A stretch of 64,000 bases of DNA, from positions 868,001 through 932,000 of the forward strand of contig NZ_CM001377.1 in assembly GCF_000237825.1 (NCBI RefSeq), written 5' to 3'. The notes beneath the pieces are model-generated. The model saw nothing but the letters and a program-made list of their open reading frames with translations. It had not been told where the DNA came from and searched no databases. The stretch is from Thermanaerovibrio velox DSM 12556. Its GTDB lineage: Bacteria; Synergistota; Synergistia; Synergistales; Synergistaceae. How positions within the stretch are numbered: the first letter of the stretch is position 1; the number at the start of each line of letters is the position of its first letter. The position numbers were made by a program, and so were the translations under genes. Below, piece by piece: positions 1-64,000 of this stretch.

Positions 1-353
1 AGTCGTCCAGTTGGATTAGGGGTAACAGGCGAGATGCGGCGGAAGCTTTGGGGAAGTGTTTTGACGGGGTGCTTTTGAAGGGCAGGAACTCCGTATTGGT
101 GTTCCGCCAAAGGATGGTGGTTTGCTGTATTGGAGATCCTAACATGTCAATACCGGGTTCTGGTGATGTCCTCTCCGGCATAATGGGAGCGATTTTTGCC
201 CGGGCTGGCTGGAGCATGGATTCTGCTATTTTTGCGGTGGGCCTTCATGCAATGGCGGGGCAGAGCTTGGCATTAAAGGGTAGAGGGGATGGCATCTTGG
301 CAAGACATCTGGCGGATGAGGTTGCCTTGGTGCTTGGTGGGATGTATAGATGA
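1..353 (+). CDS. nnrD: ADP/ATP-dependent NAD(P)H-hydrate dehydratase, C-terminal part (5'-truncated)
   Basis: This is the C-terminal end of a gene that begins before the window; the frame is open from base 3. NnrD dehydrates damaged NAD(P)H hydrate back to NAD(P)H using ADP or ATP and belongs to the ribokinase-like fold. The diagnostic stretch is IPGSGDVLSGIMG, matching the family G-(S/T)-GDVL-(S/T)-G nucleotide-binding/catalytic motif, followed by the usual helix with HAMAG. In many bacteria the same polypeptide also carries the NnrE epimerase at its N-terminus, which cannot be judged here. The stop codon overlaps the next start (ATGA). The tsaE gene close downstream is a common neighbour of nnrD, which supports the call. 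Confidence 0.85.
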   Translation, partial: SSSWIRGNRRDAAEALGKCFDGVLLKGRNSVLVFRQRMVVCCIGDPNMSIPGSGDVLSGIMGAIFARAGWSMDSAIFAVGLHAMAGQSLALKGRGDGILARHLADEVALVLGGMYR

Positions 354-586
354 GGCGTGCTAGGCGCTCAGCAGAGGATTTATACAAGCGACAGGAGGAA
401 GCCAGGAAAGCTAGGATAAGGGGTCTCCGTTATACCCTTTTAGGCTTCCTATCTGCTCTTGTTGTCATGGTGGGGGCAAAGGTGAGACATCCCAAGATCT
501 CTCTTAAATCCCCCATGATGGTTCTAGGTGCCTTGGTGCTTGGCACGCTTTTGATGATAGCCATCGCTTCAAGGCGGGACGAATGA
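350..586 (+). CDS. small two-helix membrane protein of unknown function
   Basis: The 78-residue product is not a protein I recognise. It has a strongly basic N-terminus (MRRARRSAEDLYKRQEEARK) that reads like an amphipathic or coiled cytoplasmic segment, then two hydrophobic stretches at about residues 28-43 and 56-73, and a short charged tail (RRDE). This suggests two membrane helices with both ends in the cytoplasm. The start ATG overlaps the nnrD stop (ATGA), so it is probably translationally coupled to nnrD and co-transcribed with tsaE and tsaB. The tight coupling and clean open frame support a real gene. No function can be given. Confidence 0.6.
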   Translation: MRRARRSAEDLYKRQEEARKARIRGLRYTLLGFLSALVVMVGAKVRHPKISLKSPMMVLGALVLGTLLMIAIASRRDE

Positions 587-601
587 GGTGAAACAGTTAA
601 G

Positions 602-1126
602 ATGATTGGCAAGAAGGTATTCAAGATTCAGGTGGACGGGTTGGATAAAATGGAGGAACTTGGCCGGGCTTTGGGGGGTAGCCTCTATCCCGGCCTTTTG
701 GTTTGTTTAGATGGAGAGTTGGGGACAGGGAAGACCACCTTGGTCCAGTACATGGGGATGGCCTTGGGGATAAGGCGAATGCAAAGTCCCAGCTTTATTT
801 TGGCAAGGGAATATGACTCCAAGCCGCCTTTGGTTCACGTGGATCTTTACAGGTTGTCGTCGGATGAGGTTGAGGGGTTGGCGCTTTGGGAGTATTTAGA
901 TGACGGGAGGGCCCTTTTGGTTGAGTGGGCTTCCCGGATGGCCCTAGGGGGGTTCATCGATCGTTGGGAAATTTTTATCGCATATGGTGATTCACTGTTT
1001 TCTCGGGAGATCAGTGCTTGGGCGTCTTCTTCAAGGTCTTGGGAGGCCTTGACTGCTGCGCTGTCTGGATTTAGTGGGTCCGTAGTTTTAGAAGAGTTGA
1101 GTAACGGGAAGGAGATAAATAGATAA
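602..1126 (+). CDS. tsaE: tRNA threonylcarbamoyladenosine biosynthesis ATPase TsaE
   Basis: TsaE is the ATPase that drives the TsaB-TsaD complex placing the t6A modification at position 37 of ANN-decoding tRNAs. The P-loop is at residues 38-46 (GELGTGKTT), as in the YjeE/TsaE family. VDLYRL and later VEWA follow, both hallmarks of the family. The length of 174 aa is a little above the usual 150-160 because of a C-terminal extension. An SD-like gaggtg lies 11 bases before the ATG. The stop codon overlaps the tsaB start (TAATG), giving a tsaE-tsaB pair as in many bacteria. Confidence 0.93.
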   Translation: MIGKKVFKIQVDGLDKMEELGRALGGSLYPGLLVCLDGELGTGKTTLVQYMGMALGIRRMQSPSFILAREYDSKPPLVHVDLYRLSSDEVEGLALWEYLDDGRALLVEWASRMALGGFIDRWEIFIAYGDSLFSREISAWASSSRSWEALTAALSGFSGSVVLEELSNGKEINR

Positions 1127-1806
1127 TGGCGGACTTGGGAAGGGTTCTTTGGATAGACACGTCATGTGGATATACCACAGTAGGGATGACGGAGGGCCGC
1201 AGGGTTGTGGGTGAGGTTAGGCTTGATCTTGGCCGCTCCCAATCCACCCATCTTCCCGGGATGGTGGAGGGGTTATTTCGCAGCCTAGAGGTTCCGATGC
1301 AGTCTTTGGACTCCATAGGGGTGGTGGTAGGGCCTGGGGCTTACACGGGGCTTAGGGTGGGGGTGTGTTATGCCCAAGGGTTAGCGGAGGCCATAGGCGT
1401 TGATATGCTGCCGGTACCAACTTTGGATGCTCTTGCACAGGAGCGCACCTGGGGTCATTCGGGGCCTTTCATCTCGTTCCTTCGGGCAAAGAAGGGGTTG
1501 TTGTATGTGGCGGCCTATGATGATCTGTCCTGTGGCCCTTTTTGGGGCCCTGTGATTTGTGAGCCTTCTTATTTGCTTAAGGAGGTGACGGCTAGGGGGA
1601 TCAGGTTGGCCAAGGGGCCTTATTGCGAGGAGATAGAGCTGATGCATCAGGTTGGTTTATCGGTCATGGACGTACCGTCGCCATCCATTAGGGGTATGGT
1701 GGGCTTTGTCGAGTCTTGTTCGCCCTCTGGGGTCTCCCCGGCTGATGTGCGCTTGATGTATTTAAGGGAGCCTGATTTTGGTCCCACGCCTTGCAAGCAC
1801 CCCTAG
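1126..1806 (+). CDS. tsaB: tRNA threonylcarbamoyladenosine biosynthesis protein TsaB
   Basis: TsaB is the ASKHA-fold partner of TsaD in t6A synthesis and scaffolds the TsaD-TsaE assembly. The N-terminus LWIDTS and the segment VVVGPGAYTGLRVG at about residues 67-80 match the family's PG(S/A)(F/Y)TGLR signature. The protein is 226 aa, the usual size. The ATG overlaps the tsaE stop, and the SD aaggaga lies nine bases upstream. The 3' end of the gene contains the -35 element of a promoter for the following operon. Confidence 0.92.
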   Translation: MADLGRVLWIDTSCGYTTVGMTEGRRVVGEVRLDLGRSQSTHLPGMVEGLFRSLEVPMQSLDSIGVVVGPGAYTGLRVGVCYAQGLAEAIGVDMLPVPTLDALAQERTWGHSGPFISFLRAKKGLLYVAAYDDLSCGPFWGPVICEPSYLLKEVTARGIRLAKGPYCEEIELMHQVGLSVMDVPSPSIRGMVGFVESCSPSGVSPADVRLMYLREPDFGPTPCKHP

Positions 1807-1819
1807 GCAAGAGTATTAT
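1791..1819 (+). promoter_or_regulatory. sigma-70-type promoter for the dehydrogenase operon
   Basis: A -35 element TTGCAA (1791-1796) and a -10 element TATTAT (1814-1819) are separated by 17 bases. The -35 lies in the last codons of tsaB. Predicted transcription starts near 1826, leaving a leader of about 114 bases before the first start codon at 1940. I recognise no riboswitch in that leader. The same TTGCAA hexamer is used by the tRNA-Gly promoter at 10308. Confidence 0.55.
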
Positions 1820-1939
1820 ATCTTCTATACAGCATTTTGTATTTGAATTACCCTGTTTGGGGAGGTGATTGAACCAGGGTTTCTGGCGGTGGTTAGGGTT
1901 CAGCAATATCCGTTCAAAGTTCAAGGAGGGATATTAGGC

Positions 1940-2251
1940 ATGCACCTTATTGACCAGCACCCCATTTTGGACTATCGCCATGGCAGGAAGGTTAAGTTTA
2001 CCTTCGATGGCCAGGAGATGGAAGGTTATGAGGGGGAGCCCATTGCGGTGGCCCTTCACGCCAATGGAGTTCGTGTATACCGTATAACTCCAGAGATGAA
2101 ACGCCCCCGAGGCTTTTTCTGCGCTATAGGGAAGTGCAGCAGTTGTTTCATGGTGGTTAACGGAGTGCCAAACGTTAGGACCTGCGTTACTCCTCTTGAG
2201 GAGGGGATGGACGTTAGGACTCAAGTTGGCAAGGGCAAGGTGTCCATATAA
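1940..2251 (+). CDS. HcnA-like [2Fe-2S] ferredoxin subunit of an amino-acid/amine dehydrogenase
   Basis: A 103-residue plant-type ferredoxin-fold protein of the family that includes the HcnA subunit of hydrogen cyanide synthase and the small subunits of opine and proline oxidases. The cluster ligands read C-x4-C-x2-C (CAIGKCSSC, residues about 65-73) with a fourth Cys about 12 residues later in RTCVTP. It should pass electrons from the flavin subunits to an acceptor in the cytoplasm or at the membrane. The ATG at 1940 is chosen because the SD aaggaggg sits nine bases upstream. The frame is open further upstream but lacks a properly spaced SD. It is the first gene of a five-gene operon. The substrate of the complex cannot be read from this subunit. 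Confidence 0.8.
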   Translation: MHLIDQHPILDYRHGRKVKFTFDGQEMEGYEGEPIAVALHANGVRVYRITPEMKRPRGFFCAIGKCSSCFMVVNGVPNVRTCVTPLEEGMDVRTQVGKGKVSI

Positions 2252-2260
2252 GGGGGCGGG

Positions 2261-3358
2261 ATGGACATGATGAGCACGGACATTTTGGTGGTTGGCGGAG
2301 GGGCGGCCGGTTTGTCCGCCGCCGCTGAAGCCGCTTCCTATGGGGCTAAAGTCCTTGTGTTGGAGAGCGACCTGCAGCTTGGTGGGCAGCTGATAAAGCA
2401 GACCCATAAGTTCTTTGGTAGCAAGGATGAGTATGCTGGCACAAGGGGCTACAAGATAGCAGACATCCTCCTTGAGGAGATCCGATCCGTCGGAGACCGG
2501 GTTCAAGTGGAGACCAACGTAACGGTCACCGGTTACTATCCTGAGGACGGTACTATCACTGCCATGCGTGGGGAGGAGGAGTATTTCCGGGTCTCTGCCA
2601 AGAAGGTGATAGTCGCTACCGGGGCTCAGGAGAGGTTGATTCCGTTCCCCAACAATGATCTTCCTGGGGTTTATGGGGCCGGGGCAGTTCAGACTCTCAT
2701 GAACGTCTACGGGGTGGTCCCAGGCAAGAGGGTTCTCATGGTTGGGGCTGGGAACATAGGTCTAATAGTAAGCTATCAGTTAATGCAGGCAGGAGTAGAG
2801 GTTGCGGCGGTTGTGGAGGCCATGCCGAAGGTTGGTGGGTATTGGGTTCACGCTGCTAAGATACGCCGGCTTGGTGTTCCCATATATTTAAGGCACAGCA
2901 TAAAAGAGGCTCTGGGCAAGGAAGTGGTTGAAGGAGCGATCATTCAAGAGGTGGATGATCGCTGTTCTGGAATAGGGAATGAGAAGAAGATAGATTGCGA
3001 CATAATATGCATGGCCGTTGGCCTTTCCCCGACCGTTGAACTGTGCTGGCAGGCGGGCTGTAAGATGAAATACGTACCCCACCTTTGTGGTTATGTCCCC
3101 CTTAGGGATAGAACCATGAGGACCAGCCACCGGGACATATGGGTTGCTGGAGACGCCTCTGGCATAGAGGAGGCCAGTGCCGCCATGGTGGAGGGAAGGA
3201 TAGCTGGGTTATCCGCTGCCATGAGCCTGGGGCTCCCTTGCAATGTGGAGAAGATGGACGAGTATTGGGCGCGTCTTGGGCACCTGAGGGCCGGTGAGGT
3301 TGGAGAGAAGATCAGGGCTGGCATCAGTCAGGTTATGGTGGATGGTTGGGAGGAATAG
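2261..3358 (+). CDS. FAD/NAD-type oxidoreductase subunit (HcnB / PdhA-like)
   Basis: A 365-residue pyridine-nucleotide-disulfide-oxidoreductase-fold protein. Two dinucleotide-binding motifs are visible: VVGGGAAGLSAA near residue 8 for FAD, and VGAGNIGLIVS near residue 160 for a second nucleotide. VATGAQER and the C-terminal VAGDASGIEEASAAMVEGR, typical of the FAD-binding lobe, are also present. This is the relative of the alpha subunit of dye-linked L-proline dehydrogenase from Thermococcales and of HcnB. The BFD-like [2Fe-2S] domain that HcnB-type proteins carry at the C-terminus is here a separate gene at 3873. The following gene starts three bases after its stop. Function in a membrane or soluble electron-transfer complex is inferred from the operon. 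Confidence 0.82.
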   Translation: MDMMSTDILVVGGGAAGLSAAAEAASYGAKVLVLESDLQLGGQLIKQTHKFFGSKDEYAGTRGYKIADILLEEIRSVGDRVQVETNVTVTGYYPEDGTITAMRGEEEYFRVSAKKVIVATGAQERLIPFPNNDLPGVYGAGAVQTLMNVYGVVPGKRVLMVGAGNIGLIVSYQLMQAGVEVAAVVEAMPKVGGYWVHAAKIRRLGVPIYLRHSIKEALGKEVVEGAIIQEVDDRCSGIGNEKKIDCDIICMAVGLSPTVELCWQAGCKMKYVPHLCGYVPLRDRTMRTSHRDIWVAGDASGIEEASAAMVEGRIAGLSAAMSLGLPCNVEKMDEYWARLGHLRAGEVGEKIRAGISQVMVDGWEE

Positions 3359-3361
3359 GCC

Positions 3362-3871
3362 ATGACCGATAAGGAGCTCTTGTTCAACAGCGGAGTTTTG
3401 GTGGAGCATCGCCAGGGGGCAGAACTTCCCCCCAGGGATCTGTGGGAGAGCAAGAAGAACGGGCTTGTCATCATCGAATGTCCCCAGCGCATACCATGCA
3501 ATCCGTGTAACACCAGTTGCCCTACCGGAGCTGTCCTTCCCTTTGAAGACATAAACGACACGCCTCGGATAGACTACTCTAAGTGTACGGGGTGTGCCAT
3601 GTGCGTTGCGAAGTGCCCGGGCCTGGCTTGTTTTGTGGTGGATCTTACCTGGGGCGAAGAGGGCATGGCGTTGATGAAGCTCCCCTATGAGATGTTGCCT
3701 CGTCCCGAGAAGGGCGATTCGGTGGAGTGCCTTAACAGGGTAGGCGAGGTTGTTTATAAGAGCAAGGTAGAGGCGGTCACTGAGCCCTGGAAGGACAAGA
3801 CCTTGGTGGTTCACGTGGGGGTCCCAGTGGATCTTGTGGACCAGGTTAGGGCTGTTAGGGTGGTGAAGTGA
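3362..3871 (+). CDS. 4Fe-4S ferredoxin-type subunit (PdhF-like)
   Basis: A 169-residue iron-sulfur protein. Cysteines occur in CPQRIPCNPCNTSCP (residues about 39-53) and CTGCAMCVAKCPG (about 77-89). Together they can form one classical and one variant [4Fe-4S] site. The C-terminal half has no cysteines and resembles the family's beta-rich tail. The ATG has ggagg eight bases upstream. The order of flavoprotein, this ferredoxin, BFD-like protein and FAD dehydrogenase is that described for the pdhAFXB operon of Thermococcus, where F is the ferredoxin-like subunit. Its role as an electron wire inside the complex is inference. Confidence 0.8.
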   Translation: MTDKELLFNSGVLVEHRQGAELPPRDLWESKKNGLVIIECPQRIPCNPCNTSCPTGAVLPFEDINDTPRIDYSKCTGCAMCVAKCPGLACFVVDLTWGEEGMALMKLPYEMLPRPEKGDSVECLNRVGEVVYKSKVEAVTEPWKDKTLVVHVGVPVDLVDQVRAVRVVK

Positions 3872-3872
3872 T

Positions 3873-4199
3873 ATGAGCGAGATAATCAAAGCCGGAGAGG
3901 TGTGCAACAACGAAGAAGTGGAGAACCGGGAGCGGGGGATAGTGGTCTGCCGCTGTGAGGAGGTAACCCTTGGGGAGATAAGGGACTGGATTGCCCGGGG
4001 CTATGACACGTTTGATGAGCTGAAGAGAGTTCTGCGGGTAGGGATGGGGCCCTGTCAAGGCCGTGGTTGCAGGGAGATGATACTTAGAGAGATCTCTCGG
4101 ATTACTGGTAAGCCTGTTGCGGAGATACCTGCTGGTACGATCCGACCGCCAGTTAAGCCCGTTAAGCTTGGCATCCTAGCCTCTGGGGGTGGAGAGTGA
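3873..4199 (+). CDS. BFD-like [2Fe-2S]-binding protein (PdhX-like)
   Basis: A 108-residue protein carrying a bacterioferritin-associated-ferredoxin-like domain. VCRCEEVTLGE (residues about 25-35) supplies the first two cysteines, and CQGRGC (about 63-68) supplies the second pair, in the C-x-C...C-x4-C arrangement of the family. In HcnB and related oxidases this domain is fused to the C-terminus of the flavoprotein; here it is free-standing, as in pdhAFXB. A proline- and valine-rich tail follows. It starts one base after the preceding stop and its own stop overlaps the next start (TGATG), so the operon is translationally coupled. Confidence 0.8.
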   Translation: MSEIIKAGEVCNNEEVENRERGIVVCRCEEVTLGEIRDWIARGYDTFDELKRVLRVGMGPCQGRGCREMILREISRITGKPVAEIPAGTIRPPVKPVKLGILASGGGE

Positions 4200-5347
4200 T
4201 GGAGTGGAAGGATACCGCTGAGGTTGTTGTCATCGGCGGTGGGGTTCAGGGCATGTCTGTGGCCTACAACCTCGCCAAGTTTGGGGTTAAGGACGTGGTG
4301 GTCCTGGAGAAGAACAGCATCTGCTCCGGTTCCACCGGGCGTTGTGGGGCGGGAATAAGGGCTCAGTGGGGAACCGAGATGAACTGCCGTCTTGGTTTGG
4401 CTTCTCTTAACCTGTTTGAGCAGCTTCACGAAGAGCTTGGTATGGATGTTGGATTGAACCAGTGTGGTTACCTCATGGTGGCTTATAAGGAGAGCGAGTT
4501 TGAGACGTTGAAGAAAAGCATGGCTCTCCAGAACAGCTTGGGCATAAAGACTAGGGTGGTTTCCAAGGAAGAGGCCATGGAGATATGTCCTTGCCTTTCT
4601 GCGGATGATGCGGTTGGTTTTACCTTCCACGAAAGGGATGGTCATGCTGACCCGTTCCTCACCACCTTTGCCTATCAGGAGGCGGCGAAGCGCCTGGGGG
4701 TTAAGGTCTTTAAGTTCACCGAGGTCACCGGGATCCGAGTTGAGTCTGACAGGATAGCGGGCGTGGAGACTAGCCGTGGGTTCATATCCACCAGGGCGGT
4801 GGTCAACTGTGCGGGGCCCTATGCTCAGTTTATAGCCGCCATGGCGGGCATAAAGATACCGAACTATTCGGAGAGGCACGAGATATTGATCACCGAGCCC
4901 GTGGAGTTCGGGGTATGCCCCCCTATGCTCATGAGCTTCTCTGGGAACTACTACATTCAGCAGCGTCCCCATGGTTCCATCATAGGCGGATGCAGCCCTG
5001 AGGGGCATCCCGAGGACTACGAGAATAAGGCTTCTGCGGACTTCCTTGAGCACATGTCTAAGACCTTCGTCAAGGTCCTCCCGAAGACAAAGGGGATCAG
5101 GGTGGTTCGTCAGTGGTCTGGTATGTACAACATGACCCCGGACAAGCAGCCGGAGCTGGGAGAGACGGACGTCAAGGGCTTTTACCTGTCTACCGGATAC
5201 TCGGGGCATGGTTTTATGTTTGCCCCAATATCGGGTCAGCTCATAGCGGAGTTGTACACCAAGGGTACTACGTCGATAGACATCTCCATGCTTAGCTATA
5301 AGCGATTTGAGAGGGGCGAGCTGATACTGGAGCCTGCGGTGGTGTAG
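4199..5347 (+). CDS. FAD-dependent amino-acid/amine dehydrogenase, catalytic subunit (PdhB / HcnC-like, DAO family)
   Basis: A 382-residue D-amino-acid-oxidase/sarcosine-oxidase-fold protein. The N-terminal VVVIGGGVQGMSVAYNL binds FAD. Near the C-terminus are QWSGMYNMTPDKQPELG and STGYSGHGFMFAP, the usual substrate-side and FAD-side motifs of the glycine oxidase/proline dehydrogenase beta subunit group. It should oxidise a secondary or alpha amine and pass electrons to the iron-sulfur partners encoded just upstream. L-proline, sarcosine, glycine or an opine are all possible. The ATG at 4199 overlaps the previous stop; a GTG three bases earlier is an alternative. It is the last gene before a strong hairpin terminator. 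Confidence 0.82.
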   Translation: MEWKDTAEVVVIGGGVQGMSVAYNLAKFGVKDVVVLEKNSICSGSTGRCGAGIRAQWGTEMNCRLGLASLNLFEQLHEELGMDVGLNQCGYLMVAYKESEFETLKKSMALQNSLGIKTRVVSKEEAMEICPCLSADDAVGFTFHERDGHADPFLTTFAYQEAAKRLGVKVFKFTEVTGIRVESDRIAGVETSRGFISTRAVVNCAGPYAQFIAAMAGIKIPNYSERHEILITEPVEFGVCPPMLMSFSGNYYIQQRPHGSIIGGCSPEGHPEDYENKASADFLEHMSKTFVKVLPKTKGIRVVRQWSGMYNMTPDKQPELGETDVKGFYLSTGYSGHGFMFAPISGQLIAELYTKGTTSIDISMLSYKRFERGELILEPAVV

Positions 5348-5372
5348 TTTCCATGCTTGGTTTGGCAGGAGA

Positions 5373-5405
5373 CTAAAACAGGGGGGCGTTGCCCCCCTGT
5401 TTTAG
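5373..5405 (+). terminator. strong hairpin terminator of the dehydrogenase operon
   Basis: A perfect 15-bp inverted repeat (5373-5387 with 5391-5405) encloses a three-base loop. The stem is G/C at the top and A/T at the base, so the T-rich side of the stem acts as the U-tract. It lies 26 bases after the last stop of the operon. Confidence 0.85.
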
Positions 5406-5421
5406 TATGGTGTGAAAATTT

Positions 5422-5450
5422 TTGAATTGTCTATTTTGGATCAGTAGATT
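5422..5450 (+). promoter_or_regulatory. candidate promoter for the 2-oxoacid oxidoreductase operon
   Basis: TTGAAT (5422-5427) and TAGATT (5445-5450) are 17 bases apart. Each matches four of six consensus positions. The position is right, between the upstream terminator and the first gene of the next operon, but the elements are weak. Confidence 0.35.
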
Positions 5451-5513
5451 CAACATATAAACACCTTTTTTTTGTTGCAACGCATCTTTGGGGCTGGCAT
5501 AATTAACGAGGTC

Positions 5514-5774
5514 ATGGGCAGCAGCACGCAGGGTTTACATGCCAAGGGAAGGAAGGTGGAGCGATTGGCCAAGAAGTTCTCCGTCCTGGTAAACAAGAAG
5601 TGGTGCAAGGGGTGCGGGCTTTGCATCGCCATATGCCCCAAAAAGGTTCTTGAATTGGATAGCAGGGTCAAATGCGAGGCGGCTAGACAGGATGACTGCA
5701 TAGGGTGCCGTCAGTGTGACAACGTCTGCCCGGACTTCGCCATCACTGTGAAGGAGCGTGAGGAGAATGCCTAG
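5514..5774 (+). CDS. korD: 2-oxoacid:ferredoxin oxidoreductase, delta (2x[4Fe-4S] ferredoxin) subunit
   Basis: The product is a small ferredoxin of 86 residues from the chosen ATG. It has two full CxxCxxCxxxCP clusters: CKGCGLCIAICPK and CIGCRQCDNVCPD. In the KorDABC/VorDABC class this subunit carries electrons from the thiamine site to free ferredoxin. The ATG at 5514 has gaggt five bases upstream; the frame is open to a TTG at 5472 that lacks an SD. Its end overlaps the alpha-subunit start by eight bases. Whether the enzyme uses 2-oxoglutarate or branched-chain 2-oxoacids cannot be decided from this sequence. Confidence 0.85.
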   Translation: MGSSTQGLHAKGRKVERLAKKFSVLVNKKWCKGCGLCIAICPKKVLELDSRVKCEAARQDDCIGCRQCDNVCPDFAITVKEREENA

Positions 5775-6891
5775 GGTCGAGTTTTGGCAGGGCAACAAGG
5801 CTATAGCCATGGGAGGCATAGCCGCTGGGTGCCGTTTCTTTGGCGGGTATCCGATAACCCCTTCAACGGAGATAGCAGAGGTGATGGCGGAGGAACTGCC
5901 CTTGAGGGGTGGTAAGTTCATCCAGATGGAGGACGAGATAGCCGGGATAGCGGCTTCCATTGGGGCGGCTCTTACCGGTGTTAAGGCCATGACTGCCACC
6001 TCTGGGCCTGGTTTCTCCCTTAAGCAGGAGAACTTGGGTTACGCGTACATGGCGGAGATCCCCTTGGTGGTGGTCGATGTTATGAGGGGAGGCCCCTCGA
6101 CCGGCCTTCCCACTAAGGTATCTCAGGCGGATGTCATGCAGGCCCGTTGGGGGACCCACGGAGACCATGGCACCATAGCCTATGCTCCTTCCTCCGTCCA
6201 GGAGAGCTTCGATCTTACCGTGACCGCTTTTAACATGGCGGAGCGGTTCCGTCAGCCTGTTCTTGTGATGACCGATGAAGTCGTGGGGCACATGAGAGAG
6301 AAGATAGTGGTCCCTGATAAGGTGGATACTGTTGATAGGAAGCGTCCTACGGTGTCCCCCGATCAGTTTGTCCCCTACAGAGCCGATGATGACGACGTGC
6401 CCCCGATGGCGGCATTTGGAGACGGTTACCGCTGGCACGTTACCGGCCTTACCAGCAACGAGTGGGGATTCCCCACCAACAACGCTGAGGATATCGACAA
6501 GAAGGCCACCAGGATAATACGAAAGGTGGATCGTTTTAGAGATCAGATAGTTTCCTACTCTCATGAGGGTCTTGAGGATGCGGAGGTTTTAGTCCTTTCT
6601 TACGGTTGTGTTAGCCGTTCTGCCTTGAGGGCCGTTAGGGAACTTAGGGCCAGGGGTGTGAAGGTTGGACACTTCAGGCCCATAACCATATGGCCCTTCC
6701 CGGACAAGGAGCTTAGATCCCTTGCTTCTCACATAAAGAAGGTTATTGTCCCGGAGCTCAATGCTGGACAGATGGTTCTTGAGGTTGAGAGGGTTATGGG
6801 TAGGTACTCGGAGGTAATATCCAAGACCCTTATAAATGGTGAGCTCTTTAAGCCGGCCCAGATAATGGCCGCCGTCGAGGAGGTGGCGTAG
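5767..6891 (+). CDS. korA: 2-oxoacid:ferredoxin oxidoreductase, alpha subunit
   Basis: This is the 374-residue alpha subunit, containing the pyrimidine-binding and transketolase-C-like domains of 2-oxoacid:ferredoxin oxidoreductases. The N-terminus FWQGNKAIAMGGIAAGCRFF and then GYPITPSTEIAE are characteristic of the KorA/VorB group, in which the gamma domain is a separate gene. The complex oxidatively decarboxylates a 2-oxoacid with CoA to acyl-CoA, CO2 and reduced ferredoxin, typical of amino-acid-fermenting anaerobes. ATG 5767 is chosen over GTG 5758 because it gives the family's usual N-terminus. The beta gene begins one base after the stop. Confidence 0.9.
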   Translation: MPRVEFWQGNKAIAMGGIAAGCRFFGGYPITPSTEIAEVMAEELPLRGGKFIQMEDEIAGIAASIGAALTGVKAMTATSGPGFSLKQENLGYAYMAEIPLVVVDVMRGGPSTGLPTKVSQADVMQARWGTHGDHGTIAYAPSSVQESFDLTVTAFNMAERFRQPVLVMTDEVVGHMREKIVVPDKVDTVDRKRPTVSPDQFVPYRADDDDVPPMAAFGDGYRWHVTGLTSNEWGFPTNNAEDIDKKATRIIRKVDRFRDQIVSYSHEGLEDAEVLVLSYGCVSRSALRAVRELRARGVKVGHFRPITIWPFPDKELRSLASHIKKVIVPELNAGQMVLEVERVMGRYSEVISKTLINGELFKPAQIMAAVEEVA

Positions 6892-6892
6892 T

Positions 6893-7708
6893 ATGCCTCG
6901 GGAGGATGTTATGAAGTGGATCCGCAGTCAGTTCATGCCCCATATATGGTGCCCCGGCTGTGGTCATGGGATAGTGATGCATGCGCTGTTGCGGGCCCTT
7001 GCTGACTTGGGCAAAGATCCCACCAAGACTGTTCTTTCCTCTGGGATAGGTTGTTCCAGCCGGCTTCCCGGTTATGTAAACGCCTGCACTCTTCATACTA
7101 CCCATGGGCGGTCTTTGAGCTTTGCCACGGGTGTTAAGCTGGCCAACCCAGAGTTGACGGTGGTTAACGTGATGGGGGATGGAGATTGTTCCGCAATAGG
7201 GGGCAACCACTTCATCCATGCCTGCCGTCGTAACATAGGGATAACCGCCATCGTCATGAACAACAATATCTATGGGATGACAGGTGGGCAGGCTTCTCCT
7301 ACCACCCCGGAGGGGGCTTTTGCCTCTACTACCCCTTATGGGGCTGTTGATCCTTCTTTTGATCTTTGTAAGCTGGCCATAGGGGCGGGAGCCACGTTTG
7401 TGGCCCGGGCTACTATCGCGCAACCCCAGCTCTGTGAGACCCTCATAAAGAAGGCCATACAGAACGACGGGTTTTCGGTGGTAGAGGTGGTCACCCACTG
7501 TCACACCCAGTTTGGCCGCAAGAACAAGCGGAGCCGTCCGATCGACAACTTCAATTTCTTCAAGGATCACAGCGTTATGAAGGCTAAGGCGGATTCCATG
7601 TCCCCGGAGGAGCTGAAGGATAAGATAGTGATAGGCGAGCTCTTCAGCGCCGAGGGGGAGGAGTACACCAAGAAGTATCAGCAGCTCATAGATCGGGTAA
7701 GGGGGTAG
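6893..7708 (+). CDS. korB: 2-oxoacid:ferredoxin oxidoreductase, beta (thiamine pyrophosphate) subunit
   Basis: This 271-residue TPP-binding subunit holds the diphosphate/Mg2+ site. WCPGCGHGIVMHALLRAL is the conserved N-terminal segment. The TPP motif is seen as GDGDCSAIGGNHFIHA followed by MNNNIYGMTGGQASPT. With the alpha subunit it forms the active site. The start has gaggaggt upstream inside the korA end. Spacing to the next gene is six bases, so korDABC is one transcription and translation unit. Confidence 0.92.
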   Translation: MPREDVMKWIRSQFMPHIWCPGCGHGIVMHALLRALADLGKDPTKTVLSSGIGCSSRLPGYVNACTLHTTHGRSLSFATGVKLANPELTVVNVMGDGDCSAIGGNHFIHACRRNIGITAIVMNNNIYGMTGGQASPTTPEGAFASTTPYGAVDPSFDLCKLAIGAGATFVARATIAQPQLCETLIKKAIQNDGFSVVEVVTHCHTQFGRKNKRSRPIDNFNFFKDHSVMKAKADSMSPEELKDKIVIGELFSAEGEEYTKKYQQLIDRVRG

Positions 7709-7714
7709 TCGGAT

Positions 7715-8272
7715 ATGAGCGATCGTTTTGAGATTCGCTTGGCTGGGTCCGGCGGCCAGGGGGTTATCTTGGCGGCTGTGATAGTAGGAGAGGCTGCCGC
7801 CCTTATGGAAGAAGGGCTTTACTCGGTTCAGACCCAGGCTTATGGTCCCGAGGCCAGGGGAGGGGCTTCCAAGTCTGAGGTGGTCATATCCAGGAGTGAG
7901 ATAGACTACCCCAAGGCCAGTGCGCCGGACCTTCAGGTTATCCTTACCCAAAAGGCCTGCGATGAATACGCTTTGGACACAAAGCCAGGCGGTATAGTTA
8001 TAGTGGATGATTTCTTCGTAACAGATCTTCCCAACTTGGATGCGGAGGTATACCCTCTTCCCATCGTGAGGACTGCCCGTGAGGAGCTTGGGAGGGAGAT
8101 CGTTACCAACATGGTGGCTCTTGGGGCCTTGGCCAGGGCCTTGGAGCTTAAGGGGCTCATGAAGCCGGAATCCATCAAGAAGGCCATATTGAACCGGGTT
8201 CCCAAGGGCACCGAGGAGCTGAACGCAAGGGCCTTTGATGCGGGTTACGATATGATGAAGGCCAAGAAGTAG
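7715..8272 (+). CDS. korC: 2-oxoacid:ferredoxin oxidoreductase, gamma subunit
   Basis: The 185-residue gamma domain of 2-oxoacid:acceptor oxidoreductases. The N-terminal RLAGSGGQGVILAA and YGPEARGGASKSEVVIS are the two conserved blocks of this family. The ATG has aaggggg about nine bases upstream. It ends the operon, and a strong hairpin follows at 8341. Confidence 0.9.
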   Translation: MSDRFEIRLAGSGGQGVILAAVIVGEAAALMEEGLYSVQTQAYGPEARGGASKSEVVISRSEIDYPKASAPDLQVILTQKACDEYALDTKPGGIVIVDDFFVTDLPNLDAEVYPLPIVRTAREELGREIVTNMVALGALARALELKGLMKPESIKKAILNRVPKGTEELNARAFDAGYDMMKAKK

Positions 8273-8340
8273 CGTTTGATCCAGCAGGATTAGAGAGAAG
8301 TTCGTTAGTAGGGTATTTGAAATGAAGCTGTGTTAAGCTA

Positions 8341-8379
8341 GGGTCTGGGGGTCCGTTTTAGGGTCCCCAGACCCTTGGT
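8341..8379 (+). terminator. rho-independent terminator after korC
   Basis: GGGTCTGGGG (8341-8350) pairs perfectly with CCCCAGACCC (8365-8374) over a 14-base loop, followed by ttggtttct. It sits about 70 bases past the korC stop. Confidence 0.8.
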
Positions 8380-8435
8380 TTCTGTGGTATTGGTAGCATT
8401 AGGATCGTATCATTGGCCGGTGGCACTTAGCTTTG

Positions 8436-9839
8436 ATGATTTCTTGTCCGTTGGGGGATTTAAAATTGCTAAGCAGTGGAGATGTCTTGGAATTGCTCAT
8501 TTCTTCGGTTAATAGCGCCGGGGATGGGGTTGCAAGGGATGGTGATTTCGTCATATTTGTCCCCTACGCTCTTCCTGGGGAGAGGGTAAGGGTTGAGATC
8601 GGTCTGGTTAAGAAGACCTATGCGCGGGCTAGGCTGATTGAGGTGCTCGAGCCCTCAAACAGCAGGGTTATGCCTTCCTGCCCACTTTATGGGCGCTGTG
8701 GGGGATGTCAGCTTCAGCATGCGTCTTATGGTATGCAGCTTAAAATTAAAAGCATGACAGTCAAGGACGCCCTTCGTCGTATAGGAGGTCTTTCGGTTGA
8801 TTCAGTTGAGGAGTGTCAGGCTAGTCCCAAGCGATTTGGTTATCGTAATAAGGCGATAGTCCCGGTTAGGCGTCATGGTTCTGGCGGGGCCATTGGTTTT
8901 TATGAGCCCTTTTCTCATAGGGTGGTACCCCTCAGGGGGGATTGTCCTGTGATGTCTAATTCGGTTAATAGGGTTTTGGAGGGGGCGATCAGCTTCTTGA
9001 CCCCCAGGATTTCGAAGGGGATATTGCCTCCTTACGGAGAGGGCAGGGAGCCATCGGGGCTTATTCGAGAGCTGGTGGTTCGCTCTGGGGAGCGTACCGG
9101 GGATGTTGTTTTAAGCCTTGTGATGAGGGGGAAGCCCCGGGGAACGTTCAAGGCAGAGGTGGAGCGGCTGTGGGGGTTTATGAAGGGACTTGGGGTAGGA
9201 GGAGTATCGGTATTTTGCAATCGATCGGATGGTAACTTCGTTTGGAACGGTTCCTTCGTGTGGGAGGGAGGGAGCCGTGTTGTTCGGGAGGTTTTTGGCG
9301 GTTTGACCCTTTCTTACGATGTGACATCGTTTTTTCAGGTGAACACGTCCCAGGCGGAGGCCATGTTTTGCCACGTAAGAGATCTGGTGGCCTCTGTTGG
9401 GGCCGATAATGTGCTAGAGCTTTATTGTGGTGTGGGGAGTCTGACGTGTCTCTTGGCCCAGGGTGGGCATCAGGTTACTGCCGTTGAGGAGTGGCCATAT
9501 GCGGTGGATCAGCTTAGGGACAATCTGGAGATCAACGGACTTTCCCATAGAGCGAGGCCTTTTTTGGGGGCGGCGGAACTGGTGATAGGTGATTTGGATG
9601 GGGGTTTTGATTTGGTGGTGTTGGACCCCCCTAGGGGAGGGTGCGACAGTGCGGTGATTGATGCTATAGCAAAAAAAGGTATAAGACACGTTATATACAT
9701 TTCCTGCAATCCAGCCACCATGTCCAGGGACCTAAGGCTTCTCGTGGATAATGGGTACTCCATAGCTTCCGTGAGGCCCTTTGATATGTTCCCACAGACC
9801 AGCCACGTGGAATGTGTAGCGTTGGTAGAGCGGAAATAG
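8436..9839 (+). CDS. rlmD: 23S rRNA (uracil-5-)-methyltransferase, RlmD/RlmCD (RumA) type
   Basis: A 467-residue SAM-dependent m5U methyltransferase that modifies 23S rRNA (U1939, and in some Gram-positive orthologues also U747). An N-terminal TRAM domain spans about residues 15-75. The [4Fe-4S] ligands C82, C88 and C91 (CPLYGRCGGC) are visible, with the fourth probably in GDCPVMS. The methyltransferase core has LELYCGVGSLTCLLA, the DPPRGGC motif, SCNPATMSRDL with the catalytic cysteine, and FPQTSHVECV at the end. No SD fits the first ATG well, so the exact start is uncertain. It stands alone between two terminator-like hairpins. Confidence 0.9.
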   Translation: MISCPLGDLKLLSSGDVLELLISSVNSAGDGVARDGDFVIFVPYALPGERVRVEIGLVKKTYARARLIEVLEPSNSRVMPSCPLYGRCGGCQLQHASYGMQLKIKSMTVKDALRRIGGLSVDSVEECQASPKRFGYRNKAIVPVRRHGSGGAIGFYEPFSHRVVPLRGDCPVMSNSVNRVLEGAISFLTPRISKGILPPYGEGREPSGLIRELVVRSGERTGDVVLSLVMRGKPRGTFKAEVERLWGFMKGLGVGGVSVFCNRSDGNFVWNGSFVWEGGSRVVREVFGGLTLSYDVTSFFQVNTSQAEAMFCHVRDLVASVGADNVLELYCGVGSLTCLLAQGGHQVTAVEEWPYAVDQLRDNLEINGLSHRARPFLGAAELVIGDLDGGFDLVVLDPPRGGCDSAVIDAIAKKGIRHVIYISCNPATMSRDLRLLVDNGYSIASVRPFDMFPQTSHVECVALVERK

Positions 9840-9889
9840 CTTGAGATATGGGGTACCGTGATAAAAGCTGAAAGGCTACCCTAAGAAAA

Positions 9890-9913
9890 GGCCCCATTCG
9901 AAGGGGCTAGTTT
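9890..9913 (+). terminator. weak hairpin terminator after rlmD
   Basis: A six-base-pair stem (GGCCCC with GGGGCT, one G-U pair) has a seven-base loop. It is followed by agttta and lies about 50 bases past the rlmD stop. The stem is short, so the call is tentative. Confidence 0.4.
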
Positions 9914-10300
9914 AAGAGGGCAATTATGGCCCCTTTCAAGGTTGTGGTTGTGATGATCTATTAATAGTTGTTGGTAAATGTTGACACTTATTCATTGGCG
10001 AGAACAGGCATTTTGAAATAGGTTTAGACGCTCGGGAATGCGAAGTGCTACCTGAATAATTGCCCATAGTTATCGTTGTCTGTTTGGAAAATCTTAGCTG
10101 ATAACCATGGCATTTGTGGGGTGTTGCCTTGCCCCTTGCTGTGGCGATTTTAAGGTTATGCTTTAGTGATCTTCGTTTGTGCTGCCCTGGGGGAAGTTTA
10201 TCCTCCCCGTGGGGTTTTTGTTCCACGGGAGGACTACCATCGCTTGGGTGGTTGAATGTTGGTAGCATAATTATCCCATTCGGATTTTCCGTGGGGCAAT
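9914..10300 (+). other. gene-free, hairpin-rich intergenic stretch; candidate structured RNA
   Basis: I see no credible protein gene here; the open frames present have low-complexity, unnatural compositions. Several inverted repeats are visible. 10064-10074 pairs with 10100-10110 (ten of eleven positions, 25-base loop). 10201-10212 pairs with 10222-10233 (11 bp with one bulge). CTACCA (10234-10239) pairs with TGGTAG in the 10260 region. The block CCTCCCC at 10202-10208 could also pair with the GGGGGA near 10190, so two folds may compete. It does not look like tmRNA, SRP RNA or a T-box, and I could not recognise a 6S RNA. A TTGACA at 9981 lacks a matching -10. Confidence 0.35.
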
Positions 10301-10307
10301 TCGGGGG

Positions 10308-10336
10308 TTGCAAATACTCAATGGGTTATGTATAAT
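10308..10336 (+). promoter_or_regulatory. promoter of tRNA-Gly
   Basis: TTGCAA (10308-10313), a 17-base spacer and a perfect TATAAT (10331-10336). Transcription would start near 10343, just ahead of the tRNA at 10351. Confidence 0.8.
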
Positions 10337-10350
10337 CCCCATCGTGATGC

Positions 10351-10426
10351 GCGGACATAGCTCAGCTGGTAGAGCATCGGCTTCCCAAGCCGAGGGTCGC
10401 GGGTTCGAATCCCGTTGTCCGCTCCA
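10351..10426 (+). tRNA. tRNA-Gly (anticodon CCC)
   Basis: This 76-base cloverleaf has an acceptor stem GCGGACA pairing with TGTCCGC, a D-arm with AGCTCAGCTGGTAGAGC, and an anticodon loop TTCCCAA giving CCC. The T-arm carries GGTTCGAATCC, and the terminal CCA is encoded. It decodes GGG codons. It has its own promoter and terminator and is monocistronic. Confidence 0.96.
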
Positions 10427-10435
10427 TGTTAATTG

Positions 10436-10466
10436 AGAGGGGCAGTGGTTGCCCCTCTTTTTTGTT
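10436..10466 (+). terminator. rho-independent terminator of tRNA-Gly
   Basis: AGAGGGGC pairs with GCCCCTCT around a short loop (10436-10458), followed directly by a long T-rich tract. It is a classical intrinsic terminator ten bases past the tRNA. Confidence 0.9.
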
Positions 10467-10524
10467 TTTTGACATCCCTTAATGAGGAATTTTTTTTATC
10501 CCGTTCTCGTTATTTTTTGCACAA

Positions 10525-10553
10525 TTGACTCATGTGGGGTTGTTGTCTAAGAT
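10525..10553 (+). promoter_or_regulatory. promoter of the V-type ATPase operon
   Basis: TTGACT (10525-10530) and TAAGAT (10548-10553) are 17 bases apart. Predicted transcription starts near 10560, about 50 bases before the first start codon. This also argues against any longer first protein that would begin inside the promoter. Confidence 0.65.
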
Positions 10554-10608
10554 AACACCAAGCTGGGGTTTTATAGCCTTTTACCACTTAGGAGGGGAGG
10601 TGTCTTCG

Positions 10609-10935
10609 TTGAGTGAGAACCTGGCTCAGGAGATTAGGCTTTGTGAGGAGGCCGCCCAGAAGATGGTGGCGGATGCAAAGGCGGAGGCTTCTAAACTAGT
10701 TGCGGAGGCCAAGGCCTACGCTTCCAAGTCCGTTAAGGAGGCTTGGCAGAGGCTTTACCGGGAGCACCGGGAGCGTATAGCCAAGGCGGAGAAGGAGGCG
10801 GATCTCGTAGCTCAGGGCCTGCTGGAGAAGGGACGCGCCGAGGCGGAGGCCTATTTCGAGAGCAAGAAGGGTTCAGTGCCGTCAGTGGTCTCTTGGGTGG
10901 TAGAAGAGGTGATGAGATCTCATGGCCTTGGTTGA
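10609..10935 (+). CDS. ntpF: V-type ATPase subunit G/H (NtpF-like peripheral stalk)
   Basis: This 108-residue protein is almost entirely alpha-helical, rich in Ala, Glu and Lys with heptad spacing from about residue 5 to 85. Subunit H/G, which pairs with subunit E as the coiled-coil peripheral stalk, looks like this. The TTG at 10609 is chosen because ggagg ends eight bases upstream and because the promoter at 10525-10553 excludes earlier starts; a GTG at 10600 is possible. Being first in an F-I-K-E-C-G-A-B-D order, as in the Enterococcus hirae ntp operon, strengthens the call, since the sequence itself is only generically helical. Confidence 0.8.
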   Translation: MSENLAQEIRLCEEAAQKMVADAKAEASKLVAEAKAYASKSVKEAWQRLYREHRERIAKAEKEADLVAQGLLEKGRAEAEAYFESKKGSVPSVVSWVVEEVMRSHGLG

Positions 10936-12922
10936 AATGGGTAAATACCGTCTTGCCGTGCACTCTGATGCGGCAGAGGCGGTCTTTAGGGAGATCCAAC
11001 GGTTCGGATTCTGTGAGTGGATCTTGCCGGAAGGGGAGGATGGGGCTGTTAAGGCGGAAGAAGCCAGGGAGCTCCGGGGCATAGACGATCAGCTTGGAGA
11101 AGCTCGGTTCGTCATTCGATTCCTTGACGACAAGGCCCAGCAGAAACCAGGAGGGCTTGACAAGGCCCTTGGGAAGTCTCCTGAGCTCACCCTAGACCTT
11201 CTTGAGAAGGAAGCGGAGTCAAGGAACTTCCCTAAGACCGCGGAGAAGATCCGGGGGCTTGAGCGTAAGCTTTCAGAGATAAGATCCGAGGAGGCCCGTC
11301 TTAGGGGGATAGCAGCCCAGCTTGCACCGGTTGAATCCTTGGAAGTGCCCATATCCATGTTCAACGGGGGCACGTCCATGGCCGAGGCCTACCTGGGATC
11401 CATATCTGAGGAGTCTTTCTTTGCCTTCTCAGAGGCCCTTCAAAACCGCTTGGGTGGGGCTGTTGAGGTAATCAAGCTATCGGGTGGCACGGATGGCCAG
11501 CTTCTGTGCGCGGTGATCGTGTTGAAATCCCACGCCCAGGTCTTCAAGACGGTGGCCGATGAGATGGGGTTCCAGCGCATGGAACTGCCAAAGGAGCTCA
11601 CTGGCCTTCCGCAGGAAGAGTTGGCCAAGATAAGGTCTAGGCTGGAGGAGCTGGAAGCGAAGACCAGGGAGATCGAGGATGAGGCCCGGAGCTTGGCCGA
11701 TGAATCCTTCGCTGATGCGCTCTTTGTCTCCGATTATCTCTCGATACTTAAAGCCCGCAAGGAGGCCATACTCAGGTGCGACTCAACCGGTTTTACCAGG
11801 ATAGGGGAGTTCTGGATGCCGGTCTCCAAGGAGGCGGACCTCAAAAAGGTGTTGGCCCCATTCGAGTCCCACGTGGACCTTTCGAAGGCAGAAGTGGAGG
11901 AGGACGAGTTGCCTCCCACGCTGCTTGAGAACCCATCATGGGCTGCTTCTTGTGAGCCTTTGACCTTGATGTACGGGGTGCCAACTTACGGCGGTGTCGA
12001 TCCTACCCCCAAGATGGCCCCGTTCTTCTTCCTGTTCTTCGGAATGTGCTTTGGGGATGCGGGGTATGGGTTGATCTTGACCGCCCTTTTCTCTTACTTC
12101 CTGGTTAAGCACCGTTTGAGCAGTAACCTGCGCAAGTTCTTCCAGGTCCTAGCCATAGGCAACGTGGCCACGGTGTTCGTTGGCGCTGTTACCGGCTCTT
12201 GGTTCGGTAACATGTTTGACGCGTTCTCGTTCCTGCGTTCCGTCAAGCCCATAAAGGATGCCATGCAGGTGCTGGATCCCATGACGGATCCGATTACCTT
12301 CCTTGGGATCTCCCTTGCCATAGGGTTCCTGCAGCTTCTCTTCGGTCTTTGGATATCCATGATGGATTCCGTAAGGAAGGGAGACTACTTCGGAGCTGTG
12401 GCGGACAAGGGCAGCTGGATCGTGTTCCTTGTGGGACTGGTTTCCTGGGGCTTGGGGGGCAAGATCTCTCCTTTGGTTGCCGCGGTCGGTAAGGTCCTTT
12501 CCGCTGTGGGGGCCATTGTCCTGGTGACCACTCAGGGGAGGGACAGGAAGAACATCTTGAGCAGAGCTGTAATAGGGCTCCTTAGCCTCTACAACGTGAC
12601 TGCCTACCTTGGTGATACCCTGAGTTACAGCCGTCTGCTGGCGTTGGGTTTGTCATCCGCCGCCATAGGCATGATAGTGAACCTCCTATGTACTTTGGTG
12701 GTGGGTGTGCCGTACGTGGGGTGGCTTCTGGCGCTGGTCATATTCGTTGGGGGACATCTTTTCAGCGTGGCGGCCAACATACTCGGGGCCTTCATTCACT
12801 CCCTGAGGCTTCAGTACGTTGAGTTCTTCAGCAAGTTCTACGAGGCCAACGGAAGGGCTTTTACCCCCTTCTCCTGTTCCACCAGCTACGTGAGGTTGTC
12901 GGACACCGAAAATCCGGCTTAG
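10922..12922 (+). CDS. ntpI: V-type ATPase subunit I (a-subunit homologue)
   Basis: This 666-residue membrane subunit forms the half-channels for the coupling ion next to the K ring and anchors the peripheral stalks. The N-terminal half (about 1-340) is soluble and helical, with coiled-coil stretches around residues 85-130 and 235-265. The C-terminal half is hydrophobic with about seven to eight helices and contains GMCFGDAGYG, a hallmark of the family (GDxGYG). LSYSRLLALGLSSAAIG near residue 560 carries the arginine expected opposite the ring carboxylate. It overlaps the previous gene by 14 bases. Confidence 0.92.
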   Translation: MALVEMGKYRLAVHSDAAEAVFREIQRFGFCEWILPEGEDGAVKAEEARELRGIDDQLGEARFVIRFLDDKAQQKPGGLDKALGKSPELTLDLLEKEAESRNFPKTAEKIRGLERKLSEIRSEEARLRGIAAQLAPVESLEVPISMFNGGTSMAEAYLGSISEESFFAFSEALQNRLGGAVEVIKLSGGTDGQLLCAVIVLKSHAQVFKTVADEMGFQRMELPKELTGLPQEELAKIRSRLEELEAKTREIEDEARSLADESFADALFVSDYLSILKARKEAILRCDSTGFTRIGEFWMPVSKEADLKKVLAPFESHVDLSKAEVEEDELPPTLLENPSWAASCEPLTLMYGVPTYGGVDPTPKMAPFFFLFFGMCFGDAGYGLILTALFSYFLVKHRLSSNLRKFFQVLAIGNVATVFVGAVTGSWFGNMFDAFSFLRSVKPIKDAMQVLDPMTDPITFLGISLAIGFLQLLFGLWISMMDSVRKGDYFGAVADKGSWIVFLVGLVSWGLGGKISPLVAAVGKVLSAVGAIVLVTTQGRDRKNILSRAVIGLLSLYNVTAYLGDTLSYSRLLALGLSSAAIGMIVNLLCTLVVGVPYVGWLLALVIFVGGHLFSVAANILGAFIHSLRLQYVEFFSKFYEANGRAFTPFSCSTSYVRLSDTENPA

Positions 12923-12961
12923 CCTCATAAAACTTGATCAAGACGAAGGAGGATGTTCAGA

Positions 12962-13465
12962 ATGAATTCCATCATTTCCACCATGGCTGATCAGCTCGGA
13001 CCGGTTCTTGCTATGTTTGGTGCCGCTTTGGCTGCCGGAGTGGCCGGTTGCGGTTCCGCCAAGGGCATAGGGATAGCCAACGAGGCGGCGGCGGGCATCA
13101 TGACCGAGGATCCCAAGAAGTTCGGCTTGGCCTTGATCCTCTTGGCCTTGCCGGGCACCCAGGGTATCTACGGTCTTCTGACCGCCTTCTTCGCCATCCA
13201 AAAGGCGGGCCTTTTGGGCGGTGCCCCGGTTCACGTTACCATATGGCAGGGGCTTGGCATATTCTCCGCTTGCATCCCCATCGCCTTGGCGGGGTACCTA
13301 TCCGCGGTCTTCCAGGGTAAGTCTTCAGCCGCTACCATACTGATGATATCCAAGAGACCGGAGGAGATAGGTAAGGCGGTCATACTGCCTGCAATGGTGG
13401 AGACTTACGCAGTTTTGGCACTCCTCATGAGCATAATCCTGCTCAACAGCGTCAAAATAGGTTAG
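12962..13465 (+). CDS. ntpK: V-type ATPase subunit K (rotor ring proteolipid, sodium-type)
   Basis: This 167-residue, four-helix proteolipid is made of two fused hairpins, as in NtpK. The first hairpin has LPGTQGIYG (residues 63-71) and the second has FQGK (117-120) and MVETYA (145-150). These supply L63, T66, Q67, Q118 and E147, equivalent to Leu61, Thr64, Gln65, Gln110 and Glu139 that bind Na+ in Enterococcus hirae NtpK. Only the second hairpin carries the carboxylate. An ATG nine bases upstream abuts the SD with no spacing, so the ATG at 12962 (nine bases after ggagg) is chosen. Sodium coupling is inferred from the ligands. Confidence 0.93.
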   Translation: MNSIISTMADQLGPVLAMFGAALAAGVAGCGSAKGIGIANEAAAGIMTEDPKKFGLALILLALPGTQGIYGLLTAFFAIQKAGLLGGAPVHVTIWQGLGIFSACIPIALAGYLSAVFQGKSSAATILMISKRPEEIGKAVILPAMVETYAVLALLMSIILLNSVKIG

Positions 13466-13484
13466 AGAGAAGAGGGTTCCGGAT

Positions 13485-14072
13485 ATGGCTTTGGCGGACA
13501 TTAAAGCCAAGATAGAGGCCGATGCTAAGGAACAGGCGGAGGCCATTCTAAGGCGGGCGAGGGAACAGGCGGAGGAGATACGCAGGGAGGCCCAGCGCGA
13601 GGCGGAGGAGATAAAGCGCTCCTTCGATGAGAAGTTCGCCAAGGAGGCCCCGGAGATCTCAAAGCGCCGGGAGGCAGTTGCTCGGCTTGATGTGGAAAAG
13701 GAGATGCTCAACGCGAAGCGGCGGCTCATCGCTATGGTTTTCGATGAGGCCTTTAAGGCCATGTCCTCCATGGACAAGACCAAGAAGGAGGCACTGGTTG
13801 AGAAGCTGCTTCTCAGTGCCGTGGAAGATGGGGATGAAACGGTTGTGGTTGGGCCCTCCGAGGATCTCATCAACGAACAGTGGCTGGAGGAGTTTAACTC
13901 AAAGCATCAAAAATCCCTAAAACTTTCTCCCCAGAGGGATCCGTCCGTTAAAGGAGGTTTTCTCCTTGAGCGGGGTAGGGTGGTTACCAACTGCACGTGG
14001 GATATGCTGCTCAAGGTTTTTCAGGAGGACCGGGAATCAGAAGTGGTGAGGCAGCTCTTTGCCGACCGCTGA
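13485..14072 (+). CDS. ntpE: V-type ATPase subunit E (peripheral stalk)
   Basis: A 195-residue protein with a long charged N-terminal helix (about residues 5-60, repeating A-E-A-R-R-E patterns) and a globular C-terminal domain ending KGGFLLERGRVVTNCTWDMLL. The GGF/GG-hinge motif followed by N-x-T is typical of subunit E. It pairs with the NtpF-like helix to form the stator stalk linking the catalytic head to subunit I. Its end overlaps none of its neighbours; the next start is 17 bases downstream. Confidence 0.9.
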   Translation: MALADIKAKIEADAKEQAEAILRRAREQAEEIRREAQREAEEIKRSFDEKFAKEAPEISKRREAVARLDVEKEMLNAKRRLIAMVFDEAFKAMSSMDKTKKEALVEKLLLSAVEDGDETVVVGPSEDLINEQWLEEFNSKHQKSLKLSPQRDPSVKGGFLLERGRVVTNCTWDMLLKVFQEDRESEVVRQLFADR

Positions 14073-14088
14073 TTGGGAGGTGGTGCGT

Positions 14089-15102
14089 ATGGCTGTCCAG
14101 GGGGCTTATGGATACGTAGTTGCCCGCCTCCGTGCGATGGAACATCGTTTCCTGGATGCCTCTTTCATCAACAAGCTTGTGGAGAGCGATGATGTTCAGA
14201 GTTCTCTCAAGCTTTTGGGCGACACCATCTATGGGCAGTTCCTGTCCTCCCAGAGGTCGGACAGGTTCGACGAGGCCTTGGAGTCGGCGTTGCTTGATTC
14301 GTACCTCGAGGTGAGAGGTTTCGTCCCGGACGTGGCGTTGGTGGATGTTAACAGGCTCTACTACGATATCCATAACGTCAAGGTGGTTGTAAAGAGCGCC
14401 ATACTGAGCAAGAGGGGTGGCAAGAAGCGGTGGGATCTAATGACCTCCTTGGGGTCTGTCCCGGTGGACGACCTATTGGAGGCGGTGGAGTCCGATGACT
14501 ACAGAATGCTCCCCTTGGGGCTGGGAGAGGTGATCCAGGGGTGTTTCGCCGTCTTTGAACAGACCGGAGACCCCATGGATGTGGAGTCCCTCCTCGACAG
14601 GTACTACTTCCAAATTCTGGAAGAGGTGGTGAAAGAGACCTCTCTTGCGGGCCTTTCGGATTGGGTTAAGGAAAAGGTTGACGGGGAAAACCTGAGGACC
14701 TTATTCCGCCTTAAGAGGATGGGTTTCGACTCCCAGATGGTACTTCCGTTCCTCTATCCGGGGGGCAAGCTGGATCGGTCGGACCTCATTAGTCTCCTTA
14801 GCGAGCCCGTTAGCGCGTGGAGCCGGGTACTTTACTGTACCTCTTTCAGCCAGCTCTTCAGTGCCATAGGGGATCAGATGTCTCTAGAGGAGGCTATGCC
14901 GCTTCTTGAGAAGGCCTTGGATGATCACTTCTCCGCCTACTGGAACAGGTATAGGTATGTAATAGATGCTCCGGAGAACGTGCTCGCCTTCTTGTGGGGT
15001 AAGGAGATGGAGGTCAAGAACGTAAGGATGATCCTCGTCTCCAAGGCGACCAACTATGACAAGGAGAGGGTTAGGAGGCTGTTGCGCCATGGATACCCAT
15101 AG
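14089..15102 (+). CDS. ntpC: V-type ATPase subunit C (d-type, central stalk socket)
   Basis: A 337-residue protein of the V-ATPase C/AC39 (subunit d) family, which caps the membrane ring and receives the central D-F shaft. GAYGYVVARLRAME at the N-terminus, DIHNVKVVVKSAI and, near the end, FLWGKEMEVKNVRMILVSK are the three repeated-lobe motifs of this family. The ATG at 14089 has gggagg eight bases upstream. Its 3' end overlaps the next gene by 14 bases. Confidence 0.92.
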   Translation: MAVQGAYGYVVARLRAMEHRFLDASFINKLVESDDVQSSLKLLGDTIYGQFLSSQRSDRFDEALESALLDSYLEVRGFVPDVALVDVNRLYYDIHNVKVVVKSAILSKRGGKKRWDLMTSLGSVPVDDLLEAVESDDYRMLPLGLGEVIQGCFAVFEQTGDPMDVESLLDRYYFQILEEVVKETSLAGLSDWVKEKVDGENLRTLFRLKRMGFDSQMVLPFLYPGGKLDRSDLISLLSEPVSAWSRVLYCTSFSQLFSAIGDQMSLEEAMPLLEKALDDHFSAYWNRYRYVIDAPENVLAFLWGKEMEVKNVRMILVSKATNYDKERVRRLLRHGYP

Positions 15103-15433
15103 GAACCTTAAGGGCATAGGGGCCTTAGGGGATTACGAAAGCGTCCTCCCCTTCCAGGCCATAGGCTTGGATGCCGTGGTGGTTTCCCCTGATGCGGACG
15201 ATGAGGAAGTGCGTTCTGCGGTTCATCGTTTTAGGACCGGAGGCTTCGCCATCCTCTTCGTCACCGAGCGCGTCTACATGAGCCATCGGGACTTCTTGGA
15301 CGAGATAAACGATACCGAAGATCTTACGGTGGTACCTATACCGGGCATAGGGGGCTCCATGGGCCTTGGTATGCAGTCGGTGCGCAAGTGCGTCGAACGA
15401 GCGGTGGGAATGGACATATTCGCCGTCCAATAG
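15089..15433 (+). CDS. ntpG: V-type ATPase subunit F (NtpG)
   Basis: This 114-residue protein has a Rossmann-like fold and binds subunit D in the central shaft. [19 protein letters not shown] and later ILFVTERVY and [12 protein letters not shown] match the family. The ATG at 15089 has aggagg ten bases upstream inside ntpC. An open frame extends further upstream but would lie wholly within ntpC. Confidence 0.9.
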
Positions 15434-15468
15434 GTCACCTTAAAAAAGTTTTTCTGGGGGCGATATTA

Positions 15469-17262
15469 GTGGCTGAGAAGAGGACCGTGAAGGGTTATAT
15501 ATCTAAGATATCAGGCCCTCTCGTCGTGGCCTCCGGCATGGGCGGAGCGTGCATGTACGACGTGGTAAGGGTTGGGAACATGGGGCTTGTGGGCGAGATA
15601 ATAGAGCTCAAGGGTGATACCGCCTCCATACAGGTCTACGAGGAGACCTCTGGGCTTATGCCTGGCGAGCCTGTGGTCAGCACTGGTGAACCTCTTAGCG
15701 TGGAGCTGGGGCCTGGGCTCATTGAGCAGTTTTACGATGGAGTTCAGCGCCCGCTTAACAGCATAGAAGAGGTCGCCAAGAGCCCCTATATATCCAGGGG
15801 CATAGCGGTTCCTGCTATAAGCAGGAGCAAGCGTTGGACCTTCGAGCCCAAGGCTAAAGAGGGCGACCAGGTGGGGTCCGGAGATGTTTTGGGCACCGTT
15901 AAGGAGACGGTCTTGGTAGAGCACCGGATACTGGTCCCCTATGGGGTATCGGGGAAGCTGGTTTCCATAAAAGCCGGGGACTTTACGGTGGAAGATGTGG
16001 TTGCGGTCATACGGACCGACGATGGGGATGTAGAAGTAAGGATGCTCCAGCGTTGGCCTGTCCGAATCCCTAGGCCTGTGGCTAAGCGTCTTCCTCCGGA
16101 TACGCCGCTCAGCACTGGACAGAGGGTTGTGGATACCCTATTCCCGATAGCTCGGGGCGGTACCGCCTGTGTTCCCGGCCCCTTCGGATCAGGCAAGACG
16201 GTCATTCAGCACCAGCTCGCCAAGTGGGCGGATGCGGAGATAGTGGTGTACATAGGCTGTGGGGAGCGTGGCAACGAGATGACCGACGTGCTTCTTGAGT
16301 TCCCCGAGCTTGAGGACCCACGCTCCGGACAGCCTCTGATGAAGCGTACGGTGCTCATAGCCAATACTTCCAACATGCCGGTGGCAGCCCGGGAGGCTTC
16401 GATATACACCGGCATAACCATAGCGGAGTATTACAGGGATATGGGGTACTCGGTGGCCCTCATGGCGGATTCCACCAGCCGTTGGGCAGAGGCCCTTCGT
16501 GAGATATCAGGGCGCTTGGAGGAAATGCCAGGCGAGGAAGGCTATCCGGCGTACTTGGGTACACGGCTTGCATCCTTCTACGAGAGGGCGGGCAGGGCCA
16601 TATGCCTTGGCAACGACGGAAGGGAAGGGGCAGTGTCCATAATAGGCGCAGTCTCTCCTCCTGGCGGTGACCTATCAGAACCAGTTACGCAGAACACCCT
16701 CCGGGTTACCAAGGTGTTCTGGGGGCTTGATGCTAACTTGGCATATCAGCGGCATTTCCCCGCGATAAACTGGCTTACCAGTTACTCCTTGTACGCCGAA
16801 AAGCTTGGAGAGTATTGGGACAACCTCTACGATGGAGAGTGGAGCTCCTACAGGACCGAGGCCATGGGCATACTGGAGGACGAGGATCGCCTAAAGGAGA
16901 TCGTGAGGCTCGTCGGCATAGATTCCCTCTCGAAAGAGGAACGCATGACCTTGGAGACTGCTAAGTCACTGAGGGAGGACTTCCTCCATCAGAATGCCTT
17001 CCACGAGATAGATACCTATGCCTCGATGGATAAGCAGTTCAAGATGTTGAGGAACATCCTGACCTTCCATCACCTTGCCATGGAGGTGTTAAGGCGGGGA
17101 GCCCTTCTAAAGGACGTGTTAGAGCTCCCGATAAGGGAGGAGATCGCCAGGATGAGGTATCTGGACGAGAAGGAGCTTGCTAAGCTGGACGAGCTGGAGG
17201 ATAGGATAAAGGAAGTATTGGGGCAGCTTACCGCCAATGGAGGTGATGAGGATGTTGCCTAA
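15469..17262 (+). CDS. ntpA: V-type ATPase catalytic subunit A
   Basis: The 597-residue catalytic subunit hydrolyses or makes ATP in the soluble head. The P-loop GPFGSGKT is at residues 237-244 and the catalytic glutamate is E266 in GCGERGNE. The bulge (non-homologous) domain lies between about residues 110 and 190, distinguishing it from F-type beta subunits. The motif [28 protein letters not shown] is present in full (quoted here only by its ends: ADSTSRW and EGYP). The GTG start has gggggcg upstream, and a longer frame begins inside ntpG. It overlaps ntpB by 11 bases. Confidence 0.96.
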
Positions 17263-18670
17263 GGAGTATCGCACAATCTCCGACCTCTCTGGACCTCTGT
17301 TGGTGGTGGAGAAGGTCCAGGATGTCCGGTACGACGAGCTAGTTGAGATATCCCTGGCCAATGGTGAAAAGCGCCGTGGAAGGGTCTTGGAGATAACCAC
17401 TGACAAAGCCCTGGTTCAGGTCTTCGAGGGAACCACTGGTATTGATACGGAGAGCACCAAGGTTAGGTTCCTCGGTAAGGTCCTTACGCTTCCAGTGAGT
17501 GGCCAGATGTTGGGCCGGATATTCAATGGTCGTGGTGAGCCCATAGATGGAGGAGCCCCTATAATCCCAGAGGCATCCTTGGACATAAACGGGTTTCCCA
17601 TGAACCCCTATTCCAGGGACTATCCCTCTGAGTTTATTCAGACCGGCATATCTACTATAGACGGGATGAACCCCCTGGTTAGGGGTCAGAAGCTCCCGAT
17701 ATTCTCTGGCAGTGGGCTTCCCCACAACCGGATGGCCGCCCAGATAGCCCGTCAGGCCACGGTTATCAGCGGTCATGAGGCGTTCGCGGTGGTCTTCGCC
17801 GCGATGGGCATAACCTTTGAAGAGGCCACGTTCTTCATGGATGACTTCCGGAAGACCGGAGCCATCGAGAGAACGGTTATGTTCGTCAACCTGGCGGACG
17901 ACCCGGCCATAGAGCGAATAACCACTCCCCGTCTAGCTCTCACGTGTGCGGAGTACCTGGCATTTGAGAAGAACATGCACGTGCTGGTCATCCTTACGGA
18001 CTTGACCAACTATTGCGAGGCTCTGAGAGAGATATCAGCGGCTCGTAAAGAGGTCCCGGGTCGGAGAGGTTACCCTGGATATCTCTATACAGACCTTGCC
18101 ACCATGTACGAGAGGGCGGGCCGTCTCCGCGGTAAGGCTGGGTCGATAACTCAGCTTCCGATACTCACCATGCCTGAAGATGATAAGACCCACCCGATAC
18201 CGGACCTAACCGGGTACATAACTGAAGGCCAGATAATCTTGAGCCGGGGGTTGCATCGGAAGGGCATATACCCCCCTGTGGACGTGATGCCGTCCCTTTC
18301 CCGTCTTAAGGACAAGGGTATAGGCAAGGGCAAGACCCGCGAGGATCATGCGGACCTGATGAACCAGCTTTTCGCCGCCTATGCAAGGGGTAAGGAGGCC
18401 AAGGAGCTGGCGGTCATACTCGGCGAAGGAGCCCTTACTGACGAGGACAAGGCCTTTGCCAAGTTCGCTGATGCCTTTGAAGACAGGTACGTGAGACAGG
18501 GTGAGTATGAGAACAGGACCATAGAGGAAACCCTTGCCCTTGGTTGGGATCTCCTGTCCATGATACCGGTCAAGGAGTTGAAGCGAGTCAGAGACGCTTA
18601 TATTGAGAAGTACCTGAACCCAATACTTGCGGAAAAGGGAAAGAAAGAGCAAGTTGGGCAGGGAGTTTAA
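17252..18670 (+). CDS. ntpB: V-type ATPase regulatory subunit B
   Basis: The 472-residue non-catalytic nucleotide-site subunit alternates with A in the head. It has the A/B fold but no intact P-loop: the position reads [18 protein letters not shown] instead of GxxxxGKT, as expected. The arginine finger lies in the [19 protein letters not shown] region. The ATG at 17252 is preferred over 17237 because the SD ggaggt ends seven bases upstream. Confidence 0.96.
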
Positions 18671-18682
18671 GGGGGCCTTCCC

Positions 18683-19309
18683 ATGGCCAAGGCTTTAAAC
18701 GTAAACCCCAACCGGATGGAGCTTTCCAGGCTGAAAAAACGCCTGGTGGTGGCCAAAAGGGGACATAAGTTGCTTAAGGATAAACAGGATGCCCTTATAA
18801 AGGAGTTCCTTCAGAGGGCGAGGGATCTCAAAAACCTCCGGGAGGAGGTTGAGGGGGAGCTAAGGGTTTGCTACCAGAGCTTTCTCTTGGCAAGGTCTCA
18901 ATCCCTTCCGTCCTTGTTGGAGCAAGCCCTTTTGCTATCCAGTGGTGGGCTGGGGGTTGAAGAGAAGAGGAAGAACGTTATGAGCGTTAGCATACCGCTA
19001 TACACTCTCTCTGAGCGGGCGGTGGGGCTTACCTACGGTCTTCTAACCTCTTCTGGGAGCTTGGATGTTACCCTGGAGAAGTTCGAGTCCCTGCTGCCTA
19101 AACTGGTCCGATTGGCTGCGGAGGAAAAGGCTTTGCGGCTTATGGCCAAGGAGATAGAAAAGACCAGGCGGCGGGTAAACGCACTGGAGTACGTCCTGAT
19201 CCCCAGCTTCATAGAGACCATAAAGAACATATCCATGAAGTTGGATGAGATGGAGAGGGCTACCCTGGGGCGGCTTATGCGTATTAAGGAGATAGTCAGA
19301 TCACATTAA
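18683..19309 (+). CDS. ntpD: V-type ATPase subunit D (central shaft)
   Basis: The 208-residue coiled-coil rotor shaft. The N-terminal helix NPNRMELSRLKKRLVVAKRG and the C-terminal helix KTRRRVNALEYVLIPS match subunit D closely. The start follows the ntpB stop by 12 bases. It is the last gene of the nine-gene operon; NtpH and NtpJ homologues are absent here. Confidence 0.95.
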   Translation: MAKALNVNPNRMELSRLKKRLVVAKRGHKLLKDKQDALIKEFLQRARDLKNLREEVEGELRVCYQSFLLARSQSLPSLLEQALLLSSGGLGVEEKRKNVMSVSIPLYTLSERAVGLTYGLLTSSGSLDVTLEKFESLLPKLVRLAAEEKALRLMAKEIEKTRRRVNALEYVLIPSFIETIKNISMKLDEMERATLGRLMRIKEIVRSH

Positions 19310-19321
19310 GGACCATGTGTT

Positions 19322-19359
19322 GGGCGTGTCTCGGAGGGCTATCTCTCCAAGACACGCCC
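19322..19359 (+). terminator. long hairpin after the V-ATPase operon
   Basis: GGGCGTGTCT (19322-19331) pairs perfectly with AGACACGCCC (19350-19359), and the stem continues inward with GGAG/CTCC. There is no T-tract after it, so it may be a weak terminator or an mRNA 3' stabilising element. The next SD begins only 11 bases later, so read-through into the carbonic anhydrase-like gene is likely. Confidence 0.6.
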
Positions 19360-19384
19360 GTGAGCTTTATGGAGGTATATGGTG

Positions 19385-19906
19385 ATGATCGCTGAGAATC
19401 TGTTGCCCTTTGAGGGTATAATGCCAGAGGTTCATGAGGATGCCTTTGTGGCTCCAACAGCTTGCCTGATAGGTAAGGTTAAGGTAGGCAAGGGAGCAAG
19501 TGTTTGGCATCATGCTGTTTTGAGAGGTGACCTCAACCGGATAGAGATAGGGGATAGGTCTAACATACAGGACGGTTGTATAGTTCACGTTACCGACCAG
19601 CTACCTGTGGTTGTAGAAGAGGACGTGACCGTCGGCCACGGTGCCATACTTCACGGTTGTACCATAAAGAGAGGTTGCCTTATAGCCATGCGGGCCACCG
19701 TTCTAGATGGTGCGGTTATAGGGGAAGGTTCCGTAATAGCCGCCGGAGCCATAGTCCCAGAGGGGGTTAACATACCGCCGGGGAGTGTGGTAATGGGCAT
19801 TCCAGGCAAAGTTGTAAGGGAGGTAAGGGAGAAGGACAGGGAAAAACTGGCGTTCCTGTCCTCCTCTTACGTCGAACTATCTTCTCGTTACAAGGGTCTG
19901 CGGTAG
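19385..19906 (+). CDS. gamma-class carbonic anhydrase-like hexapeptide-repeat protein
   Basis: A 173-residue left-handed beta-helix protein of the gamma-carbonic anhydrase/YrdA-PaaY family. Hexapeptide repeats run through the chain. RGDLNRIEIGDRSNIQDG, then HVTD and VGHGAILHGC, carry the metal-ligand histidines expected of a Zn or Fe/Co enzyme. GVNIPPGSVVMGIPGKVVRE ends the helix domain. Many members have no proven carbonic anhydrase activity, so CO2 hydration is only a family expectation. The ATG at 19385 has ggaggt eight bases upstream; the earlier ATG at 19379 is too close. Its 3' end overlaps the convergent cheR by 19 bases. Confidence 0.85.
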   Translation: MIAENLLPFEGIMPEVHEDAFVAPTACLIGKVKVGKGASVWHHAVLRGDLNRIEIGDRSNIQDGCIVHVTDQLPVVVEEDVTVGHGAILHGCTIKRGCLIAMRATVLDGAVIGEGSVIAAGAIVPEGVNIPPGSVVMGIPGKVVREVREKDREKLAFLSSSYVELSSRYKGLR

Positions 19907-20748
19907 AGGAAGGGACCTGCGGATTCAAACCCTATGTTTTTGTAGTCGAATATCTGCTCAGTAGATCCTGTCATGAGATATCCGCCAGGGCGAAGGGCCT
20001 CAAAGAACTTCCTGTAAAGGAGGCTCTTCGTCTCTGGGGAGAAATATATGACCACGTTTCTGCACAGGATCACGTCGAAGTTCTTGTCGAACGGATCCTT
20101 TATGAGGTTTTGTTGCTTGAAAACCACCCGGTCTTTTACTTCCTGTTTCACCTGAACCGTGTTTGAGTCTATTTCCGTGAAGTACTTTTTAAGCCAATCA
20201 GTAGGAGCGTTAAGTAGCTGCCTCTTTTGATAAATGCCCTTTTGGGCTATGGCTATAGCACCTCTATCTATGTCGCTAGCTAATACCGGCTGAGCGTTCA
20301 TTACCCCGGTCTCGATTGCAAGAATCGCTAGAGAGTAGGGTTCCTCCCCTGTGGCGCAGCCGGCGCTCCATAGCTTCACCTTTTTCTGCCCCGTCTCCTT
20401 GAATATCGATGGGATGACCTTGTCTCTTAGATCCCACCACCTGGCGGGGTTCCTGAAAAACTCCGACACGTTTATGGTGAGGTAGTCCAAGAACTCCCTT
20501 AGTTTCTCTTCTTTGGAGGCCATCATGTTGAAGTATTCGTCGTACGATTTCACGCCCCATCGCTGCATAAGCATGTGCACCCGCCGGTGTATTTGGTACT
20601 TGTAGGCGTTAAGGTCCACACCGGTTAGGTCTTGAACTTTCTTCTTGAAGGTTTCATATTCTGGGGGGGCAGGATAAGGTCTTTCGTCAATGGATATGGC
20701 GAACAACCCCTTTCTTTGGTGGTATGCTTTATAGCCTCCATTGGGCAT
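19888..20748 (-). CDS. cheR: CheR-type chemoreceptor glutamate methyltransferase
   Basis: A 286-residue SAM-dependent methyltransferase that methylates glutamates on chemoreceptors. An N-terminal helical domain (about 30-100) ends in LTINVSEFFRNPARW, and the SAM-binding loop LWSAGCATGEEPYSLA follows. Later come CRNVVIYF and the C-terminal GGYLMTGSTEQIFD, all classical CheR blocks. The first 25 residues are atypical and the ATG at 20748 lacks an SD; the true start may be a few codons later. No chemotaxis gene neighbours it in this window: it converges with the carbonic anhydrase-like gene and diverges from RNase P RNA. Confidence 0.92.
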   Translation of the reverse strand: MPNGGYKAYHQRKGLFAISIDERPYPAPPEYETFKKKVQDLTGVDLNAYKYQIHRRVHMLMQRWGVKSYDEYFNMMASKEEKLREFLDYLTINVSEFFRNPARWWDLRDKVIPSIFKETGQKKVKLWSAGCATGEEPYSLAILAIETGVMNAQPVLASDIDRGAIAIAQKGIYQKRQLLNAPTDWLKKYFTEIDSNTVQVKQEVKDRVVFKQQNLIKDPFDKNFDVILCRNVVIYFSPETKSLLYRKFFEALRPGGYLMTGSTEQIFDYKNIGFESAGPFLYRRPL

Positions 20749-20821
20749 ATTGTACTTAGCAAGAGGTTGTGTAGCAACAGGACATTATTTGTCATATCAC
20801 AATAAAATCTGGCAGCATCTA

Positions 20822-20850
20822 TGGACATTCGATGTAATGTGTAATAAACT
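20822..20850 (+). promoter_or_regulatory. promoter of RNase P RNA
   Basis: TGGACA (20822-20827), a 17-base spacer and TAAACT (20845-20850). Transcription would start at about 20856-20858, exactly where the P1 helix of the RNA begins. Confidence 0.6.
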
Positions 20851-20856
20851 TTCTGG

Positions 20857-21200
20857 GCTTGGGGAGTACCACATCCAGTCGCTGCCTTTTAGGTAGAGGA
20901 AAGTCCGGGCTCCGTAGGGCAGGATGCTGGAGAAATTCCAGTGAGCGCGAGCTCAAGGATAGCGCCACAGAAAATATACCGCCTCTTGTGTGAGGTAAGG
21001 GTGAAAAGGCGGGGTAAGAGCCCACCAGCCGGCGGGTGACCGTCGGGCTTGGCAAGCCCCATCCGGAGCAAGGCCGAATAGGGGGGGATGACGTGGCCCG
21101 CGGACCCCCGGGTACGGCCGCTTGAGCGCCTCCGCAAGGAGTGCGTCAGAGAAATGACTGGACTTAGACAAAACCCGGCTTACGGGGTGCTCCCCAAGGA
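20857..21200 (+). ncRNA. rnpB: RNase P RNA, bacterial type A
   Basis: The catalytic RNA that removes 5' leaders from pre-tRNAs. The conserved blocks are all visible: GAGGAAAGTCCGGGCT near 20898, GAGCGCG and the J-region after it, and near the 3' end AGAGAAATGACTGGA followed by CCCGGCTTACGGGG. The P1 helix closes between CTTGGGGAGTACC (20858-20870) and GGTGCTCCCCAAG (21186-21198), which sets the ends. The length of about 344 bases is normal for type A. A promoter precedes it and a T-rich hairpin follows. Confidence 0.95.
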
Positions 21201-21241
21201 CCTGCTCAGGGTTTCCTGCATCTAACGTATTATATCAAATG

Positions 21242-21284
21242 GGTCCAAAGCCTCATAATGGTTTTGGGCCTTGTCTTTATTTGT
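21242..21284 (+). terminator. probable terminator of rnpB
   Basis: GGTCCAAA (21242-21249) pairs with TTTGGGCC (21263-21270), one G-U pair, around a 13-base loop. It is followed by the T-rich ttgtctttatttg. It lies 40 bases past the RNA end and just before the mraZ regulatory region. Confidence 0.55.
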
Positions 21285-21294
21285 TTGGCCTTTG

Positions 21295-21320
21295 GTGGTA
21301 AAAAGTGGTAGTAAGTGGTT
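21295..21320 (+). promoter_or_regulatory. three MraZ boxes (operator of the dcw cluster)
   Basis: GTGGTA (21295), GTGGTA (21305) and GTGGTT (21315) repeat at an exact 10-bp period, each of the last two preceded by AA. MraZ proteins studied in E. coli and mollicutes bind three or four GTGG-containing repeats with the same period just upstream of mraZ. The site ends 19 bases before the mraZ start, where bound MraZ would block transcription or early elongation. Autoregulation here is inferred. Confidence 0.7.
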
Positions 21321-21339
21321 TAAGGGGGATGATCGTGGC

Positions 21340-21765
21340 TTGTTAGTGGGAACCTATGATCATCGGATGGATTCAAAGGGGCGCCTTGTGCTCCCATCCA
21401 GGTTCAGGGATGAGCTGGGAGATCGTCTCGTGGCCACGGTGGGAATAGATTCCTGCGTATCCATATACGGGCTTCCGGGTTGGAGGTCATTTTTTGAAAA
21501 GCTTAGCGCCCTCTCGTCCGCCAGGGCGGGCTGCAGGGATGTCAAACGGCTTCTCATGGCTTCTGCAGTGGAAATAGATGTGGACTCGATGGGGCGGGTG
21601 CTTATCCCGCCCTTTCTGAGGGAGCATGCTTCTCTGAATAGGGAGATATCCGTCATAGGGGTTGGGGATCACGTGGAGATTTGGGATAAGGAGTTATGGG
21701 AGGCAAGGAGGTTGCAGATAATCTCCGAACTTCCTGCCATCATGGAAGGGGTTGGGGGGCTTTGA
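21340..21765 (+). CDS. mraZ: transcriptional regulator MraZ
   Basis: A 141-residue regulator with two AbrB-like swapped-hairpin domains. It forms a ring-shaped oligomer that binds its own promoter and controls the division/cell-wall cluster. YDHRMDSKGRLVLPSRFR (first half) and IDVDSMGRVLIPPFLREHA (second half) are the duplicated DxKGR(V/L)xxP motifs. The TTG at 21340 is chosen: it gives the family length and has aaggggg 11 bases upstream. Its stop overlaps the rsmH start by one base. Confidence 0.92.
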   Translation: MLVGTYDHRMDSKGRLVLPSRFRDELGDRLVATVGIDSCVSIYGLPGWRSFFEKLSALSSARAGCRDVKRLLMASAVEIDVDSMGRVLIPPFLREHASLNREISVIGVGDHVEIWDKELWEARRLQIISELPAIMEGVGGL

Positions 21766-22667
21766 TGGTACACGTTCCGGTCATGTTGAATGAGGTGCTC
21801 CATATGCTTAGCCCCTTTGAGGATGTTGAGCTTGTGGTGGACGGAACCCTGGGGGCAGGGGGGCATTCGATGGCCATATTGGAGAACTGCCCTAACGCTT
21901 TCTTGATTGGCATAGATCAGGATGAATCCATATTAGCTATAGCCAAGGATAGGCTGTCTGCTTTCAAGGATAGGGTTTATTTTGCTTTGGGTAACTTCAG
22001 GGATATAAGATCCATACTTTCTGATGCGGGCTTTGATAGCGCACAAGTGTTTCTGTTTGACCTGGGCATATCTTCGCTTCAGGTCGATTCCCCAGAGAGG
22101 GGCTTTTCCTTTAATTACAACGGACCCCTTGACATGCGTATGGACATGGGGAGGGTTTGTTCTTCCCTTACCGCGGCCGATATTGTAAATACATGGTCCC
22201 CTGCGGAGCTTACCATGTTGTTTAGACGGTATGGGGAGGATCCCTTCGCTTTCCAAGTGGCCAGAGCTATATGCCGGCGTAGGGAGAAGGACGGTCCCAT
22301 AATGACCTGTGAGGAGCTTGTGGAGGTGATAAGGTCTGCCGTCCCAGCTCCAGCCCAGAGAAAGATGCGGGGGCATCCAGCTAGACGTATATTCCAGGCC
22401 TTAAGGATTCAGGTGAATGATGAGATGGGAGCCCTTGAGGACCTCCTCGATGAGCTACCCCAGATAACAAGAAGAGGTGGCAAGGTGATTTTTATAACCT
22501 ACCATTCTCTGGAGGACAGGATGGTTAAGAGGAACATGAGGAGCTGGGCAGAAGCGGGGCTTGGCAAACCCATGACCTCACGCCCCCTGGTGCCGTCGGA
22601 GGAGGAACTGGAGCTTAACCGTAGGTCTAGGAGTGCAAAGGTGAGGGGTTTCTTGTTTACGCCTTGA
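21765..22667 (+). CDS. rsmH: 16S rRNA m4C1402 methyltransferase RsmH (MraW)
   Basis: This 300-residue SAM methyltransferase makes N4-methylcytidine at 16S position 1402. HVPVMLNEVL at the N-terminus, DGTLGAGGHS for SAM, LFDLGISSLQVDSPERGFSF, and the C-terminal ITYHSLEDRMVKR are the family's signature blocks. The TGATG overlap with mraZ couples their translation. Its place directly after mraZ is the standard dcw order. Confidence 0.96.
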   Translation: MVHVPVMLNEVLHMLSPFEDVELVVDGTLGAGGHSMAILENCPNAFLIGIDQDESILAIAKDRLSAFKDRVYFALGNFRDIRSILSDAGFDSAQVFLFDLGISSLQVDSPERGFSFNYNGPLDMRMDMGRVCSSLTAADIVNTWSPAELTMLFRRYGEDPFAFQVARAICRRREKDGPIMTCEELVEVIRSAVPAPAQRKMRGHPARRIFQALRIQVNDEMGALEDLLDELPQITRRGGKVIFITYHSLEDRMVKRNMRSWAEAGLGKPMTSRPLVPSEEELELNRRSRSAKVRGFLFTP

Positions 22668-22714
22668 GGTGTTGGATTGGTAGATTGTTAACGTGATGAG
22701 AGGAGGCGTCCAGC

Positions 22715-23140
22715 GTGTCCCTTCCCAGACATGAAAGCCCCCATAGGATTAGTCCATCATGCCTTTTCGCTGTGATGGTAATGGCGTTTTTTGCGGTATT
22801 CCTTGGAGGAGTCAGGCTTTATTCCCTTTACTTAGAATACCGGTTGTCTGACATAAACTCTAAGATAGAGTTTGAAATGAGCAGGAAGGTGCAGCTGGAG
22901 ATAAAAATGGCATCCATGCTTTCTCCCGAGAGGATATACGTCAACGCTAAAAATAAATTTGGGATGAAGCCTCGTAGCTCCTTCCAAACCATAAGGATTG
23001 CAGGGGGGGCAGGAGAATCTTGGGTTGCAGGAAAAGGTCTGCAAGACTCTTTGGACACAAGGGAAGGTAAAACCGCGAGGAGGCCCATAGTACCTCCAGC
23101 CTTATTCGATATGGCGGGAGCAGCCCATGCCAAAGAGTAG
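22715..23140 (+). CDS. ftsL: FtsL-like cell division protein
   Basis: A 141-residue bitopic membrane protein. One transmembrane helix lies at about residues 17-37, followed by a coiled coil (about 40-75) and YVNAKNKFGMKP, which resembles the end of the FtsL zipper domain. A longer-than-usual unstructured tail rich in Gly, Ala and Arg follows. FtsL joins FtsB and FtsQ to activate FtsW-FtsI at the septum. The GTG start has aggagg upstream, and the gene overlaps ftsI by 14 bases. Assignment depends on topology and position, since FtsL sequences diverge strongly. Confidence 0.8.
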   Translation: MSLPRHESPHRISPSCLFAVMVMAFFAVFLGGVRLYSLYLEYRLSDINSKIEFEMSRKVQLEIKMASMLSPERIYVNAKNKFGMKPRSSFQTIRIAGGAGESWVAGKGLQDSLDTREGKTARRPIVPPALFDMAGAAHAKE

Positions 23141-24812
23141 CAGATCTGGATACACCAGGCGGCAAAGCCAGTGGATAGCGCTGGCGGCCGCCTTTCTAGT
23201 GATTGGAATTAACCTTGTTAGGGTTCACCTGTTCCCAGATCCTAGGGTATCATCTCAGGCTTCTAAGCAGTATTGGGCGCAAGTACCAATAAGCACTTCC
23301 AGGGGAGGGATATTTGATAGAAATGGTATCCCGCTAGCTCTTTCCGTCCCCGCGGAGAGTTTCTTTATAGATCCCCTCTATTGGAATCCCTCAAACGCCG
23401 TTATGCTTCGTGGGCTGCTGGATCAAAAGGAGCTTCTCCGTTTCCAGAAGCCCCTCCAAGGGAGGTTTGTGTGGGTTCGCCGGAAGGTCGATCAATCCCT
23501 TGCCCAAACTTATCTGGCAAGGGACATTCCTGGGCTTTTTTCCATAAGAGAGAGCGCCAGGGTATACCCTCATGGGCATCTTGGAGCTCACGTTTTAGGC
23601 TTCTGCGATCTGGATGACAACGGGTTGGCGGGGATAGAAAGGGCTTGGAACAACGTTTTGTTTTCTCCGCAACAGACCAGATTGCTTGCCCGAGATGCCA
23701 AGGGTAAGCTTCTTGATATAGTGGGCAACAGCTCTGATGAAAACTACGTAGGGGCTGGGAATATCTATCTTTCGATAGATTCTAGGATACAGCAGATCTT
23801 GGAGGAAAACCTGACCGTGGGAGTTCAAGAGGCTAGTGCTGCCTGGGGGGCCGCGGTTTGTTTGAATCCTAACGACGGATCAATCCTTGGTTTGGCCAGT
23901 TACCCAACCTTTAATCCCAATGATAGGGGCTCGTTTTCCAACCAGGAAGCATTGCGCAATAACGTGGTGGCCAGGGTCTATGAGCCTGGTTCCACGTTTA
24001 AGCCTCTGGTCATGGGACTTGCCATGGAGGAGGGATTGGTGAGCGGATCTGACAGGTTTTCCTGTTCAGGTAGTGTGAGAATCGCTGACCACATTATAAG
24101 GGATGTCAAGAAGGGTGGGCACGGCGTAGAGGACCCCAAGAAGATACTTGTTAACTCCTGTAACGTTGGGATGGCGTTGATAGGTGTTAGGTTTCACGTT
24201 TTTCGCTTCTATCAGGGTCTTAGGTCTTTGGGATTCGGTCAGAGGACCGGGATAGATTTGGCCGGTGAGGAAGCGGGGCTCATGCAGCCCCCCGAGAGAT
24301 GGTTAGGGGTAGTTCCTGCTAACGTTGCAATAGGGCAGGGGGTGGGAGTTACCCCTATTCAGCTGGTTTCTGCCATAGCCGCTATTGCGAACGGAGGGCA
24401 CCTGCTAAAGCCATATGTGGTAAGAGAGGTTAGGGATGACAAAGGAAACGTGATATACAGAGGTAAGAGGACTCCGAAGTCCGCTGTTTTTTCCCCAGGG
24501 ATTGCCTCATACCTTAGGGATAGCATGAGAGAGGTGGTTAAAACAGGTACTGGCAAGGAGGCAGACACCCCCCTTGAGGAGGTGGCAGGGAAGACTGGGA
24601 CCGCCCAGGTGGCCTCAGGGGGTACCTATACCAAGGGACGTTATGTGGCCTCTTTCGTCGGTTTTTGGCCTTATAAGAAGCCCAGATACGTCTTGCTAGT
24701 GGTCATAGGAGAGCCCAAGGGAGGCCGATTCTACGGCGGAGAACTTGCAGCGCCGGTCTTTAAGAATATAGTGGAGGCGATATCCCTTCTGCCTAGAGTT
24801 GGCAAGGACTGA
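23127..24812 (+). CDS. ftsI: penicillin-binding protein, septal transpeptidase FtsI/PBP3
   Basis: A 561-residue class B penicillin-binding protein. An N-terminal signal-anchor helix (about residues 15-33) and a pedestal domain with SRGGIFDRNGIPLA precede the transpeptidase domain. The three active-site motifs are S289-T-F-K292, S344-C-N346 and K489-T-G491. It crosslinks septal peptidoglycan in the periplasm with FtsW. The absence of a C-terminal PASTA repeat distinguishes it from SpoVD/PBP2x types. Confidence 0.94.
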   Translation: MPKSSRSGYTRRQSQWIALAAAFLVIGINLVRVHLFPDPRVSSQASKQYWAQVPISTSRGGIFDRNGIPLALSVPAESFFIDPLYWNPSNAVMLRGLLDQKELLRFQKPLQGRFVWVRRKVDQSLAQTYLARDIPGLFSIRESARVYPHGHLGAHVLGFCDLDDNGLAGIERAWNNVLFSPQQTRLLARDAKGKLLDIVGNSSDENYVGAGNIYLSIDSRIQQILEENLTVGVQEASAAWGAAVCLNPNDGSILGLASYPTFNPNDRGSFSNQEALRNNVVARVYEPGSTFKPLVMGLAMEEGLVSGSDRFSCSGSVRIADHIIRDVKKGGHGVEDPKKILVNSCNVGMALIGVRFHVFRFYQGLRSLGFGQRTGIDLAGEEAGLMQPPERWLGVVPANVAIGQGVGVTPIQLVSAIAAIANGGHLLKPYVVREVRDDKGNVIYRGKRTPKSAVFSPGIASYLRDSMREVVKTGTGKEADTPLEEVAGKTGTAQVASGGTYTKGRYVASFVGFWPYKKPRYVLLVVIGEPKGGRFYGGELAAPVFKNIVEAISLLPRVGKD

Positions 24813-24872
24813 GGATGCTCCATCCATCGGTTAAAAGAAAAACATACTGAAATAATCCCGGGCAGGTGATGC

Positions 24873-26411
24873 ATGTTGAAGCTTAGAGAGTTTTTGAACT
24901 TGATTAGCCAAGAGCCGGATTTTGTATCTGTGATTGTAAGAGATGAGTCCACCTTGGATAGAGAGGTATGTGATGTTGCATCGGATACCTATAGCGTAAG
25001 AGATGGATCTATCTTCGTGTGTGTTAAGGGAAGCAGGTATGACGGGCACAGCTTTGCGAGGGATGCGGTAAGGTCGGGGGCGGTTGCGTTATGCGTGCAA
25101 AACCCCATTGACGACATCCAGGTCCCTCAAGTGGTCTCTTCAAACCCAAGGTCTTTCATGGGTAGGTTGGGGGCTGTGTTGTACGGTTGGCCCTCTAAGC
25201 AGCTTAAGATGGTGGGAGTGACAGGTACCAACGGCAAAACCACCACCACGTACATGATAAGGTCAATATTCGATAAGTCGGGCATGAAAACCGGCCTTTT
25301 GGGGACTATATTTTACTGCGATGGCATATCGTTTGAGTATGCTGATAGGACAACCCCAGAGGGCAGCGGCATTCAGATGTTCCTTAAGAGGATGAGGGAC
25401 AACGGCTGCCATGCCTGTGTCATGGAGGCCTCTTCTCATGGATTGGAGCAGGGAAGGCTGGAAGGGTGCCTTTTTGACGGGGCGGTTTTTACGAACCTTA
25501 CCCCTGAACACCTGGACTTCCATGGTAGCCTGGATTCTTATTTTCATGCAAAACGAAAACTGTTTGATTGTTATATGAAAGATGGCTGGGTTGGGGCTTC
25601 AAACGCGTATGATACATGGGGTAAGAGGCTGCTGGAAGAGTACGGCGGAAACATGAATGGATATGCGGTTATAGGTGTAAACGAACCCCCTATCAAGGGT
25701 GTTTGGTGTGGCAGGGTCGTATCCTATGGTCTTGATGGCATGACTCTGGACGTGTTCGATCCCCAATGTCAGATGTTCATTGATAAGCTTCCTGTTCCCC
25801 TGATAGGTGAATATAACGCTCAGAACGCCATGGGAGCCATTGCTCTTTGTGCTTCCCTGGGTATAGACGCCTCTTCCATAAGGAGAGGTATTACCTCGAT
25901 GCCCCAGGTTCCAGGTAGGCTGGAGACTTACCGATTCCCTAACAACGTGGTGGCGGTGATCGATTATGCCCATACGCCAGATGGGCTGGAGAAGGTGTTG
26001 ACAGCCCTTAAAAAGGTCTGTGCCGGAAAGCTATGGGCAGTATTTGGCCATGGGGGGGAGAGAAGCAGGGAGCATAGGCCTAAACTAGGAGCGGTTGCCT
26101 CTTCTTTGGCGGACAGGGTGGTTATAACGATGGACAATCCAAGGAGCGAGGATCCAGAGGATATAGCCCGGCAGATAGAGTCGGGAATGGTGAAACCAAA
26201 GGACGGGTTTGCCCATTGGGTTATAATAAACCGCTCTGAGGCCATAAGGTTTGCGATGGATAACGCTGCCCCTGGAGATTTGGTGGCTATAACGGGTAAG
26301 GGACCGGAACGGTTCCTTATATTTGCAGATCGCAAAGAGCCCTTCGAAGACCGTTTAGAGTTGATAACCTGGGGAAGGGAGCGTTTTGGTCCCCTAGAGT
26401 GGGATGTCTAG
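24873..26411 (+). CDS. murE: UDP-MurNAc-tripeptide synthetase MurE (meso-diaminopimelate type)
   Basis: A 512-residue Mur ligase that adds the third stem residue. The ATP-binding loop TGTNGKTT is at residues 117-124, and the KxGR-like carbamoyl-lysine region (HAKRKLFD) is present. The substrate-selecting motif is D421-N-P-R424, the arginine form used by meso-DAP ligases; Lys-adding enzymes lack it. The stem peptide is therefore predicted to contain meso-DAP, fitting a diderm envelope. An SD-like aggtga lies just upstream of the ATG. Confidence 0.95.
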   Translation: MLKLREFLNLISQEPDFVSVIVRDESTLDREVCDVASDTYSVRDGSIFVCVKGSRYDGHSFARDAVRSGAVALCVQNPIDDIQVPQVVSSNPRSFMGRLGAVLYGWPSKQLKMVGVTGTNGKTTTTYMIRSIFDKSGMKTGLLGTIFYCDGISFEYADRTTPEGSGIQMFLKRMRDNGCHACVMEASSHGLEQGRLEGCLFDGAVFTNLTPEHLDFHGSLDSYFHAKRKLFDCYMKDGWVGASNAYDTWGKRLLEEYGGNMNGYAVIGVNEPPIKGVWCGRVVSYGLDGMTLDVFDPQCQMFIDKLPVPLIGEYNAQNAMGAIALCASLGIDASSIRRGITSMPQVPGRLETYRFPNNVVAVIDYAHTPDGLEKVLTALKKVCAGKLWAVFGHGGERSREHRPKLGAVASSLADRVVITMDNPRSEDPEDIARQIESGMVKPKDGFAHWVIINRSEAIRFAMDNAAPGDLVAITGKGPERFLIFADRKEPFEDRLELITWGRERFGPLEWDV

Positions 26412-26504
26412 GTGAAGGATGTTTTGTATGCCATCCCAAGGTGCCAAGGGGTGTCTGTTTGTATTTAAGTTAAAATTTTCATAAAGACAGGGGATTTGAT
26501 ATTT

Positions 26505-27896
26505 ATGTCCGGTGGGGATTTTCTTACCCTTGGGGATATAGCGAGGTTATCTGCTGGAACTCTGATAGGCCCTGATGTGTCCTTGCCAAGGGGCATTTCG
26601 ATTGATAGCAGGGATGTAAAAAGTGGAGATTTGTTCGTTGCCATTGAGGGCAATAGGACTGACGGGCACAAGTACGTGTCTCAGGCGTTCAAGAGTGGGG
26701 CGTCTTGTGCTTTGGTAAAACGGTCTAAGCTGGATATAGTAAAAGCCCCTATGGGGTGCAGCATCGTAGCGGTTGATGATACAGAGAAAACCTTGGCTCT
26801 GGCAGCCAGGGAGTGGCTGGACAGGGTCTCTCCAAGGGTTATAGGGATTACTGGATCAGTCGGTAAGACCACTACCAGAGAGGTCATGTTGGCCGCCATG
26901 AAGGGTATAGGGCCTGCTCATAGTGCCCCTAAGAGTTACAACACGATGATAGGGGCATCTCTCACCGTTTTATCCATGCCTAGGGATTGCAGGTTCCTTG
27001 TCTTAGAGTACGGAACCAGCAGTTTCGGTGAGATATCATCCCTGGTGAACGTGTTCCCGCCTAACGACATGATAATAACGGAGGTTCGCCCTGCCCATCT
27101 GGAGGGGTTGGGAAGCCTTGAGGGAGTTTTAAGGGCTAAACTGGAGATATTGGAGTCCCCGAGGGGGGAATTTTTGTCTTATAACGCCGATAACGACCTC
27201 CTGTGGAATGCCTTTAGTAGCGGTATAGGTGATGGGAATGGCTTGGAGGTAGTGTCTGTTGGGACCAGTAGGGGAGACGTGAGGATTGAACATCGTGAGA
27301 TCCTGTGGTCTTGTGATGGCCCTAGGCTCTTCATGGTGGTCTCCTATGGTGGGGAAAGAGTGGAAATATCCTCCGGATTGTGGCTTCTTCACAATGCCTA
27401 CTCTCTAGCCTTCGCTTGGCTCATGGCAAAGCGAAACAGGGGGGAGGACTCTTTTGTAAATTTAGCCAGCTCGTTAACTCCATTCTCGGGAAGAGGCGAT
27501 GTGATTAGGACGAGCGGCGGAGGGTGGATGATTAACGAATCCTATAACGCAAACCCAGCGTCCATGAGTGCCGCCATAGATAACTTGATGGATCTTGCGC
27601 AAAAGGCCAATCTCCGACCGCAAGCGATCTTAGGGGGCATGTTGGAGCTGGGAGCGGAATCCGATCACTGGCATGCCTTGATGGTGGATAAGCTGCGGGG
27701 GTTGAAAGAGCTGGATAAGGTGGTATTTGTTGGTAGGGAATGGTCAAAGTGTGCTCTCCCTGACAGTGCAATTTGGGTGAATAGCTTGGAGGACGTTTTA
27801 GAACTTCCCCTTGACATGGGAGATGGGACCTTAACCTTGATCAAGGGATCTAGGGGATATGGCCTTGATGGATTTGTTAAGGTTAAGTCCAGATAG
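26505..27896 (+). CDS. murF: UDP-MurNAc-pentapeptide synthetase MurF
   Basis: A 463-residue Mur ligase that adds D-Ala-D-Ala. GITGSVGKTTTRE is the ATP loop, SYNTMIGASL the following motif, and INESYNANPASM the conserved block in the C-terminal domain. The ATG at 26505 is preferred because caggggat precedes it at a normal distance; a TTG at 26496 lies too close to that SD. No ddl gene for making D-Ala-D-Ala is in the cluster. Confidence 0.94.
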   Translation: MSGGDFLTLGDIARLSAGTLIGPDVSLPRGISIDSRDVKSGDLFVAIEGNRTDGHKYVSQAFKSGASCALVKRSKLDIVKAPMGCSIVAVDDTEKTLALAAREWLDRVSPRVIGITGSVGKTTTREVMLAAMKGIGPAHSAPKSYNTMIGASLTVLSMPRDCRFLVLEYGTSSFGEISSLVNVFPPNDMIITEVRPAHLEGLGSLEGVLRAKLEILESPRGEFLSYNADNDLLWNAFSSGIGDGNGLEVVSVGTSRGDVRIEHREILWSCDGPRLFMVVSYGGERVEISSGLWLLHNAYSLAFAWLMAKRNRGEDSFVNLASSLTPFSGRGDVIRTSGGGWMINESYNANPASMSAAIDNLMDLAQKANLRPQAILGGMLELGAESDHWHALMVDKLRGLKELDKVVFVGREWSKCALPDSAIWVNSLEDVLELPLDMGDGTLTLIKGSRGYGLDGFVKVKSR

Positions 27897-27901
27897 CTTT
27901 T

Positions 27902-28888
27902 GTGATGAAGGGTGGCGGTATATTGTCTTTTGATGATGCTATTAAATTAGCCCCCATGTGGATCTTTGTCTTGACTTTCCTATCTCAGGTGTTGGCACAA
28001 GAAGGCTGGGTGCGGTTTATGGCCCAGTTTAAAATAAAGCAAAACGTCAAGGAATACGGTCCAGAGGGGCATGCGGTAAAGGTGGGCACTCCATCCATGG
28101 GCGGGGTTGTGTTCCCACTCTGTATAGTCGTTGTTTTGCCATTTTGTGGGAGTGATACTTTGAAGTTGTTTTCCCTCCCGCTTCTGGCTTCGGTGGTTGG
28201 TTATCTGGATGACCATGCTAAGGTGGTTAAAGGGTCTGGAGATGGCCTTAGCAGCCTTCAAAAACTTGGGCTTCAGGTGGCTTTGTCCATGCCTTGGTGT
28301 GTATGGGTATCCATGGGTGAGGGGATCAGCCTTTGGTCTGGAATGAGGGTTGCGGGATATTTTGCGATACCATTGCTTCTCTTTTTGAGCGTAGGTCTTC
28401 AAAACGCGGTGAACGTTACCGATGGTTTGGATGGCCTTGCGGCGGGGGCTATGGCCATATCTGTGCTGGGTTTTATCCCTTTTCTGGTTGATAATCCCAT
28501 GGGGCTTGCTTTTGTGGCTGCATTGCTGGCGGTTTGCCTGGCCTTTCTTTGGCACAATTCTCATCCTGCCAGGGTTTTTATGGGAGATGGTGGTGCTCAC
28601 TTCCTTGCCGGGTCTCTCTTGGTGCTGGGTGTTATATCCGGCAGGCTCTGGCTTGTGTTCCCCATGGGTTTCCTATTTGGGGTTGAAATCCTTTCCGTGG
28701 CAATTCAGATATTAGCAATAAGAAAATTTGGGCGTAAGGTCTTCAGGATGAGTCCTATTCATCATCACTTTGAGCTGATTGGGTGGCCAGAGACCAGGAT
28801 AGTGACTAGGTTTTGGTTGGTTCATGTGTTCGGGATGGTGGCTTTGGTTATGATCGCCGCTGTTTTTGGGGAGGGCATGTTAGGTTGA
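27902..28888 (+). CDS. mraY: phospho-MurNAc-pentapeptide transferase MraY
   Basis: A roughly 328-residue polytopic membrane enzyme (about ten helices) that makes lipid I on undecaprenyl phosphate. VGTPSMGG, the Mg2+-binding NVTDGLDGLAAG, and SPIHHHFELIGW are the conserved loops. The usual MGDxGS segment reads MGDGGAHFLAG, a Ser-to-Ala change worth noting. Start choice is uncertain: GTG 27902 and ATG 27905 have no SD, while a TTG at 27923 follows aaggg by ten bases. Its stop overlaps the murD start. Confidence 0.93.
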   Translation: MMKGGGILSFDDAIKLAPMWIFVLTFLSQVLAQEGWVRFMAQFKIKQNVKEYGPEGHAVKVGTPSMGGVVFPLCIVVVLPFCGSDTLKLFSLPLLASVVGYLDDHAKVVKGSGDGLSSLQKLGLQVALSMPWCVWVSMGEGISLWSGMRVAGYFAIPLLLFLSVGLQNAVNVTDGLDGLAAGAMAISVLGFIPFLVDNPMGLAFVAALLAVCLAFLWHNSHPARVFMGDGGAHFLAGSLLVLGVISGRLWLVFPMGFLFGVEILSVAIQILAIRKFGRKVFRMSPIHHHFELIGWPETRIVTRFWLVHVFGMVALVMIAAVFGEGMLG

Positions 28889-30276
28889 AAAATTTGCTTC
28901 GCGATTGGACTGGAAAGGCTGTAACGATAATAGGGGGCGGGCTTAGCGGTGTTGCCTTGGCAAGGCTCGCCAAGGAGGCGGGAGCAAGGGTTTTCGTATC
29001 GGACGCTGCCAAGATCAAGGATGATCGGCTCTCGGATATGAAAGCCATGGGCATAGCCTTTGAGGAGGAGGGGCACACGGAGAGGCTTTTTGAGGCAGAT
29101 GCTCTGGTGTTAAGTTCCGGAATAGCTCCAACATCGCCGGTGCTTTCCCTTGCTAGAGATAAGGGGATACCTGTTGTTGGAGAGCTGGATTTTGTGGCTC
29201 CCTTTTTGGACGTACCGGTTATTGCTGTAACAGGGAGTAACGGCAAGACCACTACCACGGGGATGTTGGGGCACTTCTTTTCCTCTTTGGGACTTAAGGT
29301 GGTTACTGCGGGGAACATTGGTAACCCGATCGCCCTGGTCCCCGTATGCTTTTCTGACTCCCAGGTGGTTGTTGCGGAGGTGAGCAGTTTTCAGCTCTTT
29401 TGGTGCTCTAGTGCCACCTTTGTGGGCAGTGTTGTGACCAACATAGCGCCTGATCACATTGACTGGCATGGATCATTCGAAAATTACGTGGCATCCAAGA
29501 AAAGGGCTATGGAGAGGACTATGCTTTCTGGTTTCTCTATTATACAACGCTCGGATGCGAACATCTTGGGAGCCTCGGGGTTATCTCATAAGGTGTTAAC
29601 CTTGACATGGGGTCATGCCCTAGGGGAACAGGACGTATGTTTGGATGATGATGCCAAGGAGGCCAGGATGATCCTCGATGGCCAGCCTATAAGGCTTTTC
29701 CGATTTGAAGAGGTAAAGCTGCTGGGTAAACATAACCTCGAGAATGCCGCCATGGCATTGGCGTCTGCAGCTATGTTCCTTCGTCGCCCTGTCTCTGGAG
29801 AGGAGGTTAATATAGCCGGTTTTAAAGCACCGCCTCACCGTTGTGAGCTCGCAGGAGTAGTGAATGGAGTTATCTTCGTGGACGATTCTAAGGGTACCAA
29901 CGTTGCTGCCACTGTCACTGCCTTAAAGAGCTTAAAGTGTCCTGGCAATGGAAGGAAGATAATACTCCTTGGAGGCCGCGGCAAGGGGGAAACTTATGAA
30001 CTGCTTGCCAGGGCGGTATTGGAGGAGTGTTACCACGCGGTTTTATATGGGGAAGAGGGGATGGCTATCGGGGCTGCCCTCTCAAAGGCGGGGTTTTCTA
30101 ATTGGGTATATGTCAATGATCTAAACGATGCTGTAAATAAGGCCTATGAGTTAGCAAGGCCCAATGACATGGTGCTCCTGTCTCCCGCATGCACAAGCTG
30201 GGACCAGTATTCAAGCTATAAAGAGCGTGGAGATCACTTTAAACGTTTAGTGGCCTCCCTTGCTAGCTTAAACTAA
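28885..30276 (+). CDS. murD: UDP-MurNAc-L-alanine:D-glutamate ligase MurD
   Basis: A 463-residue ligase adding D-Glu. An N-terminal Rossmann segment (TIIGGGLSGVALARLAKEAG) is followed by the ATP loop VTGSNGKTTTTG at residues 115-126, and near the C-terminus by VDDSKGTNVAA. The start is TTG 28885, which overlaps the mraY stop (TTGA) and has ggaggg nine bases upstream. Longer in-frame alternatives lie inside mraY. Confidence 0.94.
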   Translation: MKNLLRDWTGKAVTIIGGGLSGVALARLAKEAGARVFVSDAAKIKDDRLSDMKAMGIAFEEEGHTERLFEADALVLSSGIAPTSPVLSLARDKGIPVVGELDFVAPFLDVPVIAVTGSNGKTTTTGMLGHFFSSLGLKVVTAGNIGNPIALVPVCFSDSQVVVAEVSSFQLFWCSSATFVGSVVTNIAPDHIDWHGSFENYVASKKRAMERTMLSGFSIIQRSDANILGASGLSHKVLTLTWGHALGEQDVCLDDDAKEARMILDGQPIRLFRFEEVKLLGKHNLENAAMALASAAMFLRRPVSGEEVNIAGFKAPPHRCELAGVVNGVIFVDDSKGTNVAATVTALKSLKCPGNGRKIILLGGRGKGETYELLARAVLEECYHAVLYGEEGMAIGAALSKAGFSNWVYVNDLNDAVNKAYELARPNDMVLLSPACTSWDQYSSYKERGDHFKRLVASLASLN

Positions 30277-30301
30277 AGGGCTTTTGAGGGGTGATATTGA
30301 T

Positions 30302-31438
30302 TTGTCCCGCTCGTTAGAACCACCTCTTGGCTCACGGGGTTATGATACCAGACCAGATGTACTGCTGTGGCTAATCCCGTTTCTCCTGAACGGCCTTGGT
30401 ATGTTGGTGATAACGTCCACTACTACTCCCAAGATATTTGGCAGCAGCGGTTCCCTTTTTTGGGTTGGGCTTAAGCAGCTTCAATGGATGTTGATAGGAT
30501 GGGTAGGCTTCATAGTAGGTTGGAGGATACCTTTTAGGGTGTGGATGCGAACGAGCGGCATCCTTTGGGTTGTGTCGATATTTTTGGTGTTTTGTACCCT
30601 TCTCCCAGGTATAGGGGCTACCATAGGTGGAGCAAGAAGATGGATAAGGATCGCTGGTTTGTCGTTTCAACCAGGGGAGGTACTTTACCTATTTTTTTCC
30701 ATTCATCTTACCAAGATGCTCCATAAACACGATAAGGATGAGATAAAATCCTTCATTGTTCTTTTGTCCCTTATTTTTTTGTCTGCTGCTCCGCTTCTAT
30801 TGCAACCTGACCTGGGGACCATCATACTTATATTTACTATAGGCATGGGTATTTTTGTGGAGCGCCATGGTTGGAGGTTGCCGCTTGTCTCTGCCGTAGG
30901 AGGGGTGGTGATCCTCGTTTTGCTTATAGTTGCCGAACCATATCGTATGAGGCGAGTGGTTGCGTTTTTGGATCCCTGGAAAGACCCCTTGGATACTGGT
31001 TTTCAGGCTATTCAGGGGCTAATTGCCTTTAGCAACGGTGGGCTTTGGGGGACTGGGCTGGGGCATGGTTTCCAGAAGCTTCAATACTTGCCTGCTGCAT
31101 ACACGGATTTCATATTTGCCGCCCTTGGGGAGGAGATGGGACTTGTTGGCACCATGGGAGTTCTTGCTCTCTTCTTCATATGGACCATGAGGGTTAAGAG
31201 ATATTACTTTGAAATGGACGATGATATCGTGGCCTCAATGCTTTGGGCCATGGTATTGACTATAATTACCCCCTTTTTTATTAACGTGGGGGGAGTTACG
31301 AAGATGATGCCTCTTACCGGTATGCCGTTGCCATTTTTGAGCTATGGCGGCACATCCTTGGTGATGATGTGGTTTAGGCTCGGAATGGTGATGGGTATAT
31401 GTAGTGCTGGGGCATCTCAGAAGAGGGGATTAGCTTGA
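30302..31438 (+). CDS. ftsW: peptidoglycan polymerase FtsW (SEDS family)
   Basis: A 378-residue SEDS glycosyltransferase with about ten transmembrane helices. It polymerises lipid II at the septum together with FtsI. LLPGIGATIGGARRWIRI, LQPDLGT, GTGLGHGFQKLQYLPAAYTDF and the late LPFLSYGGTSL are the family signatures; the catalytic aspartate is the one in the LQPDLG segment region. The TTG at 30302 is chosen for its gagggg SD ten bases upstream. The 3' end overlaps murG by four bases. Confidence 0.94.
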   Translation: MSRSLEPPLGSRGYDTRPDVLLWLIPFLLNGLGMLVITSTTTPKIFGSSGSLFWVGLKQLQWMLIGWVGFIVGWRIPFRVWMRTSGILWVVSIFLVFCTLLPGIGATIGGARRWIRIAGLSFQPGEVLYLFFSIHLTKMLHKHDKDEIKSFIVLLSLIFLSAAPLLLQPDLGTIILIFTIGMGIFVERHGWRLPLVSAVGGVVILVLLIVAEPYRMRRVVAFLDPWKDPLDTGFQAIQGLIAFSNGGLWGTGLGHGFQKLQYLPAAYTDFIFAALGEEMGLVGTMGVLALFFIWTMRVKRYYFEMDDDIVASMLWAMVLTIITPFFINVGGVTKMMPLTGMPLPFLSYGGTSLVMMWFRLGMVMGICSAGASQKRGLA

Positions 31439-32517
31439 GGATAAAGCGAGTCTTAGTGGTTGCTGGCGGGACTGGAGGACATATATGGCCTGCGATAGCC
31501 TTTGGGAGCTGGCTTAGGGAAAGGCATTCGGATGTGGATATTTCCTTTGTGTCTGGATCAAGGCCCCTTGAGTTGAAGATATACAGGGAGGTCAATTTGG
31601 ATCCTCATATAATACACTTGGAGGGTTCCCCCCTGGGGGGGGGATTGCGCAAGATGCCCAGGAGATGGAAGCAGATATTTAAGTGTTTTCACCAGGCTAG
31701 GGACTGTATAGAGAAAGAGGCCCCTGATGTATGTCTTATGTTTGGAGGATACGTATCCTTCCCAGCACTTATGGTGTCCAAGATGATGGGGTTGCGTTGC
31801 CTTATACACGAGCAGAACGCAGTGGCCGGACGGGTTACTAGGCTGGCTGCCTTGCTTGGTGTCCCCGTGGCATCTGGATGGGATACCTGTCATCCCCTTA
31901 AGGACAAAAGCTATAAGTACGTGGGGGTGCCAATAAGGGGAATGCAAAGGATACCTAGGCCCATTGCTTTAAGGCGATTGGGGATATCGGTAGAAGCGGG
32001 ATCGAAGGTGGCCTTGGTATTGGGAGGGTCTTTGGGAAGCGGATCTCTTTTCGAGAAGGTTATAGAAGCATCGAAGGATGAATACTTTAGTGGGTGGACG
32101 TTTCTAATCATAGGGGCAAGTAGCGTCCCCCAAGTTATTGGAAAGTGCATTCTCATGCCTCACACGTGGGACATGGAAGCCCTTTATTCCGTGACGGACG
32201 TTGTCATAACCAGAGGGGGAGCTTCAAGTTTAACTGAGATTAAGTTATGGAAGTTGCCTTGTGTTATAATTCCTTGGCGTGATTCATCAGGTGGACATCA
32301 GAGGGCCAATGCTGTGGCCTTTTGCCGATCCGCCAGGGGTTTGATCCTAGACGAGGAGTTAGTTTCGGGAGGCCTGGGAAGGGCGGTGGAATCCCTCTTG
32401 AACGGGGGGAGCGCTTCCTCAGACTTGATTGTCTGTGGCACGACTTTAGATGAGGATCTCCCATCTGTTACATCTAAGACTTGTTGCGATTTATGGGAAA
32501 TGCTGCTCGCTCTCTAA
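31435..32517 (+). CDS. murG: UDP-GlcNAc:lipid I N-acetylglucosaminyltransferase MurG
   Basis: A 360-residue GT-B fold enzyme making lipid II on the cytoplasmic face. VVAGGTGGHIWPA is the N-terminal glycine loop, HEQNAVAGRVTRL the acceptor-side motif, and VITRGGASSLTEIKLWKLPCVIIPW the UDP-binding C-terminal block (part quoted). The TTG start overlaps the ftsW stop (TTGA). Confidence 0.94.
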   Translation: MRIKRVLVVAGGTGGHIWPAIAFGSWLRERHSDVDISFVSGSRPLELKIYREVNLDPHIIHLEGSPLGGGLRKMPRRWKQIFKCFHQARDCIEKEAPDVCLMFGGYVSFPALMVSKMMGLRCLIHEQNAVAGRVTRLAALLGVPVASGWDTCHPLKDKSYKYVGVPIRGMQRIPRPIALRRLGISVEAGSKVALVLGGSLGSGSLFEKVIEASKDEYFSGWTFLIIGASSVPQVIGKCILMPHTWDMEALYSVTDVVITRGGASSLTEIKLWKLPCVIIPWRDSSGGHQRANAVAFCRSARGLILDEELVSGGLGRAVESLLNGGSASSDLIVCGTTLDEDLPSVTSKTCCDLWEMLLAL

Positions 32518-32540
32518 AAATCGAAAGGAGAGGTATTGCT

Positions 32541-33995
32541 TTGCTTAAAATGCCTTCCAATGGCCTTGGCTGCGGTACGAAGATACATCTCATGGGAATT
32601 GGTGGAGCCGGCATGAGCGGTCTTGCGCTGCTGTTGAAGGGGATGGGATGCCAGGTTAGTGGTTGTGATGCGGCCAAGACGTCCTACAGTAAGAAGCTGG
32701 TTCAGGGTGGGATGGAGGTACTGATGGGGCACGACGAAGCCCATATTGGACGTTTCATGCCTGACCTTTTGGTCTATACGAGTGCCATAGAGGACTCTCA
32801 TCCGGAGATAGTTGAGGCCAGGAGGCTAGGTGTTACGGTGGCTAAGCGGGCGGAAGTGCTAAGCGCCATATTTAACTCTAAGCGAGGATTTGGTGTGGCG
32901 GGTACTCATGGGAAAACAACCACCTCGTCAATGTTGGCCTTGATCGCCGAGCGACATGGGATTTCCCCTACCGTGGCCATAGGCGGTGAGCTCTGTGATA
33001 TAGGGTGTAATGCAAAGTTGGGGACCGGAGACGTCATGGTAGCCGAGCTTGACGAGAGCGATGGTAGCTTCGAGCTGTTTGAGCCAGAGGTTGCGGTGGT
33101 TACCAATGTTGATTGGGACCACGTAGATCATTATGGATCTGTTCATGATGTCTTAGACGCTTTCCTTCGGTTTGTGGGTGGGATGAAAGATGGAGGTGCT
33201 CTAGTGATATGCGCCGATGATGGTGGCAATCAGGAACTGCTTCGACGCATCGAATTTCGGGATAAGTGCATTAGGGTTCTCAAGTACGGATGGGGTACTT
33301 CCTGGGATTGGGGGGCCGCCAACGTTTGTCATATAGATGGGGGAGGCGTGGCCGCCGATGTGTACAGAGATGGCAAGTTCTGCGGCGAGCTACGCCTTCG
33401 TGTGAGTGGGGAGCATAACGTGCTTAATGCTCTTGGAGCATGTGCTGCGGCGGAGATGATGGGGGTGCCTTTCAAGGCTTCCTCGTCCATTTTAAGTTCT
33501 TTCAGTGGTGCCAAAAGGAGGTTCCAGCGGGTTGGATCCTCCGGGGGGGTGGATGTTTTCGATGATTACGGCCATCATCCAAGGGAAATTCAAGCCACTA
33601 TAAACGCTGCCCGAGGTGCATTCCCGGGCAGAAGGCTCATCGTTGTCTTTCAGCCCCATCGATATACCAGGACATCCGCCATGTACGGTGATTTCGCAAG
33701 AGTTCTGGCTTTAGCGGACAAGGCATTGGTGCTCCCAATTTATCCCGCGGATGAGAAACCTATCAGTGGCGTTAGCTCCAGCCTTATAGTCGATAATTTC
33801 CCTGAGGGGGCTTCTTCTCCGGTTCTATGCGGATCCTTTGATGAGGCGGTAAATACGCTGTCCGGTTTCTGTCGTCAAGGGGATGTTGTTTTAACTGTTG
33901 GGGCTGGGAATGTATCATGCCTTGGCGAAAGGATCGTTAACGCTCTTGGGGAGGGCAGAAGGCTTAATGATGAGGTGGCTGTTGGATCTAGATAG
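32541..33995 (+). CDS. murC: UDP-MurNAc:L-alanine ligase MurC
   Basis: A 484-residue Mur ligase starting the stem peptide. HLMGIGGAGMSGLA is the N-terminal nucleotide loop, VAGTHGKTTTSSM the ATP loop, and DDYGHHP with PHRYTRT the C-terminal blocks. The TTG at 32541 is chosen because aggagagg ends seven to eight bases upstream. Earlier ATGs fall inside murG. It overlaps murB by 26 bases. Confidence 0.94.
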   Translation: MLKMPSNGLGCGTKIHLMGIGGAGMSGLALLLKGMGCQVSGCDAAKTSYSKKLVQGGMEVLMGHDEAHIGRFMPDLLVYTSAIEDSHPEIVEARRLGVTVAKRAEVLSAIFNSKRGFGVAGTHGKTTTSSMLALIAERHGISPTVAIGGELCDIGCNAKLGTGDVMVAELDESDGSFELFEPEVAVVTNVDWDHVDHYGSVHDVLDAFLRFVGGMKDGGALVICADDGGNQELLRRIEFRDKCIRVLKYGWGTSWDWGAANVCHIDGGGVAADVYRDGKFCGELRLRVSGEHNVLNALGACAAAEMMGVPFKASSSILSSFSGAKRRFQRVGSSGGVDVFDDYGHHPREIQATINAARGAFPGRRLIVVFQPHRYTRTSAMYGDFARVLALADKALVLPIYPADEKPISGVSSSLIVDNFPEGASSPVLCGSFDEAVNTLSGFCRQGDVVLTVGAGNVSCLGERIVNALGEGRRLNDEVAVGSR

Positions 33996-34902
33996 GAGGG
34001 GACTTTGCTCTGTTAGACCCAAGGAACCTCTTAGATTCTGGAATACATGGTGTGTCGGTGGTTGTGCGGAAGCGGTGATAAGCCCAAGGTCGGAGTCTGC
34101 TTTGGGATGCATTAGGAAGATGACCTCCGAAGAGGGAGTTCATGCTTTTGTGCTCGGAGAGGGCTCAAATGTGCTGATCCCAGACGAGGGGCTTGAGGGT
34201 TTAGTCGTGCTGCTTCGTGACGACACTTCTCCCCCGATTGTGGAGTTCTCTTCGGATAGTAGAGTGGAAGTTCAGGTTTCGGCGGCCCTCCCGCTCCGCA
34301 AGTTGTTGAATTGGGCGGTTCGCAGAGGGCTTTCGGGGCTTGAGTTCGCTGTTGGAATCCCAGGGACTGTAGGTGGGGCTGTGGCGGGGAACGCCGGAGC
34401 CAAGGGGAGGTCAATAGGGGACTTGGTCACCTTCGTTAGAACCATTGAGGAGGATGGGAACGTTAGGGTGTGGATGGGTAATGAGTTGTCGTTCTCCTAT
34501 CGCAAGTCTGGGTTATCCTCTGGCAGATCTTGGATTACCTCCGTGGGTTTGAACTTGTATCCATCTAGCGATGGGGATATCAGACAGAGACTTAAGCACT
34601 TTGCCTCTTTCAGGAAGGGGCAACCGAAGAACGCTAAGACTGCGGGGTGTGTTTTTAAGAACCCACCTGGTGGAAGCGCTGGTATGATGTTGGACTCTGC
34701 GGGTTGCAAGGGGCTTAGAGTTGGTGGGGCTATGGTTTCTTTGCAACATGCAAACTTCATTGAGAACCTTGGGGATGCTACCGCGGGTAACATAATCCAG
34801 CTTGTTGATATTTGCAGGGATAGGGTAAGGGATAAGTTCGGGGTAAATCTCGAGTTAGAGGTAAGGGTTTTGGGAGATGGTCCATCGCCGCCCGAGGGTT
34901 AG
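33970..34902 (+). CDS. murB: UDP-N-acetylenolpyruvoylglucosamine reductase MurB
   Basis: A 310-residue FAD enzyme that reduces enolpyruvyl-UDP-GlcNAc to UDP-MurNAc. GEGSNVLIPD and GLEFAVGIPGTVGGAVAGNAG (in two parts) form the FAD domain. GCVFKNPPGGSAG carries the region of the proton-donating serine. SLQHANFIENLGDATAGNI closes the domain. The ATG at 33970 (or the adjacent 33967) has agaagg seven bases upstream. In this genome it lies in dcw between murC and ftsQ, as in Gram-positive and spirochete-like orders. Confidence 0.93.
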   Translation: MRWLLDLDRRGLCSVRPKEPLRFWNTWCVGGCAEAVISPRSESALGCIRKMTSEEGVHAFVLGEGSNVLIPDEGLEGLVVLLRDDTSPPIVEFSSDSRVEVQVSAALPLRKLLNWAVRRGLSGLEFAVGIPGTVGGAVAGNAGAKGRSIGDLVTFVRTIEEDGNVRVWMGNELSFSYRKSGLSSGRSWITSVGLNLYPSSDGDIRQRLKHFASFRKGQPKNAKTAGCVFKNPPGGSAGMMLDSAGCKGLRVGGAMVSLQHANFIENLGDATAGNIIQLVDICRDRVRDKFGVNLELEVRVLGDGPSPPEG

Positions 34903-35704
34903 AAGATCAACGTCTAATAGAAAAAATCTAAAGCCCCTTTGGAGGATCGTCTTACTGGCTTTACTGGTCGGTATTCTCTGGGGAGTCGAGTCTAATATAA
35001 ACCTTATGCGGATGCTGGGAGTGACTGTGGTTCCCCCTGGCTTGTTGCCTGAGGAGGCGGTTTGGTCGATTCTCACCCCTACAGAGCGGCGTTTTTGGCC
35101 CCTAGCGGCGTTCCGAAGCGAAGAAATCGCTGAAAGACTTGAATCTAGAGTCCCGGTGTCCGCGGAGGTATCCATAGCGAATTGGGGTTGGTTAAGGTTT
35201 CGAGTATCTCCGTTGCATCCGAGGGCGATGGTCATGTGGAAGGGAAGGTTTTGGCTGTGGGCTAGTGAGGGAAAGGTTTGGCCTGCATCGTTGCCTCAAA
35301 ACGTTACCGTGAAGGGAATGGTCTACCCCTCAGGACCTGTGGTCTACTGGGATACCTCGATGGATCCTCTCTTTGAAGGAGCATCGGTCAACAGAGAAGT
35401 TATGCCATCGAATGTTCCTTTGGTTAAAATTATGAATATATTGGATGTTATAAGGAGTATAAGGGTGTCTGATGCTGGTCTTAAGGGGCTTAAGGTGTTG
35501 CGTGGAGACGAATCTCCTATTGGGATAGCCATATATGTATCTGGTGATGCGGAGACCATGAGGGTAATGTTCCCCATAAAGGATGAGGCTGGGGCAGAGA
35601 GGATTTTTCGGGTGCTCAAAATATTGAAGGAAAAGGGTGCCATTTCAGGGGATCAGATGTTGGTAGATTGCACTTATAAGGATAAAATTATACTGAGGAA
35701 GTAG
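34877..35704 (+). CDS. ftsQ: FtsQ/DivIB-like cell division protein
   Basis: A 275-residue bitopic protein. A basic cytoplasmic N-terminus (about 1-20) and one membrane helix (about 22-40) are followed by an extracytoplasmic region. A POTRA-like segment (EIAERLESRVPVSAEVSIAN) and PRAMVMWKGRFWLWASEGKVWPA (parts quoted) match the beta-domain that binds FtsB/FtsL. It overlaps murB by 26 bases. The family is divergent; topology, the POTRA-like stretch and position before ftsA decide the call. Confidence 0.82.
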   Translation: MVHRRPRVRRSTSNRKNLKPLWRIVLLALLVGILWGVESNINLMRMLGVTVVPPGLLPEEAVWSILTPTERRFWPLAAFRSEEIAERLESRVPVSAEVSIANWGWLRFRVSPLHPRAMVMWKGRFWLWASEGKVWPASLPQNVTVKGMVYPSGPVVYWDTSMDPLFEGASVNREVMPSNVPLVKIMNILDVIRSIRVSDAGLKGLKVLRGDESPIGIAIYVSGDAETMRVMFPIKDEAGAERIFRVLKILKEKGAISGDQMLVDCTYKDKIILRK

Positions 35705-35759
35705 GAAAGCAACCAACATCATATTAATAAAAAATCAAGTTTTATCGGGGGGGCTTCTC

Positions 35760-37103
35760 TTGTTTAAAAGGATATCTACCTCCGCCGCTCATGGCGATCC
35801 AGATTTGTTGGTGGGTCTCGACTTGGGGACCACCAAGGTGTCTGTCGTTGTTGCCGAGCGGGAGAGCCGGACGGGGGAGGCTCAGATAATAGGGATAGGC
35901 CATGCCCCTTCCAGTGGGATTCGAAAGGGATTAATAGTCAACCTTGATCAAGCAGTTCGATCGGTGCAAAGCGCGATTTGCGATGCTGAGAACATGGTAG
36001 GCCTTGAGTTAAAGGAGGTCACCGTGGCATTCAGCGGGAGCGAGGTAAAAAGCATAAGGTCCAAGGGCATGGTTTCATTGGGTAGATCCCCGAGGCCTGT
36101 CATGCAGCTTGATGTAGAGCGAGTTATCGAGGCCGCACAAACGGAGGTATCCGTTCCGCAGAATCAGAGTATTCTCCATGCCATACCGGTAGAGTATTTT
36201 CTTGATGGCCATGGTGGTATTGACGATCCCTCGGGAATGACCGGGATGAGGCTAGAGATAGATCTTCAGTCCGTCATAGTTCCAACCGCAGTGTTGCAGA
36301 ATGTTCTTAACTGTGTAGAGAGGGCGGGGCTTGAGGTTAACGGCTTGGTTATAAAGCCGTTGGCGTCAGCCTTGGGAATGCTTTCCAAGGAGGAATCCAT
36401 GGCTGGGGCTGTGGCTGTGGACGTGGGGGGCGGTACAACGGGGGTTGCGGTCTTCTCCGACGGGCGTCCCAAGCATTTGGCGGTCATACCAGTTGGAGGA
36501 GATCACATCACTAACGACGTGGCCTCGGTGTTGAAGATGCCATTAAGCAAGGCAGAGGAGATAAAGAAAGAAGTATCCCTTTTCGAGGGAGCGGAGTCTG
36601 CAGAGGATGTTCTAGAGTTTGATGTTAGGGGCAGGAGCTACTCATGTAGGGTCGTTGATGTGGTGGAAGTTATCCGATGCAGGCTTGAGGAACTATACTC
36701 TGTCCTGATAAGGAGGGAGATATCGGACCTCAGCCCATCAATGATGTCTGCTGGGGTAGTCATGTGTGGAGGCGTTGCAAAGACTTCCGACATAGAGGTG
36801 TTAGTTAGCGAGCTCCTTGACATGCCTGCTAGGGTTTCCTTGCCCTTAGATCATGACAGGATGCCTCCCAGTAGGAACGGTGTGGAGTTCGTGTCTGCCG
36901 CAGGAATAATTAGATATATGATAGAGAGGGAGCGCAATCCATTCCGGTTCATGGAGCCTCACTTGGATTCCATAAGACGACAAGGTCATGGACGGGGTAT
37001 CATGGAGGAGCCGCGTCCTAGGGTTAATCCTAGGGTTTCCTCCGGAGGAGGATTGGGTGATCTTTGGGAGAAGATACGGAGATATGTGGATGAGCTTTTT
37101 TAA
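35760..37103 (+). CDS. ftsA: cell division protein FtsA
   Basis: The 447-residue actin-like protein tethers FtsZ to the membrane. LLVGLDLGTTKVSVVVAE is phosphate loop 1, AVDVGGGTTGVAVFSDG is phosphate loop 2, and VVMCGGVAKTSDIEVL the adenosine motif. The C-terminus LGDLWEKIRRYVDELF is the amphipathic membrane-targeting helix. The TTG start follows a ggggggg SD. A 55-base AT-rich gap separates it from ftsQ. Confidence 0.96.
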   Translation: MFKRISTSAAHGDPDLLVGLDLGTTKVSVVVAERESRTGEAQIIGIGHAPSSGIRKGLIVNLDQAVRSVQSAICDAENMVGLELKEVTVAFSGSEVKSIRSKGMVSLGRSPRPVMQLDVERVIEAAQTEVSVPQNQSILHAIPVEYFLDGHGGIDDPSGMTGMRLEIDLQSVIVPTAVLQNVLNCVERAGLEVNGLVIKPLASALGMLSKEESMAGAVAVDVGGGTTGVAVFSDGRPKHLAVIPVGGDHITNDVASVLKMPLSKAEEIKKEVSLFEGAESAEDVLEFDVRGRSYSCRVVDVVEVIRCRLEELYSVLIRREISDLSPSMMSAGVVMCGGVAKTSDIEVLVSELLDMPARVSLPLDHDRMPPSRNGVEFVSAAGIIRYMIERERNPFRFMEPHLDSIRRQGHGRGIMEEPRPRVNPRVSSGGGLGDLWEKIRRYVDELF

Positions 37104-37174
37104 TCCTTTAGCTCGCTTGTAGTGTATTACCGCCGAAGGTGGCCATATTGAAATGCTTAGGGGGATTTGCAGAC

Positions 37175-38371
37175 ATGGCGGAGCTTCTTCAGATAGACCG
37201 GTCTGGTAGAGCCTACAGGGAAGTTATAAAAGTGGTTGGGGTAGGCGGTGGTGGAAACAACGCCTTGAATCACATAATAAGGAGCGGGATAAAGGGAGTT
37301 GAGTTTATATCCGCTAACACTGACGTGGCTCATATGGAGCTCTCAGAAGCGGACGTCAAAATAATCCTTGGCAAGGAGTTGACTAGGGGCCTGGGGGCAG
37401 GAGCTAATCCCGAGATAGGTCAGAAAGCCGCACTTGAGTCCAGGGATGAGATCAGGGCCGCCATAGAGGGTGCGGATATGGTCTTTATAACCGCCGGCAT
37501 GGGGGGGGGTACCGGTACTGGGGCTTCTCCTGTGATAGCCAACATAGCCAGGGAGAGCGGAGCCTTGGTCGTGGCAGTGGTGACAAAGCCCTTCATGTTT
37601 GAGGGTAAGCGTAGGATAAGCCAGGCATTGGGTGGGATAGAGCGTCTAAAGGAACAGGTGGATGCCCTAATAGTGATACCTAATGACAGGTTGCTCCAGT
37701 TGGCCGATAAGAAGACCGCCCTCACTGAAGCCTTTAAGCTGGCGGATGAAGTGCTTCGCCAGGCGGTTGACGGGGTCACCAGTTTGATATTAAAACCGGG
37801 GCTTGTCAACGTTGACTTTGCGGACCTTAAAACTGTCATGAGCAACGCCGGATCTGCAATAATGGGAATAGGTGAGGCTCAAGGTGAGAACCGCGCTGCC
37901 GTTGCCGCGAGAAACGCGATAAACAGCCCGCTTATGGAGGCCCCAATAAAGGGTGCCAAGGGAGTGCTGTTTAATGTCATAGGCGGTACCAGTGTCACTC
38001 TTCATGAGGCTTTGGAGGTTTCTGAGGTCATAAGGGAGTTCACCGATGATGATGCGCAGATAATATGGGGTGCCGTCCTGGAGCCTAGCTTAGAGGATAA
38101 ACTCCAGGTGATAGCCATTGCCACGGGTTTCTCTCAGATGGCCCCTAATGAGTCTAAGGTCTCGAGCTTTACAGGAGCAGCAAAACCATCCAGCCAATCC
38201 AAAGGAATGTGGGCCCCCGATAAGTTAAAGGCCAAGGCTCAACTCGAGGAGACCGAGGTCCGCCCGATGGGGCATCCCTCGGGAGCTGAGGAGGATTTGT
38301 TCAGGGGTAGTGGTGTCCCTACCGATGACCTGGATCTTCCGGCTTTTAAGCGCAGGAGGGGGCATCTTTAA
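37175..38371 (+). CDS. ftsZ: cell division GTPase FtsZ
   Basis: The 398-residue tubulin homologue forms the Z-ring. [10 protein letters not shown] is the N-terminal loop and GGGTGTG, at residues 110-116, is the tubulin signature. [11 protein letters not shown] (T7 region) and a variable linker of about 50 residues follow. The C-terminal peptide [14 protein letters not shown] binds FtsA. The ATG at 37175 has ggggga ten bases upstream; a GTG at 37139 would add 12 residues. Confidence 0.97.
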
Positions 38372-38399
38372 CACTTAGGAAGGAAGAAGAGGGAAGCTT

Positions 38400-39926
38400 T
38401 TGGGTAAAAAAGATTCTAAAAAAAGTGCTTCCCGGAGCGGAGACAGTGGTTCCTGCTGGGGTAGCTGGTCTTCGTTTCGGGAGGCTGAGGTTTGGACTCA
38501 GGAGCTTCCCAAGGGCGGGGCTCCACGTTGGGCTTTGCTTTACCCTGGAGAGTATGGTATTGGAAGTGCCAGCTTGGGTTTTCATCACGTTTATAGAAGG
38601 CTGCGTAGAATGGGGGTTGGGGTTGAGAGGTTTTTCATAGGCCCCGGCCCTGTTTATCGTTCCGTTGATTCGGATGTTCACCTTCGTAATTTCCCCATTG
38701 TGACCGCTACCATATCCTATGAAAACGAAGTCTTATCGTTTACCCGATGGCTTGAGGAGGGGGCAATCCCGCCCTTAAGGGCAGACAGGAGGGATCCCTT
38801 TCTGCCAATTGTAGGTGCTGGTGGGGCATTGACCTACATTAACCCGTTTGCGTTATACCAGATTTGTGACTTTATCGTGCTAGGTGACGCAGAGGTTTCG
38901 TTACAACAGGTGGTCAACGTCCTTCGCGAAAGCCATAGTAAGGATGATGCCCTTAAAGAACTTGCATCCCTCCCGTACGTTCTGGTCCCATCTCTTCTTG
39001 ATCTTCACCGCCCCCAAGGAGTCGGTAAGATCTCTGAACTAAGTCAAGAGGATTCTATAAGTTCTTGGGTCACCAAGAAGAGTCTTTTCGAATCTTCACT
39101 CCTTTTGGAGTTACAGAGGGGATGTAGACGGGCCTGCAGGTTTTGCACGTTAACTTATTGTTTTTCGCCGATGCGGCGCCTTCCTCTCCATGATGCTAAA
39201 TTTTTGATAGACCACATAAAATCCAAGGTTCCATTCGAAAGGGTGGGGTTGATAACTCCGGAGGCAGGGGATTACCCAGAGATAAGGCCATTGATAGAAA
39301 CAATCCTTGCCCTTGGTAAGGGCATCTCCTTTGCCTCCCTTCGACTGGACTCTATGGACAGTTTTATGATAAAAGCATTAAAGTATAGTGGTGGTAAATC
39401 TATAACCCTGGCTCCCGAGGCAGGGACGTTCAGGCTTAGGTCTCTATGTGGAAAGATTTTTACCGATGATATGATAATGGAAAAGGCAGCGATGGCTGCT
39501 TCATCGGGCATATCAAAAGTGAAGCTATATTTCATGATTGGTCTTCCAGGCGAGACAGATGATGACTTGAGCGGCATAGGGGAGCTTTGTGGAAGCATAA
39601 TCTCTAAGACAGGGCTCAGCGTTGTGGCATCGGTAAATGCATTTGTCCCCAAGCCGTTAACTCCATGGTGGGAAGCGGATTTTTTAGATAAGAAGGAATA
39701 TGATCGCAGGGTAGCGCTTATAAAAAAGACATCTATTGCCTTTTGTGGCAGGAGAAAGCTAGAGCTTAGGTTTAATGGCTATAGGGAGGCCGCCATCGAG
39801 AACCGCCTGGCTTGGTCATTACCAGAGGGACCATTAATAACGCAGGAAGATCTAGACGCTAGTGTAGGCAAAAAGAAGCAAGTCCTAAGAATGCTTGCCG
39901 AGATAGGGATTGCTAGCCCTGTTTAG
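38400..39926 (+). CDS. radical SAM protein with B12-binding-like N-terminal domain
   Basis: A 508-residue protein. The N-terminal part (about 30-210) resembles the cobalamin-binding-like domain that precedes many radical SAM enzymes (YPGEYGIGSASLGFHHVY; AGGALTYINPF; VLGDAE). The radical SAM core starts with LELQRGCRRACRFCTLTY, a CxxxCxxC cluster, and continues with PEAGDYPEI and APEAGTFRLR. This architecture is common in TIGR03960-like proteins of unknown substrate. It lies right after ftsZ in the same direction (28-base gap). The TTG start is not well supported by an SD. Confidence 0.8.
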   Translation: MGKKDSKKSASRSGDSGSCWGSWSSFREAEVWTQELPKGGAPRWALLYPGEYGIGSASLGFHHVYRRLRRMGVGVERFFIGPGPVYRSVDSDVHLRNFPIVTATISYENEVLSFTRWLEEGAIPPLRADRRDPFLPIVGAGGALTYINPFALYQICDFIVLGDAEVSLQQVVNVLRESHSKDDALKELASLPYVLVPSLLDLHRPQGVGKISELSQEDSISSWVTKKSLFESSLLLELQRGCRRACRFCTLTYCFSPMRRLPLHDAKFLIDHIKSKVPFERVGLITPEAGDYPEIRPLIETILALGKGISFASLRLDSMDSFMIKALKYSGGKSITLAPEAGTFRLRSLCGKIFTDDMIMEKAAMAASSGISKVKLYFMIGLPGETDDDLSGIGELCGSIISKTGLSVVASVNAFVPKPLTPWWEADFLDKKEYDRRVALIKKTSIAFCGRRKLELRFNGYREAAIENRLAWSLPEGPLITQEDLDASVGKKKQVLRMLAEIGIASPV

Positions 39927-39959
39927 CCTTTTTATCTTTTGCGGATGGGGGATGATAAA

Positions 39960-40871
39960 GTGGGATACCGGCTTACTAGAAACTACAAAAAGCGAAATCA
40001 AGGTGGGTTGGCCACAAAGATAGTGATAGCTTTTACCGCTTTAGTTGCACTTGGAATATTGATTTCTGGGGTGAAATACTTTGCAACTCAGTGGTTACCT
40101 AGCGATAACTACCAGTCCGATCAACGGTATGAACAGGAAGTTCCACCCCAGGTAGACCTTAATGGTGACTTATCAACCAAAGGTAATGAATCGCGGGGCT
40201 ATGATGAAGGGGTACAAAATCTCGCTACCCCACTGCCCAATGTTGCAAAAGCCAAACCTTCTAGTTCCGTGTCGTCGCCGGTAAGTACGGAATCAAGCTC
40301 TAAGTCAAATTATGACAAGGTTAAGGGCAAGCCTAAAGCGTCAACCGCCATTCAGCTGGCTTCACCGGTGGAAGAGACATCCAAAACCCAGCTGAAAACA
40401 CCCCCTAAAGCTAAAGTATCGCCAACTTCGTCAGAGGAAAAGGCTAAAGAAGAAAAAGCAAAAAAGGAAAAGAATACGTCTCAAGAGAGAACTCAAGAAG
40501 GCAGCCCTAAGGCATCTGAGCCTACTAAAACATTACCATCTAAATCTTCACCTAAGGAGAGCACAAGCACGACCGAAAGGGCTGGTGGTTCTGGTTCGTC
40601 CGGTCATAGCCAGAAGGAAGGTTCCAACAATACTTTTATGGTTCAGGTGGGGGCTTTCTCATCGTTAGACGGAGCTAAGGCGCTCCTGGAAAAATTGAAG
40701 AAAGACGGGGTGGAAGCCACGTTGCAGGAGGCCAGCGTATCGGATAAAAAGTTCTTCCGGGTAAGGGTTCCTGTGGAGGGGGACCGTTCAAAGGCGGACG
40801 AGGAGGCCTCCAGGCTTGCGAAGATGGGCTATCCTACTCAGGTTATACCGCCTAAGGGGGAGACAAAATAA
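39960..40871 (+). CDS. SPOR-domain membrane protein
   Basis: A roughly 303-residue bitopic protein. A basic N-terminus and one membrane helix (about 20-38) precede a 170-residue low-complexity linker rich in Ser, Lys, Thr and Pro. The C-terminal SPOR domain (TFMVQVGAFSSLDGAKALLE to QVIPPKG, last ~75 residues) binds denuded septal glycan. It probably sits at the division site, like FtsN-type proteins, which fits its place after ftsZ. A GTG at 39960 has ggggga upstream; a TTG/ATG pair at 39939-39945 is an alternative. The linker region is more AT-rich than its neighbours. Confidence 0.82.
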   Translation: MGYRLTRNYKKRNQGGLATKIVIAFTALVALGILISGVKYFATQWLPSDNYQSDQRYEQEVPPQVDLNGDLSTKGNESRGYDEGVQNLATPLPNVAKAKPSSSVSSPVSTESSSKSNYDKVKGKPKASTAIQLASPVEETSKTQLKTPPKAKVSPTSSEEKAKEEKAKKEKNTSQERTQEGSPKASEPTKTLPSKSSPKESTSTTERAGGSGSSGHSQKEGSNNTFMVQVGAFSSLDGAKALLEKLKKDGVEATLQEASVSDKKFFRVRVPVEGDRSKADEEASRLAKMGYPTQVIPPKGETK

Positions 40872-42091
40872 TGTGCCCCATAGGTTCGCTAATGGATAGG
40901 CAAGACGCAGTGCATGCCATGGTAAGTGCAGCTAAACTTGAGGTCCCGGTTGAAGATGTACCGCTTGGAAAATCTACTAATCGAATACTAGGTTGTGATG
41001 TCCGTTGTAAGTTGGATCTGCCCCCTTTTGATAGGAGCCTTAGAGACGGTTATGCGGTAAGGTCCGATGACCTTATGGGGGCATCCTCCGGGTCGCCTTC
41101 CTTCCTTAACGTGGTGGGTGAGGTGCCTGTTGGTGGGGTTCCAGACTTCAAGATCCCTCAACAGGGAGCAGCGGTTATACATACCGGGGGTATGCTGCCA
41201 GATGGTGCGGACTGTGTGGCGATGCTAGAAGACACGTCATTGGTTGGTTCCATTCTGGAAGTTCGCAGGGCCCTCCAGAGGGGTGAAAACGTGGTGTTCA
41301 AGGGGGAGGAGGCCCCTGCTGGTTCTGTCGTGCTTGGGAGGGGGACGCTGCTCTCTGAAGCCCACGTGGGGCTCCTCGCTTCTCAGGGTATCAAGGATGT
41401 CCCGTGTCTTGGGTTAAGGTCTTGTGTGTTTAGTAGCGGTGATGAGATAAAACCAGTTGGAGAGGCAATTCCATACGGTATGCTTTATGATGTAAACGGA
41501 TGGTTTATCTGTTCAGCCTTGAGCCGCATAGGCATCGAATCTTCTTACGGTGGGATACTCGAGGACAGAGCCGTTAACATAAGGGAAAAGATCCGAGATG
41601 CCATGGAATGGGCTCATGTGATCATCATTAGTGGAGGATCCTCGATAAGCGTAAGAGATCACTTGGAAGAGGTATTTTCAACGTTTGATCATCCTGGTTT
41701 GATAGTTAGAGGCATCAACGTTCAGCCTGGCAAACCACTGTTGGGAGCGGTAACTGGATCTCCTGCACGAGTAGTCCTTGGCCTGCCGGGACATCCCTTG
41801 TCCTGTGCAACGTCTTTTTACACCTTTGTTACTCCTATGCTTGAAATGATGTTTGGGGGCAGCGGATGGAACGTGAAAACCCTGAAGATCTCCCTTGCTG
41901 AGGATTTACCAGCCAGGTCTGGGATTGAGGAGTTCGTCCCCGGTAAGATATGTGATGATGGTGTTGTACCTATTTTTTCAGCCTCCAGTTACAGCGGTGT
42001 CCTTGCAAATTGTGACGGTCTCATAAGGGTTCCTAAGGACAGGGAGACCCTTCGTAGAAGGGAGACGGTTGACCTTTGGATGATTCGATGA
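40871..42091 (+). CDS. moeA: molybdopterin molybdotransferase MoeA
   Basis: A 406-residue enzyme that inserts molybdate into adenylated molybdopterin. PFDRSLRDGYAV is the N-terminal dimer/active-site segment and VVLGLPGHPLSCATSFYTFV the conserved C-terminal block; SGGSSISVRDHL lies between. The ATG overlaps the upstream stop (TAATG), and gggggag lies eight bases upstream. It is followed by a second, fused MoeA. Confidence 0.93.
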   Translation: MCPIGSLMDRQDAVHAMVSAAKLEVPVEDVPLGKSTNRILGCDVRCKLDLPPFDRSLRDGYAVRSDDLMGASSGSPSFLNVVGEVPVGGVPDFKIPQQGAAVIHTGGMLPDGADCVAMLEDTSLVGSILEVRRALQRGENVVFKGEEAPAGSVVLGRGTLLSEAHVGLLASQGIKDVPCLGLRSCVFSSGDEIKPVGEAIPYGMLYDVNGWFICSALSRIGIESSYGGILEDRAVNIREKIRDAMEWAHVIIISGGSSISVRDHLEEVFSTFDHPGLIVRGINVQPGKPLLGAVTGSPARVVLGLPGHPLSCATSFYTFVTPMLEMMFGGSGWNVKTLKISLAEDLPARSGIEEFVPGKICDDGVVPIFSASSYSGVLANCDGLIRVPKDRETLRRRETVDLWMIR

Positions 42092-43974
42092 GGAGCAGGG
42101 AGCATATATCAAGAGAGGAAGCTTTGATGATGTTAATGGCCCATTTCTCCCCTATGGGGGTGAAAAAGGTGCCTACCCGTTCATCGGTTGGATTGATACT
42201 GGGGGAAAACGTCTTTGCCCGCTTGAACATACCCAATTCCGTGGTTTCTGCGGTGGACGGATATGCGGTGCTTTCGGAATCTACCGCCAACGCTAGCCCA
42301 CAAAGGCCTGTGGTACTTGAAAAACAAGGGTATGTTTGGGTCAATACCGGATCCATGGTGCCACCGCCTTTTGATTCCGTGGTAATGGTGGAGGATGTCT
42401 CCCGCTGGGATGATGGGACCGTGGTGGTTTATAGGGCGTCACCCAAGGGGCAGAACCTTAGATACCTTGGGGAAGATGTGATGTCTAACCAGCTTTTGGC
42501 CTTTGAGGGAGATCAGATAACTCCTCAGCTGGCCTCCCTTCTAATAAGCGCTGGTGTTTTGGAGTTAAAAGCTATACCAAAGCCGAGGATATTATTTATA
42601 CCCACAGGGGAAGAGATAGTAGGCGATGATGCGTTAATTAATGGCATTATGAAACCAGGTGATGTTCTAGAGAGCAACTCAATATTGGTTACCGGGTATC
42701 TTGAAAGATGCGGCTACCGAGTGGATGTTCACAGCTCTATCCTGTCCGATAACGTTGATGAGCTTAGAGGTGTGCTTAAAAGGGCCGTAATGGATGATTA
42801 TCATGTGATATTGATATCTGGTGGTTCCGCTAAGGGCCTAAGAGATGTGTCGGCGGAGGCCCTAAAGGATGGGCTTCTGTTCCGTTGGCTGCTTATGAAG
42901 CCTGGGCGACCTGCCATAGGGGCTTCCTTTGATGGATGTCCGGTCATTGTGTTGCCAGGGTTCCCCTCATCCTCATTAGTAGTGCTTCTCACTGTCGTAG
43001 TGCCTTTCCTTAATCATCTGTCCGGCAAGCCGCCGATGACCTACTTTGAGTCCCTTGACATTGAACCTTGGGAGACCCAGTTACTTCATCGCATGTCCTC
43101 ATCTCCGGGCATGGAGGAGTGGGTCAAGGCTAAGGTGGTGAAGATGGGGGATCAAGCCTTGCTTTGGCCCCTTGGCGGCGGTTCAAGTTCCTTGTTCTCC
43201 CTTGGGGAGGCAGACGGATTGGCTTGCATACCAAGTAGTTCCGTTGAGCTTGATAAGGGAGATAAGGTACGGTTCTATCCGCTCGTTCATCTCGACCTCG
43301 CCAGGCGTTGCCTATTACAGGGGTCTGATGATCCGGCCCTGCAAATGCTTGCTGCGATTGCTAAGGGAAAGGGCGGAGAAGTTGTGGTTAAGAGGACTGG
43401 TAGCATGGGAGGGGTATTGGCCCTCGCAAGAGGGGAGGCTCATGCCGCTACCTGTCACATTTTGGACCCTGACACTGGTATTTACAACGATCCGCTGATA
43501 AAGAGACTTGACCCCCACGGGTTGTGGTGTAGAACGATACTTTTCTATCGGGAGCAAGGGTTTATTCTGGCAAGGGGCAATCCTAGGGGTGTGAAGGGCA
43601 TCAGAGATCTGGTTAGAGATGACATAAGGATAGTTAACAGGCAGCCTGGTGCTGGGACCAGGATACTTCTTGACCATCTCCTTGAGAAGGATGGCATCTC
43701 GAGGGACGGAGTCAAGGGATATAACGATCTTTGTGTCTCTCACTTGGATGCTGCTGCCAGAGTCCTTGCAGGTGCTGCTGATGTGGCTTTGGGGGTGAAA
43801 AGTGCGGCTGATGCTCTGGGATTGGATTTCATCCCCATAGCGGAGGAGCCGTATGAACTGGTGTATCATTCGGCCTATTTGGATCATCCTGGGATAATGG
43901 CGCTTATGGAGGCTGCGTTGGATCCCAAGTGGCGTTCGATTGTTGATAGAATGGGGGGGTATAGGTGGCCCTGA
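42076..43974 (+). CDS. MoeA fused to a C-terminal periplasmic-binding-protein-like domain
   Basis: A 632-residue two-part protein. Residues about 10-405 are a second MoeA paralogue (NIPNSVVSAVDGYAV, SGGSAKGLRDVSAE, LPGFPSSSLVVLL). From about residue 412 it becomes a PBP/LysR-substrate-binding-like domain (GSDDPALQMLAAI, GSMGGVLALARGEAHAA, IVNRQPGAGTRILLD, LGVKSAADALGLDFIPI). Fusions of this kind occur in anaerobes and archaea, and the binding domain may sense or hand over molybdate or tungstate; that role is inference. No signal peptide is present, so the domain is cytoplasmic. It overlaps moeA by 16 bases; an ATG at 42088 overlapping the moeA stop is an alternative start. Confidence 0.85.
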   Translation: MDDSMRSREHISREEALMMLMAHFSPMGVKKVPTRSSVGLILGENVFARLNIPNSVVSAVDGYAVLSESTANASPQRPVVLEKQGYVWVNTGSMVPPPFDSVVMVEDVSRWDDGTVVVYRASPKGQNLRYLGEDVMSNQLLAFEGDQITPQLASLLISAGVLELKAIPKPRILFIPTGEEIVGDDALINGIMKPGDVLESNSILVTGYLERCGYRVDVHSSILSDNVDELRGVLKRAVMDDYHVILISGGSAKGLRDVSAEALKDGLLFRWLLMKPGRPAIGASFDGCPVIVLPGFPSSSLVVLLTVVVPFLNHLSGKPPMTYFESLDIEPWETQLLHRMSSSPGMEEWVKAKVVKMGDQALLWPLGGGSSSLFSLGEADGLACIPSSSVELDKGDKVRFYPLVHLDLARRCLLQGSDDPALQMLAAIAKGKGGEVVVKRTGSMGGVLALARGEAHAATCHILDPDTGIYNDPLIKRLDPHGLWCRTILFYREQGFILARGNPRGVKGIRDLVRDDIRIVNRQPGAGTRILLDHLLEKDGISRDGVKGYNDLCVSHLDAAARVLAGAADVALGVKSAADALGLDFIPIAEEPYELVYHSAYLDHPGIMALMEAALDPKWRSIVDRMGGYRWP

Positions 43975-44936
43975 CGGATAGTTATCTTAGAAACATAAAC
44001 TACGTAAGGATCTCTGTGACCGATAGGTGTAATTTTCGCTGCCGCTACTGTATGCCGGAGGATGGGGTCCCGCTTTTGGATCACAGGGACATAATGTCTT
44101 ATGAGGAGCTCGCGTTATTATGTCAGGCTCTCCAGGACCTTGGGGTAAAAAAGATTCGCTTTACGGGAGGAGAGCCTCTGGTGAGACGGGGCTTTCTGGA
44201 TTTTCTCTCCTCTCTGAAAGGTCTTCTGCCCAATCTCAAGATAGCCCTTACAACAAATGGGGCTATGTTGGGCCAGGAGGCACAAAGAATAGCTGAGATT
44301 GGCATATCGGGGCTGAACGTGAGCTTAGATACCATAGATCCAGAGAAATTTCGCTACATCACGAGAAACGGGGATCTCCAAGGGGTTTTGAACGGCATGA
44401 GGATGGTTCGGGATCTCGGTCTTAGGTCTATAAAAGTTAATACGGTGCTCATAAGGTCCTTTAACGACATGGAGGTACCGGCCCTTTTGGATTTCTGTGC
44501 CAAGAATGACTATCTTTTGCGTTTAATAGAGTTCATGCCCCTTGACGATGGACTTTGGAGCAAGGATAGCTTCATATCCGCCGATGAAATCCTCGGGAGG
44601 GTTTCATCTGGTTATCGTTGGGTTCCATCCTCAACCGGCGAAGAGGTAATGGGTCCCGCCAAATACTATCGTGATCTGGAAACTGGTCAGAGGATTGGGA
44701 TAATCTCTTCCGTGTCCAGCCATTTCTGTTCCCATTGTAATAGGGTTAGGATCAGCGCATCCGGCAGGCTGAGGGCTTGTTTGTTTGCCAGGGAAGAAAC
44801 GGACCTCAGACCCTTCCTTTTGAAAGGGGATTTTGAGGGCCTCAAGGATATTATAGTCAAGGCGGTAAGTGCAAAACCCCGTTGTTGGGAGGACGTTATA
44901 ACCGGAGACCTCCACATGTCTCAGATAGGAGGATGA
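43965..44936 (+). CDS. moaA: GTP 3',8-cyclase MoaA
   Basis: A 323-residue radical SAM enzyme of the first molybdopterin step. C22, C26 and C29 (TDRCNFRCRYC) bind the SAM cluster. FCSHCNRVRISASGRLRACLF (given here in part) carries the second, GTP-binding cluster. The C-terminus ends in GG, the activating Gly-Gly tail. FTGGEPLVRRG is also present. The GTG start overlaps the previous gene by ten bases. Confidence 0.96.
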   Translation: MALTDSYLRNINYVRISVTDRCNFRCRYCMPEDGVPLLDHRDIMSYEELALLCQALQDLGVKKIRFTGGEPLVRRGFLDFLSSLKGLLPNLKIALTTNGAMLGQEAQRIAEIGISGLNVSLDTIDPEKFRYITRNGDLQGVLNGMRMVRDLGLRSIKVNTVLIRSFNDMEVPALLDFCAKNDYLLRLIEFMPLDDGLWSKDSFISADEILGRVSSGYRWVPSSTGEEVMGPAKYYRDLETGQRIGIISSVSSHFCSHCNRVRISASGRLRACLFAREETDLRPFLLKGDFEGLKDIIVKAVSAKPRCWEDVITGDLHMSQIGG

Positions 44937-44946
44937 GAACATCGTC

Positions 44947-45456
44947 ATGAGCTCATTTACCCACCTGGATGAATACGGAAGACCTCAGATGGTAGACGTA
45001 GGAGGCAAAGGTCCTAGCGTAAGGAAGGCATGGGCGGAAGCTAGGATATGCCTTACCGATGTCATCGTTAAAGCCTTGTTGGAGGGTGGTGTTCCTAAGG
45101 GTGAGCCTTTCACTGTTGCTGAACTGGCGGGGATAATGGGGGCCAAGCAGACCCCATATCTTATTCCCCTTTGTCACCCAATAAAGATAGACGGCGTGTC
45201 CGTCCGCTGCACGCTGGATGAAGAGGCTAAAGAGGTGATTGTTACAGGTGTCGTCTCTGCCAGTGATGTGACTGGAGTGGAAATGGAAGCTCTTATGTCG
45301 GTTAGCGTAGCGGCCCTGGCTTTTTACGATATGTGCAAGGCCTTGGACAAGGGCATGGAGATTAGATCTATAAGGCTTTTGAGAAAAACTGGGGGGAAGA
45401 GCGGGGATTGGACTTCCCCGTCGGTTCCCCAGGAGAGGCTGGGTGATCTCAAGTGA
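44947..45456 (+). CDS. moaC: cyclic pyranopterin monophosphate synthase MoaC
   Basis: This 169-residue enzyme acts after MoaA. MVDVGGK near the N-terminus, LIPLCHPIKIDGV, and VTGVEMEALMSVSVAALAFYDM (in part) with KALDK match the family. The catalytic lysine and aspartate lie in the KALDKGM segment region. Its end overlaps the mogA-like gene by four bases. Confidence 0.95.
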   Translation: MSSFTHLDEYGRPQMVDVGGKGPSVRKAWAEARICLTDVIVKALLEGGVPKGEPFTVAELAGIMGAKQTPYLIPLCHPIKIDGVSVRCTLDEEAKEVIVTGVVSASDVTGVEMEALMSVSVAALAFYDMCKALDKGMEIRSIRLLRKTGGKSGDWTSPSVPQERLGDLK

Positions 45457-46292
45457 ATTCAAGGCTGATTAGGATATGCTGGAACTTGGCAGAGGATCTT
45501 CCCATGGCCTACATACACATGGGCAGTTCAGGGGATGCCCTATGTAACGGTGAGCCGTCAAAAATAACGCTTGCCTTCCCCGGTGAACCCTTGGACTTTG
45601 ACAAGGGGGAAGAATCGGGAGGATTAAAACTAAACCCTCTCCATCTGGTCGTGTCTGGGCTTAATAGGGATTCTATCAAATCAAGGGTTTTTGTGGCTTT
45701 TGGCGATGGCGGAGCTGTTCTTAGGTTGGGAGAGGGGAAGAGGTTAGAGGTAGTATCCCCTGGATTCATCGCGGTTTCTCAGAGATTTAAGCTGTGGGAG
45801 CCTATAACAACAGGGGTGCTTACCATAAGTGATAAAGGAGCAAGAGGTGAGAGGGAGGATACCGCTGGTCCTGCTTTGGCGGAAAGGGCTCTGTGTATAG
45901 GAGCTGAGGTCATAAAAAGGGACGTTGTCCCTGATGACGTGGAGATGATAAGGGATAAAGTGTTGAACTGGGGCAGGGAAGGTATCGAACTGATACTTTG
46001 CACAGGTGGTACCGGCTTATCTCCCCGGGACGTGACCCCTGATGCGATCATGGGAATCGCGGATAAATTGGTTCCTGGTTTTGGGGAGATGATGAGGATA
46101 AAAACCAGCCATGCAAACCCGAGGTCCTTCCTGTCTAGGGGCATTGGGGCATTGGTGGGCAAAACACTGGTCTTGACGTTCCCAGGGAGCAGAAGAGGGG
46201 CTCTGGAGTGCTTTGAAGCTGTAGAAGAAGGTATAAGGCATGGGGTTGAGATAGCCAATGGCAGGGCCATGGAGTGCGGTAATCACGGCTGA
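45453..46292 (+). CDS. mogA: MogA/MoaB-type molybdopterin adenylyltransferase with an unrecognised N-terminal domain
   Basis: A 279-residue protein. The C-terminal ~160 residues are a MogA domain that adenylates molybdopterin: LTISDKGARGEREDTAGP, LILCTGGTGLSPRDVTPDA and HANPRSFLSRGIGALVGKTL (part). The first ~115 residues are extra. They are beta-rich in appearance and contain VFVAFGDGGAVLRLGEGKRLEVV; I do not recognise a MOSC or other named domain. The GTG start overlaps the moaC stop (GTGA). An internal ATG at 45504 has an agagga SD but would only shorten the extra domain. Confidence 0.85.
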   Translation: MNSRLIRICWNLAEDLPMAYIHMGSSGDALCNGEPSKITLAFPGEPLDFDKGEESGGLKLNPLHLVVSGLNRDSIKSRVFVAFGDGGAVLRLGEGKRLEVVSPGFIAVSQRFKLWEPITTGVLTISDKGARGEREDTAGPALAERALCIGAEVIKRDVVPDDVEMIRDKVLNWGREGIELILCTGGTGLSPRDVTPDAIMGIADKLVPGFGEMMRIKTSHANPRSFLSRGIGALVGKTLVLTFPGSRRGALECFEAVEEGIRHGVEIANGRAMECGNHG

Positions 46293-46359
46293 TCCTTTGA
46301 GGTAAGTGTTTTGGTTTCGTTGTGCTTCTTGGGTTATGGATCTCTGGGAGAGTGGTTTC

Positions 46360-47243
46360 ATGGGGGAGAATAATGTTAAAAGATTAATTATACTTACAGG
46401 GCTCTCCGGTAGTGGTAAGAGCACTGCGTTGAGGGTTTTGGAGGATCAGGGGTTTTATCCCATAGACAACCTGCCTCCATCGCTGTTGCCGCAGCTTTTG
46501 GATGTTTTAAGCAGCCATCCTTCCGCGTCTTCTGTAGGGGTAGTTGCAGTGATGGACGTTAGGGGGAAGCACCTGCTAAACGACCTTGATCGGGTTGTAA
46601 CTGGTCTTAAGAGGGCAGGAAAGACTCATGTGCAGTTGATCTTCCTGGATGCATCCGATCGGGAAATTGCATCCCGATTTCAGCTTACCAAGAGAGCTCA
46701 CCCCATAAACCCAGAAGGTGATCTGCTGGAAGGCATATCGGAGGAGCGGGCCATGTTGGTGCCCCTTAGGGGGATAGCTGATATGGTCATAGACACCAGT
46801 GGCATGAACCACACCATGCTGAGGAAGGTCCTTTTAGAGGAGCTTCTAGGTGGTGAAGGGTTCAAATTGATAATAACTTCTTTTGGGTTTAAGTATGGCG
46901 TCCCGCAGGATTCCGACGTTGTATGGGATGTGAGATTCCTTCCCAACCCCAACTACGTTCCGCACCTTAAAGATCTTACCGGTATGGACAGAGCCATAGT
47001 TGATTATTTTGGGGATGTCCCTGTATTTTTTTGATTTTGTAAGACAAATGTCTGATATGTTAAAGCGATTTTCTCCCTGCTATGAGAGGTCCGGGAAGGT
47101 GGTCCTAAGGGTTTCCATAGGCTGGTACGGGGGGGAGACATCGTTCTGTGGCGGTTGCGGAGGCTATAGGGGACTTGGTCAGCCAGATGGGGCTTAGGTG
47201 TGAGGTATTGCACCGAGACGTTGACAAGGGTAGTTTGGACTGA
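46360..47243 (+). pseudogene. rapZ: RapZ nucleotide-binding protein, interrupted by two +1 frameshifts
   Basis: The RapZ family is P-loop proteins with a C-terminal sensing domain, next to yvcK and whiA in many bacteria. The first frame covers about residues 1-225 (LTGLSGSGKSTALRVLEDQG; IDNLPPSLLPQLL; RRAHPI-like KRAHPINPEGDLLEGISEER in part). It stops at 47034. A T7 run at 47025-47031 instead of T6 causes the shift, and the next frame gives DFVRQMSDMLKRFSPCYERSGKVVLRVSIG. A second extra G at about 47134 (CTGGTAC for CTGTAC) is needed to restore the universal IGCTGGRHRSV motif and HRDVDKG. The joined protein would be 293 aa, the normal length. Sequencing error is likely, though a true pseudogene cannot be excluded. 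Start ATG 46360 has gggag nine bases upstream. Confidence 0.82.
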
Positions 47244-47244
47244 T

Positions 47245-48372
47245 ATGGACTCGGGAATATCCGCTCTTATAGGCTTTATAACCGGTGCTTTGGCCACGTG
47301 GGGAGCTGTCTCCGCCTTAGGGGGATCTTTGTTAAGCGGGGCTAGGGGTGGCCGGGAGGTAATAGCAAGCGCGATAGAACATCGGCTATCTATGGGACCC
47401 AACATAGTGGCCATAGGTGGCGGTACTGGCTTATCTACCCTTTTGGGAGGACTTAAGGGGTTTACCAGAAACATAACGGCGGTTGTTACGGTTACGGATG
47501 AGGGGGGTAGTTCCGGAAGGCTTAGAGAGGAATGGGGAGTTCTCCCCCCGGGGGATATAAGGAACTGTATAGTGGCGCTCGCAGAGAACGACAGTGCGCT
47601 TCAGCGGATACTTTCCTTTCGTTTTGATCGGGGTGGGTTAAAAGATCACAGCCTTGGCAATTTAATACTTCTTGCTGCCACAGAGCTATATGGGGATTTT
47701 GGCGTGGCAGTTAAGGAGATGAATAAGCTTCTTGCCATAAGGGGTCAGGTTTTGCCTGTGACTCTGGAGCCGGTGGTTCTATTTGGGAAAACCGCTGATA
47801 GGACAGTTCGTGGCGAGGTAGAGATAGCCAGCGTTGGTTGTGAGCTGGTAAAAATCTGGTTAGAACCAAGGGATCCCAAACCTCTTCCGGAGGTGCTTTT
47901 GGCTTTGGAGTCAGCAGACTTGATAGTCTTAGGTCCTGGCAGCCTATTTACAAGTGTTCTCCCCAACCTTCTTGTGGATAGAGTGGCCCATAAAGTTAGG
48001 ATATCAAAGGCTCCTAAGGTTTACGTCTCGAACATAATGACCCAGCCTGGGGAGACAGATAAATTCGGTTTTATGGATCATGTTGAATGGATTGCTGGGG
48101 TGTTGGGGACTTATCCGGACATGGTGATAGCAAACTCAGCACAGCTTCCCAAGGAGGCGCTCAATAGGTATTTAAGCCAAGGAGCAGTTCCTGTGTATCC
48201 TAGCGTGGAAGAGGAAGAAAAGCTTAAATCAAGTGGATGTCGTTTGATAAAAGGGGATCTCGTGGGTTCTGAATCGCAGAAAGGGCTTCTTCGGCATGAT
48301 CCCAAAAAGCTGGCGGAACTTTTAATCCGTATAGCGAGAGAGGTCAAGGAGGGTGAGCTTTGGAGGACCTGA
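47245..48372 (+). CDS. yvcK: YvcK/GlmR (CofD-like) morphogenesis factor
   Basis: A 375-residue protein of the YvcK/CofD-related family that binds UDP-GlcNAc and regulates carbon flow into cell-wall precursors. It has the core motif NIVAIGGGTGLSTLLGGLK, then TVTDEGGSSGRLREE and PPGDIRNCIVALA. It differs from Bacillus YvcK by an N-terminal hydrophobic segment (about residues 3-35, GFITGALATWGAVSALGG) that may anchor it to the membrane. It begins two bases after the rapZ stop and overlaps whiA by 13 bases. Confidence 0.92.
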   Translation: MDSGISALIGFITGALATWGAVSALGGSLLSGARGGREVIASAIEHRLSMGPNIVAIGGGTGLSTLLGGLKGFTRNITAVVTVTDEGGSSGRLREEWGVLPPGDIRNCIVALAENDSALQRILSFRFDRGGLKDHSLGNLILLAATELYGDFGVAVKEMNKLLAIRGQVLPVTLEPVVLFGKTADRTVRGEVEIASVGCELVKIWLEPRDPKPLPEVLLALESADLIVLGPGSLFTSVLPNLLVDRVAHKVRISKAPKVYVSNIMTQPGETDKFGFMDHVEWIAGVLGTYPDMVIANSAQLPKEALNRYLSQGAVPVYPSVEEEEKLKSSGCRLIKGDLVGSESQKGLLRHDPKKLAELLIRIAREVKEGELWRT

Positions 48373-49271
48373 GCCTGTCAATGTGGGAGGAGTGGGGGGC
48401 AATGCCTTTGGGTACCGCTCCATTGGCGGAGCTAGCGGGGATATTGGCGGGACTGTTGCCTCGGATGGTATTAGGCGGATGGGTATGCAAGACTTCAAGG
48501 CGATTCGTGTTGAGGCGAGTATTAAAGCTTTGGGGAGCCTTAGATAAAAAATTAGTTGCCAATGGATCGCCTAAGCTATTGATTGATCGCGAGGCTGGGG
48601 GCTCAAGAGCTAAGGTTTCAATGATCTTCCCCGATGAATTGTTTAATGTGCTCAAGGAGTTTAGGGGAAGGAGTGAAATCGAATGGGCATGCTGGCTTAG
48701 AGGACTATGGGGGAGTTGTGGGGCCCTTTATCTCCCAAGGGTCGGTTACTATCTGATGGTAAAGGTCCCTCTGTTTGATAATACAGCGGATTTGTTGTAT
48801 AAATTGCTTAGGGCCAGGGGAATTACTTTTTCAAGACGCCCTAAAGATCAACGAATAGAGGTAATGATAAGAGATCAACAGAAGATAGTTGATTTCTTGG
48901 CTGTTATAGGGCTTTCTAACACCCTGATGAGGCTAGAGAACACTGCAATAATACGATCCATGAAAAACAAGGCCAATAAGTTGGTAAACTGCGATTCCGC
49001 CAACATAGTTAAAAGCCTGGAGGCATCAGAAAACCAGATGCGTCTGGTTAGGCTGATAGATGAGATGGGGCTGGAGGAGGAGTTGCCCATGCCTTTGCGG
49101 GAGGTGGTACGGGCTAGAAGGGAGAATCCCAGTCTCTCACTTAGAGAGCTTGGACAGGTGTTGCCTCATCCTGTCTCCAAGAGCACGGTGGAGTACCGTT
49201 GGAGGAAGTTGGAGAAGATGTTTGCCAACCTGTTGAAGGGGGATGATGCCCATGTACCTGGGAAAGGCTGA
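48360..49271 (+). CDS. whiA: WhiA-type DNA-binding protein
   Basis: A 303-residue protein with degenerate LAGLIDADG homing-endonuclease-like repeats and a C-terminal helix-turn-helix. The C-terminal RSMKNKANKLVNCDSANIV, QMRLVRLIDEMGLEELP-like stretch and LRELGQVLPHPVSKSTVEYR match WhiA well. It belongs to the rapZ-yvcK-whiA trio and is implicated in division or chromosome segregation in Gram-positives. The TTG start has aaggaggg six bases upstream inside yvcK. Confidence 0.92.
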   Translation: MEDLSLSMWEEWGAMPLGTAPLAELAGILAGLLPRMVLGGWVCKTSRRFVLRRVLKLWGALDKKLVANGSPKLLIDREAGGSRAKVSMIFPDELFNVLKEFRGRSEIEWACWLRGLWGSCGALYLPRVGYYLMVKVPLFDNTADLLYKLLRARGITFSRRPKDQRIEVMIRDQQKIVDFLAVIGLSNTLMRLENTAIIRSMKNKANKLVNCDSANIVKSLEASENQMRLVRLIDEMGLEEELPMPLREVVRARRENPSLSLRELGQVLPHPVSKSTVEYRWRKLEKMFANLLKGDDAHVPGKG

Positions 49272-51226
49272 TGTCAACACCTATGATAAGGGGGCGGGGA
49301 GGGAGTTCCTCGTATCTGATGGTCATGGTAGCTACTGTTTCTCCACTGTAATAGGAGCTAACACCAGGTTGGCTCACGGTCTGTTGGTGAAGAAACTGGA
49401 TCCTAAGGGTAACCATAAGGTATTGGTAAGCAAGCTTGAGGAAACCCTCTTCATCGGAAGCAAGAAGTATCAGCTATCCACTAATCGCTATAAGGACCTC
49501 ATTTACCCCGATGGGTTCCGTTACCTTCAGGAGTATCAGGCATCCCCCATGCCCTCCATGTTGTTTGTGATACATAGTGCTCTGTTCAGGAAGTCCATAT
49601 TCATGCCCCAGGGTATGGGTTGCACTATAGTTAAGTATGAGCTAATGGCATCCCCGGAGAGGGTAAGGCTTGAGGTTCGTCCCCTTATGTCGCACCGGGA
49701 TGTTCAGTCTCCCCAAGCGTCCCGTTTGGATTTCAGCTGCAGTGCTTCGGGCATGGAGATCATTGTTAACGGAGGGGGTATAACCACCAAGGTGGGGGCC
49801 ACCGATGGAGAGTGGATAGAAAAGCCCCTATGGTTCGATCGGGTGGTCTACGAACAGGAGGAGAATTGCCAGGGGGCGGTCTGCGAGGACCTATGGTCGC
49901 CTGGCTTTTTGCAGCTCGACATGCAGGAGGGAGATTCGGTTTACCTAGTGTTGTGTTCCTCTGACACAGGGGCTTGCAAGTCCAAGGCCGAGATAGGGGT
50001 TCTAGAAAAAGAGGCCATTCAGGGAGCTCATAGATTGGTGTCTTCCGTTCCCATGGAGCCGAAGACAAGTGCCATAAGGGATCTTGTGATGGCATCGTCC
50101 CATCTAGTGGATGAGGGTAATGGGGGCAGCCCCTGCATATATTCTGGATATCCTTCCATGAGGGTGCTTGCGAGGGAGACCTTTATCTCGATGCCAGGAC
50201 TATTGGTGTCCACGGGTAGACACCAAGCCGCAGAGGGAGTTTTGAATAGGTGGCTAGCCCTAGCGGAGGATAATGATTGGGTGGTCCCCACAGAGGTCGA
50301 CGGTGACGATGTAAAGTTCCAGGGTGTGGACACCGGGTTGTGGCTTGCGTACAGTGCCCAGAAGCTTTATGAGGCTGTTGATAACCCTGACGCCAAGGAG
50401 GATCTCTGGAGGAAGGTCCTCTGCGTGATAGATCGCTATTCTCGCCCTATAGATGTGCTTCAGCTTAGTCTAACGGATGGTGGGATGCTGTTTTTAGATA
50501 CCGATGATCCATCCAGACATTGGATGAATGGGGTAGTTGATGGTGAGACGGTGGTTACCAGGAGAGGCTACCTGGTGGAGGTCAACGCCCTTTGGTACAA
50601 TGCCCTCCGATTTGCGGAACAGGTTTGCGAGCTAACCGGGGACGTAAGCTCCCGGGAAAGATATGCGGGTATGGCCGATAGGTGTGGGAAGTCCTTTAAG
50701 GACACCTTCTGGAATAAAGAGGGGGGAGTATCTCTACGATTGGGTCGATCCCTCATGCAAGCCTGACCCGTCCATAAGGCCGAATCAGATACTTGCGGTA
50801 TCGCTTCCATGTTCACCCCTAGATCCAGTGATGGGAAGGTCCGTTTTGGATGTCTGTTGGAACGAGCTATATACCACTTACGGCCTTAGAACCCTTGAGC
50901 CTAAGCATGATAAGTTCAAGGGGCGTCAGGAAGGACGGATAGACCAAAGAATCAAGGCTAAATTTAGGGGTATGGCCTGGCCTTGGTTGCTTGGCCACTT
51001 CATAACCGCTTATCTCAAGTTCAACCCCAACAGGATAGATATCGGGTGGGTTTTCATGAGGCCCTTTAACGCTCACATGAGGCACGGTTGTCTTGGTGGT
51101 ATAGCGGAGTTCTTTGATGGGATTATGCCCTATAAACCTCATGGCGATGTACTGTATTCCGCAAGTCTAGGGGAAGTCCTAAGGGTTCTTCAAGAGGATT
51201 TGCTAAATCCCATGGGGGTTGCTTAA
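49252..51226 (+). pseudogene. glycogen debranching enzyme (amylo-alpha-1,6-glucosidase), one +1 frameshift
   Basis: Two overlapping frames make one protein of about 657 residues. The first part (49252 to the shift) has the N-terminal GDE domain (GREFLVSDGHGSYCFSTVIG, ANTRLAHGLLV) and the start of the catalytic (alpha/alpha)6 barrel (GVDTGLWLAYSAQ, with the catalytic aspartate). After the shift come EYLYDWVDPS, RPNQILAVSLP, and GCLGGIAEFFDG with the second acid. The frame breaks at a G6 run (50721-50726); five Gs would give FWNKEGEYLYDWV without interruption. The enzyme hydrolyses alpha-1,6 branches of glycogen. The ATG 49252 has gaaggggg nine bases upstream. Homopolymer error is the likely cause. 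Confidence 0.85.
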
Positions 51227-51246
51227 ATAAGAGTTTAATATAAAAT
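51219..51246 (+). promoter_or_regulatory. candidate promoter for gap-pgk
   Basis: TTGCTT (51219-51224) and TAAAAT (51241-51246) with a 16-base spacer lie in the AT-rich 110-base gap before gap. The -35 is weak. Confidence 0.35.
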
Positions 51247-51299
51247 ATACCTATCGTCGGCGAACCTTTGGAGATCTTATGAGTTTGGGGTTTGCTTAG

Positions 51300-52349
<1,050 letters not shown>

Positions 52350-53540
52350 ATGCCAAAGGTAAGGACCTTTTCCACCGACCAGGTAAAAGGGAAGAAGGTC
52401 TTCCTTCGGGTGGACTTCAATGTCCCAATGAAGGATGGCAAGGTGTCCGATGATACCCGGATTCGGGCTCATCTTAAGACCATCCAGGCTCTTAGGGATG
52501 CCGGGGCGGTTGTTTGCATGGCATCCCACCTTGGAAGACCCAAGGGCAAGAGGAACATGGAGTTTTCCTTGGGGCCGGTAAGGGATGAACTGGCTAAGCT
52601 TACCGGTTGGAGTATCAAGATGGCGGAGGACTGTGTCGGCGAGTCGGTGGTGGAGGCGCTTGGCTCTCTAAAGGATGGCGAGATGCTCCTGTTGGAGAAC
52701 CTTCGTTTCCATCCGGAGGAGGAGAAGAACGACCCAGATTTCGCCAGGAGGCTTGCAGAGCCCTTCGACGTGTTTGTTATGGATGCGTTCAGCGCTGCTC
52801 ATAGGGCCCACGCATCCACCAGGGGTGTCGCGGATCACCTTGAAACCTATGCGGGGTACTTAATGGAAAAGGAGATAGAGGTGCTCAGCAAGGTGAGAGA
52901 TAACCCGGATGCCCCCTTCGTGCTTATCTTGGGAGGGGCTAAGGTATCCGACAAGATAGGCGTTATAGACAACATGTTGGATAAGGTCCAGACCATCCTT
53001 ATAGGCGGTGGCATGGCCTTTACTTTCCTCAAGGCAAGAGGCGTGGAGATAGGCAGATCCCTGTGTGAAGAGGATAAGCTTGACTTTGCCAAGGAGATGA
53101 TGAACAAGGCTGCCGAAAAGGGGATATCCATGGTGCTCCCCGTTGATGTGGTGGTGGCCCAGGAAGTAAAGGATGGAGTCTCTTCGGCGGTAGTATCAAG
53201 CGACGCGATACCTTCCGATCAAATGGGTCTAGACATTGGTCCTGAGAGCGTTAAGAGCTTTGCTGGGATCATCGAGGGGGCCAAAACCATTCTTTGGAAC
53301 GGCCCAATGGGGGTTTTTGAGATATCAGCTTTTGCTTCCGGCACTAAGGGGGTAGCTGAGGCTATTGCCAGGACTGTTCAAAACGGATCTACATCAGTGG
53401 TAGGTGGAGGTGACAGCGCTGCCGCGGTGGCTGCTTTCGGGATGGAGGATAAGGTAGGACATGTCTCCACCGGAGGGGGAGCCAGCTTGGAGTTCTTTGA
53501 GGGTAGGGTGTTGCCTGGAGTCGAGATCCTGTTGGATTAG
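52350..53540 (+). CDS. pgk: phosphoglycerate kinase
   Basis: A 396-residue kinase making ATP from 1,3-bisphosphoglycerate. [13 protein letters not shown] is the substrate motif, SHLGRPKG follows, and [15 protein letters not shown] and [10 protein letters not shown] with [10 protein letters not shown] form the nucleotide lobe. It starts directly at the base after the gap stop. A hairpin follows. Confidence 0.97.
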
Positions 53541-53556
53541 GTTTTAGGGGTTGTTT

Positions 53557-53592
53557 AGCGATGGCCCGCCGTTATGGTGGGCCATCGCTTTA
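53557..53592 (+). terminator. hairpin between pgk and tpiA
   Basis: AGCGATGGCCCGCC (53557-53570) pairs with GGTGGGCCATCGCT (53576-53589), one G-U pair, around a five-base loop; ttta follows. The T-tract is short, so it may only partly terminate, acting as an attenuator between pgk and tpiA. Confidence 0.65.
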
Positions 53593-53650
53593 TGATCACC
53601 GGTTTTCCCGTAACGACTATCATATAAGTTAGGTTGGGAGGGATCTCCAT

Positions 53651-54478
53651 ATGTTGAGGCCTCACATTGTGGCGGGTAACTGGAAGATGCACAAAGGGAT
53701 AGAGGAAGCGGAGGCTTTCGTAAGGGGATTGGAGAGGACCTTGGATTCACCGGATAGGAGCGGCCTTGCAGAACTTTTGGAAGAGGATCTCCTGGAGGTG
53801 CTAGTATATCCAACTGCCCTATGCATTCATAGTTGCCTGATAAGCCGCTCAACTGAAATGGTTAAGATCGGTGCCCAGAACGGTCATTGGGAGGAAAAAG
53901 GAGCATATACTGGTGAAATCAGCATCAGTGCTCTTATAAAGGAGGGATGTGATTACGTCCTTATAGGACATAGTGAAAGGCGAACCCTGTTTGGAGAAAC
54001 CGATGAACAGGTGGCGAAGAAGGTGGCTTCCGTTGAGGCCCTTGGTGGGAAGGCCATGGTGTGCGTTGGGGAGTTGCTGTCACAACGGGAGTCCGGGGAA
54101 ACCTTCAACGTTGTGAGGTCACAGGTCGAGCAGGCGCTGGGTGGGCGGTCTAGCGACTTCGTGGCCCAAAGGCTTGCGATTGCATACGAACCAGTATGGG
54201 CCATAGGTACCGGTAAAACCGCCAGTGCTCAAGATGCACAGGAAGTATGCTCCTACATAAGGGAGGTTGTAAGGTCCTTGATGCCAAATGCGGCAGATTC
54301 AGTCAGGGTCTTATATGGAGGCAGCGTAAAGGTTGACAACACCTTCGATATTCTAAAAGAAAGGGACATCGACGGGTTGCTTGTCGGTGGCGCATCCCTG
54401 GATCTGGAGGGTTTTACTGGCATACTTAACGAGGCGTATCGTGCCATGGCCGCTAAGGGTTTTGGCAAGAAGCTCTAG
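53651..54478 (+). CDS. tpiA: triosephosphate isomerase
   Basis: A 275-residue TIM-barrel enzyme, somewhat longer than the usual 250. AGNWKMHKG carries the catalytic lysine, VLIGHSERR the histidine, and AYEPVWAIGTGKTAS the glutamate and the flexible loop-6. YGGSVKV closes the phosphate site. An insertion occurs around residues 30-50 (RTLDSPDRSGLAELLEEDL). The gene completes a gap-pgk-tpiA glycolytic cluster. Confidence 0.96.
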   Translation: MLRPHIVAGNWKMHKGIEEAEAFVRGLERTLDSPDRSGLAELLEEDLLEVLVYPTALCIHSCLISRSTEMVKIGAQNGHWEEKGAYTGEISISALIKEGCDYVLIGHSERRTLFGETDEQVAKKVASVEALGGKAMVCVGELLSQRESGETFNVVRSQVEQALGGRSSDFVAQRLAIAYEPVWAIGTGKTASAQDAQEVCSYIREVVRSLMPNAADSVRVLYGGSVKVDNTFDILKERDIDGLLVGGASLDLEGFTGILNEAYRAMAAKGFGKKL

Positions 54479-54513
54479 GTAACATAAGATATATTATAGG
54501 ACATATTTGGGGC

Positions 54514-54555
54514 CTTCAAAGGGCGGCCGCTAACCCCTCCGGCCGCCCTTTGAAG
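54514..54555. terminator. bidirectional hairpin between tpiA and rsfS
   Basis: A perfect 16-bp inverted repeat (54514-54529 with 54540-54555) flanks a ten-base loop. It lies 36 bases after tpiA (+) and 40 bases after rsfS (-), two genes that converge, so it can serve both strands. Neither side has a strong T-tract. Confidence 0.7.
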
Positions 54556-54594
54556 AGTCTCACCCACCTAGGCAGTCGCTACACGTTTATAGAA

Positions 54595-55017
54595 TCATTC
54601 GTCCGGGTCCTCAAACCTAAGAACTGGAGAATCTCCCCATATACGTTCTATCCGATAGAAGTCTCTTGCGTCCTTAGAAAATATGTGAACTACCACGTCG
54701 CCCGCATCCAGAAGCCTCCAGCGCCTGCTTTCCTTACCTTCTTTCCTTACGGACTCAAAGTGATCCTCCAGAAATTCCTCTGCTTCCGCCTCCAACGCTT
54801 CCATGTGTATGTCATTGAGTGCAGTTACAACTACAAATAGATCTGCTACCCCTAACGTATCTCGAACATCTATGAAATCCACATCCTTGGCGTGCTTATC
54901 GATAAGCCTTATGCCAAGGGGGCGATACCGCTTAAAGAGACTTTCCGAGTCCTCTGTGCTTTTAATCTCATCGATAGAAGCCGCTTCCCTGCCTGGTACT
55001 ACTAATTTGTCCTTCAA
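54595..55017 (-). CDS. rsfS: ribosomal silencing factor RsfS
   Basis: A 140-residue protein of the RsfS/Iojap family that binds L14 on the large subunit and blocks joining of subunits during starvation. The core runs from about residue 40 (LIDKHAKDVDFIDVRDTLGV, ADLFVVVTA). It ends with WRLLDAGDVVVHIFSKDARDFYRIERIWG (in part), a highly characteristic block. An N-terminal extension of about 40 residues precedes it. The TTG at 55017 is chosen because aaggagg lies nine bases upstream; a longer frame begins at 55077 without an SD. Confidence 0.9.
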   Translation of the reverse strand: MKDKLVVPGREAASIDEIKSTEDSESLFKRYRPLGIRLIDKHAKDVDFIDVRDTLGVADLFVVVTALNDIHMEALEAEAEEFLEDHFESVRKEGKESRRWRLLDAGDVVVHIFSKDARDFYRIERIWGDSPVLRFEDPDE

Positions 55018-55181
55018 AAAAAATCGCCTCCTTTTTATCGCATTTATCGCAATATAAATAGCCGCCGCAAAGGCCAAAGACCGAAGAACACCTCATGATC
55101 TTATGTTGCTTGAGTGTGTCGCGGTTTAATCTTATCATGTGCTAACTTATAGGGAGACATGCCCTATAATAAGCTTACTAA

Positions 55182-56546
55182 TCAATGAGAGTCCAAGTAC
55201 TTCCTCGCTTCATCCAGGCTCCCAAAGATCTTTCCATAGTCTCCTCCTAAGACCAGGCTTGCGAACATCGCTTGACGACCTGATCGTACCATCGAATCCC
55301 TTATCCCGCATAGCTTAGCCATGTTCTTAGCAGCCCTTATGGTGTCTTGGTTTGCCCCTTCTGGGTAGAGGACCATGCTAGCTCTGTAATCAAAGTGTTT
55401 AGCGTTGCCCGTGTATATAACCTCTATGCCCATCTTCTGAAATGTCTCCGAGGCGATCTGTCCTAAGCCCTTCTTCCCAGTTCCGTTAAGAATCGCCACC
55501 GGTACAGTTATGTTTTTAACAAGAGTTCTGATGTCATCTTCCGATGCCTCACTCGGGCCCCCTTGGAGGCTTGTCCTTTTATCGCTGTAAATATCCCTGT
55601 CCGAAGCAGTTGAGATTTGTACCCCGTAGTTGGCGACAAGATCCATGGAAGCCCCATCGGGGTTGGATAGCTCCTTCACACTCATAGCACATATACGCTT
55701 GAAACCTTCCATCTCGGGGAGCCAATAACTCACTCCCTTTATGTAACTTGGCTTGCCTGGCATCATTGTGAAGAGGATATTACTCTTATCTATATCACTT
55801 AAAAAACCACCGAGCTGCAGTGCCACCGAAAGTGGCATGTCGGTCTTTATGATGCTTATGGCCTCCCTTACGAACTGTGGCACCTTCGTAACCATCTCAG
55901 GGCTCTTAAGCTTGCTCAGAATAGCCTTGATAAATTCCTGCTGACGCTGCACCCTGCCAATGTCACCCATAGCATCGTGGCGGAACCGCACAAAGTGAAG
56001 GGATCTCTCCCCATCCAAATGCTGAAGCCCCTTCTCCAAGTTTATGTTGAGCCCTCCTGCCCTATCAACATACCGCATTTTCTTAGGTACGTATACGTCT
56101 ACACCGCCGATGGAATCCACCATCCTGGCGAAACTGCTGTAGTCCAATAAAACATAGTAGTGTATAGGTATGCCCAGGTTTGACATCACCGTTGACTTAA
56201 GCAGGTCTACACCGCCGAAAGCGTAGGAATGATTTAGTTTTTGAAACCCGTGACCTGGTATATTGACCCTGGTATCCCTTGGCAACGAAACCACCTTAAC
56301 AGTATTAGCATCCAAGTCTAAAAACACAAGGGCGATGCTATCGGTTCGCCTGGAGCCGTCCACGTTATCCTCCCCAAGCAAAAGAATGTTCAGTGAACCC
56401 GTCAGCTTCTTCCCCATGTCCTCGGAGATGGTATCCTTTATCTTCTCTACCGGCGCAGAAACCTCCGAACGGAACCGCACATATGCTCCAGCGGCGAAAG
56501 AAACAAGCACTAAAAGGGCTGCTAAGAACATATTTCTTAGTCTCAT
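55182..56546 (-). CDS. LytR-CpsA-Psr (LCP) family protein with LytR C-terminal domain
   Basis: A 454-residue membrane-anchored protein. A signal-anchor helix (about 5-25) precedes the LCP domain (LNILLLGEDNVDGSRRTDSIALV, VSLPRDTRVNIP, KLNHSYAFGG, VRFRHDAMGDIGRVQRQQ; parts quoted). A LytR_C domain (VPVAILNGTGKKGLGQIASE onward) lies near the C-terminus. LCP enzymes attach polymers to peptidoglycan, or in other lineages act on envelope glycans. The partner polymer in a diderm is unknown. It follows nadD by 40 bases. Confidence 0.9.
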   Translation of the reverse strand: MRLRNMFLAALLVLVSFAAGAYVRFRSEVSAPVEKIKDTISEDMGKKLTGSLNILLLGEDNVDGSRRTDSIALVFLDLDANTVKVVSLPRDTRVNIPGHGFQKLNHSYAFGGVDLLKSTVMSNLGIPIHYYVLLDYSSFARMVDSIGGVDVYVPKKMRYVDRAGGLNINLEKGLQHLDGERSLHFVRFRHDAMGDIGRVQRQQEFIKAILSKLKSPEMVTKVPQFVREAISIIKTDMPLSVALQLGGFLSDIDKSNILFTMMPGKPSYIKGVSYWLPEMEGFKRICAMSVKELSNPDGASMDLVANYGVQISTASDRDIYSDKRTSLQGGPSEASEDDIRTLVKNITVPVAILNGTGKKGLGQIASETFQKMGIEVIYTGNAKHFDYRASMVLYPEGANQDTIRAAKNMAKLCGIRDSMVRSGRQAMFASLVLGGDYGKIFGSLDEARKYLDSH

Positions 56547-56586
56547 GTCCTGTGGAGATCCTACCTTCCATAGTGGAATAGTTAAT

Positions 56587-57225
56587 TTAATCTAAGTAAA
56601 GCCTCTTGCGCATTATGTAGTCTACGACAGTATCAGGCGTAAGATACCTTATGCTCATACCGTCCCTGAGCCGTCTCCTGATGTTCGTGCTGGATATGGC
56701 AAGCAACGGAATCTCCAAGGGCAAAATGGCCTTTCTTATCTGCTCCGGCAAATCCAAAATCTTATTCACATTATACCCTGGCCTGCTTACCGCAATTAAA
56801 GTACAAAGAGATGCCAATAAAAAAGGCTCCTTCCATGTAAGGAGTTGAAGTATAGAGTCCAATCCGGTTATAAAATAAAATGAAGAGCCCTTGGGGAAAA
56901 GAGACTTAAGTGCTAGGATGGTATCAACGGTATGATGAGGACCAGGTGTGTCTATCTCTATCCTGGAAACCTTAAAACTGCTGTTACCCGCCACCGCAAG
57001 GGAAGTCATCTTGAACCTATCCTCTTGATGGGATATTCGACTAGTATCCTTATGTGGAGGGTATCCAGTTGGAACAAATATGACCTCGCTAAGCCCTATT
57101 CTAGATCGAGCCTCTTCTGCTGCCAAAAGATGACCGTAATGGATGGGATCAAAGGTCCCACCCATTACGCCGATCCTCCGCTCGTCAGGCCTTGACAGAT
57201 CCGAATCGTTTTCTAGCCTGTCCAT
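56587..57225 (-). CDS. nadD: nicotinate-nucleotide adenylyltransferase NadD
   Basis: A 212-residue enzyme that adenylates nicotinate mononucleotide in NAD synthesis. VMGGTFDPIHYGH is the nucleotidyltransferase (T/H)xGH motif, FVPTGYPPHK the substrate loop, and ISSTNIRRRLRDG the C-terminal motif. The ATG at 57225 is chosen because caggag lies seven bases upstream; an earlier ATG at 57267 lacks an SD. Position between obg and an LCP gene matches obg-nadD-lytR-rsfS orders seen in Firmicutes. Confidence 0.94.
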   Translation of the reverse strand: MDRLENDSDLSRPDERRIGVMGGTFDPIHYGHLLAAEEARSRIGLSEVIFVPTGYPPHKDTSRISHQEDRFKMTSLAVAGNSSFKVSRIEIDTPGPHHTVDTILALKSLFPKGSSFYFITGLDSILQLLTWKEPFLLASLCTLIAVSRPGYNVNKILDLPEQIRKAILPLEIPLLAISSTNIRRRLRDGMSIRYLTPDTVVDYIMRKRLYLD

Positions 57226-57311
57226 GACAGCACTCCTGTTTTCAGAGGTGTTGTTCAACGATGACATTAAAATTTAACCTCGATCAACTTTAATTCTAGC
57301 CGAGGATAATC

Positions 57312-58698
57312 TCATTTATCACCATCGGGATCCTCGTCTTTGGAAGGCGAGATCTCCTGTCCTTCAATTTCTTCAACGGCATCTAAATCGGGGTTGAAGT
57401 TAAACTCCACGGAGCCTATTAACACCGTGTCCCCTTCTTTAGCCCCTGCACTTAAAAGAAGATCATCAACCATGTAGGAACGCAATAACCTACCAAACCT
57501 CACTAGGTTTTCCTCGTGATCGAAATTGTATCGCAAAACTGCGTCCTCAAGGTGTGGGTGAACCACTCTGTATACCCCATCGGCTTCCCTTAGAACATGA
57601 ACACTGCGATGGCGCATGGACTTGAAGTCCCGGCTCTTTGTGTCACGGGAAACCTCTACGGCTGTTACCCTTGGGGTATAAATGGGAGTTGGGTTCTCAT
57701 CGGCAAAACGCAGTATCTCTTCCACCAATTGATCAATGTTCTCTCCCGAGAGGGCGCTTAAGGCTACAAAACGCATCTGTTTTTCGGTGAAAAACTCCTT
57801 TGTAAGGGGTAACAGGTGATTTCTGGTCTCCTCCGACAAAAGGTCTAGTTTATTACCGACGATCATACACGGTTTATCCAATATGGACCGATCAAAAGCC
57901 TCCATCTCGGCTCTTATGGTGCTCCAATCCTTAACAATGAGGTCTAAATCCCCGGAGGATATGTCCAACACATGGATCAACATCCTGGTTCTCTGGATAT
58001 GCCTCAAAAAGGCTATGCCAAGCCCCCTATTCTCGTGAGCCCCCTCTATTAAACCAGGGATATCTGCAATTACAAGCCGATGTCTATGGTCTGCTAGCAC
58101 TCCGAGGTTAGGGGTAAGGGTGGTAAAAGGATAAGGGGCTATCTTGGGATTAGCTTCACTTAGACTTTTTAGCAGGCTAGACTTACCCGCGTTTGGAGCC
58201 CCCACCATTCCAAGGTCCGCTATCATCCTTAGCTCTAGAAGCAGTTCCCTAGAATCTCCAGGATAGCCCTTCTCCGCAAACCGAGGAGCCTTTCTTAAGG
58301 AGCTGGCAAAAACCCTATTGCCCCTTCCACCCCTGCCCCCCCTCGGCTGCCAGGAACATATCTCCATGGGATACCAAGTCCGCATAGACCTCCATTGTGG
58401 ACGAATCATAAACCACGGTGCCACAAGGGACCTTAATGAAAAGATCCTCTCCGGATTTCCCGTTTCGCCCACCTCCGCTTCCGCTCTTACCATCCTGAGC
58501 TTTATATGACCTTTTATACTCGAAGTCAGCTAAGGTTTGCAGGTTGCGATCTGCAACCAACCACACGTTGCCCCCCCTGCCACCGTTGCCTCCATCTGGG
58601 CCACCCTTAGGAACGAACTTCTCCCTTCGGAAGCTGACACAACCGTTGCCACCGGCACCGGCCGTGACCCTTATCTTGGCCATGTCCACAAACTTCAT
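57312..58698 (-). pseudogene. obg: GTPase Obg (CgtA), one +1 frameshift
   Basis: The ribosome-associated Obg GTPase, in two frames. The first (58698 to the shift) carries the glycine-rich Obg fold ([44 protein letters not shown]). The second carries [13 protein letters not shown], the G-domain P-loop GAPNAGKSS and [16 protein letters not shown], then NKLDLL and an OCT-like C-terminal domain. The break is a G7 run on this strand (C7 at 58336-58342 on the plus strand). With six Gs the sequence reads [11 protein letters not shown] without interruption. Obg is essential in almost all bacteria tested, so a base-call error is much more likely than gene loss. Joined length is about 461 residues. Confidence 0.88.
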
Positions 58699-58733
58699 AT
58701 GCCAACACCCTCACATGTAGAAACATAATTAAA

Positions 58734-58749
58734 GGGGCCGCAAGGCCCC
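58734..58749 (-). terminator. hairpin terminator between rpmA and obg
   Basis: On the minus strand GGGGCC, a four-base loop and GGCCCC are followed by tttaatta. It lies about 40 bases after the rpmA stop and 36 bases before obg, so it may attenuate obg expression from the ribosomal protein genes. Confidence 0.6.
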
Positions 58750-58787
58750 ATAAAGAAGTTGATCACAGGATATGATGCGCCTACGGC

Positions 58788-59066
58788 TCAACAGGGTACC
58801 ACGGCTACGAACTTGCGATCCGCCTTGGTCTGGAACTTAACAACCCCATCCTTCAGGGCAAACAAGGTATCGTCCTTACCCCTACCCACGTTAACCCCAG
58901 GACGGTACTTAGTACCCCTCTGACGGACGATTATGGTACCCGCCTTGACCACTTCACCATCAGTTCTCTTAAGACCAAGATACTTTGGGTTGCTATCCCT
59001 GCCGTTTGAACTGCTCCCCTGCCCCTTCTTATGGGCAAAGAATTGAATATCAAAAACTAAGATCAT
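58788..59066 (-). CDS. rpmA: 50S ribosomal protein L27 with cleavable N-terminal extension
   Basis: A 92-residue large-subunit protein near the peptidyl-transferase centre. The mature sequence begins [15 protein letters not shown]. Ten residues precede it ([10 protein letters not shown]), ending in the x-Q-F-F sequence that the cysteine protease Prp cleaves in Staphylococcus aureus and relatives. The processing is inferred from that motif and from the adjacent prp gene. The start has ggaggt eight bases upstream and overlaps prp by 17 bases. Confidence 0.95.
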
Positions 59067-59391
59067 TTCGCTCCACCTCCGAAACGACTATGTACTTAGG
59101 ATACGAGGACGCCAAAGACTTCAACGAGAGCCTAACCGTTTCCACCAGAACCCTCCAGCCCTCTCCTTCCAGCTGACCCCATACCATCCGCCTGAGCGGC
59201 TTGCGGGGATCCACCTGAAAATCGGGGTTTTTAACTCCTACCACCTGGATCATGCCCAACTCTAAAGCTTGAAGCAAGGTGGAAACAGCGGCACATACCA
59301 CGTCCTCACCTCTTGCTGCGGCCCCTGAGTGCCCAACCGCCTCAAAACCAACTATCAAACCGCCCTTAAAAAAGAACGTGACCCTGGTCAT
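59050..59391 (-). CDS. prp: ribosomal-processing cysteine protease Prp
   Basis: A 113-residue YsxB-type cysteine protease that trims L27. The catalytic pair is H21 in VGHSGAA and C33 in EDVVCAAVS, matching His22 and Cys34 of S. aureus Prp. It lies between L21 and L27, as in Firmicutes. Its 3' end overlaps the L27 start. Confidence 0.92.
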
Positions 59392-59434
59392 TTACACAAC
59401 CTAAGACCTAAAAAACGTCCAACTGAACACAAGA

Positions 59435-59746
59435 CTAGAGCGTGATATCCTCCACCATGAGGTCGGTATAGTGCTGCCGGTGCCCCCTAAAGCGCCTATA
59501 GTTCTTCTTCCTACGATACTTGAAAACTATAACCTTGTCCTCTTTGCCGTGACCAAGAACCTTAGCGGTTACCTTGGCCCCGTCAACGTAGGGGCTGCCT
59601 ACCAATATAGAATCATCCTTTGAAACGAAGAGGACCTTATCAAGGCAAACAGAAGAGCCCTCGTCTGCCTTCAGCAACTCAACCCTTATCTTATCTCCTT
59701 GCTTTACCCTGTACTGCTTACCACCGGTCTCTACTATCGCGTACAT
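59435..59746 (-). CDS. rplU: 50S ribosomal protein L21
   Basis: A 103-residue ribosomal protein. It begins [18 protein letters not shown] and ends with [19 protein letters not shown], the conserved rRNA-binding tail. It heads the L21-Prp-L27-Obg set. The SD gagagg precedes the ATG. Confidence 0.96.
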
Positions 59747-59758
59747 TCACACCTCTCC

Positions 59759-59784
59759 CTTCGCTGCGGCTCGGGTGAGCAAAG
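59759..59784 (-). promoter_or_regulatory. hairpin in the rplU leader
   Basis: On the minus strand CTTTGCT pairs with AGCGAAG (seven pairs, one G-U) around a 12-base loop, ending just before the SD of rplU. It could be an autoregulatory leader for L21, but I cannot match it to a known leader family. Confidence 0.3.
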
Positions 59785-59844
59785 CTACTTTAAACCCGAC
59801 CCAGGCGATATTAACGCCAAAGAATTCTACACTTTAGGCCCCAA

Positions 59845-61479
59845 TTAGTCAACGTCAACCACGGTCTCAGCGCCGTACTTCTCCAGAAGGAACCTGGCGT
59901 GCCTCATGGCATCTTCATGGGCTTCACCGGATAGCATTCGAGCTATCTCCGCCACACGTTCTTCTCCGGAAATATCTAAGACCTCGGTGATATCCCCTTT
60001 CCTCCTAACCACAAGATGTTGGTCCCCCATAGCAGCAAGAGTAGCCTCATGGGTTATTAGTATGACTTGACCAGCTTTAGATAACTCTTTCAACTTCAGT
60101 CCAGCTAAAAGGGCAGATCTTCCCCCAAGCCCCGCTTCCACCTCGTCGAATACTATACACTCCGGGGACCAACGGTCCTTCATGGCACACTGAATTGCAA
60201 GCAAAATACGACTTAGTTCCCCTCCAGACGCTCTCTTAGATATGGGATATAAATCAGATCCCTCGGTGCCCATTAGAAAGAGGACTCTATCGGCCCCTGA
60301 CGGGCCTATCTTTTTTAGCGGCTCCCTGGAAACACTGAATTTGATCCCATCCATTCCCAGAGCCTCTAGGTTTAGAGATACCTCCCCGCTGAATGACTCA
60401 GCAAGCGCCCCCCTAAACTCTCTTAGCTCCATAGCGGTTTCATATGCCTTTTTTTTAAGTGCAGCAACTTTTCCGCTAAGCGAGCTGAGTCGGGATTCCG
60501 CCTCTATTAGCCATCGGGATCGCTGTTCGGCTTCGTTTAAAAAATCCGTTATATCTTCGTCGCTGTCCAGGTGAAGTTTCCTCATCAGCTGCCTTAAGCT
60601 TCCAAGCTTGTCTTCCAATTCATCTGCCTTGGCTTCCATCTCATCAACGGCATCAATGCCTTCCCAGCTTCTAAGATCCGCTATTGCGGCTCCTAAGGCA
60701 TCCAGGGCCTCAGAAAGCCTCCTGGTGATTTCCTCTTTCCTGTCGGAGCTTGGAAGCTTTGATGACAGGGAACTCAATGTGCTGCCTATGATGTCCGCTG
60801 CGGACCCCTCTCTATGATGGAGCATATCCATGGCCTCTTCCACCGCTCTAAGCTCTTGCATTGAGTCTCTTATCCTTTTTGCCTCTGATTCCCAGATCTG
60901 AACACATCCTGGGAATGGATTTAGCCTCCTAAGTTCAACAAGCAGTGGTTCTATTATCGCCTGGTCCCTTTGGCACCGCTCAAACTCCCGCTTGAGCCTC
61001 TCAAGCTCCAAAGCCGCGCTCCTGGCATCCTCGTAAGCAGATTTCATTTGATCCCTAAGGGATCTCATCGAAGAACCACCGAACGAATCTAATATTTCCA
61101 TAAAAGCGTCCTCATCCAAAAGACACAGGTGGGAAAACTGACTTTGTATCTGAATTCTGTTGCCCAGGTTCAGGATGAGATCCGATAGGCTAACCTGGTT
61201 ACCCCCCAGAAAGATCCTGTTTCTACCCTCAGAAGATATGATCCTCCTGATATTGACGGTACCGCCACGAAAAGAAAATTCTGCGTCAACTTCTCCACTG
61301 GTGCTGGATGACCTTATCAGTGCGTTGCTTGACCTCTTACCAGCAACCAACTCCAGAGAACGGACAAGACTGCTTTTGCCCGACCCGCTCTCCCCGGTTA
61401 TCGCCACAAACCTTCCGCCTATGCACAGATCTGCGGAGGCTATCCCACATATGTTGCGCACCGATAGCCGCTTCAGCAA
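59845..61479 (-). CDS. recN: DNA repair protein RecN
   Basis: A 544-residue SMC-like ATPase of double-strand break repair. FVAITGESGSGKSSLVRSLE is the Walker A block and IVFDEVEAGLGGRSALLAG the Walker B/D-loop. Coiled coils (about residues 140-345) lie between, and RASGGELSRILLAIQ is the ABC signature. It is a few residues shorter than E. coli RecN. Its start overlaps the end of nadK by seven bases. Confidence 0.94.
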   Translation of the reverse strand: MLKRLSVRNICGIASADLCIGGRFVAITGESGSGKSSLVRSLELVAGKRSSNALIRSSSTSGEVDAEFSFRGGTVNIRRIISSEGRNRIFLGGNQVSLSDLILNLGNRIQIQSQFSHLCLLDEDAFMEILDSFGGSSMRSLRDQMKSAYEDARSAALELERLKREFERCQRDQAIIEPLLVELRRLNPFPGCVQIWESEAKRIRDSMQELRAVEEAMDMLHHREGSAADIIGSTLSSLSSKLPSSDRKEEITRRLSEALDALGAAIADLRSWEGIDAVDEMEAKADELEDKLGSLRQLMRKLHLDSDEDITDFLNEAEQRSRWLIEAESRLSSLSGKVAALKKKAYETAMELREFRGALAESFSGEVSLNLEALGMDGIKFSVSREPLKKIGPSGADRVLFLMGTEGSDLYPISKRASGGELSRILLAIQCAMKDRWSPECIVFDEVEAGLGGRSALLAGLKLKELSKAGQVILITHEATLAAMGDQHLVVRRKGDITEVLDISGEERVAEIARMLSGEAHEDAMRHARFLLEKYGAETVVDVD

Positions 61480-62357
61480 GATTCATCTCCCCCAGGATCA
61501 AAGGCACATCTACCCCATCGAAGTTTGTCCCGTAACAACGAGTAGTAGCTCCGATCGGGAAGGGATATAGTGTACACCTTTGGGGCTCCGGATATGGACA
61601 CCTCTATGCTGTCCCTCCCTTGAAGCCTATAGCCCAACTGACCATCCTGAGTAAGCAAGACCTCCCTATCCTCACAGAGAGGGGTTATCACGGCCCTATC
61701 GTTGGGTCCCAGCACGATAGGCCTGGAGTACAGTGTATGAGCACAGATGGGAGCAAGTATCATGCACGATAGATGAGGAGGTACTATAGGACCACCAGCC
61801 GATAAAGAATACGCGGTAGAGCCGGTGGGTGTTGACGCTATAAACCCGTCACAAGGAAATAAACCTACCAGCTCCCCATCTATGGATAGCTCCAGGTCTA
61901 TTGACCTCGCAAATGATCCCTTTGTAACAACCAAGTCATTGAGTGCAAAGAGTTCATGAACCTCTTCGCCATCCCTGATGACTATGCCCTTCAGACATTC
62001 CCTAGTCTGTAAGGTGTACCTGCCATCCATAATGGTGGATAGATCTTCCTCCGCGCTAAGGGGACTGCCTATCGCAAGGAATCCAAGGCGTCCAACGTTT
62101 ATGCCATAAAGGGGTATCTCCCGTCCTAACGTATACCTGGCGGCCCGAAGGAACGTGCCATCTCCTCCTATTACAACCACCAGAGTTGATCTTTCAAGGA
62201 ATTCTTGGTCAGATGACGCACCAACCCCTAAAAAAACCGCTTCCTCTGGAGGTACCAGCACCTCTATGCCTCGCTTATTACACCAAGCAAGTACCCGCTG
62301 AGCTATCCTCAGAGCGGGAGCCTTGCTTGTGTTGAACAACAACCCCACCACGCTCAT
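61473..62357 (-). CDS. nadK: NAD kinase
   Basis: A 294-residue kinase making NADP. VVIGGDGTFLRAAR is the GGDG motif, GINVGRLGFLA and FALNDLVVTKG follow, and STPTGSTAYSLSAGGPIV closes the active site. It lies between tlyA and recN, a very common bacterial order, and its ends overlap both. Confidence 0.95.
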   Translation of the reverse strand: MSVVGLLFNTSKAPALRIAQRVLAWCNKRGIEVLVPPEEAVFLGVGASSDQEFLERSTLVVVIGGDGTFLRAARYTLGREIPLYGINVGRLGFLAIGSPLSAEEDLSTIMDGRYTLQTRECLKGIVIRDGEEVHELFALNDLVVTKGSFARSIDLELSIDGELVGLFPCDGFIASTPTGSTAYSLSAGGPIVPPHLSCMILAPICAHTLYSRPIVLGPNDRAVITPLCEDREVLLTQDGQLGYRLQGRDSIEVSISGAPKVYTISLPDRSYYSLLRDKLRWGRCAFDPGGDESC

Positions 62358-63175
62358 CGGGCATCACGATGGGCCAAAGAGACCACCTCATCTATATCAA
62401 TCAGCTGATAATCTACATCATCCCCATGAGCTGCCACTACATGGAAGAGAAACTCTATGTTCCCCTCCGGGCCTCTTATAGGGGAATGGGTCATACCCGC
62501 CACCCTCCACTTAGTGTTATCATTGATGAAAGCCGTCATATCCGACAGGACCTCTTTGTGCAACAAAGGATCTCGCACTACCCCTCTCTTGCCAACTCTC
62601 TCTCGTCCCACCTCGAACTGTGGCTTTACCAAGGCTATGACGTGACCAATCGGGTCCATAACGGAAAAGAGGCTTGGAAGTATCAGCTTCAACGATATGA
62701 AGGACACGTCGCAAACCCCTAGACCACATGGCTCCGGTATTACCTCCCTAGATAAGGATCTTGCGTTAGTCCTCTCCAAAACAACTACCCTGGGATGATT
62801 CCTTAAGGACCATGCCAATTGACCGTACCCCACATCTACTGAGTACACCCTTGAAGCCCCTCGCCTTAGCAAAACCTGCGTAAAACCTCCCGTGGAGGCC
62901 CCTACGTCAACGCATACCAGGTTAAACGGGCTAACCTGGAACATATCCAATCCCCGCAAAAGCTTGTAAGCTCCCCGGCTCACCCATTTTTCTTCCTTGG
63001 AAATTTCAACGACGTCCACCGTTGATGTCATAGCAGCCATGCAAGATGGTTTTGAGGCTACAACGCCATCTATCCTTACAACCCCTGCTTCTATCAACCT
63101 CTTTGCTTCCTCCCTGGATGTGGCAACTCCTCGCCTCACCAAAAGGGAGTCTAGCCTAATCCTTTGAGATTTCAT
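62354..63175 (-). CDS. tlyA: TlyA-family rRNA 2'-O-methyltransferase (hemolysin-like)
   Basis: A 273-residue protein with an N-terminal S4 RNA-binding domain (LDSLLVRRGVATSREEAKRLI) and an FtsJ-like methyltransferase domain (VDVGASTGGFTQVLLRRGA, LVKPQFEVGRERVGKRGVVRD; parts). In mycobacteria TlyA methylates 16S C1409 and 23S C1920. The TlyA(I)/(II) subtype depends on N-terminal details not judged here. It overlaps dxs and nadK. Confidence 0.92.
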   Translation of the reverse strand: MKSQRIRLDSLLVRRGVATSREEAKRLIEAGVVRIDGVVASKPSCMAAMTSTVDVVEISKEEKWVSRGAYKLLRGLDMFQVSPFNLVCVDVGASTGGFTQVLLRRGASRVYSVDVGYGQLAWSLRNHPRVVVLERTNARSLSREVIPEPCGLGVCDVSFISLKLILPSLFSVMDPIGHVIALVKPQFEVGRERVGKRGVVRDPLLHKEVLSDMTAFINDNTKWRVAGMTHSPIRGPEGNIEFLFHVVAAHGDDVDYQLIDIDEVVSLAHRDAR

Positions 63176-64000
63176 CTAGCATCTGGACCACCCCATGAGG
63201 GGTTAGCCCCTCCTCCTCCAACTGTTCTTGTCTTTTAGCGTGGGGCACAAATCTGTCTGACACGCCCATGGTGATAACCCTGCATCGAAGCCCACGCTCC
63301 GAACTTAGGCGGCATATGGTCTCCCCCATACCACCTAAACGGTAGCCCTCTTCTGCCACAACCACTAAGCGATGCCTAGATAAGACGTCTATCATTCCCT
63401 GATGGTCTAGCGGTTTAAGGAATCTGAGATCTAACACCGTGGGATCCATTCCCCTTGACCCCAGGATATCCGCTGCGGCCTCTATGGTTGATACGGTACT
63501 TCCGTATCCCGCGAGGCATATGTCCCTGCCGTTCCTTATAACCTCCAGTCTTCCCCAGGGGGCAACCATGCGTTTTGCCGTTTTAACTGCTCCCTTAGGA
63601 TACCTTATAAGGGCTGGGCCTGGAGATTTGAGCCACTCGGACATCATGAACCGAAGATCCTCGCCGTCTCTTGGAGACATCAAGGTTAGGTTTGGTATAC
63701 ACTTCCCCCACGAAACATCCAAAAGTCCCTGATGGGTCTCTCCGTCTTCTCCCACTAAGCCTGCCCTATCCACGCAAAGCAACACTGGAAGCCCCGGAAG
63801 GCAAACGTCGTGAACCAACTGGTCCATTGCCCGCTGAAGAAACGTAGAGTATATGAATACCAGGGGAATCATGCCCTCTGCGGCCATTCCGGCGGCAAAG
63901 GTTATCAGATGAGACTCCGCTATTCCAACATCGAAGAAACGATCCGGGAAGGAGTTCGCAAATTTGCCGAGCTTGCTACCCTCCTTCATGGCGGCGGTGG
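63156..64000 (-). CDS. dxs: 1-deoxy-D-xylulose-5-phosphate synthase, C-terminal part (5'-truncated)
   Basis: The C-terminal ~280 residues of DXS, first enzyme of the MEP isoprenoid pathway; the TPP-binding N-terminal part lies beyond the window. RFFDVGIAESHLITFAAGMA, DRAGLVGEDGETHQGLLD and RYPKGA match the pyrimidine domain, and the transketolase C-terminal domain follows (VLDLRFLKPLD; GMGETI). The frame is open to the window edge; the ATG at 63989 is internal. The dxs-tlyA-nadK-recN order is widespread. Confidence 0.93.
   Translation of the reverse strand, partial: TAAMKEGSKLGKFANSFPDRFFDVGIAESHLITFAAGMAAEGMIPLVFIYSTFLQRAMDQLVHDVCLPGLPVLLCVDRAGLVGEDGETHQGLLDVSWGKCIPNLTLMSPRDGEDLRFMMSEWLKSPGPALIRYPKGAVKTAKRMVAPWGRLEVIRNGRDICLAGYGSTVSTIEAAADILGSRGMDPTVLDLRFLKPLDHQGMIDVLSRHRLVVVAEEGYRLGGMGETICRLSSERGLRCRVITMGVSDRFVPHAKRQEQLEEEGLTPHGVVQMLDEISKD

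Follow-up and report, generated by a model that had tools for sequence, protein, structure and literature searches.

The window, the 64-kb stretch of DNA analysed here, belongs to a Synergistota genome, that of Thermanaerovibrio velox, represented by a single contig of 1.88 Mb. It contains a run of genes in one orientation in the order ftsA, ftsZ, a radical SAM gene, an FtsN-like SPOR gene, moeA, moeA-PBP, moaA, moaC and a mogA-like gene, of which ftsA and ftsZ were identified by reading their open reading frames. The cofactor genes, and the two parts of the fused protein, are located as follows:

40871..42091, + strand: plain MoeA, the tandem partner, 406 aa, with Pfam matches to MoeA_N, MoCF_biosynth and MoeA_C only
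42088..43974, + strand: MoeA-PBP fusion, 628 aa counted from the ATG (Pfam and NCBIfam matches, AlphaFold2 model)
42088..43290, + strand: MoeA part of the fusion, residues 1-401 (Pfam, model, Foldseek)
43291..43971, + strand: PBP-like C-terminal domain of the fusion, residues 402-628, with the PF12727 core at about 428-609 (Pfam, model, Foldseek)
43965..44936, + strand: moaA (GTP 3',8-cyclase), TIGR02666 above cut-off
44947..45456, + strand: moaC, TIGR00581 above cut-off
45453..46292, + strand: mogA/moaB-like MPT adenylyltransferase with an N-terminal extension of about 115 aa, PF00994 at residues 121-257 only

The coding regions of the plain and fused moeA genes overlap by 4 bases in what appears to be a single operon. 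The initial annotation had placed the fusion at 42076-43974, starting from a TTG codon; the open reading frame itself holds, but ATG 42088 is the likely start, as it produces the 4-base overlap with the stop codon of the upstream gene and as the homologue alignments begin there. The N-terminal 115 or so residues of the mogA-like protein have no Pfam match, and an extension of similar length is present in Synergistota relatives at the same position. The Moco/Wco genes sit behind ftsA, ftsZ and the FtsN-like SPOR gene (35760-40871) in the same orientation, a gene order that recalls Glp, the MoeA-like protein that binds FtsZ in Actinobacteria. An Rfam scan of the window between 34 and 50 kb returned no riboswitch or Moco/Tuco RNA match near the operon, and promoter- and terminator-like sites near it were in no excess over shuffled sequence.

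The fused open reading frame specifies, in order, MoeA_N, MoCF_biosynth, MoeA_C and PF12727 PBP_like, all four of which exceed their Pfam cut-offs, the last with an E value of 3.6e-59 and 199.6 bits against a cut-off of 27. The Pfam domain order in the two open reading frames confirms the original reading of the locus as a MoeA fused to a C-terminal PBP-like domain beside a plain MoeA. An AlphaFold2 model of the full-length fusion, based on 46 homologues, has a mean pLDDT of 93.2, and the C-terminal domain alone (residues 402-628), for which structure prediction had been proposed at the outset, was modelled with confidence (pLDDT 95.4). Foldseek analysis of the MoeA part retrieved gephyrin E, Cnx1E and E. 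coli MoeA at E values of 1e-33 to 1e-30. Both Pfam and Foldseek bear out the resemblance of the C-terminal domain to periplasmic and LysR-type binding domains that had been noticed by eye; the domain, described at that stage as being without a signal peptide, is indeed cytoplasmic by context, an N-terminal signal not being expected in a protein whose N-terminus is occupied by MoeA. The fusion also matches positions 7-636 of the 647-position NCBIfam profile NF011068 (PRK14498) at E 1e-144; its 483 bits fall below the curated cut-off of 534, so that it is not filed as an NF011068 equivalog, and this cut-off is passed in 27 of 188 Synergistota genomes.

MoeA-PBP fusions were found in 89 of the 188 Synergistota genomes, while a wider scan of Bacteria and Archaea established 580 confirmed stretches encoding relatives, the best 80 of which, from Clostridia, Desulfobacterota, Nitrospirota, Chloroflexota, other bacteria and one archaeon, carry the fusion without exception (80/80). 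Given this recurrence in both sets, the fusion is genuine, and neither a chance event nor an assembly artefact. Among these best 80 of 580 loci a plain moeA lies within 4 kb of the fusion in at least 62, the tungstate receptor TupA in at least 12 and the tungsten enzyme AFOR in at least 9, all three counts being lower bounds as contig ends interrupt many of the loci. One Lachnospiraceae locus (L131:3869-7803) has two consecutive MoeA-PBP fusions adjoining moeA and TupA. At least two MoeA_N genes are present in 87 of the 89 Synergistota fusion genomes, the other two being a 77%-complete bin and a genome where one gene was matched only in part. Some fusion genomes have a third MoeA, of the kind otherwise found alone in fusion-less genomes; the Synergistota genomes G155, G156, G157, G161, G163 and G106 combine the tandem pair with extra solo-type MoeAs, mostly near DMSOR-type genes. 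A tree built from 35 fused and 32 plain rows has a single branch (SH-aLRT 99) that divides fused from plain MoeA, the MoeA part of the window's fusion grouping with other fused proteins and apart from plain MoeA, and the window's plain MoeA falling in the same clade as the tandem plain copies of other Synergistota. This division indicates, at the level of sequence, that the two genes of the window are an old paralogue pair rather than the product of a local duplication.

The occurrence of the fusion closely follows that of AFOR: 83 of the 188 Synergistota genomes have both, 90 have neither, 6 have the fusion only and 9 have AFOR only (173/188 in agreement). When just the MoeA-bearing genomes are considered, AFOR is present in 83 of 89 with the fusion as compared to 2 of 20 without. 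Phylogeny entered these counts solely through collapse to genera, after which fusion and AFOR are both present in 42 MoeA-bearing Synergistota genera and both absent from 7, the fusion occurring without AFOR in 1 and AFOR without the fusion in 0 (49/50 in agreement, p 8e-8); for MoeA-bearing genomes of at least 95% completeness the numbers for both, neither and fusion alone are 45, 9 and 1. The exceptions are almost all incomplete bins. One of the two fusion-less, MoeA-bearing genomes with AFOR is G009, which also has TupA and where the plain copy is accompanied by a fused-type MoeA that amounts to no more than a 223-aa frame, split or truncated (L148 / G009:C5:401254-402938). TupA was detected in 69 of 89 fusion genomes as compared to 6 of 99 others, and the proposed tie of the domain to tungsten metabolism is therefore upheld by its co-occurrence with both AFOR and TupA, which are together absent from three fusion genomes, all drafts. 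Mo enzymes of the XDH type, too, are found more often with the fusion (73/89) than without it (41/99), and a molybdenum role is accordingly conceivable. ModA was tried as a discriminator and does not separate fusion genomes (59/89) from plain-only genomes (17/20). Besides TupABC and ModABC, the T. velox genome has one DMSOR-type enzyme and matches to AFOR (three) and to XDH-type enzymes (five), and from this gene complement it probably uses both metals. Flanking its ModABC cluster (L046:3630-7986, at about 222.6-227.0 kb) are a DUF364 protein, with a putative role in heavy-metal chelation, and a protein with a MoCF domain.

Four motifs of the PBP-like domain contain residues that are invariant over 46 fusions:

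43321..43332, + strand: GSDD motif, with G412, S413 and D415 invariant
43399..43413, + strand: GSMGG motif, with G438 and S439 invariant
43456..43467, + strand: HILD motif, with H457 invariant
43636..43662, + strand: NRQPGAGTR motif, with N517, R518, Q519, G521, G523, T524 and R525 invariant

N498 and H552 are likewise invariant in these 46 sequences. Together these residues recall small-anion receptors, and it is by this analogy only that the ligand would be an anion. The top Foldseek matches of the domain are the phosphate receptors 1twy, 4gd5 (with bound phosphate) and 4q8r, along with PEB3, including its phospholactate complex, and LysR effector domains, with a molybdenum-transporter receptor at rank 19; sequence profiles match AcfC, PEB3 and the 1twy phosphate receptor, with a weaker match to the sulfate receptor 1sbp. 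Such matches speak for a domain whose ligand bears phosphate (MPT-AMP, AMP or another organophosphate), or whose role lies in regulation or protein contact, in place of binding free tungstate or molybdate. We regard this as unlikely, albeit deserving of some weight, as the genomic context is linked to tungsten and as in published models the PBP domain sits above the active site of MoeA, with the groove continuous (PMC11733289). Tungstate is a plausible ligand, favoured by genomic context and not by evidence from the pocket, and binding of either tungstate or molybdate by the domain is plausible. A direct relationship in sequence between the domain and TupA or ModA was considered and rejected, as profile similarity is weak: the TupA family alignment matched at E 0.054 with a probability of 1%, and ModA over 70 C-terminal columns only with a probability of 5.4%. 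The other PF12727 matches of the T. velox genome were discounted as MoeA-type receptors, since, judged from their open reading frames, the one at 106 kb resembles PstS and the one at 1643 kb a chemotaxis-type protein ending in a PBP-like part. The literature yielded no ligand-binding report for a PF12727 domain of the MoeA-fused type.

The two MoeA proteins of the window differ at the metal site, at the following positions identified by alignment:

42898..42909, + strand: KPGR motif of the fusion, residues 271-274, at the metal site, R274 corresponding to E. coli K282
41723..41725, + strand: Q285 of the plain MoeA, which replaces E. coli K279
41939..41941, + strand: P357 of the plain MoeA, which replaces E. 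coli R350

The fused copy carries a complete oxyanion site, in that D59, D142, E188, D228, D259, K279, S303 and S371 of E. coli MoeA are kept and R350 is conservatively replaced by K. The plain copy, by contrast, is missing basic residues of that site and, with D142E, K279Q and R350P, does not have the full residue set of the E. coli catalytic site. All sampled Synergistota tandem plain copies have D142E and R350P and none has kept K279 (one has R); solo MoeA copies mostly keep K279 and R350. Across phyla, the E. coli R350 position is R or K in 93 of 98 fused proteins as compared to R in 25 of 59 tandem plain copies. The Q and P of the window's plain copy need not abolish function, since both also occur at the corresponding positions of its best solved relative, P. 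horikoshii MoeA (1uz5). From alignment and general knowledge we take E. coli K279 and R350 to be the counterparts of Cnx1E K294 and R369. These two Cnx1E residues act in initial molybdate binding (PMC13262936). The KPG[K/R] position is R in 26 of 26 sampled Synergistota-type fusions, and K in 59 of 59 tandem plain copies and 63 of 72 other fusions; in M. extorquens MoeA1 the corresponding Arg291 shifts the preference towards tungsten (PMC13197769), while another study expects Cnx1E K297R to be neutral.

The initial annotation had suggested separate molybdenum and tungsten branches for the two paralogues. The MoeA1-PBP architecture, the contiguous pair and the idea of a tungsten-related, channelling function had been published previously by Megrian et al. 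in 2025, who from TupA co-occurrence assigned W to MoeA1 and Mo to MoeA2 (PMC11733289). A division in which the fused copy makes the tungsten cofactor and the plain copy the molybdenum cofactor, each alone, would agree with the KPGR arginine of the Synergistota fused proteins and with the presence of both ModABC and TupABC in the T. velox genome. In D. vulgaris Hildenborough, however, mutants lacking the fused gene (DVU0951) and those lacking the plain one (DVU2990) show the same chlorate resistance as mutants without the W-dependent Aor, the two genes have a cofitness of 0.85, and the authors reject a Mo/W split in that organism (PMC10102598). As both MoeA types are needed there for W-Aor, an assignment of one copy to each metal is not supported, and these genetics contradict the Megrian assignment for at least one organism. 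Further points against it are the near-constant co-occurrence of the fused and plain copies, the absence of K279 and R350 equivalents from the tandem plain copy, and the position of molybdenum genes, which adjoin solo MoeAs instead: among the matches listed, ModA or DMSOR-type genes occur no further than 8 kb from at least 15 of 25 solo or extra MoeAs as compared to 0 of 91 fusions, both counts being lower bounds. A split by metal thus appears rather improbable, somewhat more so than the phosphate-bearing ligand considered above. That the genes arose by a simple recent duplication, the extra domain being decorative and the two copies redundant, as their adjacency and common orientation might suggest, is very improbable given that fused and plain MoeAs fall into two deep groups kept together across phyla, that the PBP motifs are invariant over 46 sequences and that the Desulfovibrio genes are non-redundant (PMC10102598).

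The reading we prefer, albeit with belief and doubt evenly balanced, is that MoeA1-PBP and the plain MoeA constitute one non-redundant cofactor-assembly unit, chiefly for tungsten, in which the fused copy is an insertase with an oxyanion-capturing PBP domain. Cytoplasmic tungstate and/or molybdate would most likely be captured by the C-terminal PBP-like domain and, we infer, be handed to the insertase site of the fused MoeA. The fused and adjacent plain MoeA would form a single unit for the tungsten cofactor of AFOR-type enzymes, as opposed to alternative Mo and W enzymes, and the pair presumably also serves molybdenum enzymes where there is no third MoeA, as in the T. velox genome. The plain copy may act at a different step, for instance in the handling or hydrolysis of MPT-AMP, or may serve as partner in a hetero-dimer. 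More tentatively, and as clearly less likely than the cofactor-assembly unit as just described, we consider that the tandem pair may be a tungsten insertase with two obligate components, possibly a hetero-dimer: the fused subunit alone would keep the oxyanion site and would be supplied with tungstate by its own receptor domain, the plain subunit having been repurposed for some other step and a solo third MoeA serving molybdenum where present.

The architecture is real, conserved and already described, and the T. velox genome provides a further member; beyond the initial annotation, comparison of sequences and gene content suggests that the two paralogues function jointly. The comparative data turn the question of which copy handles which metal into that of what each member of the pair does for tungsten, for which R274 of the fused copy, Q285 and P357 of the plain copy and the 227-residue PBP-like domain are the sites to be tested, and they bear on why many anaerobes keep two MoeAs and on how tungsten rather than molybdenum enters the same pterin. 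The locus shares with the published MoeA1-PBP/MoeA2 system a MoeA with a C-terminal PBP-like domain and no signal peptide, a contiguous plain MoeA and an association with TupA (PMC11733289); the W/Mo split was inferred in that study, in whose main text the string 'Synergist' is absent, whereas the present data and those from D. vulgaris argue that both copies serve tungsten. DVU0951 (MoeA with PF12727) and DVU2990 (MoeA-2) are similarly a fused and a plain MoeA on both of which W-Aor function depends (PMC10102598), but are non-adjacent by locus tag in D. vulgaris, while their counterparts overlap in the T. velox window. M. extorquens MoeA1 resembles the fused copy in having arginine as the last residue of KPG[K/R] at the metal site (its R291, equivalent to R274), yet it has Ala312 where the S of the E. 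coli 303 position is kept here (PMC13197769). TupA, finally, has the same type II PBP fold, its VGTG and SRGDxSGT aligning with VGSMGG and NRQxGxGTR in a weak profile comparison; it is an exported protein with ABC partners of its own, whereas the PBP domain described here is cytoplasmic by context.

Follow-up and report, generated by a model that had tools for sequence, protein, structure and literature searches.

A mogA gene with an additional N-terminal domain

The window analyzed here is a 64,000-nucleotide stretch of the genome of Thermanaerovibrio velox DSM 12556. Its forward strand carries an operon of five genes, two of them for MoeA proteins, in which neighbors overlap or lie at most ~10 nt apart: a plain moeA (40871 to 42091; an ORF with a PF00994 match inside, at genome position 909426-909845), a moeA with a C-terminal PBP_like domain (42076 to 43974; PF03453, PF00994, PF03454, and PF12727), moaA (43965 to 44936; Radical_SAM and Mob_synth_C), moaC (44947 to 45456; PF01967, E 1.9e-48), and a gene for a MogA fusion protein (45453 to 46292).

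Based on the sequence, the last gene is a real ORF that starts with a GTG located 4 nt inside moaC, such that the two genes overlap by 4 nt at the moaC stop codon (45454 to 45456), and encodes a protein of 279 aa. PF00994 covers residues 121-257 only of this protein (E 9e-27; 94 bits, cut-off 26.6), and residues 1-117 had no match to a Pfam or NCBIfam model at E ≤ 1. The original prediction was that an unrecognized, β-rich domain translationally coupled to moaC precedes MogA at 45453-45820. The extra domain was borne out, as it is predicted to be folded and is conserved at the protein level, and so was the coupling (see also below). The predicted start also stands; the end does not, because the domain stops at approximately residue 117 (45803), and an end at 45820 would include roughly five residues of the first MogA strand. 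From here on, we refer to residues 1-117 (45453 to 45803, forward strand) as the N-domain; the AlphaFold2 model, the fold matches, and the profile A1 described below identify it as a probable degenerate MOSC-type β-barrel. Because the last 20 codons before the MogA core contain no ATG, GTG, or TTG and the domain is conserved, we ruled out that the N-domain is a start-site artifact with translation beginning at the core.

The remainder of the protein (residues 118-279 plus stop; 45804 to 46292, forward strand) is an intact MogA, predicted to function as a molybdopterin adenylyltransferase. This assignment is based on the PF00994 match, on the GGTG and RDVTP motifs, which are kept, and on G185-G188, R192, D193, T195, and P196, which are invariant in A3, a 63-row alignment from which nine near-duplicate or truncated rows were left out. 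The closest solved structures are MoaB, MogA, and gephyrin G, with a Z score of 26.2 to gephyrin G. In many MogA proteins of Synergistota, the C terminus consists of ECG with a histidine-rich tail after it (46250 to 46289 in the window), and 17 of 72 sequences have at least three His in the last 14 residues; this tail may bind metal.

Predicted fold of the N-domain

The AlphaFold2 model of the N-domain (pLDDT 90.6, pTM 0.86) contains predicted β-strands at residues 4-10, 18-23, 29-31, 34-41, 61-68, 80-83, 89-92, 97-102, 104-107, and 111-115. The full-length fusion was modeled with a pTM of 0.90, which would fit a fixed arrangement of the N-domain on MogA. Using VIA-align, the N-domain model matched the MOSC protein YuaD (1oru) with a Z score of 9.0 over 100 of 117 residues at an rmsd of 2.7, in an alignment that spans the whole length of the model, and YiiM (5yhh) with a Z score of 8.3 over 94 residues. 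Domain B of a pyruvate kinase (5wrp_B) had a Z score of 9.1 over 85 residues and, thus, tied with YuaD, so that the assignment to MOSC-type β-barrels, which is on the predicted model only, is shared with this domain. MoeA domains were absent among the ranked VIA-align matches listed for the N-domain. In a Foldseek search against the PDB, the first 30 rows were pyruvate kinases followed by YuaD (1oru; E 0.05, probability 0.99), and there was no match for the N-domain at E ≤ 0.001. In a viral protein library, the best two of 287 matches were a Moco sulfurase C-terminal protein (probability 0.99) and a MOSC protein (probability 0.84). It is reported for YiiM itself that Dali finds pyruvate-kinase domain B together with YuaD, and domain B is described there as having a barrel like that of YiiM while being functionally unrelated (PMC5818509). 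Therefore, hits to both are to be expected for a MOSC barrel.

The N-domain is conserved in front of MogA in Synergistota

To describe the distribution of the N-domain, we used the profile A1, which was built from 67 sequences and left out four MOSC proteins as well as one N-domain (L077) that is too divergent and forms a long branch. A1 had matches in 93 of 185 Synergistota genomes, once in each genome. In 92 of these, the match was directly in front of MogA; the remaining match (G027) was an open frame of 45 aa, and no MogA was detected in that genome. Accordingly, the same fusion does exist elsewhere, while no free-standing version was seen with A1 in the 185 genomes. The MogA core itself was found in 128 of the 185 genomes in a whole-protein search based on rows over ~90 bits. 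A plasmid search yielded MogA-core matches and, next to moaA in Cetobacterium, a single MOSC-like stretch that stands alone, and no full-length relative.

Reading 90 loci individually, we found the N-domain in 68 (the 67 sequences and L077), a MOSC domain in its position in 4, MoaC fused directly to MogA in 9, MogA starting at the core in 8, and no MogA in 1 (L117). The original prediction was also right in that MogA normally begins directly with its LTISD block. Among the 68 N-domain loci, for which we chose the starts, the start codon was ATG in 58, GTG in 9, and TTG in 1, and it overlapped the moaC stop in 53. The very divergent N-domain of L077 (3004 to 3840, forward strand) has an end that reads GYFADVLKSGSI and resembles the C-terminal motif of MOSC; with the models used, neither MOSC nor MoaE was detected in its genome (G036).

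In the GFxxVS motif of the N-domain, the G and the F are invariant (67/67). We computed dN/dS for 281 pairs, which are not independent, and list those with an N-domain dS of 0.1 to 1.5; the window and G172 were not used as a pair, since their N-domain dS of 2.2 is saturated. In the listed pairs, dN/dS was 0.07 to 0.52 for the N-domain vs 0.04 to 0.20 for the core wherever dS is unsaturated. The N-domain is under purifying selection and tolerates approximately twice as much change as the core.

MOSC domains occupy the position of the N-domain in sister families

In four genomes, MogA proteins of the families f11 and f12 have a PF03473 MOSC domain in front of MogA, and their genes are located just after moaC. 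Two of these MOSC domains score above the PF03473 gathering cut-off of 22.7 bits (L099, 28.6; L097, 32.1) and two below it (L098, 19.6; L096, 14.9), i.e., they display a graded decay. A contig search with the L099 protein returned its own record and one Heimdallarchaeota MogA only.

The N-domain itself is not detected by PF03473: residues 1-122 had no match at E ≤ 1, and three other N-domains had none at E ≤ 10. Aligned with the MOSC profile using hhalign, the N-domain had a probability of 18.6% (P 0.0013), which is insufficient to identify it as MOSC from sequence alone. The score of 24.2 was not reached by any of 100 column shuffles (highest, 19.2), and the reversed version scored 13.1. When MogA is included in the alignment, residues ~65-117 match the C-terminal half of MOSC with high confidence and in register up to and into the first MogA strand, and the junction between the N-domain and MogA aligns without gaps. 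For this full-length comparison, from which L077, L112, and L116 were left out (the last two are truncated at contig ends), the observed score was reached by none of 100 shuffles of residues 1-117, while 1 and 4 of 100 shuffles were as high when residues 1-110 and 1-102, respectively, were shuffled. Much of the sequence signal is, therefore, near the junction.

In a tree of MogA, the N-domain proteins and the MoaC-MogA fusions form one supported clade (100/95). The tree does not recover the MOSC-MogA proteins of f11 and f12 as sister to this clade; it included 30 hand-chosen loci of the 68 with an N-domain, and its group with C-terminal MOSC included L083, which carries MoaE. Because the tree leaves the f11 and f12 proteins unplaced, common descent of the N-domain and their MOSC extensions is likely rather than established. 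Taken together, the fold, the genomic position, and the weak profile similarity argue strongly that the N-domain is a degenerate MOSC domain. Thus, the original prediction that the domain belongs to no nameable family holds at the level of Pfam and NCBIfam, while its own proviso, that the domain might turn out to be a divergent MOSC, is what this evidence favors.

The N-domain lacks the features of an active MOSC domain

We compared the 67 N-domains with A4, an alignment of 37 Synergistota MOSC domains, in a joint alignment. Structural positions of MOSC are kept, i.e., G132 in 67, V128 in 53, and G85 in 50 of the 67 N-domains; the invariant G104 of the N-domain corresponds to the invariant Gly 132 of MOSC. 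The polar signature is lost, with K18 in 0, D35 in 4, H37 in 0, R43 in 6, E70 in 0, N71 in 1, and K102 in 1 of 67, and E51 is also absent in nearly all. The invariant cysteine of MOSC is reported to correspond to C119 of gsYiiM, and an N-terminal α-helix bundle is described as part of the canonical MOSC structure (PMC5818509). There was no column with a conserved Cys in the 67 N-domains (highest, 32/67), and the MOSC parts of the four f11 and f12 proteins contain 0, 0, 1, and 0 Cys. The AlphaFold2 model of the N-domain contains no helix bundle, only a three-residue helical turn at residues 72-74 and another at 94-96. Because the helix bundle, the cysteine, and the polar signature are lost, the N-domain is probably non-catalytic, and we class it as MOSC-derived and outside the MOSC family proper.

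MOSC is widespread and MoaE is rare in Synergistota

The genome of the window encodes three AOR proteins, one PF00384 protein, MoaA, MoaC, MogA, and MoeA, as well as two MoaD/ThiS-like proteins from genes next to AOR genes (G000:C1:1370029-1370286 and 706435-706611; at distances of 29 nt and ~90 nt). It has no MoaE (PF02391), while the positive control had matches in 11 of 14 named genomes. In Synergistota, PF02391 had matches in 3 of 185 genomes (3 of 115 good ones), namely, G002, G004, and G043. An alignment made from these three proteins found the same three and an implausible match in the genome of the window (E 0.002), inside a 1560-aa frame. The three proteins are short and below the NCBIfam cut-off for molybdopterin synthase, and we consider them putative MoaE proteins. 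In G002 and G004, the MOSC domain fused to MogA is of the decayed type (L096 and L098 being the decayed copies of these genomes). In G043, MoaE is fused to the C terminus of MogA (L083, 53 to 955, reverse strand; PF00994, 101.8 bits; PF02391, 34.4 bits); no other MogA-positive genome has MoaE while lacking a MOSC match. In four further MogA proteins that were tested, from the genera g37 and g38, the C terminus carries MOSC (40-51 bits); L083 falls inside the clade of these proteins in the MogA tree (98/96), although its exact position is weak (87/37).

MOSC was detected with the A4 model in 123 of 185 genomes, including 117 of the 128 MogA-positive ones. Among MogA-positive genomes that are at least 90% complete, 80 of 84 have MOSC, G043 has MoaE only, and G036, G039, and G177 have neither by the models used; these three are either real exceptions or reflect assembly gaps. 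A separate MOSC is present in 84 of the 92 N-domain genomes. An intact MOSC is fused to MogA in 16 genomes, i.e., at the C terminus in 14, based on a shared open frame, and at the N terminus in G003 and G005, and none of the 16 has a second MOSC. By comparison, 100 of 111 other genomes had a MOSC match, with G073 left out because its MOSC and MogA are adjacent but separate; the matches in G002 and G004 include the decayed fused copy, and each of these genomes also has a second, separate MOSC. The Fisher value for this comparison is 1.6e-13, in a test that ignores that 14 of the 16 genomes come from one clade.

In the genome of the window, one stand-alone MOSC gene (L164, 13815 to 14285) follows iscR-iscS-iscU, with its ATG 38 nt inside iscU; the operon (L164, 11662 to 14285) encodes an Rrf2-type regulator, a cysteine desulfurase, IscU/NifU, and MOSC. 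Of 29 loci with a MOSC gene of this type (L123-L151), 22 have homologues of iscS and iscU in front of it and on its strand. The best NCBIfam model for the L164 protein is PRK14499 (181.5 bits vs 26.9 bits for the YiiM reductase model), both being below their cut-offs. A second type of MOSC, with a WCLLP motif, is encoded at L163 (8594 to 9043) beside a gene for a Fur-like regulator and near genes for Mrp-type ATPases, as named from sequence.

Origin and possible function of the N-domain

The best explanation overall, which we consider likely, is that a degenerate MOSC domain with a non-catalytic supporting role precedes an otherwise intact MogA. We weighed it against three alternatives. The N-domain could be an unrelated small β-barrel, e.g., of the type of pyruvate-kinase domain B, that Synergistota recruited a single time instead of MOSC and that forms a lid over the MogA site. 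The pyruvate kinases heading the Foldseek results, the 5wrp_B match, and the weak sequence similarity to MOSC are in agreement with this possibility. We nevertheless consider it unlikely: YuaD aligns at a tied Z score over more residues and the whole model, a recognizable MOSC is present in the same position in sister families, the junction aligns without gaps, and MOSC proteins were first and second in the viral protein library.

A MOSC-derived N-domain could, in turn, still be catalytic, as one half of a fused molybdopterin synthase (of the MOSC type or for sulfur transfer), or it could be a neutral leftover that is tolerated as a leader on MogA. The absence of MoaE from the genome of the window, the order moaC, N-domain, mogA, which corresponds to the place of the missing step in the pathway, and the intact MOSC domains fused to MogA in relatives lacking MoaE would suit a catalytic domain. 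This is very unlikely given that the eight polar residues (K18 to K102) are absent in nearly all of the 67 N-domains, that cysteine never exceeds 32 of 67 in a column, and that most N-domain genomes carry a separate MOSC. Consequently, a function in cofactor synthesis, as originally suggested, is plausible, but a catalytic one is improbable. As for a domain without any role, the N-domain does evolve about twice as fast as the core, and a short linker replaces it in the MoaC-MogA fusions of the same clade; its dN/dS, its confidently predicted fold, its retention in 92 genomes, and the invariant G and F of GFxxVS all speak against such a leftover, for which we see little chance.

What a degenerate MOSC domain would do on MogA can be proposed only tentatively, and we give the following idea somewhat less than even odds. 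The barrel would no longer catalyze and would instead serve MogA as an immobile lid or docking surface, helping to pass molybdopterin from its maker to the MogA adenylylation site. In a phylum that lacks MoaE, the maker would probably be the stand-alone MOSC protein. We can conceive that MOSC stands in for MoaE in Synergistota, but hold this with some doubt. MOSC is fused to, or encoded next to, the enzymes that flank the missing step in the pathway, and it is also encoded beside a sulfur source; its position therefore supports, without proving, a replacement of MoaE. A competing reading is that MOSC proteins, like YiiM, are only users of the completed cofactor and co-occur with the pathway for that reason. 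The fused MOSC domains of f11 and f12 are almost without cysteine, which argues against a YiiM-like enzyme there.

The scenario of MOSC in place of MoaE can be extended to an evolutionary one, which is speculative. The short MOSC protein would do the work of the large subunit of molybdopterin synthase, with sulfur coming from IscS/IscU and, possibly, from the MoaD-like proteins encoded beside AOR genes. MOSC would have been fused repeatedly to MogA, at the N terminus in f11 and f12 and at the C terminus in one clade of f6. In genomes that kept a separate MOSC, the fused copy would have decayed into a non-catalytic adaptor, giving rise to the N-domain of the window, and the G043 lineage would have put a MoaE-like domain back in the position where its relatives carry MOSC. 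If this is true, then the N-domain is a worn-down form of the partner that replaces MoaE.

That MOSC proteins may fulfill the function of MoaD/MoaE has been suggested in a one-sentence, untested remark on Dehalobacter (PMC4751268), and the incomplete synthase of Geobacter metallireducens is called unexplained elsewhere (PMC2700814). We found nothing in the open-access literature on a MOSC/MogA fusion or a replacement of MoaE in Synergistota. This phylum is a cleaner natural experiment, because nearly all of it lacks MoaE and MOSC occurs on either side of MogA, and the MoaE-like domain of G043, located where relatives carry MOSC, turns the printed remark into a direct biochemical test.

Comparison with known systems

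Pyruvate-kinase domain B is like the N-domain in its barrel fold (Z up to 9.1), but it aligns over a shorter length than YuaD and has no genomic link to it. Among the NCBIfam models, PRK14499, a MoaC/MOSC fusion, gives the highest scores for the stand-alone MOSC proteins in the genome of the window (181.5 and 74.2 bits) and for the MOSC part of f12 (100.8 bits), none of which reach its full-length cut-off of 457; the N-domain itself has no match to it. With MOSC domains of the YuaD/YiiM type (PF03473), the N-domain shares the predicted barrel, the position next to MogA in sister families, the register of the C-terminal strand, and a few structural glycines, and it differs from them in lacking a Pfam match, the helix bundle, the conserved cysteine, and the polar signature.

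Another close known arrangement is that of the MOSC-MogA/MoaB fusions, in which, as in the window, a MOSC-type domain is joined to a MogA/MoaB core. A rare, unstudied example named in the literature is UniProt A6BK61 (PMC10637980); in the fusion described here, the MOSC part is degenerate. The MOSC domain on MogA is intact and C-terminal in other Synergistota genera, unlike that of the window. Hence, the remark on MOSC in place of MoaD/MoaE (PMC4751268) and the existence of rare MOSC-MoaB fusions (PMC10637980) are already in print; the degenerate form of MOSC, its phylum-wide distribution, and the exchange of MOSC for MoaE on MogA are added here.
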